Positions 1 to 38,379 of a stretch of DNA of 38,379 bases are shown piece after piece. The position numbers and the translations under genes are program-made. This stretch comes from K189A clade bacterium (GTDB taxonomy: Bacteria; Pseudomonadota; Gammaproteobacteria; Pseudomonadales; Azotimanducaceae): positions 1 through 38,379 of the forward strand of contig CABZTD010000017.1 of the NCBI GenBank assembly GCA_902528515.1. Reading direction: 5' to 3'. Each line of letters opens with the position of its first letter. The first letter of the stretch is position 1. The notes beneath the pieces were generated by a model. That model saw nothing but the letters and a program-made list of their open reading frames with translations. It was not told the origin of the DNA and made no database searches.

Positions 1-2
1 GC

Positions 3-131
3 GTCAGAAGACGAGTTATTTTCGCCATCGAATCTATGACAAAGCTGACCACAACGCTCGCTGAGTTGCAGCCCTATGAATCGAAAAAGTTTGCTACTCA
101 TGTACCTGTTGCTATTTATTCGGTGGAGTGA
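3..131 (+). CDS. C-terminal end of a small protein, cut by the window edge
   Basis: An uninterrupted reading frame enters from the left edge and ends in TGA at 129-131, giving 42 residues that finish HVPVAIYSVE. The composition is protein-like and the frame stays open from the first complete codon. The shape recalls the last strand of small dimeric alpha/beta-barrel proteins, which are common in this window, but the fragment is too short to assign a family. It is the only coding signal I see in the first 500 bases. Confidence 0.4.
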   Translation, partial: VRRRVIFAIESMTKLTTTLAELQPYESKKFATHVPVAIYSVE

Positions 132-519
132 GCTGACTTAAAGACTCACAGATTTCGATGATAGTGGCACCCCAATTCTGGTTGCCCCCTAACGAAAACC
201 CGCGGCGTATGAATTAATGAGTCACATAACAGGCTTGGTTTAAAGCATCCAGTATCGCAGCGCCATTGTCGCTACGGAAACAGGCCTAAACGCCGGCCAG
301 ACAAGAGTAATAAAAAGTTACGTACCACTTTGTTCGGAAACTTGGTTGAGGATCGCCAGCGCTTGTTCACCCTAAGGCGCCGCTACCTTATGACTTTGCA
401 CACCAACGCCTTTTCCTCGAATACAAACCGATTTTCGCAACGTCGTCCCTGATTTAAAAACATGTCTGATGCTGAAGAGGCGCAGACACTACTCAACCCT
501 TATACGCTAACGTTTCCCA
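132..519. other. Intergenic stretch with no recognised gene
   Basis: About 390 bases between the left-edge gene fragment and the end of the SDR gene. I find no long open frame with coding character, no RNA gene and no convincing terminator hairpin. It may hold degraded sequence. Confidence 0.4.
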
Positions 520-1410
520 TCAGCTGCCTAGCAAGGAAATATTGCCTGGTTCGGCAAGGGCTTTGGCGCTGGACATATCTAAAACTTCTTCGATATTGCT
601 CATCAGATCTTCCGCGACGGCGCCGGGATCAAGAGAGATCCCCCTATTGGCGAAAGTTTCCGTACGCAAGTATTTGCCACTAAGTCCATGTATTACCATG
701 CCCGTAGGGGCATTTTCGCTTGCTAAGAAAAGCGCTACTGGAGTCACGAGTTTTGGGTGCGACTGGGGTCTTGGCTTATCAGGATCGATACCAAGCCATT
801 TATCGAGCGCCGTCATTCGTGTGTCCGCCCCTGGCGAAAGACAGTTTACTTTGATTCCGTGAGGTCGGCCCTCTAACGCAAGGACATTCATTAATCCCAG
901 CATGCCCATTTTTGCAGCACCGTAAGCGCTCTGACCAAACTGCCCAAAAATCCCAGAAACCGAAGAGGTAAGAATTACTCTTCCATAGTTCTGCTCGTAC
1001 ATAAAAGGCCAAGCGGCATGGGTTACGTAAGCTGAACCTAACAGATGGGTTTCGACGATTAATTTAAAGTCATCGGTTGTCGTGTTTTTAAATGTTTTGT
1101 TTCGCAAGATTCCAGCGTTGTTTATAACAACATCAACCCGGCCAAACTCGTCTATGGCCTGCTGAACCATTGCCTTAGCTTCATCTGGATCAGCCACCGA
1201 TAAATTGTTAGCCACCGCTGTGCCACCAAGCTGCACGATTTCTGCAGCAACGTTTGAGGCGAGGTTACTGAAACCCTCACCTCGGACATTCGAACCCAGA
1301 TCATTAACCACCACTTTGGCGCCGCGACGCCCGAACTCTAAGGCATGCTCTCGTCCAATCCCTCGACCACCACCAGTTATGAGAACAACTTTGTCCTTTA
1401 AATCGATCAC
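520..1410 (-). CDS. Short-chain dehydrogenase/reductase
   Basis: NAD(P)-dependent oxidoreductase of the classical SDR superfamily, 296 residues. The cofactor motif TGGGRGIG is at residues 12-19, NNAG near 97, and the catalytic Ser, Tyr and Lys near 150, 163 and 167 (SAYGAAK). The NDLG segment after the second strand resembles the 3-hydroxyacyl-CoA dehydrogenase domain of peroxisomal-type multifunctional enzymes, so a hydroxyacyl-CoA or steroid-like substrate is possible. The start is GTG at 1410; it overlaps the stop of the upstream monooxygenase as GTGA, indicating translational coupling. A monooxygenase followed by an SDR suggests ketone or alcohol catabolism. The substrate is inference. 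Confidence 0.88.
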   Translation of the reverse strand: MIDLKDKVVLITGGGRGIGREHALEFGRRGAKVVVNDLGSNVRGEGFSNLASNVAAEIVQLGGTAVANNLSVADPDEAKAMVQQAIDEFGRVDVVINNAGILRNKTFKNTTTDDFKLIVETHLLGSAYVTHAAWPFMYEQNYGRVILTSSVSGIFGQFGQSAYGAAKMGMLGLMNVLALEGRPHGIKVNCLSPGADTRMTALDKWLGIDPDKPRPQSHPKLVTPVALFLASENAPTGMVIHGLSGKYLRTETFANRGISLDPGAVAEDLMSNIEEVLDMSSAKALAEPGNISLLGS

Positions 1411-3209
1411 GGGCTCTTAAGGATTCCAGACATATTTCCTTCCTTTCTCCAAGCCGCGGTAATCCTGAAATATGGTCTTGACCCCTTGCCGTAAGGACCA
1501 TTTTGCACACTTTTTGGATTAGGTTTGCCTTCGTTGTTATAATAACCGGGCGTGCATGATTCCTGAAAATCTGAAGCAAACCTCGATACTGCAATAATTT
1601 CATCGACCCATTCGTCTTCTGCTTCCTTCGAAGCTTCGATCGAAGAGAGCCGCTCTTTTTCACATTGCTTCAGCATATAGCCAATGTGCCGCGAGGTTTC
1701 GTCCATAGCGTGAGGGAAATTCGTAGTGAATCCGGCTTGTGAGTTGCTGATGATAAAAAGGTTCGGGAATCCGTTAGTCATCACGCCATGCAATGTGCGC
1801 ATGCCATCAGCCCATTTTTCACTCAACGTCATGCCATGCCTACCCGTAACGTCATAACCAGAGCGACGAACATAGGAAGTTCCTACCTCAAAGCCGGTTG
1901 CGAATATGATGCAATCAACCTCATATTCCTTACCTCCGGCTAAGACGCCGTTATTAGTAATCCGCTCCACGCCTTTACCGTTCGTGTCTACCAATTCCAC
2001 GCTGGGGCGGTTGAAAGTTTGAAGGTAGCTGTCGTGGAAACATGGACGCTTGCAGAATTGACGATAGTAAGGCTTAAGCGATTCTGCTGTCTTAGAGTCA
2101 TTTACTAACTCAGCTGCGCGGTTTCTTATTTGTTCCATTTTTTGGAAATCAGCGATTTCCATGAGCTTGGGAACCTCGTCCCAATTGGTATTCTCACCCC
2201 TGTAGTTCGCCATTGAGATTAGGTTACGTATTATTTCGGTCCAGCCATCTTTGACTAAGTCCTCCTCTACGACGCCACCAGAACAAAGGATATTAAAGTT
2301 TTCCATGCGCTCTTTCTGCCATCCCGGTTTGAGCTGGGATGCCCAGTGTGGATCGGTTTTCCGATTGGCACGAACGTCTATCGATGACGGCGTACGTTGG
2401 AAAACATAAAGTTGCTTCGCTGACTCACCAACATGGGGGGTACATTGCACTGCGGTAGCCCCGGTGCCAATTATCGCCACACGCTTATTTTTTAGCCCAT
2501 TAAGCCGGCCGTTTGAATCGCCGCCCGTGTAGCCGTAGTCCCAGCGACTGGTGTGAAACGTATGCCCCCGGAAACTGTTTATTCCCTCAATGCCAGGAAG
2601 TTTTGGCCGATGCAAAGGACCATTAGACATAATCACAAAACGCGCCTTAAAATTATCGTCTCTATTTGTCTGGATGATCCACCTTGAAGCGGGTTCATCC
2701 CAGTTCAGCGCGGTGACCTCAGTCTCTAAACAAGCGTTTTCATAAAGGTTGTATTTTTTAGCGATGTTCTGACTATGGCTCAATATTTCTGGAGCATGAG
2801 CATATTTTTGACTCGGAACGTAATCGAGTTCCTCCAGCAGAGGCAGGTAAATGTACGCCTCCGTGTCACAGGCAGCACCGGGGTAACGATTCCAATACCA
2901 AGTACCGCCGAAATCGCCTCCTTTCTCAATAATTCTTATGTCCTCGAAACCAAGTTCCCTCAGCCTAGCCCCGGCAATCAAACCTCCAAAACCCCCGCCG
3001 ATGATGGCAACCTCTACCTCATCGGTAAGAGGCGATCGAGAGGTAGGGTGAGCGATGTAGGGGTCATCTAGGAAAGCGGCGTACTCTTCCTTTATCTCCT
3101 GATATTGCTCATTTGCGTCTGTTCTCAACCGCTTATCTCTTTCGATTCGATATTTTTCGCGCAAAGCATCAGGATCAAAACCTAGCTCTTCTTTCGTTGG
3201 TATAGCCAT
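1407..3209 (-). CDS. Flavin-containing Baeyer-Villiger-type monooxygenase
   Basis: A 600-residue FAD/NADPH monooxygenase, expected to insert oxygen into a ketone to give an ester or lactone. The FAD Rossmann motif GGGFGG is at residues 71-76, GTWYWNRYPGAACD near 105-118, the Baeyer-Villiger fingerprint FRGHTFHTSRWD near 212-223, and a second nucleotide-binding motif GTGATAV near 251. The chosen start (ATG at 3209) has AGGAGG about six bases upstream; an in-frame start 11 codons earlier lacks such a site. The long N-terminal extension before the first Rossmann fold is typical of the larger, cyclododecanone/steroid-type members. It forms a coupled pair with the following SDR. Confidence 0.92.
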   Translation of the reverse strand: MAIPTKEELGFDPDALREKYRIERDKRLRTDANEQYQEIKEEYAAFLDDPYIAHPTSRSPLTDEVEVAIIGGGFGGLIAGARLRELGFEDIRIIEKGGDFGGTWYWNRYPGAACDTEAYIYLPLLEELDYVPSQKYAHAPEILSHSQNIAKKYNLYENACLETEVTALNWDEPASRWIIQTNRDDNFKARFVIMSNGPLHRPKLPGIEGINSFRGHTFHTSRWDYGYTGGDSNGRLNGLKNKRVAIIGTGATAVQCTPHVGESAKQLYVFQRTPSSIDVRANRKTDPHWASQLKPGWQKERMENFNILCSGGVVEEDLVKDGWTEIIRNLISMANYRGENTNWDEVPKLMEIADFQKMEQIRNRAAELVNDSKTAESLKPYYRQFCKRPCFHDSYLQTFNRPSVELVDTNGKGVERITNNGVLAGGKEYEVDCIIFATGFEVGTSYVRRSGYDVTGRHGMTLSEKWADGMRTLHGVMTNGFPNLFIISNSQAGFTTNFPHAMDETSRHIGYMLKQCEKERLSSIEASKEAEDEWVDEIIAVSRFASDFQESCTPGYYNNEGKPNPKSVQNGPYGKGSRPYFRITAAWRKEGNMSGILKSP

Positions 3210-3269
3210 AGGGGTCCTCCTAAAGCTAGATACTAGCATCAACCCCGGACATCTGAGGGTTCATTTATT

Positions 3270-3290
3270 AGAGCGGTAACGTTCCGTTCT
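3270..3290. promoter_or_regulatory. Candidate 21-bp operator upstream of the monooxygenase
   Basis: An imperfect dyad reads AGAGCGG, seven central bases, then CCGTTCT; seven of ten base pairs are symmetric. It lies 61 bases upstream of the monooxygenase start, in a plausible promoter region. Size and form fit a TetR-type site, but no regulator gene is adjacent. This is inference from symmetry alone. Confidence 0.3.
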
Positions 3291-3294
3291 CTAA

Positions 3295-3750
3295 ACGTGG
3301 TGGCTTTAGTCAACAGCAGACAATCAATGTCTGAAGACGGGTGACCGCCAGTGGAACTATGGAGATGGGTGAATTTGAAAGCTCTGGTGACCAACGGTCA
3401 GCATGAGCTAATTGAACGCAAACAAAAGGCTCTTTTAAGCCATAACCAATTCTGCCTTCAATCTATTTATCGTGTAACCGCAGTGAGCCCCTGGCGGAGA
3501 CAGTGATCATATAGAAAATTAGAGGCCCTAAGGGTTGCCGCAGTAGGCCTAAAGAGAGCTACTTGTCTAAGTCCTCTAGTGGATAGTCGTGGTTATACAC
3601 TGCTAGCCAGTCAAATATGGATCTGCCAGTCATAATAAAGCTCTCTCCCACACCGCTCCTCTGAGTCTTACAAGCCCCTGTGTAATATGGCCTGCAAGTC
3701 TGCCGCCCGCACAGCTACACTTGTAGCTTCTTAGCTCAAGTGAGAAAGCC
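3295..3750. other. Intergenic region with a possible 24-codon remnant
   Basis: Between the divergent monooxygenase and dienelactone hydrolase genes. The only coding-like piece is a minus-strand frame at 3559-3633 (ATG to TAG, 24 codons, beginning MTGRSIFDWLAVYNHDYP), with GGAGAG ahead of its ATG. The wording resembles the N-terminus of DUF962/Mpo1-like membrane proteins, but it stops before any membrane segment, so at best it is a relic. Promoters for both flanking genes must lie here. Confidence 0.25.
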
Positions 3751-4638
3751 GTGGAAACAAACCCCAACCTTTGGCCAGCCGATGGAAGCTTGCGCCGCAA
3801 AACCGTGCGCCTTGATATTAGTGGGAACAATTTTTTAGGACATCTAGTATCGCCAGCGGAAAGCGAAGGTCCAAGACCACTGGTATTAGTTGTTCATAAC
3901 TACCAAGGTCTGAAGGGATTTGACGTCGACGTGGCAGAGTATTTGGCGAGAGTTGGCTACGTAGGCTTAGCTGTTGATATGTACGGCAACGACGTGCCGG
4001 CGGATAAGCGAGACTTTCCAGAGCAATTCGCAGATGTCGAGGCCTTTCAGAAACGGTGCTTTCAGGCCATGGTTAAGTTGGATCACGATCGCAAGGGTTT
4101 GCGAGAACTTTTCAATCGCTGGATCGATATAGGTTTATCGGATGAATGGGTTGACGCTGACATTCCCCCGTCCGCGATAGGTTATTGCTTTGGCGGCATG
4201 GTGGTTATTGAAGCGGTGCGCGGTGGCAGCAATTTAGCGGGGGTTGTTTCGTTTCATGGCTTGCTGCAAACCGGCGAAGACCCGAGCGCTGCCAACTATG
4301 GCGCTGAGCGCCCAGAGCTAAAAACCTGCGACAACAATTACAATACCGATACCGTGATATTGATTGAGAACGGAGCGGATGACCACTTAGTGACGCGTGA
4401 AAATCGACGACGGTTTTTCGAAGAAATGGATGCAGCCGGCATCGATTGGAATTTTCACCACCATGCGAAAACCCCTCATGGCTTCGCGCTACCTGCGCGA
4501 CTAGGACCTCCCGGCAAATTGCATGAAGCAGCTGACCGACGCTCGACCCAAAACATGCTGAGTCTTTTGCGCGAGCTATACGCGAATGTGGTGCAAAAAC
4601 CGACGTCACCAAACGCTGCCGGCACAAAGATTCCATAA
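3751..4638 (+). CDS. Dienelactone hydrolase family protein
   Basis: A 295-residue alpha/beta hydrolase of the dienelactone hydrolase type. The nucleophile elbow is GYCFGG (Cys near residue 147, as in classical DLH rather than Ser), the acid is likely in ENGADD near 210, and the catalytic His is in HGFALP near 242. DLH enzymes open enol-lactones in ring-cleavage pathways, and many relatives act on other esters. The start is GTG at 3751. The C-terminal tail after residue 270 is not conserved-looking. It has no signal peptide, so it is cytoplasmic. Confidence 0.85.
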   Translation: METNPNLWPADGSLRRKTVRLDISGNNFLGHLVSPAESEGPRPLVLVVHNYQGLKGFDVDVAEYLARVGYVGLAVDMYGNDVPADKRDFPEQFADVEAFQKRCFQAMVKLDHDRKGLRELFNRWIDIGLSDEWVDADIPPSAIGYCFGGMVVIEAVRGGSNLAGVVSFHGLLQTGEDPSAANYGAERPELKTCDNNYNTDTVILIENGADDHLVTRENRRRFFEEMDAAGIDWNFHHHAKTPHGFALPARLGPPGKLHEAADRRSTQNMLSLLRELYANVVQKPTSPNAAGTKIP

Positions 4639-4693
4639 TCATTTTCCGAACGGCCTTTGCCGCAGCACCGCAGGTACGCGGGCAACCGCTTCA

Positions 4694-4891
4694 CTGACTT
4701 TCAGCACGTTATATCAACTTTGCCTGATAGTTTGCTCAGTCTTCTTTTCCGTTAAGTCGGATATGATCAAAGATAAGTTCCTGAGCAACTTTGCGGACCG
4801 AATCGATAACACTACGCCGGGTTCATCGTATTTGATCACTACACTTGCGTTCATCGCTTTCGGCAAACTAATTATGCAGGAAGTCTTTTAG
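4694..4891 (+). pseudogene. Small membrane protein, copy 1 of the duplicated pair (start lost or non-standard)
   Basis: The frame encodes about 65 residues with two hydrophobic segments around a charged middle (KSDMIKDKF, NFADRIDN) and ends LIMQEVF. It is clearly homologous to the protein at 13923-14120. At the position of the partner's ATG this copy has CTG (4694), and the only upstream ATG in frame (4586) lies inside the dienelactone hydrolase gene. It may be a decaying copy or use a rare start. Function unknown. It is followed at once by a broken DUF1330-like gene, in the same order as in copy 2. Confidence 0.55.
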
Positions 4892-4922
4892 GCTCAACAA
4901 AACAACCGGCATTGGAGTGCTG

Positions 4923-5340
4923 ATGAAACCGCATCTAGAGATCACAGAAGACAATCTCGCCGCGATGGAAGCGTATGCAGTTTCCAACGACAAACCCATC
5001 GTCATGGTTAATCTCATGCGAGTGAGGCCGAATGCCGAGTACGACGATCCAGCCTTAAACGATTGCACAGGTTCAGACGCTCTCGCACGTTATACCTTAG
5101 GCTCTGCCGAGGAGAGGAGCAGGAGCTGAGCTGATATGGTCTGGCAGAGCCATTAAAATGTCCATCGGGCCTGCAGAGAAGACTTAGGACATGGTCGTAC
5201 TAGTTCGGTACCCCAGCACTAGAGCTTATTTGAGCATGAAAGCAACGAAAGCCTATGAGGACGCCAGAGTGCACCGAAGAACTGCGCTATATGACTCAAG
5301 GCTAATTATGACCATAGAAGAAAGCTCTTCATCTGACTGA
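4923..5340 (+). pseudogene. DUF1330-like protein, copy 1, frameshifted and with a stop
   Basis: The first 60 codons (MKPHLEITEDNLAAME onwards) match the intact gene at 13484-13891. Near 5108-5125 the frame shifts; the continuation (AGAELIWSGRAI and on to LIMTIEE) is readable in another frame to TGA at 5338-5340. A TAG at 5185-5187 replaces the Trp codon of the EKTWDMV segment in copy 2. Two independent lesions make this a pseudogene rather than a sequencing slip. DUF1330 proteins are small dimeric ferredoxin-like folds of unknown role. Confidence 0.85.
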
Positions 5341-5460
5341 ATGAGTTTCACTTTATTGAAATTGCAGGGAAAGACCCTCGAATAATTTTTCCGCACTTCT
5401 TTAAAGTCGGCTCAAGACGTAACATTTTTCTCTCACGACGCGAAATAATGGAATAAACAA

Positions 5461-5777
5461 ATGACTATTGCAGCGATAACAATATGGGAAGGAACGCCTA
5501 AAGGTATTGAAATGCTCGTGGAGGGATCAAAACTCTCCGCGCCTATTCACAAAGAAATGGGGGCAAAGAACCCTCGATTATGGAGGACATCCGCTGGGCC
5601 TGAGGTGCATAAGCGATTTATGAGATTCAATTCGATTCGCACGAAGACTATGGGCGGTTTACGGATAAAATGATGACGTCAGACTGGTGGGCAGGAACGT
5701 CCGAGTGGATGCAGACAAACCATGCCGAAATAAAAAATATGGGCACGACGGTTTCGTACGATGCAATAGAAAATTAG
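5461..5777 (+). pseudogene. Small alpha/beta-barrel-like protein, broken by a frameshift
   Basis: The opening frame starts ATG at 5461 (MTIAAITIWEGTPKGIEM) and is good to about TSAGPE near codon 48. It then runs out of character and stops at about 5671. In another frame, from about 5615, coding resumes as AIYEIQFDSHEDYGRFTDKM, through TSDWWAGTSEWM, to TAG at 5775. The joined product would be about 105 residues, and its pattern fits dimeric alpha/beta-barrel (NIPSNAP/ABM-like) proteins. One small indel explains the break. Function unknown. Confidence 0.7.
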
Positions 5778-5839
5778 CGTTGGGCTAAAAATAGAAGCAC
5801 TAAAAATTTGATCAATAACTATGTAAGTTTGGCCTAAAC

Positions 5840-6355
5840 ATGGCGGAGAAAAATAGGCTTCCGGTACAGGACCTATTGCTTGTCCGGAATAAATTAAATG
5901 ATGCTGCACGAAAAAGGCAGCTTCGCCTTATCCGCTTCTTGACTTCGAAGGGCGTCTATCGATGGGGACGTCCTGTAGATTGGACAAATCAGATTGTTCG
6001 AGCTGTATGCGAAGAATTTGGTTGGAGCGAATACGCAGAACCACTAATGCGAGGAGCGGGCAGACAACCCGCTGAAGGACAAATTTCAACAACTGCGGCC
6101 TTAGCCAAACTTCGCGCGAGTGGTTATCAATCCGCAGAGTGTCTTTTCGCGAACCTCATCGATCCGAAATACATACCTAGATCATACCAACAGGGCTCTG
6201 CCATCACTGAATATTGGTCTGGTCAGCTCGTTGAGATGTACGTTCGAAAGGGGCTCAAGCCCCAGATAGCAATCGAAAAAGTAGCAAAAAGACAAAAACG
6301 GGCGCCTGTTAGGGTGGCAAGAGAATGGCAAAAATTTAGGGCGACGCGCTTTTAG
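5840..6355 (+). CDS. Hypothetical basic protein
   Basis: A 171-residue, strongly basic, soluble-looking protein that I do not recognise. It has a Lys/Arg-rich N-terminal helix (RKRQLRLIRFL), a middle rich in Trp and Tyr, and a basic C-terminal helix (KVAKRQKRAPVRVAREWQKF). No signal peptide or membrane segment. The composition would suit nucleic-acid binding, but there is no clear helix-turn-helix. It stands alone between broken genes and a membrane protein, in the accessory region. Confidence 0.6.
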   Translation: MAEKNRLPVQDLLLVRNKLNDAARKRQLRLIRFLTSKGVYRWGRPVDWTNQIVRAVCEEFGWSEYAEPLMRGAGRQPAEGQISTTAALAKLRASGYQSAECLFANLIDPKYIPRSYQQGSAITEYWSGQLVEMYVRKGLKPQIAIEKVAKRQKRAPVRVAREWQKFRATRF

Positions 6356-6634
6356 CAGCTGGCTGAAGAACTCTTTTGGAGCTCCAACTTACGCTAATCC
6401 CTGCGAAGCCATAATGGGTTGCAAACCCCGATCCAGTTCGAGTCCTCATTTGAGGAGCTTCTTACCCCAGTTATCAATCGAGATATTCAATGCCAAATAC
6501 CAAAAATACTCGACTTTTTTTGTTTGAGGTTCGCTATTGGAGCGATGGAATTACTTCGTTCGAACCTGCAGACGTGTATTAAAAGTAAGCTTTGCGAAAA
6601 TTAGTCTGGATGAAAAAGAAAAACAGAGTGAAGC
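6356..6634. other. Intergenic region, no gene seen
   Basis: About 280 AT-rich bases. A perfect 6-bp hairpin with a two-base loop (TCCTCATTTGAGGA, near 6445-6458) is followed by no T-run, so it is not a convincing terminator. An open frame in this stretch starts with TTG and lacks a ribosome site or protein-like composition. Confidence 0.4.
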
Positions 6635-7372
6635 ATGATTTCTGCCCCGCCCATTATGTTTTTCGCGCTTCTCACTGTCTTAGCCATATTTTTGAACGGT
6701 TTCGGCAGACGAACTTTGGTCGTGGTAAATCAGATCGCCCTGGATGTTGGCGTTGCATTGTTTTGTATTTCTTTAATGGGCGGCCTTCAAGTTATGAGCG
6801 ACCCAACTGCTCTAGGGCCAGTCTTTGGTGGCGCACTGTTCGGATTCTTTTGCGGCCTGACGATAAAGTTGATCACTAGTGCGTTGTTGAAGGACACCGA
6901 CAGAGGAGATTCAAGTCAGAGAACCAAACCTATTTGGATTCGTGCTGGGGCCGTTGGAATTTTTTCAATTGGGGTGCTAAGTATGTTTGAAGAATCCGCT
7001 GGCATCGCGGCTTTTATATCACCTTCAGCATTTCTTGGAGTCAGCTCTGTCGCTATTGCTATCTCAGTTGCTTTAGTAAGAATCGATGTTGACCGTATAG
7101 TTGCTCTGGTCGACTTTCTTCCAGTGATTGGGTTTGTACCCTTTGTTTGGGGGGCGATTAAAGCATTCCATGCTACTGAGCCATCCGCGATTGGGCCTAT
7201 TACTGCGACGATGATACTTGGTCTCCTTTACTCCTATCTGGCCAGAGCGATGGTGTTTATAGCTTGCAGTGAAGAGACCCTACCTAAAAGACCTCACATG
7301 GCTGACGCTTTTTATTCGTTTCTACCTATTATTACTTTATTCGTCTTTTTATTGGTGTTATGGATAGCCTAG
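6635..7372 (+). CDS. Polytopic membrane protein of unknown function
   Basis: A 245-residue protein with about seven to eight hydrophobic helices and short charged loops (KDTDRGDSSQRTK near residue 90; EETLPKRPH near 215). No known transporter signature is visible. The start is ATG at 6635 with a weak upstream purine stretch. It stands alone between an unknown protein and the exported RidA-like gene. It could be an accessory inner-membrane protein; I assign no function. Confidence 0.65.
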   Translation: MISAPPIMFFALLTVLAIFLNGFGRRTLVVVNQIALDVGVALFCISLMGGLQVMSDPTALGPVFGGALFGFFCGLTIKLITSALLKDTDRGDSSQRTKPIWIRAGAVGIFSIGVLSMFEESAGIAAFISPSAFLGVSSVAIAISVALVRIDVDRIVALVDFLPVIGFVPFVWGAIKAFHATEPSAIGPITATMILGLLYSYLARAMVFIACSEETLPKRPHMADAFYSFLPIITLFVFLLVLWIA

Positions 7373-7457
7373 GGTCTTATCGGTGCTACTGCGGAGCATC
7401 CACACCTCCGGGCTATTTCGCGACCTATGACCCACAAAAACATCTAAACCGAGAGAC

Positions 7458-7473
7458 TATCGGTACACCGATA
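7458..7473. promoter_or_regulatory. Short palindrome in the leader of the RidA-like gene
   Basis: TATCGGT, two bases, ACCGATA: a perfect 7-bp inverted repeat ending 14 bases before the ATG at 7488 and just ahead of its GGAG ribosome site. It could be an operator or an RNA hairpin; there is no adjacent regulator gene. Confidence 0.3.
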
Positions 7474-7487
7474 ATCTGGAGAATCGC

Positions 7488-7931
7488 ATGAAGACAGCAA
7501 TCCCCTTTCTCATTTCACTACTTCTAACGTACGGCGCCGTGCAAGCGGAAACCTCTAAAGTCATCTTCAAAAGCGAGGTCGCTGGAGCCGATCTTCCGTT
7601 TAGTGATGCTGCTTTAGTTAACAACACTCTCTACATATCTGGTAAGGGTGGAGTAATACCTGGCACTAGAACCGTTCCTGAAGACCCAAAGGAAGAAGCC
7701 CGCCTGCTTATGGAGGACTTTAAAGCAACTTTGGACCGCGCAGAAATGACCATGGACGACTTGGTATACGTAACGATCTATTGCCCCGATCTAGATCTTT
7801 ACGAAGACTTTAACTCGGTTTATCGCCAGTACTTCAAAGACACGTTTCCGCCTAGAGCGTTCGTAGGGTCAGGACCATTACTATTCGGTTTACGTTTCGA
7901 AATGCAGGGAATAGCTGTAAAGACAGATTGA
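7488..7931 (+). CDS. Exported RidA (YjgF/YER057c/UK114) family protein
   Basis: A 147-residue protein with a signal peptide (residues 1-20, cleavage expected after AVQA) followed by a complete RidA domain: PFSDAALVNNTLYISGKGG, a VTIYCPD strand, and the C-terminal PPRAFVGSG with the substrate-binding Arg near residue 123, then EMQGIAV. RidA enzymes deaminate reactive enamines/imines in the cytoplasm. This member is predicted to be periplasmic, so its substrate is open. ATG at 7488 is preceded by GGAG. It is the first of three exported small proteins on this strand (7488, 8220, 9021). Confidence 0.85.
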   Translation: MKTAIPFLISLLLTYGAVQAETSKVIFKSEVAGADLPFSDAALVNNTLYISGKGGVIPGTRTVPEDPKEEARLLMEDFKATLDRAEMTMDDLVYVTIYCPDLDLYEDFNSVYRQYFKDTFPPRAFVGSGPLLFGLRFEMQGIAVKTD

Positions 7932-7976
7932 GCTGGACGAAAGACCGATAGCGCAAGGCAAGTGTGGTACCTTTGA

Positions 7977-8117
7977 GAGTCAAATCAAAGTCAAGAGTTC
8001 ATCGATTGGTTCGAAGAGGACATTTACGGGGAGGAAGGTCACCAATCTGATGGTGCATCGAACCTGTCGCAAAAGGAAATCGTTTCGAGGTTATCGGAGC
8101 TTAACACTCGTGGCTAA
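7977..8117 (+). pseudogene. Remnant C-terminus of an unknown gene
   Basis: An open frame of about 46 codons without an ATG reads protein-like sequence (SQEFIDWFEEDIYGEEG, then NLSQKEIVSRLSEL) to TAA at 8115-8117, directly after an in-frame TGA. No start codon or ribosome site exists. It appears to be the 3' end of a deleted gene; family not recognised. Confidence 0.35.
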
Positions 8118-8219
8118 ATTAAGATTTGGAGTGTAGTTGAGTTTAGGCAATTACAGTTAGTCAGAGAAGGATGGCTTCGTAGAGAGTACGGAGCAAAAAA
8201 TACTGAGTAAGGATCAAGA

Positions 8220-8684
8220 ATGAAAAATGTAAAAATCACAAAGCTCTTGCTTATATCTATAACGCTTCTGCCGTCTTTCGTGGTAGCAGTACATCACGAA
8301 TCACATGAAATGAAGCCGAGGGATTTGGTAGCGGCGGCTTACGAGACGTTTGCTGCTGGAGACACAGACGCTTGGGCTAAGCTGCACACAGACGATCTGA
8401 CTTTCACGGTTCTAGGCGAATTGCCGCAGTCAGGAGTCTTTATCGGTACTGACGCTGTTATTGAAGGAGTTTTCTCAAAAATTCCGACCTTATGGCCTGA
8501 GTTCACGTTAACACCTATCAATATTGATGTAGTGGGCGATACCGTTTACGTCCATAACAAAATGACCGGCGAAGGCTTGGACAGCGAAACCATGCATATG
8601 TTTAAACTCCGCGGAGGCAAGATTGCGTCCTTTAAAGCTTTTGAGGATACCGACTCTATGCGCTTAGCTATGAAAGCCCAATAG
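8220..8684 (+). CDS. Exported SnoaL/NTF2-like protein
   Basis: A 154-residue protein with a signal peptide (about 1-24, ending SFVVAV) followed by one SnoaL-like/NTF2 domain: an N-terminal helix (DLVAAAYETFAAGDTDAW), LHTDDLTFTVLGELPQSG, and the C-terminal strands MFKLRGGKIASFKAFEDT. These cone-shaped folds serve as small hydrolases, isomerases or binding proteins; the active residues cannot be fixed here. ATG at 8220 follows AAGGATC. Neighbouring exported genes have the same direction but are separated by 280-340 bases, so each may be transcribed alone. Confidence 0.82.
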   Translation: MKNVKITKLLLISITLLPSFVVAVHHESHEMKPRDLVAAAYETFAAGDTDAWAKLHTDDLTFTVLGELPQSGVFIGTDAVIEGVFSKIPTLWPEFTLTPINIDVVGDTVYVHNKMTGEGLDSETMHMFKLRGGKIASFKAFEDTDSMRLAMKAQ

Positions 8685-8722
8685 CTGGAGTTGGTAGAGA
8701 TTAGAACTTTCGTGCCGCCGCC

Positions 8723-8782
8723 TTCTGCAAACGGTTCGGTTGCGACAACCTTATCTTCAGTTATCTCTAGATGCAGATCTAT
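8723..8782 (-). pseudogene. DUF1330 relic, 5' end fragment
   Basis: About 60 bases match the start of the intact DUF1330-like gene (copy 2, 13833-13892). Shared segments include TCTGCAAAC, TCTTCWGT and ATCTCTAGATG, with scattered substitutions between. No reading frame continues, and no trace of the partner membrane protein is visible upstream. The surrounding 335-base gap holds nothing else I recognise. Confidence 0.6.
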
Positions 8783-9020
8783 CAGCAGTCCCAGGTCATA
8801 CTTGGAAATGACGCTTATCGGAGTGCTGCGGCATTAGCCTGCCGAACCTAACAACGTTGAGAACAAGCCTCGCGCCCTACGAGCTGTGCCATAAAGCAGG
8901 ATACAGCGCCAATCTCTAAACGCACCGAACGAGGTTTCTTTGCAGCATTTCTCGCCTAAGATGCATTAAGTCCTTAGGAAAAGGCTCTAACCAAAAAATA
9001 AAAGATAAGAGAGGAATCTC

Positions 9021-9707
9021 ATGAACAAAATACGATCCACCTTTGTTGGTGTACTGCTGGCCTTGATGGCGAATGCTTCCTTCGCGGAAGGGGTGATGAA
9101 CCTTATTACATTAAACACGAATGACCCAGCTGGATATGCAGCGTGGGCAAAAAAGAGTGCACCAAAGCTTGTCGAAGCCAATGGTTCAATGGCAATGGGA
9201 CTTTGCTCGCCAACCTCGGGTGCTCAGGTCATTGGAGATCATTATCTGTGGACTTTCTTCGAGTCGCAGGAGAAAGCATGGTCATCGGATCCAAACAACC
9301 CTGTCGTTCGCGCGGAAGTAGCAAAGCTTGACGTGGATCGTACGATTCGCACTTGGGATAGCTGGCGCATTGTTCGCCCGGCGGCAGTAACGGAGAGCGG
9401 CTACTACTACAATATGTACGTTGAAACAGATGACGTTGCCGGCTATTTGACTGATCTGGAAGGCATGATTGCTGAGATGGACAAAAGAGGATACGGCGTG
9501 ACCATGCAGGTTTTTGTTGGAGACACTGGTGAAACCGTGGGCACAGTCATGATCTCTCTCGGTGCTGCAGATGGTGCAACCCTGGGCCGGGCACTGGATG
9601 CTCGCACTGAAAGCTGGTTCACCGATATCGTCGCAGGCTTCTCCGCGCAGCGTCAGATAGTGCACGGGTTTTCTATGACCTGTGATACCTATGCGATGGC
9701 GGGCTGA
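9021..9707 (+). CDS. Exported protein with two alpha/beta-barrel-like halves
   Basis: A 228-residue protein with a clear signal peptide (1-22, ending NASFA) and a good ribosome site (GAGAGGA). Two similar halves can be made out: GVMNLITLNTNDPAGYAAWAKK and, about 105 residues later, YYYNMYVETDDVAGYLTDLE. Each starts with a strand, then a helix, as in NIPSNAP/dimeric alpha/beta-barrel domains. It is predicted to be periplasmic; function unknown. A second protein with similar traits is at 12235. Confidence 0.65.
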   Translation: MNKIRSTFVGVLLALMANASFAEGVMNLITLNTNDPAGYAAWAKKSAPKLVEANGSMAMGLCSPTSGAQVIGDHYLWTFFESQEKAWSSDPNNPVVRAEVAKLDVDRTIRTWDSWRIVRPAAVTESGYYYNMYVETDDVAGYLTDLEGMIAEMDKRGYGVTMQVFVGDTGETVGTVMISLGAADGATLGRALDARTESWFTDIVAGFSAQRQIVHGFSMTCDTYAMAG

Positions 9708-10136
9708 TTGATCGGCAGATTATTCGAACTAGAAATTGACTTAATGCGCTGCCACGCATTCGCGGGGTAGCACTTGCGCAGAAATTAACGCGGGGATTAG
9801 TCCAATCAAACCGAGAGCTGATTCTTTATGGTCATAAACAGCCTTGAATCGTAAAGCCCGGCTCTCCTGCGGACTCCAGCGACTCCATACGTGTAAAAAA
9901 ACTACCCGCGAAATCCCTTAGATCCAAGTAGCTAAAAGTGAAGAGTGAGGGCAAATGCGCCGGTCTAAGTCACATATGAGATCGACGAAAAGCTGGAGGT
10001 CCTCGGTCAAGGTGTGTCGACCAACTCAACCATCAGGTCGGTTGAGATAAATTCGTGGATACAAAGGCGGGCACTGACCGGACCTACAAGGCTGAAAGAA
10101 TTACTTGCCTACCGTTATATAGATCATTCTTGATAT
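9708..10136. other. Intergenic stretch with a second DUF1330 relic (about 9822-9890)
   Basis: Bases 9822-9890 match the 3' end of the intact DUF1330-like gene (13488-13552) on the minus strand. Shared pieces include TATGGTCAT, CAGCCTTGAATCGTA and CGGCTCTCCT. The rest holds no coding frame or RNA gene that I can support. The two relics at 8723 and here are in the wrong order to be one gene split by an insertion, so they are separate remnants. Confidence 0.55.
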
Positions 10137-10153
10137 AAATGGCGGAATGGACG
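10137..10153 (+). repeat. Candidate attachment site, partial copy of the tRNA-Asp 3' end
   Basis: AAATGGCGGAATGGACG matches the sequence over the end of the tRNA-Asp gene (30032-30048, AAATGGCGGAGCGGACG) at 15 of 17 bases and in the same orientation. It lies about 150 bases upstream of a P4-type integrase gene, where an attachment site is expected. It also forms the left arm of a 7-bp hairpin (10140-10160). Confidence 0.45.
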
Positions 10154-10274
10154 TCCGCCAAACTGATGTATTTCTGCGTCCCTCTTAATCCACATAGATG
10201 AAGAAATACCAATAAAAACAGATACTTTTGTTCATCCTAGTCCTCTAGCATCTCCCTCCATCCTGTTTCAAAAT

Positions 10275-10293
10275 GGGTACTAGAGCGGGTACT
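10275..10293 (+). repeat. Paired GGGTACT repeats before the integrase
   Basis: Two direct copies of GGGTACT start 12 bases apart and end 12 bases before the integrase ATG. P4-type integrase genes are often preceded by such short repeats, which can be arm-type binding sites for the recombinase or its regulator. Confidence 0.4.
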
Positions 10294-10304
10294 CAGAGAG
10301 ACCG

Positions 10305-11558
10305 ATGGCGAAAGAAAAACTCCTGACCGAAGCGAACTGCAAAGCTGCTAAAGCTAATACTAAAATGTACTACCTGAACGATGGCGGCGGCCTTCGGTTA
10401 CGCGTCCAAACAAACGGTAGTCGCAACTGGCTTTTTCGCTACAAAGTAGGCGGCAAGGAGAAGACTGCGGGCCTCGGTGCCTACCCCCAAGTGTCCCTTC
10501 AAGAAGCACGCAAACGAGCACTAGCTGCCAAAGGATCGGTCTCAGAGGGCCAAGATCCTGTGGTCATGAAACGTCTGGCTAAGATGAAGCAAGTGACAGC
10601 TTCGCAACAGTCTTTCGGTTCTGTCGCTCAAGCTTGGCTTGCTCACAACCGAGACTCTTGGAGTCATCACCACTTTGAACGTAACTCAGGACTCGTGAGA
10701 CGTTACCTCTTGCCAAATCTAGGCACGCTGCCTATCGATTCCATTGAAGAGGCTTTTCTCTTTGACGTGCTGAAGAAGATCTATGACAGCGGCATCAAGG
10801 AATCAGCGAGGAGAACACGAGTGATATGCGGTCAGATCTTCGCCCATGGCAAAGCTCTGCATCTGTGCTCGATCAATCCTGCAAAGGACATGGCGGACAA
10901 TACTTATTTCAAGAAACCGCCGGTAAAACATCACTCAGCACTACCACAGGCCGATGTACCTGATCTCGTGGCGAAATTGAAAGTTAGGGGTGAAGAACAG
11001 CTGCTGGAGCTTCCAACGATCGCTGGTCTGCTCATGGCGTTGTACACGGGCCTGCGCAACACAGCGATAAGAGCAGCCCACTGGCACGAAATTGATCTGG
11101 AGAGAAGACTGTGGGTCGTCCCGAGTGAGAGGATGAAAAGCAAAACGGAACATGTTGTGCCGTTACCGCGGCAAGCGGTCGAGATCCTCGCCGAACTTCA
11201 CCAGCTTACTTACAAAGGGCCTGAGAGCTACGTGTTTGCGAGCGAGGCCAAGCAAGGTTTCCTGAGCGAGAACACCCTTCGGATGGGGCTGCACCGGCTG
11301 GGCTATAAAGTCACGGCACACGGCTTACGAAGCTTGATGACTGATGTGCTGAATGAAAACAATTTCAACTACGACTGGATTGAAAAACAACTCGATCATC
11401 AAGAACGCAATCATGTTCGAGCGGCTTACCTGAGAACCAAGTTCTTAGATCAACGAATTACGATGATGCAGTGGTACGCCGACTGGTGCCAAAGCTCGAC
11501 AAGTGAGGGTAGCGTGGACTGCTTGACTCTCGCTTTTGACCAAGCGCAAGCTCGCTGA
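10305..11558 (+). CDS. int: P4-type tyrosine recombinase/integrase
   Basis: A 417-residue site-specific recombinase. The N-terminus (LTEANCKAAKANTK, then YYLNDGGGLRLRV and GLGAYPQVSLQEARKRA) is the DUF4102 arm-binding domain of P4-like integrases. The catalytic domain shows Arg in TGLRNTAIR near 250, Lys in the RMKSKTEHVVPLP hairpin, HGLR near 339, a His in LDHQERN near 364, and Tyr in RAAYLRTK near 374, so the active site looks complete. Such enzymes insert genomic islands at tRNA 3' ends. Its gene is preceded by a tRNA-Asp-like repeat and reads into the island. Confidence 0.93.
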   Translation: MAKEKLLTEANCKAAKANTKMYYLNDGGGLRLRVQTNGSRNWLFRYKVGGKEKTAGLGAYPQVSLQEARKRALAAKGSVSEGQDPVVMKRLAKMKQVTASQQSFGSVAQAWLAHNRDSWSHHHFERNSGLVRRYLLPNLGTLPIDSIEEAFLFDVLKKIYDSGIKESARRTRVICGQIFAHGKALHLCSINPAKDMADNTYFKKPPVKHHSALPQADVPDLVAKLKVRGEEQLLELPTIAGLLMALYTGLRNTAIRAAHWHEIDLERRLWVVPSERMKSKTEHVVPLPRQAVEILAELHQLTYKGPESYVFASEAKQGFLSENTLRMGLHRLGYKVTAHGLRSLMTDVLNENNFNYDWIEKQLDHQERNHVRAAYLRTKFLDQRITMMQWYADWCQSSTSEGSVDCLTLAFDQAQAR

Positions 11559-11631
11559 AGGTAAGCAAACATTGTGCATTAACTTAATAAGCTTGCTTAT
11601 CGGGAAAAGAAAAAACTTGGGGAAAGGACTA

Positions 11632-12174
11632 ATGGAAATACGAAAGATAACTGCGGGGCTGATTCTCAGCACGCTTACGACGTTTTCTTGGGGTGATGGC
11701 CATGGCCATAATCTAGAGGATTGCGTCAAAGATTTTGCTGATGCGCAGGTCGGAAATTGGGAGGGCAATTTTAGATTTTGGAATCAAGCAGTAAACCAAG
11801 TCGTGGATATGGAGTTCAAAAACTCGATAACAAAAACTGGAGAAGACAAGCTCAAGTTTGCCATGACGTCGTCTATGGGCAACGCCACTACAGAGCAACC
11901 GATCGCGAGCGAGTGGAGTGGCTCGCCTAACTGGATCAAAGAATCCTCTACTACCTACAAAGTAACGAGCTGTAATGTAACAGACGAACGCGCATTCAGT
12001 GAGGTCGTTTGGCAAGGCACTAACGCGATGAGCGGAGACAATATTGAAACAACGGAGCAAGTAACGATAAACATAGCGGCGGGCACGCTCGTTGGCTCCT
12101 CCCGTACCAAGGTACTTGGAAGTGATGCTCCTGCATTCATTTGGGGATTCAATACTGCGACGAAAACCAATTAA
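11632..12174 (+). CDS. Exported hypothetical protein
   Basis: A 180-residue protein with a signal peptide (MEIRKITAGLILSTLTTF, about 1-22) followed by a His-containing stretch (DGHGHN) and a beta-rich domain (VGNWEGNFRFWNQ, VDMEFKN, EQVTINI). Two Cys residues are present, in LEDCVKD and TSCNVTD. The form resembles DUF1579-like or lipocalin-like secreted proteins, but I cannot name the family. The chosen ATG at 11632 has GGAAAGGA upstream; earlier in-frame codons overlap the integrase gene. It is cargo next to the integrase. Confidence 0.65.
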   Translation: MEIRKITAGLILSTLTTFSWGDGHGHNLEDCVKDFADAQVGNWEGNFRFWNQAVNQVVDMEFKNSITKTGEDKLKFAMTSSMGNATTEQPIASEWSGSPNWIKESSTTYKVTSCNVTDERAFSEVVWQGTNAMSGDNIETTEQVTINIAAGTLVGSSRTKVLGSDAPAFIWGFNTATKTN

Positions 12175-12183
12175 CTGACGTGG

Positions 12184-12219
12184 AGCGAGTGCCCTAATCC
12201 TAATCGCAGGACACTCGCT
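12184..12219. terminator. Hairpin between convergent genes
   Basis: AGCGAGTG and CACTCGCT form a perfect 8-bp stem with inner CCT/AGG pairing possible, placed between the ends of two converging genes. There is only a short TT after the stem, so it would be a weak bidirectional terminator. Confidence 0.5.
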
Positions 12220-12234
12220 TCTCTGCGAATTTCT

Positions 12235-12879
12235 TCAGATTAGCTTGCGCATCAGAATGTTGAAAAACGAACCCATATCGAAATAGTCATTCGCGCTGGC
12301 CATTCTTCTCAAGTATCCCTCATCTGTCCGCAGCTTAGCTGTTGCCTCATCATGCTCAGCGGTCGAGCCTTGATAAGTAACAATCGCCATAGAACCTGGT
12401 TTGACGGTGCTGGTAGGCACGCCATATCCCATTTGGATTACTACATTTGGATGCCCTGTAACTTGATTAACGTAATTCGCCATATCCGTCATCCATGATG
12501 CTGCACCCAACACGTCTATCGCCCTTGCACCTGTTTGCGCGATGATATCTGTCGGCGCGCTGGGTCGTTCGCCTGCCATATGCACTACATCGGCGATTGA
12601 GGACTCAGGTGGGGACGAGAGGTATTTACCGATCTCCTCTTGGTGTTTGATGTTTTGCTCATCGGTATACATAGGCACAACCGCTTCACTCAAAGATGCC
12701 CAATCATCGGCTCTCATCGAGTTCGCCATGGTGCCAAGTGGCATTCCAGCGATGACCCTGTAAAGGGTCTGCGGTATTGAGCATTTGCTGTTCCAGTATT
12801 CTGCCGCCTTCATCGCAGCTTCTAAGCCACTATTTGCTGCTGTCGCGGTTGGATGCATTATGTTTGAAACTATTTTCAT
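12235..12879 (-). CDS. Hypothetical protein, possible two-domain alpha/beta barrel
   Basis: A 214-residue soluble protein starting MKIVSNIMHPTATAANSG, with ATG preceded by GGAAATAAA. Segments such as IVSNIMHP and, later, VVIQMGYGVP look like first strands of two repeats, and the C-terminal half has a Tyr- and Met-rich helix. No signal peptide. It may be distantly related in fold to the exported protein at 9021. Function unknown. It ends head-on with the exported protein at 11632, separated by a hairpin. Confidence 0.6.
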   Translation of the reverse strand: MKIVSNIMHPTATAANSGLEAAMKAAEYWNSKCSIPQTLYRVIAGMPLGTMANSMRADDWASLSEAVVPMYTDEQNIKHQEEIGKYLSSPPESSIADVVHMAGERPSAPTDIIAQTGARAIDVLGAASWMTDMANYVNQVTGHPNVVIQMGYGVPTSTVKPGSMAIVTYQGSTAEHDEATAKLRTDEGYLRRMASANDYFDMGSFFNILMRKLI

Positions 12880-13031
12880 CTTTTTATTTCCTCAAACTAT
12901 TTACTAACACCTTAGCCAGCGGTTTCTATCGTCAGGAAGATTGATTTGCGCAGGCTAGCGAGAGTTTAAACGCAATATCTTGAGTCGCGAAGATTCAATT
13001 AGAAGAGTTGAATCGAGGAGCTGTACGACAG

Positions 13032-13513
13032 ATGCGATCCAAATTAACAAGCAAACAATCGGCCTTTTGCCGCCACGTAACTTCCGGCAGCAGCCTTTCA
13101 GAGGCTTATCGGAAGAGCTACAACGCAAGCAAGATGAAGCCTGCTATGGTGCGCAGAGAGGCACACAGGCTCATGAACAACCCCAACGTCGCCACAACGG
13201 TGGAGAAGCTGGAGCGCGAAACAGAGGTTGTGTTGGTCGAGAAGACGATAGCCGACCGGAAAGAAGCCTGGAGACGCTCACTCAGATGATGCGTGGTGAA
13301 CTGGAAACAGACTCAAACAAGGTGCGAGCGACGCAGCTTCTTGCTCAGGCGCATGGAATACTCAAAGACCATGCATTTGTATCATCCAAGGAGCGTTCAA
13401 GTGAGGACATCAAGAGTGAATTAGAGCTTCGGCTAAGAGCCTTTATCCACGGACAACAAAGTCATGGCTTGGCTTCCAAAGAACTAGTTCTCTATGGTCA
13501 TGATCAGCCTTGA
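13032..13513 (+). pseudogene. Phage small-terminase-like gene, frameshifted
   Basis: The first frame (MRSKLTSKQSAFCRHV, then SEAYRKSYNASK and MVRREAHRLMNNPNV) is typical of small terminase subunits: a DNA-binding helix-turn-helix followed by a long helix. Near 13265-13280 the frame must shift; the continuation is LTQMMRGELETDSNKVRAT, then KERSSEDIKSELELRLRAF, the usual C-terminal part. The joined product would be about 140-160 residues. One indel has destroyed it, and no large terminase follows. The tail runs straight into the end of the DUF1330-like gene, marking a breakpoint. Confidence 0.72.
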
Positions 13514-13891
13514 ATCGTATAGCGCGGCTCTCCTATGCACTCTGGCATCCCCGTAGGCTTTCGTTGCCTTCATGTTCAAATAAGCTCTGGCGTTCGGATA
13601 TCGTACTAAGGCCACCATGTCCCAAGTCTTCTCTGACGGCCCTATAGGCATCTGGATCGCTTTGCCAGACCACACCAGCTCAGCTCCCACCTCTTTTCTG
13701 ACGTCGGCAGAACCCGAGGTGTAACGCGCAAAAGCCGCTAAACCTGAGCAGTCGTTTAACGCTGGATCGTCGTACTCGGCATGCGGCCTCACTTGCATGA
13801 GGTTCACCATGACGATGGGTGCATCGCTGGACTCTGCAAACACTTCCATGGCAGCGAGATTGTCTTCTGTCATCTCTAGATGAGGTTTCAT
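13484..13891 (-). CDS. DUF1330-like protein, intact copy 2
   Basis: A 135-residue protein with the DUF1330 layout: PIVMVNLMQVRPHAEY as the first strand, a helix with FARYTSGSADVRKEVGAELVW, then DMVALVRYPNARAYLNM and a final RLIMTIEN strand. DUF1330 proteins are dimeric ferredoxin-like folds of unknown biochemistry. The gene is intact here, while copy 1 (4923-5340) is broken and at least two smaller relics exist (8723, 9822). It follows the small membrane protein gene at 13923 with a 31-base gap, so the two are probably co-transcribed. Confidence 0.8.
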   Translation of the reverse strand: MKPHLEMTEDNLAAMEVFAESSDAPIVMVNLMQVRPHAEYDDPALNDCSGLAAFARYTSGSADVRKEVGAELVWSGKAIQMPIGPSEKTWDMVALVRYPNARAYLNMKATKAYGDARVHRRAALYDSRLIMTIEN

Positions 13892-13922
13892 AAATACTCC
13901 AAGGCCAGATGTTTTATTGAAC

Positions 13923-14120
13923 CTAAAAGACCTCCTGCATGATCAGTGTGCCAAGCGCAATGAATGCAACAGTGGTGATTAGATAGGAAGACGCTAAAGC
14001 AGTGTTATCGATTCGATCAGCGAAGTTGATCAGAAACCTGTCTTTGATTGCATCAGACTTAACTGAAAAGAAGACGGTGCAAACTGCGAGGAAGAGCAAA
14101 TAGAAGGTGCCAAAAGTCAT
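13923..14120 (-). CDS. Small two-helix membrane protein, copy 2
   Basis: A 65-residue protein starting MTFGTFYLLFLAVCTVFFSV: one transmembrane helix, a charged loop (KSDAIKDRFLINFADRID), then a second helix (SSYLITTVAFIALGTLIM) and LIMQEVF at the end. It matches copy 1 at 4694-4891 over its whole length. Longer reading frames run upstream into the hydrolase relic and are not part of it. Function unknown. Its consistent pairing with a DUF1330-like gene suggests the two work together. Confidence 0.65.
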   Translation of the reverse strand: MTFGTFYLLFLAVCTVFFSVKSDAIKDRFLINFADRIDNTALASSYLITTVAFIALGTLIMQEVF

Positions 14121-14124
14121 AAAA

Positions 14125-14945
14125 CAAGTTGTTCCGTTCGCCGAAGACCCGCCAAGTTTTTGCATTGTCGGTGATCAGACTGCTGGCCGTCGGCGCGAGG
14201 TGCGGGTTGACGATCGGCAGCAGCAGCCGCGAGGCGCGGTCGCCATCGAGCGTCACACCTAGGGTGGCCTTGTCTCCGATCGTCGGTACCAACAGGTTGT
14301 CCGCATCGGCGCCCGCGAGCGTGAGGCGGATCCGATCGCCCGCCCGGACGATACACGAGATGGGGTACAGCTCGAAGCGGATGGCCATCCGCTCGCCGGG
14401 CCGGACAGGCAGTAGATCGCTCGACAGGTAGCGGTGCCAGAACGGCCCGTCGTGGCCGATCTCGGCGTCCCCGGTCCGGCGGTGCTCGAAGTTCAGAAAG
14501 CCCTCGGTCAGGTACGCGACCGAGCCGTCCGCCTGCACCTGCTCCAGCGTCGCGACGATCGCGCCCCGATCGGCCGTGGTCGCGATCTCGAGGTGGACCG
14601 TGGGCGCCCCCGTGACCTCGACACCCTCCTCGAGGGGCGGCGTCGTGAAGGTGAGACACCGCTGGCCTCGAGCCACGAGATCCACCGTGTCGATGAAGAC
14701 GTGGACCACGGCGTCAGCCTCGGAATGCTCAACCGGCACAGCTATTACGTGGACGACGTCACGAACGAGCGGCGGTACGGCGTCGCGTGAAGCACCGTCG
14801 GAAACTCGCCGTCGAGTCGCCGACCACCCTTCGCGGGGTGCAGCACGTCGACCGCGATGCGGCATCCGTCCTGCATCTCAACGTAGACCGACTCCCGTTC
14901 GTACCCGTCTGCGAGGTCAGCCTGGTGTTCGATTGATACTGTCAT
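14125..14945 (-). pseudogene. CocE/NonD-type hydrolase with central domain deleted
   Basis: The N-terminal 66 codons (14745-14945) give GYERESVYVEMQDGCRIAVD and FPTVLHATPYRR, the start of CocE/NonD serine esterases (cocaine esterase, X-Pro dipeptidyl peptidase class). The C-terminal jelly-roll domain is in another frame (about 14130-14690): CLTFTTPPLEEGVEVTGAP, RFELYPISCIVRAGDRIRL, TLAGADADN. The alpha/beta-hydrolase core with the Ser-Asp-His triad is missing, so no activity is expected. Base composition is far more GC-rich than the flanks, suggesting a foreign source. Its 3' end is fused to the membrane protein copy at about 14120. Confidence 0.8.
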
Positions 14946-15051
14946 TCGATGGACTCCTTGATGTTCTGGTTGTTGGCGATCTACGAGCCACCCTGCGCAG
15001 TAGTTGCCTTGCGCTCAGCACTCCACTGGTCTCCTCGGACCAGGAATCAAT

Positions 15052-16494
15052 CTACTCAGCAAAGATCTTCGGTTTCCGGTCTTTCCAGGGCATCTCTTCT
15101 TCCAGTTCGGCGGCCAGTTGTATCAGGGTTTGTTCATCCCCATAACGGCCAACCAATTGGACACCGATGGGCAGACCCTCACTGCTCTCCCCCAACGGTA
15201 GTGAGACGGCAGGCTGCCCACTAAAATTGAACTGCGACGTATACGTGAATGTGTTGGCCCACAGATAGGTGCGGTCGTCTGGATTTGAAACCAGATCGCC
15301 CAGCACAGGCGCAGGGCGCGCGGAGGTGGGCGTTATCAGCACATCAAATCCATCTTCCCCGTGCCACCACTGACCAATATCACGGGAAAACGAGTTGAAA
15401 AGCGCTACGGTCGCCATATATTCCTGCAGGCTCGAGTCTCTGTATCTTGTGTAGTCAACCCAGGTACCACGCTCGACGTCTTTTTCCGTTAATTCATAAC
15501 CATAGCCTCGTTTAACCGCCTCAAAGAGGTTCCCGACCACGGTTGCGAAAATGAAGCTCCACCTGTCGAGAATGTCTTTGTCGAACAAACGTTCTGGATG
15601 GCTTTCTGAGACCCTGTGACCGACATTAGCGAGTTTGTCCGCGACGCGGGAAACGACATCCACAGTATCAGGATGAATGGGACCCAATTCATTCACACGG
15701 CAAAAGCCAATTTTGAGCCGTTGTCCTTTTGTCTCGATTGTTTCTAGCAAGGGCGTTTCGAAGGCAAAGCAGCTGTAAGGATCTCCTGGTTCAAACCCGG
15801 CCAGGGCGTCAAGGCATGCGGCCGTATCACGAACCGTGCGCGTAACGACGCCTTCAGTATGCGTGCCCTCTGCGCCGTGACCACTTGCGGGTCCAAGACT
15901 GACGCGACCACGCGAGACCTTGAAGCCAACCAGCCCGTTTGCGTTTGCAGGCAATCGAATCGAACCGCCACCATCGTTGCCATGCGCAATTGGCACGATC
16001 CCGGCCGCAACTGCAGCGGCGCTGCCGCCACTGGATCCCATCGGCGTGTGCGCGGGGTTCCAGGGGTTGCGTGTATCGCCAAAGGCTTCGTTTTCCGACG
16101 CCCCTGGGCAATTGCCGCTGGCGAACTCCGGGACATTGGTCCTGCCGATTGAAACAAGCCCTGAACTGCGGAGTCGAGCGATGACATTGTCGTCAATCGG
16201 AGAGACAATCGGTTTTTGTTTGAGGAAGCGATTTCCGAGAGAAGTCGGTTCACCGGCGGCGCTACCACCGAGGTCTTTTATGGCATACGGCACGCCTGAC
16301 AAAGCGCCTGCATTGACATCACACCGCGCTGCCTCTTCTCGCGCCTTTTCAAAGCACGTCCAGATGAACGCATTAATCTCGGGATTAATTTGCTCACAGC
16401 GTTCTATCGCTGCATCGATGACTTCCACGGCAGAAACTTCCCCAGCCTTCAGATGCGCGGCCGTTTCCAGCCCGTCCCATTTCCCTATTGTCAT
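15052..16494 (-). CDS. Amidase signature family enzyme
   Basis: A 480-residue amidohydrolase with the complete Ser-cisSer-Lys triad: Lys73 in PYAIKDLGG, cis-Ser near 154 in PMGSSGGSAAAV, and nucleophile Ser178 in DGGGSIRLPAN. Family members hydrolyse small amides or act on tRNA-linked Glu/Asp; with no gatB/gatC nearby this is a catabolic amidase. It is the last gene of a minus-strand run after a PhyH dioxygenase and an unknown protein (gaps of 86 and 37 bases), facing a TetR gene. Substrate unknown. GC is ordinary compared with the GC-rich relic beside it. Confidence 0.92.
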   Translation of the reverse strand: MTIGKWDGLETAAHLKAGEVSAVEVIDAAIERCEQINPEINAFIWTCFEKAREEAARCDVNAGALSGVPYAIKDLGGSAAGEPTSLGNRFLKQKPIVSPIDDNVIARLRSSGLVSIGRTNVPEFASGNCPGASENEAFGDTRNPWNPAHTPMGSSGGSAAAVAAGIVPIAHGNDGGGSIRLPANANGLVGFKVSRGRVSLGPASGHGAEGTHTEGVVTRTVRDTAACLDALAGFEPGDPYSCFAFETPLLETIETKGQRLKIGFCRVNELGPIHPDTVDVVSRVADKLANVGHRVSESHPERLFDKDILDRWSFIFATVVGNLFEAVKRGYGYELTEKDVERGTWVDYTRYRDSSLQEYMATVALFNSFSRDIGQWWHGEDGFDVLITPTSARPAPVLGDLVSNPDDRTYLWANTFTYTSQFNFSGQPAVSLPLGESSEGLPIGVQLVGRYGDEQTLIQLAAELEEEMPWKDRKPKIFAE

Positions 16495-16531
16495 GACATT
16501 GCTCCCGTTTTACCTGCAAAAATTCGTAGAT

Positions 16532-17263
16532 TCAGACGACCCGTTGTAAAAGATGATTGGCGGCGATGGATGGCACGATCGAACGAAATTCTGCACGCCA
16601 GCTCGCCATATCCGAAGAAGCACGTCTGAAAGTTGCAAACTCAATCATTTCTTCGGTGGACGCATGTTCTGTCCAGATGTGCGACAAATGCATACTGTTA
16701 CCGGCGGACGTTGTCATGCCAAAGCAGCGCACTGCGGTTTGATTAAATCCTGCCCCCTGCGCCCGCGATGCTAAATCATCGACCAACCCAGGCATCGCGA
16801 TCAGCGCATCCAGTTTTGTCGTTTCACAGATGGTCCAGTCAACGGCCATTTTCTCTTCATCGACTATGGGTGCCTCTTTAAGTGAATCTTCAACAATGGC
16901 ATAGCTCTCACCAAACCGCGTTTGCTCGTTTGCCTCGCTCATAAGCACCATAGCCATCCACGAGGCTGAATGCTGGGCGAGGGTTTCAGTATCTGCCCAG
17001 GATTTGAGGTCTCGATAACGCTCCAACCACAAAATGCAATCATCGACTGCGTCGGTGGAAATGGGACGATAGCCGCTGTAGCCCTGCGACCCTTGCACAC
17101 CCGCTTCGGATTGCAGGGATTCCACTAACGCCGCAGTGCCCTTAAGCCCTTGTTCCATGTCGGCTGTGCCATCGCTAAATATCCACTGGTAATGAAGCAC
17201 ACTGCCAAAGCGTCTGTGGAATCCGGCTTCAAGTGCTTTTTCTAGTGCCTTGGGTTGATCCAT
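16532..17263 (-). CDS. Conserved hypothetical protein in the PhyH-amidase operon
   Basis: A 243-residue soluble protein that I do not recognise by name. It appears to have two related halves: the first with SVLHYQWIFSDGTADM and YRDLKSWADTETLAQHSASW, the second with MAVDWTICETTKLDALI and HLSHIWTEHASTEEMIEF. The strand-helix arrangement suggests a double ferredoxin-like (EthD/ABM-type) fold. The ATG is preceded by AGGAGA. Its place between dioxygenase and amidase suggests a role in the same pathway, which is inference. Confidence 0.65.
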   Translation of the reverse strand: MDQPKALEKALEAGFHRRFGSVLHYQWIFSDGTADMEQGLKGTAALVESLQSEAGVQGSQGYSGYRPISTDAVDDCILWLERYRDLKSWADTETLAQHSASWMAMVLMSEANEQTRFGESYAIVEDSLKEAPIVDEEKMAVDWTICETTKLDALIAMPGLVDDLASRAQGAGFNQTAVRCFGMTTSAGNSMHLSHIWTEHASTEEMIEFATFRRASSDMASWRAEFRSIVPSIAANHLLQRVV

Positions 17264-17349
17264 TGTCTGGTCTCCTGACCTGGCTCCCTTTTTAGGGTGA
17301 CGCTATCGTTCTGGGTTTCTCGTTTGAGCTGAGCTGCTCCTAAGAGGCT

Positions 17350-18207
17350 CTACAACCCCGCAACGTCCTCGATCTTGCTGACATCTCGAAGCCAAAGACC
17401 ACCGCCAGGTGTAGGTCGCGGATCGTAGGAACGATGACCCAACAGGCGTTGAACACGCGGTGAGCGGCAACGCAGTTCATCGTCCGTATAGTCGAGAGGA
17501 CAGGATTCTTCCGGCGTCAACCAGCCCAGTACAAAACTGAGGTGTATGGCGTTGCGCCAGGAATCTTCTGTCACGTTTGCGCCGCCGCCATGAACAGTTT
17601 TGCCGAGATAAACCAATGCATCACCGCGGCCCATTTCCGCAGGCACTGTCATGTCCTGGTTACCCATGTCCGTGCAATCATCCCACTTGTGACTGCCTGG
17701 AATGACCCGGGTTGCACCCATGGCATCGGTGATTTCATCCAGGGCAATCATGGCGCTCAGTGTCACTTCGGGGCTGTTGGGCCAGTCGGCCGACGCGGCG
17801 CGGAACCAGTTCAGACAATCTCGATGCAGCATCTGGGCCTCTGAGCCAGGGCCAATCAGCATGGCTTGCCCGGTGTTGATCCAGTACGAGCCACAGTTGG
17901 GAAGTAATACCGCATCGGCGAGTGCTGCATAAACTTCATTGTCCAGGAGATTGAAATACGCCTCCGAGATCTTACCGAGACTGGAGAAGCGAATGGTGTT
18001 GTACCCGACAAACTCTTTGCCGTCGTCATCAAGTCCCTGCGTGGCAGCACCCGGCACCACTTGATCTGCAGCAGCGAGCACATCGTCACTCAACCGTTCA
18101 ATGACATCTTTCGGAAACAATCCTTCAATAATGATGCCGCCATCTTCATCAATAGCAGCAAGCAGTTCTTCCGTGGGTTTTGTTGCACAAAGTCTCTTCA
18201 GTGACAT
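17350..18207 (-). CDS. Phytanoyl-CoA dioxygenase (PhyH) family protein
   Basis: A 285-residue Fe(II)/2-oxoglutarate-dependent oxygenase. The metal-binding HxD is LHRDCLNW near residue 128, the distal His is in LGKTVHGGGANVTED, and the Arg expected to bind 2-oxoglutarate is in SWRNAIHLSFVLGW. The GATRVIPGSHKW motif is typical of PhyH enzymes, which hydroxylate or dehalogenate many small molecules. A strong ribosome site (AGGAGGAAGGG) precedes ATG. It is the first gene of the operon divergent from a TetR regulator, with the 18-bp inverted repeat just upstream, so induction by its substrate is likely. Confidence 0.9.
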   Translation of the reverse strand: MSLKRLCATKPTEELLAAIDEDGGIIIEGLFPKDVIERLSDDVLAAADQVVPGAATQGLDDDGKEFVGYNTIRFSSLGKISEAYFNLLDNEVYAALADAVLLPNCGSYWINTGQAMLIGPGSEAQMLHRDCLNWFRAASADWPNSPEVTLSAMIALDEITDAMGATRVIPGSHKWDDCTDMGNQDMTVPAEMGRGDALVYLGKTVHGGGANVTEDSWRNAIHLSFVLGWLTPEESCPLDYTDDELRCRSPRVQRLLGHRSYDPRPTPGGGLWLRDVSKIEDVAGL

Positions 18208-18232
18208 CCCTTCCTCCTATCAACACGTCAAA

Positions 18233-18276
18233 TAGCACGTACGTCCTAATTCTGAGATATTAGGACATACGTGCTA
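18233..18276. promoter_or_regulatory. Inverted-repeat operator between PhyH and TetR genes
   Basis: TAGCACGTACGTCCTAAT, eight bases, ATTAGGACATACGTGCTA: 18-base arms that differ at one base pair. It lies 25 bases upstream of the PhyH start and 23 bases upstream of the TetR start. A TAATAT element overlaps the right arm and could be the -10 of the TetR promoter. The size may hold two regulator dimers. Confidence 0.85.
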
Positions 18277-18299
18277 ATATCGTCAAATCAAATCTGCAG

Positions 18300-18929
18300 A
18301 TGTGTGATATGCCCAATAACGTTAGTTCTCCGCGGGGAAAGCTCACCCAGGCCCAGATTCTGGAGAAAGCGGAAGAACTGCTAGTTTCCGAAGGTTTTCA
18401 CGCAATGAGTATGCGTAAGGTTGCAGACGCCTGCGGAATCAGCACGGGCAATCTGACCTATCACTTCGCGTCCAAGAATGAGCTTATAGACGCGATAATC
18501 AGTAGTGTCTTCGACAAATACGGGGCGAGTACTGATCCCTATACACCCACGGACCAAACAGCTTCAAACCATATGAATCTCAGGGAGCGAATCAGCTGGG
18601 TGATGTGGGACTCCTCTCAGAAAGAAACCATTGCGTTGTTTACAGAGCTGTGGGCGCTCGCTAAGCACTCTGAAACAAGCCATAAATCACTGCAGCGTTT
18701 CTACAAAGTCACATTGAAAACGCTGGAGCGAAGTTTGGCCAGGGATTACCCGAATGCCGATGATGAGCGACTTCGCTCAGCAGCACGGCTGATACAGACT
18801 GTTGCAGAAGGCACGGTAGTGACTTCCGCATTCCGCGCGGATCGCAGTCGGAAACAGTTACGAAAGGATATTGAGATCTTTTCAGAGGCTGTAGATCACA
18901 TTCTTTCGACAGATTCGGGTGAAAGTTAG
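18300..18929 (+). CDS. TetR/AcrR family regulator (1)
   Basis: A 209-residue repressor-like protein. The N-terminal DNA-binding domain reads ILEKAEELLVSEGFHAMSM, then RKVADACGISTGNLTYHFA, with the classic helix-turn-helix at about residues 35-60. The C-terminal ligand domain is not a subfamily I can name. The start is ATG at 18300 or 18309; neither has a clear ribosome site, and the putative -10 is only about 20 bases away, so the message may be nearly leaderless. It is divergent from the PhyH operon across the inverted repeat, which it probably binds. Confidence 0.92.
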   Translation: MCDMPNNVSSPRGKLTQAQILEKAEELLVSEGFHAMSMRKVADACGISTGNLTYHFASKNELIDAIISSVFDKYGASTDPYTPTDQTASNHMNLRERISWVMWDSSQKETIALFTELWALAKHSETSHKSLQRFYKVTLKTLERSLARDYPNADDERLRSAARLIQTVAEGTVVTSAFRADRSRKQLRKDIEIFSEAVDHILSTDSGES

Positions 18930-19024
18930 AAAATCCGGGCGCGTCGGCGTTGACCCACGAGTTTTCCTTTGTTCCAAGGCTGACGCCGTGGTGAATCTTC
19001 CAACAGTTGAAAGGTGTACATCAT
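18926..19024 (-). pseudogene. N-terminal stub of a tyrosine-type integrase
   Basis: A 32-codon frame (ATG 19024 or 19021 to TAA 18926) contains DSPRRQPWNKGKLVGQ. The PWNKGKL(I/V)GQ segment is the hallmark opening of a family of plasmid- and transposon-borne tyrosine recombinases. It is cut right after this motif and the frame ends overlapping the TetR stop codon, so the rest was lost when the two regions joined. Indicates an old recombination boundary. Confidence 0.7.
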
Positions 19025-19176
19025 TGATTCCTCTTATCTATAGGTGGAATCAGATTCTGTAATCTCAATCAAAAGCGGCGAGTAGCCGGAAACTGGATTC
19101 AGAACTGGCTGTGGACGCGCAGCGCAGCCAATCAAGTAATGGGAGTAGAGAATTCAGTGTAACTACTCTGAACCCA

Positions 19177-19815
19177 TTACTTGTTGATCCCCGCGACGGG
19201 CACAACCAACTCGATGATTTGCTCAATGAGTCGGTCGAGTTCTCCCTCCGATTCAACGTCATGATGCAACAGTGGGTCGGTCAACATTAAGGCCGCACCC
19301 GTGGGCACCGCATTTGTAAACACAGTGAGCACATTGAGCGGTACGTCCTGCGCCCGACCTTCTTTCTGCGTCTCTTCAACTGCATCCCTGACGATCTGTG
19401 AAAACTGATCAATCGCTTCCTTCAGTTCAGTACTGGCATAGCGGTTCACATCCGGGTGATACAGGGCGCGATAGAGGGATCGGTTAGCAAAAGCCCAGCG
19501 CAGATAACCCTGCCCCATTGCGTTAAGTCGAATATGCGCATTGCTGCTGCCTGTTGCATCGGCTGCATCAAGGGTCGCATCCCTAACGCTGAGCCATCCG
19601 GAGGTTGCCAGCGCACAGAGCAGGGCTGCCTTGTTTTTAAAGTGCCTGTTCGGTGCACCATGCGAAACACCTAGGTCCCGGGCGATACCTCTGAGGGTCA
19701 GGGCCTCAATGCCTTCCTCGTCAATAATTTCTGCCGCGCGCTCGAGGATAGAGGCCGCGAGATTGCCATGGTGATAGCTTCTGGTTTCGGTCGCGGCGGT
19801 AGCTTGGACGCTCAT
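19177..19815 (-). CDS. TetR/AcrR family regulator (2)
   Basis: A 212-residue regulator. The leader SYHHGNLAASILERAAEII and helix-turn-helix TLRGIARDLGVSHGAPNRHF (about residues 38-60) match the TetR group with a WHG-type C-terminal domain. It is divergent from a small membrane protein and a fatty-acid-desaturase-like gene, with an 81-base gap that contains a 19-bp dyad over the -35 of the opposing promoter. Repression of that pair is the likely role; the ligand is unknown. Confidence 0.92.
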   Translation of the reverse strand: MSVQATAATETRSYHHGNLAASILERAAEIIDEEGIEALTLRGIARDLGVSHGAPNRHFKNKAALLCALATSGWLSVRDATLDAADATGSSNAHIRLNAMGQGYLRWAFANRSLYRALYHPDVNRYASTELKEAIDQFSQIVRDAVEETQKEGRAQDVPLNVLTVFTNAVPTGAALMLTDPLLHHDVESEGELDRLIEQIIELVVPVAGINK

Positions 19816-19851
19816 GGTTTTTTGCTGCTCCTCAATTATTACTATTAAGGA

Positions 19852-19883
19852 ATGTTGACATCGTCTACATGATACGGTGTAAT
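19852..19883 (+). promoter_or_regulatory. Promoter with overlapping operator for the desaturase operon
   Basis: TTGACA (19855-19860), a 17-base spacer and TGTAAT (19878-19883) make a near-consensus sigma-70 promoter. The dyad ATGTTGACATCGTCTACAT (19852-19870; seven of nine pairs symmetric) covers the -35. Repressor binding would block polymerase directly. The same half (TGTCTACAT) recurs at 19899-19907 around the start codon. Confidence 0.75.
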
Positions 19884-19896
19884 ATGGGAGTAGGCA

Positions 19897-20130
19897 ATGT
19901 CTACATCTAAAAAGTATTTCATTTCTGGAGGTGAAGTGGAAACACTGATTAAAGCCCTTCTCTCACCGATGGCCTTTGCTGTCGGGTTTCTTATGCCGTT
20001 CTTAGCACAAACGATGATCGCGCTTGGGTTCATGTCCAACGGTTGGCAGGTTTATGCCGTCAGCGCGTTGCTAGCAATGACATTTGGTTTGATGGCGCAG
20101 CTACGAGGGAGCTGGATATGGGTCAAGTAG
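19897..20130 (+). CDS. Small membrane protein before the desaturase
   Basis: A 77-residue protein with two hydrophobic segments (LLSPMAFAVGFLMPFLAQTM and WQVYAVSALLAMTFGLMAQL) and a short soluble start. ATG at 19897 follows GGGAGTAGGC. Its last 13 bases overlap the start of the desaturase gene, pointing to coupled translation. It could be a partner or stabilising subunit of the membrane-bound desaturase. I know no named family. Confidence 0.65.
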   Translation: MSTSKKYFISGGEVETLIKALLSPMAFAVGFLMPFLAQTMIALGFMSNGWQVYAVSALLAMTFGLMAQLRGSWIWVK

Positions 20131-21023
20131 CGCTCGCTCAAATCGATACGCTTTTTGAAAATCTAGAAGATGTCAGCGATGAACAGCTCGACGTGCTCGA
20201 GCGAAAGATAGCGTCCAAATACATGGGCATTGTGCCCTGGGGTGCAGTCGTCTGGGGTATCGGCAACTGCCTCGTGTTCATCTCTCTCTTCCCGCTGGTG
20301 CTCCTCGATATCGTGTCGCTCTGGATCGCGTTCCCCATCGCCACGTTGAATGTGGCGTTATCTTACCTGCCCTCTCACGAAGCGCAGCACAACATCATCG
20401 CGGGCAGGGGCAAACCTTTACGCTGGCTTAACGAACTCGTTGGGCATGTGTCGACGATCCCGTTGGTTTATCCGTATCGGGTAATGCGCGCAACACATAT
20501 GGAGCATCACAAGCACACCAATCATCCAGAGAAAGACTGCGACATTGATGTACACGCCAAAAACAACCTCGATTTCATCCGCATGATGATCGTGGGTCGA
20601 CAACCTGCATCGGAACGCAGCGGCAGATACGGCAAGATCCTGGAGGCAACAGGTCAAGGTCACCTGATGATGGATGCCGTCATCATGCAATTGGGTTATT
20701 TGATCGTCCTGTTTGCCATGGCCTGGACGGGCCATGCGATTGAAGCTTTCTTCCTTTGGTGTCTGCCGAAATTCCTCGCTGAATTTCATTTGAATTACTA
20801 TCTGGCTTGGCAGCCGCATCGTCCCGGCGACGAGCAGGGCCGCTATCGGGATACACGCGCTTTTAAGAGCCGGCTCGGCAATGTGTTTTCAGCAGGTATG
20901 CAGTATCACATCATTCACCACCTGTACCCGAGAATTCCACTGAGCCTAACACCGGCAGCCTATCGGGCATTGAGACCGATACTTGAGAAACGTGGCTGTG
21001 ATCTTGGCGGGTTACAGCACTAA
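20118..21023 (+). CDS. Membrane fatty acid desaturase/hydroxylase-like di-iron protein
   Basis: A 301-residue integral membrane protein with the three histidine boxes of the desaturase superfamily: HEAQH near residue 87, HMEHHKHTNH near 128, and YHIIHHLYP near 264. Hydrophobic helices flank the boxes. Members introduce double bonds or hydroxyls into acyl chains, carotenoids or alkanes; which one cannot be said. The start ATG at 20118 overlaps the upstream membrane protein gene and has GAGGGA upstream; an in-frame start at 20043 lies inside that gene. It is controlled by the promoter/operator at 19852. Confidence 0.85.
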   Translation: MGQVALAQIDTLFENLEDVSDEQLDVLERKIASKYMGIVPWGAVVWGIGNCLVFISLFPLVLLDIVSLWIAFPIATLNVALSYLPSHEAQHNIIAGRGKPLRWLNELVGHVSTIPLVYPYRVMRATHMEHHKHTNHPEKDCDIDVHAKNNLDFIRMMIVGRQPASERSGRYGKILEATGQGHLMMDAVIMQLGYLIVLFAMAWTGHAIEAFFLWCLPKFLAEFHLNYYLAWQPHRPGDEQGRYRDTRAFKSRLGNVFSAGMQYHIIHHLYPRIPLSLTPAAYRALRPILEKRGCDLGGLQH

Positions 21024-21061
21024 CCAACGCACCATCTAGCGACTACTTTGGGAGGGGGAGT

Positions 21062-21145
21062 ATGAAACACGAGCTACAAATTGAAATTCTGAAAGAGTTG
21101 ATGTCCCAGCTTGACACGAGAATCTATCGGGAGAATAAAATATGA
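21062..21145 (+). CDS. 27-codon ORF coupled to the cupin gene
   Basis: ATG at 21062 follows a very strong ribosome site (GGGAGGGGGAGT). The product starts MKHELQIEILKELMSQLDTR and ends with TGA that overlaps the next ATG (ATGA at 21142-21145). The wording resembles the first residues of Rieske ring-hydroxylating oxygenase alpha subunits, so it may be what remains of such a gene, or it may now act as a leader that couples translation. The oxygenase link is from memory of family style. Confidence 0.5.
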   Translation: MKHELQIEILKELMSQLDTRIYRENKI

Positions 21146-21666
21146 AGAGGGTGGTTACAGGTCACAATGAACAAGGTAAATCAGTGTTTGTTGAGGTGGC
21201 GGAACCCGATCACGTCGTTGAAGCACCTGGCATGACATGGCGCGAAATCTGGGCAACCTTTCCAGATACCAAAGTTCCCCTGAACCCGGATTACAAGGCT
21301 GAGCATAAGTCCAGGTGGACGTCTATATTTCCTGCCGTCGGCAGCACCCGCGTTCGCATCGTACAGTTCGATCCGGACAACCGCGAGGCTGACGATACTG
21401 AAGCGGCTATCCAGCGCATGCAATCAGAACTGCCGGGAATGATGGAACATATGGAACCCGGTACAGGGGGTATGCACACCACAGATTCAGTTGACTACGG
21501 CATTTTGCTCGAAGGCACCATCCGCCTTGAACTGGACGATGGTGAGGTTGTTGATCTCGAGGCCGGAGATGTCGTTGTGCAGAACGGGACGCGGCATGCC
21601 TGGCACTACACGAGTAAGTGCACTATCGCATGGATATTGATTGGGGTGCCTCGGGAAGGGTCCTAG
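21142..21666 (+). CDS. Cupin domain protein
   Basis: A 174-residue protein whose C-terminal half is a cupin barrel: GGMHTTDSVDYGILLEG for the first motif, ELDDGEVVDLEAGDVVVQNG leading to the second, and TRHAWHYTSKCTIAWILIG. The metal ligands would be His/Asp/Tyr rather than the full set, as in many small-molecule-sensing or isomerase cupins. The N-terminal part (MTWREIWATFPDTKVPLNPD) is an extension. It lies downstream of the desaturase and is coupled to the 27-codon ORF. Role unknown; lactonase, hydratase or sensor are possible. Confidence 0.8.
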   Translation: MKRVVTGHNEQGKSVFVEVAEPDHVVEAPGMTWREIWATFPDTKVPLNPDYKAEHKSRWTSIFPAVGSTRVRIVQFDPDNREADDTEAAIQRMQSELPGMMEHMEPGTGGMHTTDSVDYGILLEGTIRLELDDGEVVDLEAGDVVVQNGTRHAWHYTSKCTIAWILIGVPREGS

Positions 21667-21742
21667 CAAGAATATCGAAGCCATTGCTCCTCTTTTGGGG
21701 GGCAGCTGCTTCATCTCAACCCGGATCTGGAGAGTTCGCACC

Positions 21743-23044
21743 ATGCTCAAGCAAACAGCCATCGCTGCAGTCGCTGCCCTCGTGGTCGTCGGTGCAGCGC
21801 TTTACTGGCTCTCTTTCAATCCGCAGTACGTGGCAGCCTACACATTGAGCCCCGCGCCGACCGCCGACGAACTGGGGCTCACCGTGGACCCCGGAGGGAC
21901 CAGCGATCTGTCTGTCACCGGTAGCAACTGGCTCTACAAGCCGCATAACCGCCTCGGGGTTCGTCATGCAGCCGATGTCCTTCATACGATCACCGTACCC
22001 CGTGGTGATGGCCCGGTCAGTATGCTGCCACCAGCAGACCCGGCCGCCATAGACATCTTTGCTAGCGTCACGATTCCGGGCGCAGACGACCTGGACACAC
22101 ACCTCGAGGGCACCAACACGGATGCCATCGTGGTGTTGAAGGATGGCCGGCTGGTACATGAGCAGTACTTGAACGGCCAGACCGCTGCCGACCGGCATGC
22201 CCTGATGTCAGTGACCAAATCGTTTACCGGCTTGATCGCTGAGATGCTGCTTGCCGAAGGTGTGCTCGACGACACGCAACTGGTCAGCCACTACGTACCG
22301 GAACTGGCGGACAGTGCCTGGGGTGACGCGACCGTTCGCCAGGTGATGGACATGGAAGTCGGCATCAACTGGAACGAGGACTACGCTGACCCGGATTCGG
22401 ACATATCACATTTTATCTATGCATCCGGAACGATCCCCTGGCCATGGGAAGCCGCCTACTCGTCCCTTTATGAGTTCCTACCTTCCATCAGCAAGCAGGG
22501 TGATCACGGCGAGTTCTTCCAGTACGTCACGGCCACCACCGAGGCCCTCGGCTGGGTCATCCGGCGTGCCACCGGCAAGCCGTTTGAAGAACTGATGTTC
22601 GAGCGTCTCTACAGCAGGTTGGGTGCAGAGCATGACGCCTATTACATTGCCGATGCAGAGGACACAGTCATGACGGGGGGCGGTCTCAATACCAGCGTCC
22701 GTGACCTGGCCAGGCTGGCACAACTCGTGGCCAACCGTGGCGGGTGGCAGGGTGAACAGGTGGTTGATGCGGCAATCATCGACAAGATCCGCGCCGGTGG
22801 CGACCCGTCACACTACAACCAAGGGCTGAGTGAGACGGCGTCCTACAAGAGCCAGTGGTACGTCGATGCACCGCTCAACACAATGACGGCGGTCGGCATC
22901 CATGGGCAGATGATCTACATCGATTTCGCCAACAACCTCGTGATTGTCCAGCAGTCATCGAACCCGGATGCGGTGGGCATGTTCTACCTGAACATGGGGC
23001 TCTTTTTTGAGGCCGTCAGTGCTGCCTATGGAGCGGCATCATGA
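21743..23044 (+). CDS. Serine hydrolase of the beta-lactamase/NylB type
   Basis: A 433-residue enzyme with an N-terminal membrane anchor or signal (AIAAVAALVVVGAALYWL). SVTK near residue 154-157 holds nucleophile Ser and Lys, the Tyr motif is FQYVTATTEALGW near 260, and the third motif is HGQMIYIDF near 387. This order matches the 6-aminohexanoate-dimer hydrolase (NylB)/EstB group of penicillin-recognising esterases, which cleave esters or short amides rather than beta-lactams. ATG at 21743 is chosen over earlier in-frame codons that overlap the cupin gene. GC is clearly higher than in the desaturase genes, suggesting separate origin. Confidence 0.85.
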   Translation: MLKQTAIAAVAALVVVGAALYWLSFNPQYVAAYTLSPAPTADELGLTVDPGGTSDLSVTGSNWLYKPHNRLGVRHAADVLHTITVPRGDGPVSMLPPADPAAIDIFASVTIPGADDLDTHLEGTNTDAIVVLKDGRLVHEQYLNGQTAADRHALMSVTKSFTGLIAEMLLAEGVLDDTQLVSHYVPELADSAWGDATVRQVMDMEVGINWNEDYADPDSDISHFIYASGTIPWPWEAAYSSLYEFLPSISKQGDHGEFFQYVTATTEALGWVIRRATGKPFEELMFERLYSRLGAEHDAYYIADAEDTVMTGGGLNTSVRDLARLAQLVANRGGWQGEQVVDAAIIDKIRAGGDPSHYNQGLSETASYKSQWYVDAPLNTMTAVGIHGQMIYIDFANNLVIVQQSSNPDAVGMFYLNMGLFFEAVSAAYGAAS

Positions 23045-23121
23045 ACAAGGATGCCCTCGAGATTCGGCGACGGCACGGTCTGCCATGCATAACGCTCCGA
23101 GACACTGAACAGGAATAGCAA

Positions 23122-23877
23122 ATGACACTGGACGGAAAAGTGGCGCTGGTTACAGGCGGTTCCGGCGATATCGGTTCGGCAATCGCCCGAACACTTGCGG
23201 CTGAGGGCGCCAAGGTTGTTGTCACCTATGTCGGTGCCGAGGAAGCCGCGAGCGCCACTGTGCAGGCCATCCATGACCAGGGCGGCAAAGCCGCGCACCT
23301 GCAACTGGACCAACGGGACCCGGCAGCCATTGAAGCCTGTATTAAGCAGGTTGAGGCGAGCCATGGTCGCCTGGACATCCTTGTGAACAACGCCGCCTGG
23401 AACATCGGCATCCCCTTCCCCGAACTGGACAAGCTGACCGTGGATGTCTGGGACCGTGTCCTGGAGACCAACCTGCGCGCACCATTTCTGCTGGCCCGCG
23501 CGGCCGCCGATCTGTTGAAGGCGGACGGTGGCGGGCACATCGTCAACATCTCTTCCGCCGGGGGCATCAGCCCTGGGAGCAGCAGTATTGCCTACTCATC
23601 CAGCAAGGCGGGACTGAACCACCTGACCCGCTGCCTGGCGGTAGCCATGGCACCGGAAGTCGCCGTCAATTGTGTTGCCCCGGGACTGGTAGAAGACACC
23701 CGCATGGCCAAACGCCTACCCGATGCTGTCGCGGCCGGTGCACGGCGCCAGGCAGTACTCGGCCGTGTGGGCCAGGCGGAAGACATCGCGGCGCAGGTCA
23801 TCGTGTTTGTCACGGCAACCTCCATCACCGGGCAGATCATGGTGGTGGACGGTGGGATGCCGGGCACGATGCGGTAG
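23122..23877 (+). CDS. Short-chain dehydrogenase/reductase (FabG-like)
   Basis: A 251-residue classical SDR: cofactor motif TGGSGDIGSAIA at residues 11-18, NNAAW near 90, catalytic Ser in ISSAGGIS and Tyr/Lys in YSSSKAG near 156-160, and the usual end GQIMVVDGG. AGGAA precedes ATG. It is as GC-rich as the serine hydrolase before it and follows after 77 bases in the same direction, so the two probably moved together. Substrate unknown. Confidence 0.9.
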   Translation: MTLDGKVALVTGGSGDIGSAIARTLAAEGAKVVVTYVGAEEAASATVQAIHDQGGKAAHLQLDQRDPAAIEACIKQVEASHGRLDILVNNAAWNIGIPFPELDKLTVDVWDRVLETNLRAPFLLARAAADLLKADGGGHIVNISSAGGISPGSSSIAYSSSKAGLNHLTRCLAVAMAPEVAVNCVAPGLVEDTRMAKRLPDAVAAGARRQAVLGRVGQAEDIAAQVIVFVTATSITGQIMVVDGGMPGTMR

Positions 23878-23901
23878 CAACAACCGGTAGCGTCATCGTG
23901 C

Positions 23902-24135
23902 GAACGAGTAGTAACAGGTTTACCTGGAAAACTGATCGCACGACCTGGGCAAGTGGACACTGCCGCGGGCAAGAAGGTCCAATCAACATTGACGGTCTCA
24001 AACGCGGCAATGGGATTGCAGCCTGGCACGCTTACCGAAGTCAGGTCAGAACGGATCAGGATTGGCGGTGTACTCGGCGACCTTTTGAGCATACCTGTTT
24101 GCCCTGTTCCTGTTCACATGATGCCGGGATACTGA
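23902..24135 (+). pseudogene. Coding fragment of unknown family
   Basis: An open frame without a good start reads LPGKLIARPGQVDTAAGKKV, then TLTVSNAAMGLQPGTLTEV and RIRIGGVLGDLL before losing character near 24090 and ending at 24133-24135. Composition and rhythm look like a real C-terminal domain. It has no ribosome site, and its end runs over the 3' end of the SDR stub on the other strand. Probably the tail of a gene cut during rearrangement. Family not recognised. Confidence 0.35.
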
Positions 24136-24545
24136 CCACCATCCAGCAGCAGGTTCTGCCCCGTAACAAAACCCGCACTGGCGCCACAGAGAAAAGCGGC
24201 ATAAGCGCCGAATTCCTGCGGCTGGCCAAAGCTGCCGGCGGGTATACCTCTCTTCGATTTCGACTGGAACTCTTCAACTGTCTGTCCACTCGCCAAGGCA
24301 AATCGCTCATGGTTTGAGACCAGCCGATCCGTTTCAAACTGTCCTGGCAGCAAGTTGTTGATGGTCACATTGTAAGGTGCAACATCTCGAGCTAAGTCTG
24401 AAAAGCACAATTCGTCATGAGCCGTTTTGTCAGAAAGTTTTTGACAAGCGGCTGGATTTTGGACGGCCTCGAGCGCTTGCGTTACTCCTTCATTCCCCAA
24501 AAAGCCGATCGAGGACGGTTTACCTGCGAGGATTGACGACAGCAC
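24114..24545 (-). pseudogene. C-terminal stub of an SDR
   Basis: From about 24400 down to TGA at 24114 the frame gives DLARDVAPYNVTINNLLPGQ, then GSFGQPQEFGAYAAFLCG and VTGQNLLLDGGQYPG, which is the C-terminal third of an SDR. The Rossmann motif and the Tyr-x-x-x-Lys site are missing; upstream codons to 24545 have no SDR character. Non-functional remnant, in a composition unlike the GC-rich SDR next door. Confidence 0.75.
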
Positions 24546-24615
24546 AGCACATATTCAAACAGCGTTTCAGTTTTCGCAGTTTTTGGGTTTCACAGACCGG
24601 GTAACATCTGCGACA

Positions 24616-24699
24616 CCTGCAACACCTCTCCCGTTATCGGCGTTATACGCGCGCTTGTATATACGTCGATAAGGGAAGTGCTATCGCAGGCGTTGCAGG
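24616..24699. repeat. Long imperfect palindrome
   Basis: Three nested blocks pair across 84 bases: CCTGCAAC with GTTGCAGG; CCCGTTATCGGCG with CGTCGATAAGGG; CGTTATAC with GTATATACG. It is in a 466-base gap (24546-25011) with no gene that I recognise. The ends do not meet the attC consensus. It could be an insertion-sequence end, a small palindromic element or a structured RNA. Confidence 0.5.
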
Positions 24700-25011
24700 A
24701 TGGGACAAATGAAAATTACAAACCGAGTGGCGCTGCCAAATCAATCTGCATTTATATTGAGCACAAAAATGGGCCAAGGCCCGAGTTGAAAGAGCAGCCA
24801 AGCCTGCTAGATGGCTCGCATTTTCAACATTCTTTTTTTCAGTTGCGCACTTAACTTGTTTCGCGCGTAGGGTTTCAGCTTATCCCAAAGGTGACGCTCG
24901 TCACGAGTTCGGCCGCAGCCAATGCACCAACTCGCGGGCCCTGAAAATTCGCAAACCTTTACGCAGGGGCTTTTTGTTCGTTTCATCCGACATACCTATT
25001 TTGTGCGACAG

Positions 25012-25425
25012 CTAAAAATCTTCGTTGCTCAAAGTAGCCAACGTCCTATCGATACTTGCCGCAAGCACCTGAAGTTGACACAACTCCGCGTATATCCTGT
25101 CTTCAAGCTTCTTGACGCCCAGCGGCACGATTTTTCGTAAAACACTGTATCCTTTGTTTTCTATCGACCAACCTCTCCATTCTGTAATTCGATTTCCCTC
25201 AAGGCATAAAAATTTTTGAATGAATTCTGTCTGACAAGGGCAATCCTCCTCCGCGTGCATTAAGATTGGGAAGGCCTTTTTTTTTAACTGAGCGGCTTCT
25301 ATAAAAGTTTCAAAATGAACGCCGGAATTGTTGTGGTTATACCAGCCAGATTTATATAACTGGAGGTAAGGCCCCCGGTTGTACACTGCCCATTCGTCGT
25401 CGAACCAACGTGAGTTTTTGAGCAT
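25012..25425 (-). CDS. Hypothetical protein after the WD40 gene
   Basis: A 137-residue soluble protein rich in Trp, Tyr and charged residues (RWFDDEWAVYNRGPYLQLYK, then SGWYNHNNSGVHFETFIE). It has a Cys pair in EEDCPCQTEF and a helical C-terminus. I do not recognise the family. The frame remains open upstream of the ATG into the WD40 gene (KLLKDIKNTFRNVEKM) and reads like protein, so the true start may be earlier with a non-ATG codon. It is on the same strand as the zinc operon and 49 bases after it, so it may be its last gene. Confidence 0.5.
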   Translation of the reverse strand: MLKNSRWFDDEWAVYNRGPYLQLYKSGWYNHNNSGVHFETFIEAAQLKKKAFPILMHAEEDCPCQTEFIQKFLCLEGNRITEWRGWSIENKGYSVLRKIVPLGVKKLEDRIYAELCQLQVLAASIDRTLATLSNEDF

Positions 25426-25474
25426 TTTCTCGACGTTGCGGAACGTATTTTTTATATCTTTCAGGAGTTTACCT

Positions 25475-26518
25475 TTATCTTGCGATACGCCAGGACGTGA
25501 CGCTTCCCTGAGAGCTAGTAGCCGCGATAGCCCGCCCGTCTGGACGCCATTTAAGCGCGCTTATTGATTCAAAAGTTAATACCGCTCCGGTCGCACCACC
25601 ATGTCCGTCCCTATTTAGCGACCAGATAGCTAAGGAGCCATCCTTCGAACCGGAGGCTAAACGCATTCCACGTGGTGCGAACGAGAGGCAAGTAATGGAC
25701 TCACTATGAAGTTCCAGCTCTCCGGGTACGGTTCCTTCTGGGCCGTCGCCATCGAAGCTCCAGACAGTAACTCGTTCGCCGCCACCGGTTGCCAGAAGAA
25801 CACCAGAATGGTCAAAGGATAGGCTGCTCGGCTTAGCTGAGTATCCCGACATCATAGCGTCCTCCGAGGTCGAACGACGCCAGAAGTGCACGGAGTTATC
25901 CTGACTGCCGCACGCCACAATTTCTCCATCTGGGCTGAGTGCCATCGATACAAGTGATCCTTGCCACTCTAGTTTTTGACTGACTGTTTTTTTTTCGATT
26001 TCGTAGAAATTCACGCTCCCGTAGCATGCTGTAGCCAGTTCTTTTTCTCCTGACCATGCGATCGCGCTAACGGTGCTTGGATGGTCTTCAGATCGCCATT
26101 TCTCGCTTCCGTGTGGATCCAGTGCTAGCGCGGTTCTTGAACAAGCTACGGCCAGCGAGGATCCTTCTGGAGACCAAGATAAATGCTCCACCCAGCTTTT
26201 GGAGACTTTGATAGTGCGAAGTTTATCACCGTCAGCGACGCTCCAAAAAACGACCTCTCCATCTTGCCCTGAGGACGCTAGGATTTTTCCGTTTGGATGC
26301 ACAGCTAATGTTAGTAGCCCGCCGCCGTGAACATCTCCTTGCTTCCAAAGGAGGCCACCACTTTTACCATCTAAACAGCTAAGTGTTGAGCTCGCATCAC
26401 CGACGAGCAATACCCCGCCGCCCGCGGCCCAGTCGCATACTAACGCGTAATCCTGCACATCCGCAGTCCAGCCATCACGCAAAACACCTTGAGGCTTTTG
26501 TGTTAGTGAACCAGGCAC
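25475..26518 (-). CDS. WD40-repeat beta-propeller protein
   Basis: A 347-residue protein made of about seven WD40-type repeats, for example LTLAVHPNGKILASSGQDGE, VSMALSPDGEIVACGSQDNS and ITCLSFAPRGMRLASGSKDG, enough for one complete propeller. There is no signal peptide, so it is cytoplasmic. The GTG start at 26518 lies inside the end of the CobW-like gene (16-base overlap), so translation is coupled. WD40 propellers are protein-interaction platforms; here it is probably a partner of the zinc GTPase, which is inference from context. Confidence 0.85.
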   Translation of the reverse strand: MPGSLTQKPQGVLRDGWTADVQDYALVCDWAAGGGVLLVGDASSTLSCLDGKSGGLLWKQGDVHGGGLLTLAVHPNGKILASSGQDGEVVFWSVADGDKLRTIKVSKSWVEHLSWSPEGSSLAVACSRTALALDPHGSEKWRSEDHPSTVSAIAWSGEKELATACYGSVNFYEIEKKTVSQKLEWQGSLVSMALSPDGEIVACGSQDNSVHFWRRSTSEDAMMSGYSAKPSSLSFDHSGVLLATGGGERVTVWSFDGDGPEGTVPGELELHSESITCLSFAPRGMRLASGSKDGSLAIWSLNRDGHGGATGAVLTFESISALKWRPDGRAIAATSSQGSVTSWRIAR

Positions 26519-27852
26519 CGATCAAATCCTGCAGTAATTGCCTCTTCATCTAAGTTCCTGCCGATAAAAACCAATTGGTTTTTGCGCGGCATCTCTCCCC
26601 ACAGTCTTTCTGGTTGTGAATCAATCAACATGTGCACGCCCTGGAAGACGAATCGCCGAGGATCATCGGCGATGCTGATGAAACCTTTTAGGCGAAATAT
26701 GTCCACTCCTTTTTCGGCCAGAAGTTGGTTTAACCAATCGTTCAGCTGCTGGATATCGACATCTCCGTCCCGCTCTATCGCAATTGAAGTCACCTCATCG
26801 TCGTGCTCGTGCTGAGCAACCCAAGTTCGTTCCGCAGACAAAGGCAGACTCTCTCCTGTCTTCGCAAAAAGTTTGATGTCAAATTCCTCAGCAGTGTGTT
26901 GAGCAAATAGACCCACAAACATAGGCTGCTCAATTTCTAGGAAAAAAGATTTTTGGCCCTCTGTTTCTAGCTGCAAATCGACGTGCTTATTCAAGGGGAC
27001 CACTTCGGTGGGTCGCAAAGGCTGAGGAGACTCGGCAAACTGCCTAACACACCATTCGGCCCCCTCGTGCAGCGATTCTTCTTCGGTCGACTGATTCGCT
27101 AGAACTACGAGAGACATATTGGGATCCGGACCCTCTTGCAAACTCAACTCATAACGGCCTGCGCTTAGCCAATAAACGCCAGTCCACTCAAACGGATATT
27201 CTGGCTCAAGGAATGTGGGCCGCTTTTCGAGCGCCTGATCAAGATCGAAAGCACTCAAATTCAACACAGTATCTACAGGGACATTCCCTCTTTCCGTCCG
27301 AAGTATCTTTGCCATACGATTCATTTCGCGAAGCCTAGATTCGAGTTGATCAAGCGACTCGTCGGAAACTAAATCAGATTTGTTTACAACTAACACATCT
27401 GCAAACGCTACTTGCTCCGAACTTTCGTCGCTCCTACCAAGTTGCTGATCGATGTGTGCGGCATCAACTAATGTGACAATTCCATCCAATGAGAATTCGT
27501 CTTTGATCTCATCGTCCATAAAGAACGTCTGGGCCACGGGACCGGGATCCGCCAGTCCCGTGGTTTCTACAAGCACATAATCGAACTTATCGCGCCGCTT
27601 CATCAAATTTCCGAGTACGCGAATTAAGTCGCCTCGAACGGTACAGCAGATACACCCGTTCGACATCTCAAAGACCTCTTCGTCAGCATTTATTACGAGC
27701 CCCTGATCGATGCCCACCTCGCCAAATTCGTTTTCAATTACAGCGATCCGTTTGCCGTGTTCTTCGGTCAGAATTCGGTTCAGCAAGGTCGTTTTTCCAG
27801 ATCCCAAAAAACCTGTGAGGATTGTTACCGGTACTTTTTCGTAACTACTCAT
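26503..27852 (-). CDS. COG0523/CobW-family GTPase, likely zinc metallochaperone
   Basis: A 449-residue G3E GTPase. P-loop GFLGSGKTT at residues 14-22, the metal-binding CXCC (NGCICCTV) near 66-72, ETTGLADP near 96, and NKSD near 157. The CobW C-terminal domain follows: DIFRLKGFISI, RFVFQGVHML, LVFIGRNLDEEAI. Between the two, about residues 215-340, the usual His-rich linker is replaced by about 110 residues of beta-rich sequence (YWLSAGRYELSLQEGPDP; FFLEIEQPMFVGLFAQH). The Zur box upstream and the ZIP neighbour point to zinc delivery under starvation. It overlaps the DUF1636 gene by eight bases. Confidence 0.92.
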   Translation of the reverse strand: MSSYEKVPVTILTGFLGSGKTTLLNRILTEEHGKRIAVIENEFGEVGIDQGLVINADEEVFEMSNGCICCTVRGDLIRVLGNLMKRRDKFDYVLVETTGLADPGPVAQTFFMDDEIKDEFSLDGIVTLVDAAHIDQQLGRSDESSEQVAFADVLVVNKSDLVSDESLDQLESRLREMNRMAKILRTERGNVPVDTVLNLSAFDLDQALEKRPTFLEPEYPFEWTGVYWLSAGRYELSLQEGPDPNMSLVVLANQSTEEESLHEGAEWCVRQFAESPQPLRPTEVVPLNKHVDLQLETEGQKSFFLEIEQPMFVGLFAQHTAEEFDIKLFAKTGESLPLSAERTWVAQHEHDDEVTSIAIERDGDVDIQQLNDWLNQLLAEKGVDIFRLKGFISIADDPRRFVFQGVHMLIDSQPERLWGEMPRKNQLVFIGRNLDEEAITAGFDRCLVH

Positions 27853-28300
27853 AAAAGATCTCCATTTTTTTTGTTAGTGGCGGTAGGCGGCCCAAAATAC
27901 TCTCCCTAAGACCAGGGGGGCGAACGCCGCGCGGCATCTCTCCGTCATCGCATTTAAGATAAATGGAAACGCACTCTAAGATAGATGCGACAGACGTGGC
28001 TGGATCTTGGTCTCCGAATAAATAAGTCCACGTCTCGCCGGATGTCAGTGCTACACCACAGGGCCTGGGACAAAGGCTTAAACACTTAGCAGCCTCCACA
28101 TTCACCGAATCTTGAAGATCTGATCCTTCCAAAGCTTCCAAAATCTTGTGATATAAAAGGAAGCCTGGGCGATCTTCCTTAGGTTCCCTTGGAAAACCAG
28201 TTGGTCTGCATGAGGTGCAGACGAAAAGCGTGCATTTTCCGCTAGGGCTACTGGACCCGATTTCTTCTGATTCAGTGTTCATTGTTTCTATGTATTTCAT
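27845..28300 (-). CDS. DUF1636 protein, ferredoxin-like cysteine pattern
   Basis: A 151-residue protein with FVCTSCRPTG near residue 27 and KCLSLCPRPCGVAL near 90-105, then TWTYLFGDQDP: the DUF1636 layout, a thioredoxin-like fold with four conserved Cys suited to a 2Fe-2S cluster or a metal ion. The family often lies beside cobW-type genes; its biochemical role is not established. An alternative start is the second Met (MNTESEE). It overlaps the GTPase gene and follows the ZIP gene after 86 bases. Confidence 0.82.
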   Translation of the reverse strand: MKYIETMNTESEEIGSSSPSGKCTLFVCTSCRPTGFPREPKEDRPGFLLYHKILEALEGSDLQDSVNVEAAKCLSLCPRPCGVALTSGETWTYLFGDQDPATSVASILECVSIYLKCDDGEMPRGVRPPGLRESILGRLPPLTKKMEIFYE

Positions 28301-28386
28301 TTTTATCAGAACAAAAGCCGAGGACTTGCTAAAACGTTCCTAGACGGAAAATCCAGCTGAGGCCGCAACCGTGTAATCTTCGAGTG

Positions 28387-29169
28387 TCAAAGGAAGTTCG
28401 CGCTTTCCCACCATAGGATTGCCTGCATCGACAAAATTCCGATCGTGATCGATGCAAACTGCACGGGAATGGAGGCTTTCAACTTTTCGCTTCGTAGAAG
28501 CGGGACCAGATCGCTTGTGGCGATGTATATAAAGCCACCCGCGGTGAATGCCAACATCGCACTGAGATTTAGTTCCATAAGCTGGGAAAAAAGGATTGTG
28601 ATAAGCGCCCCGGCAATACAGGCGGTTGCACAAAAGAAATTAAGAAGGACAGCCGTGCGACGACTAAATCCACCCTGAATTAAGACTGCGATATCTGAGA
28701 TTTCCTGAGGAATCTCATGCAAGACAATCGCAATCGTAGTGGCAATGCCCAAAGCGGGGTCCGCTAGGAAGCTCGAAGCGATCAAAACGCCATCAACAAA
28801 ATTGTGGGCTCCATCGCCGAAAAGGTTCATCTTAGCGAAAGATGCTATCTCCCCTTGGTTTTCGCGAGCGGTTGTGATGGCATGATCGTGCCTCCATTGG
28901 AGGCAACTCTCTAGGAAAACGAAGCTTATAACCCCTATCAGTACCCAGAGTGCGACCTTCGATTCCGAACTTTGTGCCATCTCCATGGCATCAGGAATGA
29001 GGTGCAGAAAAGCGTCCCCGAGCAAAACTCCCACAGCGACGGCTATGAGCAACGGCATCCATCTTTTTAGTCGGCTCTCACTAACATAAAAGACCAATGC
29101 GCCGATCAAAGAGACGAGAACCACTGCGGCAGAGCCCAAAAATATTGGCAAAGTTATCGATGCATCCAT
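28387..29169 (-). CDS. ZIP family metal transporter
   Basis: A 260-residue inner-membrane permease with about eight helices. The signature metal-binding helices are present: DGAHNFVDGVLIASS near 123-137 (helix IV) and VLHEIPQEISDIAVL near 149-163 (helix V). ZIP proteins import Zn(II), sometimes Fe, Mn or Co, into the cytoplasm. It is the first gene after the Zur box, whose edge is 20 bases upstream of the ATG, so high-affinity zinc uptake in starvation is the best reading. Confidence 0.93.
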   Translation of the reverse strand: MDASITLPIFLGSAAVVLVSLIGALVFYVSESRLKRWMPLLIAVAVGVLLGDAFLHLIPDAMEMAQSSESKVALWVLIGVISFVFLESCLQWRHDHAITTARENQGEIASFAKMNLFGDGAHNFVDGVLIASSFLADPALGIATTIAIVLHEIPQEISDIAVLIQGGFSRRTAVLLNFFCATACIAGALITILFSQLMELNLSAMLAFTAGGFIYIATSDLVPLLRSEKLKASIPVQFASITIGILSMQAILWWESANFL

Positions 29170-29189
29170 CTGCTAACTGCCGGGTTTAA

Positions 29190-29210
29190 AAATGTTATGT
29201 TATAACAAAT
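29190..29210. promoter_or_regulatory. Zur box upstream of the ZIP operon
   Basis: The core TGTTATGTTATAACA agrees with the gammaproteobacterial Zur consensus TGTTATANTATAACA at all but one defined position, and three flanking A bases extend the match. It sits 21-41 bases upstream of the ZIP start, where a bound repressor would block transcription. The rest of the gap up to 29509 holds no gene. Confidence 0.85.
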
Positions 29211-29509
29211 CTTCAATCGTGAAAACCGCTCGTAAAATTAAAGATAGACGTCACGGCTTGGTTGGTTTCCCAGGGCAAGACAGCAACTGAATTCGGTATG
29301 CGCTATTCGATTTAACTTCCTCCGTCGCAAGCTCGGTGGCGTTTGGAGCATCTAATTCGCGCCTGGTTCAAGTCGACCAACGGGGTGAGGCCCAATTCAT
29401 CAGGTTTTAGATCGTAAAATCGCCGGTATAAAGTTAAGCAATAGCTGTGCAATCTAATGCATTCGTGGCGACGCAAATCTGTTTCTTCCAGTTACCTGCA
29501 AGCTAGATC

Positions 29510-29881
29510 GTGAAGAGAGGCTTCAATGCCAAACTTTTCAGCTTTAATCGACGAATGGTGAATATCGTGAATATCGTGATTCCTTTGCTCTTTCTGCTGA
29601 CATTAGGTGCGTCGTGGACGGCGCATGGCGAAGCCGTCAGCATTATGACGTTTAACGTTGAGAATCTTTTCGACAACACCGACGACCCCGGCAAGAGGGA
29701 TGAAACCTATCTGCCGAAGGAGACGAAAACTAACCAACTTCATATCGAGAAATGCCACCAAGTGAAGGTGCGTCGCTGGCGAGAGGAATGTCTTTTCTGG
29801 GATTGGAGCGACGATGTAGTTCGGCAAAAACTGAAGGTTGTTGGCGCAACCATTAGACAGGTGAACAATGGTGCCCCCTGA
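29510..29881 (+). pseudogene. Truncated endonuclease/exonuclease/phosphatase family gene
   Basis: The frame gives a signal peptide (IPLLFLLTLGASWTAHG) and then VSIMTFNVENLFDNTDDPGK, the opening of EEP-superfamily phosphoesterases with the metal-binding Asn and Glu; later WDWSDDVVRQKLKVV. Full proteins exceed 300 residues, while this stops at 123 as it enters the GGTGCCCCC repeats. The catalytic His/Asp parts are lost. The start is GTG 29510 or ATG 29555. The cut lies 150 bases from tRNA-Asp, so integration or deletion at the island end broke it. Confidence 0.78.
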
Positions 29882-29922
29882 ATTTCGAGATTTCGGGCCA
29901 GATGCCCCCATCGGTGCCCCCA
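29871..29922 (+). repeat. Three GGTGCCCCC-type repeats beside tRNA-Asp
   Basis: GGTGCCCCC at 29871-29879, GATGCCCCC at 29902-29910 and GGTGCCCCC at 29914-29922. On the minus strand (GGGGGCACC, GGGGGCATC) they resemble the short repeats that precede many tRNA-targeting P4-type integrase genes. No such integrase remains here, so they may be the footprint of a lost one. Confidence 0.5.
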
Positions 29923-30034
29923 AAACGCGCGGGATGGCGTTGGACACCTTGATCCGTCAAAGTACCTTAAGTTGTTGTTATTGCGAGGATAATAAAAAGG
30001 ATAAAACGTTTTGGGACGTCTTAGAATCTTGAAA

Positions 30035-30111
30035 TGGCGGAGCGGACGGGACTCGAACCCGCGACCCCCGGCGTGACAGGCCGGTATTCTAACCAGCTGA
30101 ACTACCGCTCC
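30035..30111 (-). tRNA. tRNA-Asp (GTC)
   Basis: A 77-base gene with complete cloverleaf: acceptor GGAGCGG pairing with CCGCTCC, D-arm, anticodon loop CCTGTCACG (anticodon GTC), T-arm GCGGGTTCGAGTCCCGT, and encoded CCA. It lies 42 bases after tRNA-Val and is probably co-transcribed with it. Its 3' end faces the accessory region, and part of it recurs beside the integrase at 10137, fitting its use as an integration target. Confidence 0.97.
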
Positions 30112-30153
30112 GCAGCGACCAAGGCACACGCCAGATGGCGTTATGACGAGATA

Positions 30154-30229
30154 TGGTGGGTGTTACAGGATTTGAACCTGTGACCTACGCCTTGTAAGGG
30201 CGCCGCTCTACCAACTGAGCTAAACACCC
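30154..30229 (-). tRNA. tRNA-Val (TAC)
   Basis: A 76-base gene with acceptor GGGTGTT pairing with AACACCC, D-arm TAGCTCAGTTGGTAGAGC, anticodon loop CCTTACAAG (anticodon TAC), T-arm ACAGGTTCAAATCCTGT and encoded CCA. First of a two-tRNA unit with tRNA-Asp. Confidence 0.97.
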
Positions 30230-30327
30230 GTCTTTCAGCACTCTTTAGCGAGCGCTGTATGGTACCGATTCTCGATTTTGTGTCAATGAATGCGACATAC
30301 GCGTGCGTCCAAAGAAACCAATTTCAG

Positions 30328-31113
30328 TTAGTCCTGGGAAGGCTGTGGCATTCCCTGCCCCTTAAAGATCCAGCGTGTCCATACGGATTGCATTAATGGA
30401 TCCAGCCATCGATAAAGCCTACCAGAGACGACGATGGCCTTGCCCCGTTCCACCCCGTCGATGCCTTCGCGCACAACCTCCTCAGCGCCGTACCAAAGCC
30501 AGCTTGGGGTGGTATTTTTTATACTTTCCATCCCTGCCGTTGCGTGAAAATCAGTGTGGGTGAAGCCCGGGCAAAGGGCGCTGACATTTACCCCTCGTCC
30601 CTTTACCGTCAGTGCCAGCGCTTCGGACAATGCAATGACATAGGCCTTAGATGGCCCGTAGTGGTTGTCGCCGCCGCTAGCAATACGTCCGGCCACCGAC
30701 GCCACATTAACAACCCTCCCATAGCCTGCTGCAATCATGTCGGGCATCAAGCGGTGACATAGCTCAGTAATGCTAGTCATCATTAGTATGAGATAGGACT
30801 GATGGGCCTGCCAGTCTGAGTCCTGAAGCAACACGGGACCGGACGCACCTGCGTTATTAACCAAGTAGTGCAATTGTATGCCGGCTTCTTTCACCTGCAT
30901 GGCAATTGCTTCAGGCGAGCTGGGGTCACTAAGGTCTGCCGAGATAAGTGTGATGCTTACGCTGGGGTGCTCCGACTCAATTTGTAGTTTTACCTCGCTG
31001 AGTTTGTCTGTTCGCCTTGCGACCAAGACAAGGTCCAGCCCCCTTCCTGCAAGTTGGCGCGCGAATTCCGCCCCAAGACCCGCCGAAGCTCCCGTGATTA
31101 ATGCTGCACCCAT
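30328..31113 (-). CDS. Short-chain dehydrogenase (DltE-like)
   Basis: A 261-residue SDR: cofactor motif TGASAGLG at residues 7-14, NNAGASG near 87, catalytic Ser in VASVAGR and Tyr/Lys in HYGPSKAYV near 150-156, then LCPGFTHTDF. The C-terminal part with WLWYGAEEVVREG and a Trp-rich tail (LYRWLDPLMQSVWTRWIF) is typical of the DltE-like branch, often near a membrane. Substrate unknown. It is on the chromosomal side of the tRNA pair. Confidence 0.88.
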   Translation of the reverse strand: MGAALITGASAGLGAEFARQLAGRGLDLVLVARRTDKLSEVKLQIESEHPSVSITLISADLSDPSSPEAIAMQVKEAGIQLHYLVNNAGASGPVLLQDSDWQAHQSYLILMMTSITELCHRLMPDMIAAGYGRVVNVASVAGRIASGGDNHYGPSKAYVIALSEALALTVKGRGVNVSALCPGFTHTDFHATAGMESIKNTTPSWLWYGAEEVVREGIDGVERGKAIVVSGRLYRWLDPLMQSVWTRWIFKGQGMPQPSQD

Positions 31114-31226
31114 ATTCGTTTTGCTCTGAGGTTCATGTCGATTGCGTGATTTAGACTCTACACGACTAAGTTTGGCTTGATATACACTGGCTGGCTAGAT
31201 GATCTCTTTGGTGTTAGGGGGAACGC

Positions 31227-31769
31227 ATGAAAACATTTCTAACCATTGCTAAAACACTACTCAAGCTTCTGGTTGCTGGTGCAATTTCTCTGTTCCTCTT
31301 CTTATTCACCATGGGTTTCGCCGATGGACCCTGGGGCGTCGTTCCAGGCGGATCGTTTGCTGAAACCTCCCAACCCGCGCCAGCGGATTGGTCATTCGCC
31401 AAAGAATACGACACCGTGGAGTTTCAGCTCGAAGAGCCGGTCAGCTCACGCACCTCTTGGATCATGGAGCACAATAACCGTATCTTCATTCCATCCGGCT
31501 ATATGAACTCAACGGTTGGAAAAATTTGGAAGCAATGGCCCATGCACGCAGAGAAAAACGGTAACGCGCTGCTGCGAATCGACGGTCAGGTTTTTGAAGT
31601 GCGCATGCAGCGCACAAAGGAGGCAGCCGTACTGGCGCCCATCTTGAGCGAACTTGCCCGCAAGTACATGGGGATGGTGCCACCCATCGAAGACAAGGTA
31701 TTGGCTGGTATGCAGCAGCAGGTGATCAGCAACAACCTTTGGGTCTTTGAGTTGGTTGGGCGCTCTTAA
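31227..31769 (+). CDS. Membrane-anchored hypothetical protein
   Basis: A 180-residue protein with one N-terminal hydrophobic helix (LLKLLVAGAISLFLFLF) and a soluble domain beginning WGVVPGGSF and containing VEFQLEEPVSSRTSWI, HNNRIFIPSGY and a C-terminal helix. Family not recognised. The domain probably faces the periplasm. GGGGGA lies ahead of the ATG. It is followed after 24 bases by the CoA transferase gene, so the two may share a transcript. Confidence 0.65.
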   Translation: MKTFLTIAKTLLKLLVAGAISLFLFLFTMGFADGPWGVVPGGSFAETSQPAPADWSFAKEYDTVEFQLEEPVSSRTSWIMEHNNRIFIPSGYMNSTVGKIWKQWPMHAEKNGNALLRIDGQVFEVRMQRTKEAAVLAPILSELARKYMGMVPPIEDKVLAGMQQQVISNNLWVFELVGRS

Positions 31770-31793
31770 CCCGACACCAACATACAAAGTGAC

Positions 31794-32987
31794 ATGAGCA
31801 AACAAGCATTATCCGGGATTCGCGTTTTGGATTTCAGCCAAGTACTGGCCGGGCCCTTTGCAACGCAACTTATGGCCCAGCTAGGAGCCCAGGTCATTAA
31901 GATCGAGCAGCCCGTCGGCGGCGATATGACCCGCGGACTGATGTCCGCCAACAGCGATGGCATGGCACCTTCGTTCCTGGCTGCCAACCTGGGCAAGCGC
32001 AGCTTGACCCTTGATCTGAAAAACCCAAAGGCCACGGAGATTGTTCACAAACTAGTGGCAAAGGCCGATGTGATCGTAGAGAACTTCAAACCTGGCACAA
32101 TTGAGCGCCTGGGTTTTGGGTACAAGTCCATGAGGGCTATTAAACCCGAGTTGGTCTACGCCTCAATTTCTGGCTTTGGCCAAACCGGTCCCAGGGCAAG
32201 TCTGCCTGCCTTCGACGGTGCCATTCAGGCCTATTCGGGCATGATGAGTATTAGCGGGCATGCTGAGACCGGCCCGGTGCGATCGGGTTATTTCTCCGTG
32301 GATATGAGCACTGCTCTAAATGCCGCGTTTGCTATTACCTCAGCGCTATTGCGGCGAGCCAACACGGGCGAGGGTCAACACGTGGATGTTTCCATGCTCG
32401 ATACGGCCATGTTCATGCAGTCGCCTCAGATGACGGGGTACCTGGTCACCGGCAAGGCACCGGAGCTTAATGGCAACGCATCGCCCACCAAACAACCTAC
32501 CTCAAACGTATTTGCCAGCAGTAACGGCTATGTGCAAATCATTGCGATGAAAGAGACGCAGGTAAAGGCGCTCTTTACCGAGCTGGGTATGCCAGAGCGC
32601 TATAGCGAATTTAACGAGCCCAACGTGCGCTTAGCAAGACGGGACGAGGTGCATGAGTTGATCGCTCCACTAATTGCCGCCAAAACCACGGAGCACTGGC
32701 TGCAAACACTGGATGCCATCGGCGTACCGGTGTCAGCAATACAAGATTTTGCGACCGTTGCCGCCGAACCCCAGCTAGCTCACCGCCAAGTGTTTGTTGA
32801 GCAAGCGCATCATCTGCACCCGAACCGCTCGGTCAAGGTAGTCAGAGCAGCCCACGTAGCCGAGCCGGGCAATCCAAGCATTCAAGGTCCAACCCCGACG
32901 CTAGGCGAGCATACCGACGAGATCCTCGCGGAACTGGGATATAGCGTCGATCAGGTCAAAGCCATGCACAACGACGGTGTGGTTTAA
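31794..32987 (+). CDS. CaiB/BaiF class III CoA transferase
   Basis: A 397-residue family III CoA transferase that moves CoA between carboxylic acids. VLDFSQVLAGPFATQLMAQ at the start, KIEQPVGGD near 45, the NPxxVYAS-type segment (KPELVYASISGFGQTGP) near 120, and the catalytic Asp203 in HVDVSMLDTAM. Full length for the family. No acid substrate can be read from sequence. It is in a run with the membrane-anchored protein and trxB on this strand. Confidence 0.92.
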   Translation: MSKQALSGIRVLDFSQVLAGPFATQLMAQLGAQVIKIEQPVGGDMTRGLMSANSDGMAPSFLAANLGKRSLTLDLKNPKATEIVHKLVAKADVIVENFKPGTIERLGFGYKSMRAIKPELVYASISGFGQTGPRASLPAFDGAIQAYSGMMSISGHAETGPVRSGYFSVDMSTALNAAFAITSALLRRANTGEGQHVDVSMLDTAMFMQSPQMTGYLVTGKAPELNGNASPTKQPTSNVFASSNGYVQIIAMKETQVKALFTELGMPERYSEFNEPNVRLARRDEVHELIAPLIAAKTTEHWLQTLDAIGVPVSAIQDFATVAAEPQLAHRQVFVEQAHHLHPNRSVKVVRAAHVAEPGNPSIQGPTPTLGEHTDEILAELGYSVDQVKAMHNDGVV

Positions 32988-33087
32988 TTCTATCTTGGGA
33001 ACTGCCGACGAACGGTTGTTCACACGCGCCATCACACTACACTATCCCCCAGTCTTTCGGTCATCACAGATCGAGTGTGTTTGTTGA

Positions 33088-34047
<960 letters not shown>

Positions 34048-34055
34048 TCCAAAGT

Positions 34056-35576
34056 CTAGGCCTGCACCAAGGGTATTCGCTCGGCGATCTTAGCCGACCA
34101 GATTTTCGGCCCCTCGATGTGGACGGATTCACCGTTGGCATCAACGCTAACCGTCACTGGCATATCCTTCACTTCGAACTCATAGATGGCTTCCATACCA
34201 AGTTCTGGGAATGCAAGCAGGGTTGAATTGGTGATCGCCTTAGCAACCAGATATGCTGCGCCGCCAACAGCAATCATAGAAACTGCCTTATTGTCACGTA
34301 TGGCATCTATGGCAGTTTTACCTCGCTCAGCCTTGCCGATCATGCCCAGCAGACCGGTCTGCTCGAGCATAGTTCGGGTAAACTTGTCCATGCGCGTGGC
34401 GGTTGTTGGACCGGCTGGCCCGACCACTTCCTCTCGTACGGGATCTACGGGACCCACGTAGTAGATCACCCGATTGGTGAAATCCACGGGCAGCTCTTCG
34501 CCTTTGTCGATCATGTCTACCAGCTTCTTGTGTGCAGCGTCACGACCGGTCAGCATCTTGCCTGATAGCAGAAGGGTGTCACCAGACTTCCAAGACTGGG
34601 TCTTTGCTGGTGTCAGAGTATCTAGGTTGACGCGCTTAACTTCGTCGCCCAGTTCTACCTCGATGTCGGGCCACTCGGCAAGATCCGGCGGCGTAAACTG
34701 CGCAGGACCAGAACCGTCAAGAGTAAAGTGCACGTGCCGCGTAGCACTGCAGTTAGGAATAATTGCTACCGGCTTATTGGCTGCATGGGTAGGGTATTCT
34801 TTCAACTTCACGTCCAGTACCGTGGTCAAACCGCCCAACCCTTGAGCACCTATACCAAGGGCGTTGATCTTTTCAAACAGCTCCATGCGCAGTTCCTCGA
34901 CAGCATCGCGCGCACCGATTGCCTGAAGTTCGTGCATATTTAAGGGTTCCATCAGAGATTCTTTGGCCAGCAACATGGCTTTCTCTGGGGTACCACCAAT
35001 GCCAACCCCCAGAATGCCTGGTGGACACCAACCCGCACCCATGGTGGGCACCACGCTGAGAATCCAGTCCACTACCGAGTCGGACGGGTTGAGCATGGCG
35101 AACTTCGCCTTGGCCTCACTGCCGCCACCCTTGGCGGCAACTTCGATCTCCACTTTGTCACCCGCAACAATCTTAGTATGTACCACGGCAGGGGTATTAT
35201 CCTTGGTATTCGCCCGAGCACCGTTGGGTTCGGATAATACCGAACCACGCAGCACGTTATCCGGATGGGTATAACCGCGCCGCACACCCTCGTTAATCAT
35301 GTCCTCAAAGACCATGTCCGCATCCCACTGAACGTCCATGCCGACGGAAATCAGCACGTTAACTATGCCCGTATCCTGGCAAATGGGCCGCTTACCAATA
35401 GCGCACATACGCGAGTTCACCAGCACCTGAGTGAGCGCGGCCTTGGCCGCAGGCGACTCCTCGCGCTCCCACGCTCCGCGCATAGCGCGAATAAAATCCG
35501 TTGGGTGATAGTAAGAAATAAACTGCAGCGCATCGGCAATGCTCTGAATAAGATCATCTTGCTTGATAACGGTCAT
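34056..35576 (-). CDS. fumA: Fumarate hydratase, class I (iron-sulfur)
   Basis: A 506-residue class I fumarase, interconverting fumarate and malate in the TCA cycle with a 4Fe-4S cluster. Conserved parts: KRPICQDTGIVNV near 103 (first cluster Cys), GGGSEAKAKFAM, GAGWCPPGILGVGIGG near 180-196, NCSATRHVHFTLDG near 274-287, and GPTTATRMD in the C-terminal domain. The protein joins the alpha and beta domains that are separate in two-subunit types. FumA and FumB cannot be told apart from one sequence; the symbol is for the class. Confidence 0.94.
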   Translation of the reverse strand: MTVIKQDDLIQSIADALQFISYYHPTDFIRAMRGAWEREESPAAKAALTQVLVNSRMCAIGKRPICQDTGIVNVLISVGMDVQWDADMVFEDMINEGVRRGYTHPDNVLRGSVLSEPNGARANTKDNTPAVVHTKIVAGDKVEIEVAAKGGGSEAKAKFAMLNPSDSVVDWILSVVPTMGAGWCPPGILGVGIGGTPEKAMLLAKESLMEPLNMHELQAIGARDAVEELRMELFEKINALGIGAQGLGGLTTVLDVKLKEYPTHAANKPVAIIPNCSATRHVHFTLDGSGPAQFTPPDLAEWPDIEVELGDEVKRVNLDTLTPAKTQSWKSGDTLLLSGKMLTGRDAAHKKLVDMIDKGEELPVDFTNRVIYYVGPVDPVREEVVGPAGPTTATRMDKFTRTMLEQTGLLGMIGKAERGKTAIDAIRDNKAVSMIAVGGAAYLVAKAITNSTLLAFPELGMEAIYEFEVKDMPVTVSVDANGESVHIEGPKIWSAKIAERIPLVQA

Positions 35577-35616
35577 GAACGACTCCGTAATGATCGGTGT
35601 GGGCGATGAAATAGGG

Positions 35617-36690
35617 TTAGGCGTCGCCCAACCCAGGGATGTCGCAGTATAAGTCCAGCTCTACGCGCTGGCTAACATAGCGGTTCTGGTGGGCACCCGC
35701 GCACCAAGACGGCATGACCATAGAATACAGTCCGCTGCCTCCCGCCATCAGCAGTAGAATATCTTGCGGGCTGTGAAAGCAGCGATAGGTCTCATCCTTA
35801 ATGCGGCTGGCGAAGCCGGCGGCAAAGTAGCTCAATCGCTCGGTTGGGTATTCGGTTAATTCAAACAGTCGCTGCAAAATTGCAGCGCGATCAAGGCCTG
35901 CATCCGCAAGAATTTTTGCGTGCTCCGGGTTCAGAACGACTACTGCTCCACCGCCGGTCAGCACGGCGTTATTGGTGGCCATATTAGCCAGACCGATGGC
36001 CAGCACTTCCAACAGTTTCGCCGCATCTTGAGGGTCATCGGCATCGCCACTGTAAATGACCGAATGAGGCGCTTCTGCGCCGATTACGGTGACCACGGTC
36101 TCCTCAATGTCGTAACCCAGATCTTGATGCATGGGCGCAAAGGGCGAATGCTCTTCGTCCTCAGCCAGGCAGTAGGTGAACTTACCCGGATGGCCGAGCA
36201 AGGCCATATCAGATTCGCCAGCCTTGGCGCCACCGATATTGATCATGCAGAGACGTAGGGCGCGACCAATGCTGGCATTAGCGCGATGGCCTGGGCCAAG
36301 CGCACCAAAACCGCTGGCAATGGGGCCGCAGCTCAATCGGCCGGGGCCGTTGACGATAATCAGCGGCGCAGTGCAGTGGGTCGTTGACTGCATTTGTGCC
36401 AGGTCGAACTCGTCCTGCAAAACGGCCTGCACCGCCGCGATAACCACAGGCAAATGTTCGGTCAGGCAGCCTGCCATTACCGCTGCGATGGCAACTTTTT
36501 CTATGGTGGCTCCGCCGCCTGCAGGCCCCATGACACCTAGCTGCATGTCAGCGTCCTGACCGCTGGCCAGAACCATGCTAGCAACCCGATCTGGGGTAGG
36601 GATAACCACTGGCAGCCCGTCGGTCATACCAGCGCTATGCATGGCCTCAAGCGCAGAGCTCTCGTCATTAGCCTGCATCAGCTCAGTCAT
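35617..36690 (-). CDS. Conserved hypothetical protein coupled to the UGSC selenoprotein
   Basis: A 357-residue protein that I do not recognise by named family. It has a glycine-rich first half (VMGPAGGGATIEKVAIAAVM; IIVNGPGRLSCGPIASGFGA), conserved-looking Cys in MAGCLTEH, STTHCTAP, RLSCGP and KFTYCLAEDEEHSPF, and no signal or membrane segment. Its ATG lies within the end of the selenoprotein gene (8-base overlap), implying co-translation and probably joint function. Redox or metal chemistry involving the Cys residues is a guess. Confidence 0.75.
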   Translation of the reverse strand: MTELMQANDESSALEAMHSAGMTDGLPVVIPTPDRVASMVLASGQDADMQLGVMGPAGGGATIEKVAIAAVMAGCLTEHLPVVIAAVQAVLQDEFDLAQMQSTTHCTAPLIIVNGPGRLSCGPIASGFGALGPGHRANASIGRALRLCMINIGGAKAGESDMALLGHPGKFTYCLAEDEEHSPFAPMHQDLGYDIEETVVTVIGAEAPHSVIYSGDADDPQDAAKLLEVLAIGLANMATNNAVLTGGGAVVVLNPEHAKILADAGLDRAAILQRLFELTEYPTERLSYFAAGFASRIKDETYRCFHSPQDILLLMAGGSGLYSMVMPSWCAGAHQNRYVSQRVELDLYCDIPGLGDA

Positions 36691-37213
36691 TTTTGAGCTG
36701 CTCTACAATCAAAGGCGCTATGGCTTTGGCTACCGCGTGCAAATTCTCTTGACCGGTACCAGCCAGGGGATGCGGCAGTTTCACTCGGGGTATGAGGGGC
36801 ATGCCTAGGCTGTCGGCGGTAAAGTTACCTTGGGGCCAAAAATCCTCTGTCACTAAGGCCACCGAAGGCAGGCCTCGCTTTGCTGTACTGATGCCGTCAC
36901 GCACGGTGCCGGTAGTACAGCTGCCTCAGTGCCCGTAGGCAGCGATGACCGCATCGCATTGAGACTGGATCTCTTCAAGCATAGCGTCTGGAGCTGCGAT
37001 GGAGGCATTGCCCTTGTTCCAGACACGAACCTCGACGCCGTCGATAAGCTGCTCTAGCTCAGCGCCAACGTGTCGGAGAAAGTTCTCCGAGTCTGGAAAA
37101 CCATTGGCCAGCAAGCCAACCACAGACTTGGGGTTCGCTGCCAAGTCGATGCCGAGGGTGTAGGGGTCTGCTGGGGTCGCACGCTCGCCCAGCGGGCTGT
37201 GAAATTCAATCAT
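36683..37213 (-). CDS. UGSC-family selenoprotein with in-frame UGA
   Basis: A 176-residue protein if UGA at 36926-36928 is read as selenocysteine (residue 96). The junction then reads AAYGH-U-GSCTTGTVRDG, the defining U-G-S-C motif of a selenoprotein family known from marine metagenome surveys; Cys99 would pair with Sec96. Without readthrough the product would end at 95 residues, and the second half (RGLPSVALVTEDFWPQG on) would have no proper start. The ATG at 37213 has GGGAGGAT upstream. A strong hairpin begins four bases after UGA. Biochemical role unknown; a redox function through the Sec-x-x-Cys pair is likely. Confidence 0.88.
36882..36921 (-). promoter_or_regulatory. Candidate bacterial SECIS hairpin
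   Basis: Starting four bases after the UGA, GCTGTACT pairs perfectly with AGTACAGC, with an inner CCG/CGG stem and a 13-base apical loop that begins with G. Bacterial SECIS elements are stem-loops directly after the Sec codon with a G near the loop start for SelB. Position and form fit. Confidence 0.75.
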
Positions 37214-37304
37214 GGATCCTCCCGTTCAAAGAACACTGGAATATGGTCGCATCACAAATAAGGATTTGGTCGCACCCGTTCGCTGAGACACTAGAATAAA
37301 AAAG

Positions 37305-37432
37305 GCCGTCGAGCCATAGACCGTTGCGCGCTCATCGACAACTACATCGACATTCCATATCGCCTGCATCGGGACTATGTCGATGTGGGCAAGGCCATGG
37401 GCGGCGCAAGCCTATTCAGAACGAATGGGTAA
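37305..37432 (+). pseudogene. Possible dipeptidase-like remnant
   Basis: A plus-strand frame with no good start reads RRAIDRCALIDNYIDIPYRL, then HRDYVDVGKAMGGASLFRTN to TAA. The IDxxIDIPYRL pattern recalls the first metal-binding strand of M19 membrane dipeptidases, which have HxD there. It is isolated, has no ribosome site, and lies between the selenoprotein and the CoA-transferase-like gene. Low certainty. Confidence 0.3.
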
Positions 37433-37450
37433 CCCAACGATCTGCTCGGG

Positions 37451-38379
37451 CTAAGCGTCTTGCACAGCGCTTCCATCGACAACGACGCCGGTGCTGAGTA
37501 ACTCCTGAATATAGGTCTCTGCAAAGTCGAAGTCGCGCAGCACCGTCAGACTGTCGGCACCAACGTCTGGCGCACGCTGGGGATGCCTCTTCGCCTCGCC
37601 CACCATATTGATCGGGCTGGCTATGGTCAGATCAAAGTCGCCTTGGCTGTCGCCGGTTTCCACCACAATACCTGCGGCGCGTAGCTGCTCATCGGCAAGC
37701 ACCTCGGTCATGGTTTGCACTTTTGAATAGGTAATGCCTTGAGCATCAAGTCGCTCGGCAGCTTGCGCGAAGGTTAGCTGGGCAAAGGCATCGATGATCA
37801 TCTGCTGCAGCACATCGCGATTGCGCATAGCCTTCCGAATGTCGGCAAAACGCTCGTCTTGCAGCCACTCAGGGTGACCTAGCGCTTCGCATAGCTGGGG
37901 GTACTCGCGCTGGGTATTGATCATGGTCAGCACAAGGTAGCTGCCGTCGCCGCAGCCATAGGCCGTGCTCAGAGGGTTTACCCAGCCGGTTTTCTGGCGG
38001 TGTTCTGCCAGATCATTGCCAGCAACAACGCCCTGCAGCGCCATACCGTTGGCCCATACGCCGTTGGCGGCCAAAGATGTGCTGACATGGCAGCCATCGC
38101 CGGTACGCTCACGCTTGTACAATCCGCTCATAATCGCACCGAACAAGGCCGTGGCCGTAGAGTGGTCGCCCATTCCCGGAGCAGGCATCAGCGGTGTCTG
38201 ATTGGGGTCACGGACGAACTCCATCATGCCCGAGCGTGCCCACCAACCAGTGACATCGAAGGCGCGTCGATCGGCCTCTGGGCCTGCATCCCCATAGCCC
38301 GTTATGTGCGCAAAAATCAGTCGCGGGTTGACGGCCCGCAGGGTGGGATAGGCCAACTGGTAGCGTTCAAGCTGGCTGG
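37451..38379 (-). CDS. CaiB/BaiF CoA-transferase family protein, 5' end outside window
   Basis: About 309 residues of a family III CoA transferase-like protein; the frame is open to the right edge, so the true start is beyond it. LERYQLAYPTLRAVNPRLIF, AHITGYGDAGPEA, GDHSTATALFGAIMSGLYKR and ITYSKVQTMTEVLADEQL are typical. At the place of the catalytic Asp of family III enzymes it has GCHVSTSLAANGVWANG: the residue aligned with Asp is Ala. This variant is a subfamily trait I have seen in other sequences, so activity may differ from true CoA transfer. It is transcribed toward the selenoprotein gene on the same strand after a 237-base gap. Confidence 0.88.
   Translation of the reverse strand, partial: SQLERYQLAYPTLRAVNPRLIFAHITGYGDAGPEADRRAFDVTGWWARSGMMEFVRDPNQTPLMPAPGMGDHSTATALFGAIMSGLYKRERTGDGCHVSTSLAANGVWANGMALQGVVAGNDLAEHRQKTGWVNPLSTAYGCGDGSYLVLTMINTQREYPQLCEALGHPEWLQDERFADIRKAMRNRDVLQQMIIDAFAQLTFAQAAERLDAQGITYSKVQTMTEVLADEQLRAAGIVVETGDSQGDFDLTIASPINMVGEAKRHPQRAPDVGADSLTVLRDFDFAETYIQELLSTGVVVDGSAVQDA

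Follow-up and report, generated by a model that had tools for sequence, protein, structure and literature searches.

A UGSC-family selenoprotein gene and its near-constant partner gene: a candidate two-protein selenoenzyme related by profile to the selenocysteine region of GrdB/PrdB

The window, by which we mean the whole stretch of 38,379 nucleotides analysed here, carries on its minus strand a predicted selenoprotein gene of the UGSC family and, sharing the last 8 nt of that gene with its own start, a second gene referred to here as the partner. The features of the locus are the following.

33100–34047, plus strand: thioredoxin reductase-like gene, a convergent neighbour, also seen at L026, L027 and L089 of the 80 loci compared
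34056–35576, minus strand: class I fumarase-like hydro-lyase gene, 40 nt downstream of the partner
35617–36690, minus strand: partner gene, 357 residues, with an invariant Cys75 in a 55-member alignment and no Pfam or NCBIfam model
36683–37213, minus strand: predicted UGSC selenoprotein gene, 176 residues, selenocysteine (Sec) at residue 96, terminal TGA
36882–36921, minus strand: 8-bp stem proposed in the initial annotation (36914–36921 with 36882–36889), its outer four pairs mostly kept
36894–36912, minus strand: putative SECIS apical hairpin CCG-CAC/GUG-CGG with a 5-nt loop at 36901–36905, recognized by frozen codons and a compensatory pair
36926–36928, minus strand: TGA read as selenocysteine (H-U-G-S-C, codon 96), from the comparison of TGA, Cys and TAG forms among relatives
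37218–37222, minus strand: GGAGG upstream of the ATG of the UGSC gene, probably its ribosome-binding site
37451–38377, minus strand: CoA-transferase family III gene, upstream at a distance of 237 nt and cut by the end of the window

Elsewhere in the window, the minus strand at 25475–29169 carries a cluster of genes for a WD40-repeat protein, CobW GTPase and ZIP transporter, apparently a block for the handling of metal (zinc), and a phage-type integrase gene lies at 10305–11558 (plus strand). An Rfam scan of the window at gathering thresholds returned two tRNAs only.

In a mechanical list of open reading frames, the first part of the UGSC gene appears as a 95-residue ORF (36926–37213) that ends at the TGA, as would be expected if this codon were an ordinary stop, leaving either a pair of small proteins or a gene in decay; the second, shorter frame is under the 80-residue limit of the list and was checked by translation only. 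The initial annotation had instead joined two minus-strand frames of one phase across a single TGA, and its coordinates and phase are right: the joined product has 176 residues and reads A-Y-G-H-U-G-S-C-T-T-G-T-V-R-D at the junction, which contains the U-G-S-C motif that it had assigned to the UGSC family. This product matches Pfam family PF24696 with 147.6 bits (cut-off 25, E = 5e-43) over residues 18–174, spanning the TGA. With the NCBIfam equivalog model NF041046 it scores 108.2 bits, under the cut-off of 125 bits, and membership of that model is not claimed.

Relatives were gathered by a contig scan with partner-gene alignment, which confirmed 550 stretches; the best 80 loci (L026–L105) were used, and 71 of these 80 have a UGSC-family frame in the flank. 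The close clade comprises 25 loci (L026–L048, L050 and L069), or 26 genes with the window. All 25 loci have TGA at the Sec codon, and in all 25 the part after the TGA continues as protein (53–85% identity), rather than ending naturally at residue 95, the outcome that the initial annotation had named as contrary to its reading. Both halves are kept, with 90.5% and 85% identity in L026 and 59% and 69% in L027. The more distant L049 has TGT at the same codon, giving H-C-G-S-C, and further Cys forms occur among the UGSC homologues. Among 109 UGSC genes the residue at the Sec site is U in 82, C in 21 and TAG-encoded in two, with four genes outside the motif pattern; these genes derive from 116 loci including the window, five of 114 matches having been dropped as fragments, and five of the 21 Cys calls (CGAV or CGAL) are doubtful pattern matches. 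The Cys at the +3 position is replaced by Ser in 3 of the 109 (UGSS in two, CGTS in one) and so is not universal. Motif variants (UGNC, UGSS, CGTS, UGGC and UGAC) occur at L056, L067, L072, L079, L080, L086, L087 and L097. One further locus, seen both as L022 and as L025 (G277:C6), shows a Cys-form UGSC (HCGSC) in two frames with an in-frame TGA elsewhere, which is either a decayed gene or an assembly error.

The TAG forms belong to Blastococcus, which is represented twice (L090 and L138). One tRNA of its genome, with a CTA anticodon, reaches 64.2 bits as tRNA-Sec; ARAGORN labels it Pyl. A TAG Sec codon and a UAG-decoding tRNA-Sec have been published for Geodermatophilaceae, with UGSC genes included in the part of that report consulted (PMC5330540); the Blastococcus loci match this system and are used here only as support.

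The source genome is a 2.13-Mb draft of 89 contigs, 75% complete, and carries the selA, selB, selC and selD genes that the initial annotation had predicted. Genes for SelB (380.9 bits) and SelA (524.3 bits) are adjacent on contig C7, both above curated cut-offs, and 3 kb beyond them lies a tRNA-Sec (73.1 bits, over the curated cut-off; anticodon TCA by ARAGORN). The selD gene on contig C16 (261.3 bits, above the curated cut-off) forms the C-terminal part of a 747-residue ORF (L008, 253–2496), in which a Pyr_redox_2 domain precedes the two AIRS domains; Ndh–SelD fusions are mentioned in the consulted part of PMC2398784. The same genome contains three PrdB-like genes with an in-frame TGA, L106 (G000:C3:83259), L114 (G000:C45:6061) and L115 (G000:C2:96632), with the U-P-x-C motifs UPIC, UPLC and UPVC, respectively, so that Sec use by this organism need not rest on the UGSC gene alone.

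Directly after the UGA, the coding sequence is constrained at the nucleotide level. In the 26 close-clade genes, whose bins are titled as Gammaproteobacteria or Actinomycetota, the latter mostly Acidimicrobiia, apart from a single Dehalococcoidia bin and a probably mislabelled Klebsiella bin, the synonymous sites of codons 102–106 (GGC ACC GTG CGT GAC) are identical wherever the residue is kept, which is the case in 25 of 26 genes for Arg105 and in 26 of 26 for the other codons. Mean pairwise codon identity is 0.74 over 11 conserved codons at 97–108, compared with 0.37 over 61 conserved codons elsewhere (Mann–Whitney P = 8e-6, uncorrected for relatedness, which acts equally on both groups). 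The apical hairpin at 36894–36912, with the sequence CCG.CAC-CGUGC-GUG.CGG, is paired in 99.3% of cells across the 26 genes, and five Acidimicrobiia sequences, four of them distinct, show a compensatory change from C-G to U-A that is probably a single event. Measured against 500 shuffles, the hairpin is higher than all of them in paired cells, in cells changed on both sides and in covariation score, and not higher in the number of pairs changed (one) or of further pair types (one).

The initial annotation had placed the SECIS in the 8-bp stem. This stem is present and starts four bases after the UGA, but as a whole SECIS it was rejected: conservation is for the most part limited to the outer four pairs, 67.5% of cells are paired in the 26 genes, and none of its covariation measures is above shuffles. 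The fold check that had been proposed for this region gave an unexceptional result for the window's own sequence (z = -0.98, with 33 of 200 shuffles equally good). Moreover, mean fold energies are -15.6 kcal/mol for 54 Sec forms and -15.8 kcal/mol for 10 Cys forms, so folding energy alone is uninformative. Because the hairpin is almost completely paired and has a compensatory pair, and the 8-bp stem is only partly kept, we take the apical hairpin, from the sequence comparison, as the conserved SECIS core, joined by no more than a portion of the 8-bp stem. A SECIS close behind the UGA and under nucleotide-level constraint, as looked for in a bacterial selenoprotein gene, was thus found. Taken together with the PF24696 match across the TGA, the Cys forms and the Sec machinery, it supports the reading of 36683–37213 as one selenoprotein gene in which the TGA would be decoded as Sec, a further member of an already known family. 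An ordinary stop or pseudogene is highly improbable, and we reject it on the Cys codons that stand for the TGA in L049 and others, the conserved second half and the frozen synonymous sites; the presence of Sec machinery in the genome also speaks against it.

The partner gene encodes a protein for which no match to Pfam or NCBIfam was found at E up to 10 with the window's member, or at E up to 0.001 with the 55 aligned members (best values 0.018 and 0.016). Comparison with PDB sequences gave no match under E = 0.08, and for the window's partner alone none at E up to 1. It shows no likeness to clusters of genes flanking GrdB, and against a four-sequence cluster tentatively read as GrdE-like it gave P = 0.62. 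Kinship with a known family was not found in these Pfam, NCBIfam, PDB-sequence and GrdB-flank comparisons. Cys75 is invariant in the 55-member alignment and lies in an M-A-G-C motif. In L021 and L023 the partner frame is prolonged at its N-terminus by a long stretch that contains R-P-G-C-G-S-K, and in L023 also C-x-x-C; no Pfam domain was named in the L023 extension.

The association of the two genes is close to constant. Among 36 loci chosen by UGSC from two phylum samples (the window's locus counted; L022 and L025, two views of one locus, entered once, as L022), the partner lies beside UGSC on the same strand, within the same 2.5–3.5-kb locus, in 34; the two others (L146 and L147) are below the Pfam cut-off and are missed by the UGSC profile. 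Of the 20 UGSC-chosen loci listed for close relatives, 19 have the partner, the exception (L222) being 2310 bases long and probably ending at a contig edge. Over all fetched loci the two orders of the genes are about equally frequent (55 and 54), and the gap between the matched stretches has a median of 69 nt, with 92 of 109 within 150 nt; these counts are not independent, as most loci were fetched by the partner. In L072 (726–2303) UGSC and partner are fused in one frame of 526 residues. The distance matrices of the two proteins correlate with r = 0.93 over 47 loci (none of 2000 permutations as high, maximum 0.28), and with r = 0.86 within the close clade (22 loci) and 0.77 among the others (25 loci); six multi-copy loci had been named for removal, of which four are in both alignments. 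Tandem paralogues, with two or three partner genes and often more UGSC genes, occur at L056, L057, L068, L080, L082 and L097. Conversely, 9 of the 80 partner loci have no UGSC match, some of them near contig ends. Five of these (L054, L070, L088, L103 and L105) are flanked by more than 4 kb on each side, so that there may be partners that function without UGSC.

Of the window's genus, 38 of 40 genomes have UGSC genes; the figures are 44 of 51 for the other genomes in its family and 3 of 55 for the others in its order (41 genomes with no match were taken as belonging to the order). A single genome can have up to five copies. In a sample of the window's phylum, 5 of 398 genomes have UGSC, the source genome included; in a sample of the phylum of Blastococcus the count is 29 of 396, of which 27 are over the cut-off. 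In a tree of 55 partner proteins, the window belongs to a group of 23 with full support, in which Pseudomonadota and Actinomycetota are intermingled with a single Chloroflexota bin, and phylum labels, which are submitters' titles, require 22 changes on the tree against a minimum of 9. The haloarchaeon Natrialba, with a Cys form, falls outside this group. The pair is also present in L048 and L067, from bins titled Klebsiella pneumoniae and Bordetella parapertussis, which look like mislabelled environmental bins. No viral contig was confirmed in one scan with patterns designed for close relatives.

Beyond the pair, the neighbours vary by lineage. The fumarase-like gene was considered as a fixed third member and rejected, being found at only L026, L027 and L030 of the 80 loci. 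Among 81 loci with the window included, and without a background control, the commonest neighbour clusters are CoA-transferase III (14), short-chain dehydrogenases (11), TctC tricarboxylate receptors (10), acyl-CoA dehydrogenases (9), luciferase-like monooxygenases (8), LysR-type regulators (8; a label from reading the sequence), SMP-30/gluconolactonase-like proteins (7), 2-hydroxyacid dehydrogenases (7), and one unnamed cluster (7), with MaoC/mesaconyl-CoA-hydratase-like proteins (6), MmgE/PrpD (5), fumarase (4) and thioredoxin reductase (4) lower in the ranking; clusters 1 and 3, which consist of antisense frames, do not enter this tally. As the counts have no background control, they give a hint of organic-acid catabolism only.

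The UGSC family was compared by hhalign with the C-terminal parts of GrdB and PrdB, which belong to the selenium-dependent reductases of glycine, sarcosine and betaine (GrdB) and of D-proline (PrdB). The GrdB/PrdB profile comprised 15 GrdB genes from the phylum of Blastococcus, translated across the TGA, and 22 PrdB-like genes, including the three of the source genome. All were found by PF07355 among the matches listed, with L164–L166 left out as N-terminal matches only; the Cys-form PrdB-like genes L108, L110, L112 and L113 run slightly past the final TGA, outside the aligned region. A profile of 62 UGSC sequences matched with a probability of 96.7% (P = 4.4e-10; P-values here are for single comparisons) over 108 columns, with the UxxC motif in register. 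The match was also obtained with GrdB alone (P = 2.4e-5), with the PrdB-like sequences alone (P = 1.5e-7) and with the motif masked (P = 1.3e-7), as well as with the UGSC close clade alone (P = 3.7e-5) and the other UGSC sequences alone (P = 7.7e-11). For comparison, GrdB and PrdB-like profiles match each other with P = 1.8e-27, reversed columns gave P = 0.022, the best of 60 column shuffles gave P = 0.029, and the best decoy among 18 unrelated neighbour-gene families and the partner gave P = 0.0044. An earlier comparison with fewer PrdB-like sequences had given 28% and P = 6e-4. PF07355 does not match the UGSC product directly, PF24696 being the only family listed at a maximum E of 10, and it is absent for the 62 members among the 25 families listed of 33 Pfam families; in L149, however, the PF07355 match itself stops just before the Sec, which makes a Pfam scan of UGSC members a weak test. 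At the level of sequence profiles, UGSC is thus a distant homologue of the Sec region of GrdB/PrdB. Neither UGSC nor GrdB/PrdB resembles a PDB chain at E up to 0.01 (the best being a designed protein at 0.013 and barbiturase at 0.027), and the PrdB-like profile reaches glutaredoxin chains at E = 1.5, which is chance level.

This kinship bears on a reading suggested in the consulted portions of the literature, that UGSC is a thioredoxin-fold thiol/selenol-disulfide oxidoreductase with a general role in redox balance or detoxification. Its U-x-x-C motif resembles CxxC, and a thioredoxin reductase-like gene lies near it in the window and in L026, L027 and L089. Against 29 thioredoxin-family sequences (L205 left out), however, UGSC gave P = 0.0098, no better than decoys, although a positive control of five divergent against 19 typical thioredoxins reached 1.6e-15; thioredoxin kinship was not detected by profile comparison and was set aside as a family assignment. 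Together with the GrdB/PrdB match and the +3 Ser in 3 of 109 UGSC genes, this makes an oxidoreductase of that kind improbable. In the 15 GrdB genes the +3 position is occupied by Gly or Ser, which, with the Ser forms of UGSC, is easier to reconcile with a nucleophile than with dithiol exchange.

We therefore favour, with a probability of about 0.7, a reading based on sequence comparison in which UGSC and its partner would together make up a selenol enzyme whose chemistry resembles that of GrdB/PrdB and whose substrate is perhaps of the organic-acid type. The two proteins would act as one enzyme, and the selenol of Sec96 would attack a substrate that is bound or activated by the partner, in the manner of GrdB/PrdB, leading to a selenium-bound intermediate or to reductive cleavage. 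Cys99, and perhaps also the invariant Cys75 of the partner, would resolve the oxidized state, with electrons supplied by thioredoxin and thioredoxin reductase. As a guess, the substrate might be a small organic acid or the corresponding CoA ester. The pair could alternatively be a non-redox isomerase, hydratase or lyase for di- or tricarboxylic acids that uses Sec as a nucleophile, a reading consistent with neighbours such as CoA-transferase III, TctC, MaoC, MmgE/PrpD and class I fumarase (counted without a background control) and with a +3 Cys that is not universal; as the nearest kin found, GrdB/PrdB, are reductases, we consider it unlikely.

In an ocean-sampling survey, UGSC accounts for 8.2% of predicted selenoprotein genes, according to the part of it consulted (PMC9402790), and a 2026 review lists UGSC, in its consulted sections, among families of largely uncharacterised function (PMC13188914). 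Ordinary gene calling splits genes of this type, and the partner has no family model by which to name it. In the open portions of the UGSC literature compared (PMC2398784, PMC13188914, PMC5330540, PMC9312934, PMC9402790, PMC7539508 and PMC5029168), neither a link to GrdB/PrdB nor a general partner gene was found, the partner not being sought there under other names. The added value of the present analysis is the unmodelled partner and the GrdB/PrdB link, which turn an orphan selenoprotein into a testable enzyme. More tentatively, and at somewhat less than even odds, the pair may represent a widespread selenoenzyme class, a compact relative of glycine and proline reductases outside amino-acid-fermenting anaerobes, present in many phyla and in up to five copies for different organic-acid-type substrates. 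If so, a selenoprotein that is among the most common in aquatic microbes would be a catabolic reductase rather than a thioredoxin-like housekeeping protein.

Within the UGSC family, the close-clade Sec forms are distinguished by the pattern H-U-G-S-C-T-[TS]-G-T-V-[RS]-D and by a SECIS apical sequence of their own. The portion of the GOS selenoproteome report consulted describes a UGSC protein fused to an 'Unknown_1' domain (PMC2398784), likewise a joining of UGSC to a conserved unknown domain, as in the L072 fusion; since L072 fuses UGSC to the partner, the partner may be Unknown_1. That report describes a fusion, whereas the present loci show a general two-gene pairing. GrdB and PrdB act in reductive amino-acid cleavage, as stated in the consulted part of the 2026 review (PMC13188914). 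Compared with UGSC, GrdB has U-G-T-[GS]-T in place of U-G-S-C-T and about 430 residues, whereas UGSC has 176 and is devoid of the GrdB N-terminal region. GrdB and PrdB have been characterised in amino-acid-fermenting anaerobes, and their pyruvoyl partner subunits are GrdE and PrdA, respectively; UGSC, unlike GrdB/PrdB, adjoins the unmodelled partner of 357 residues.
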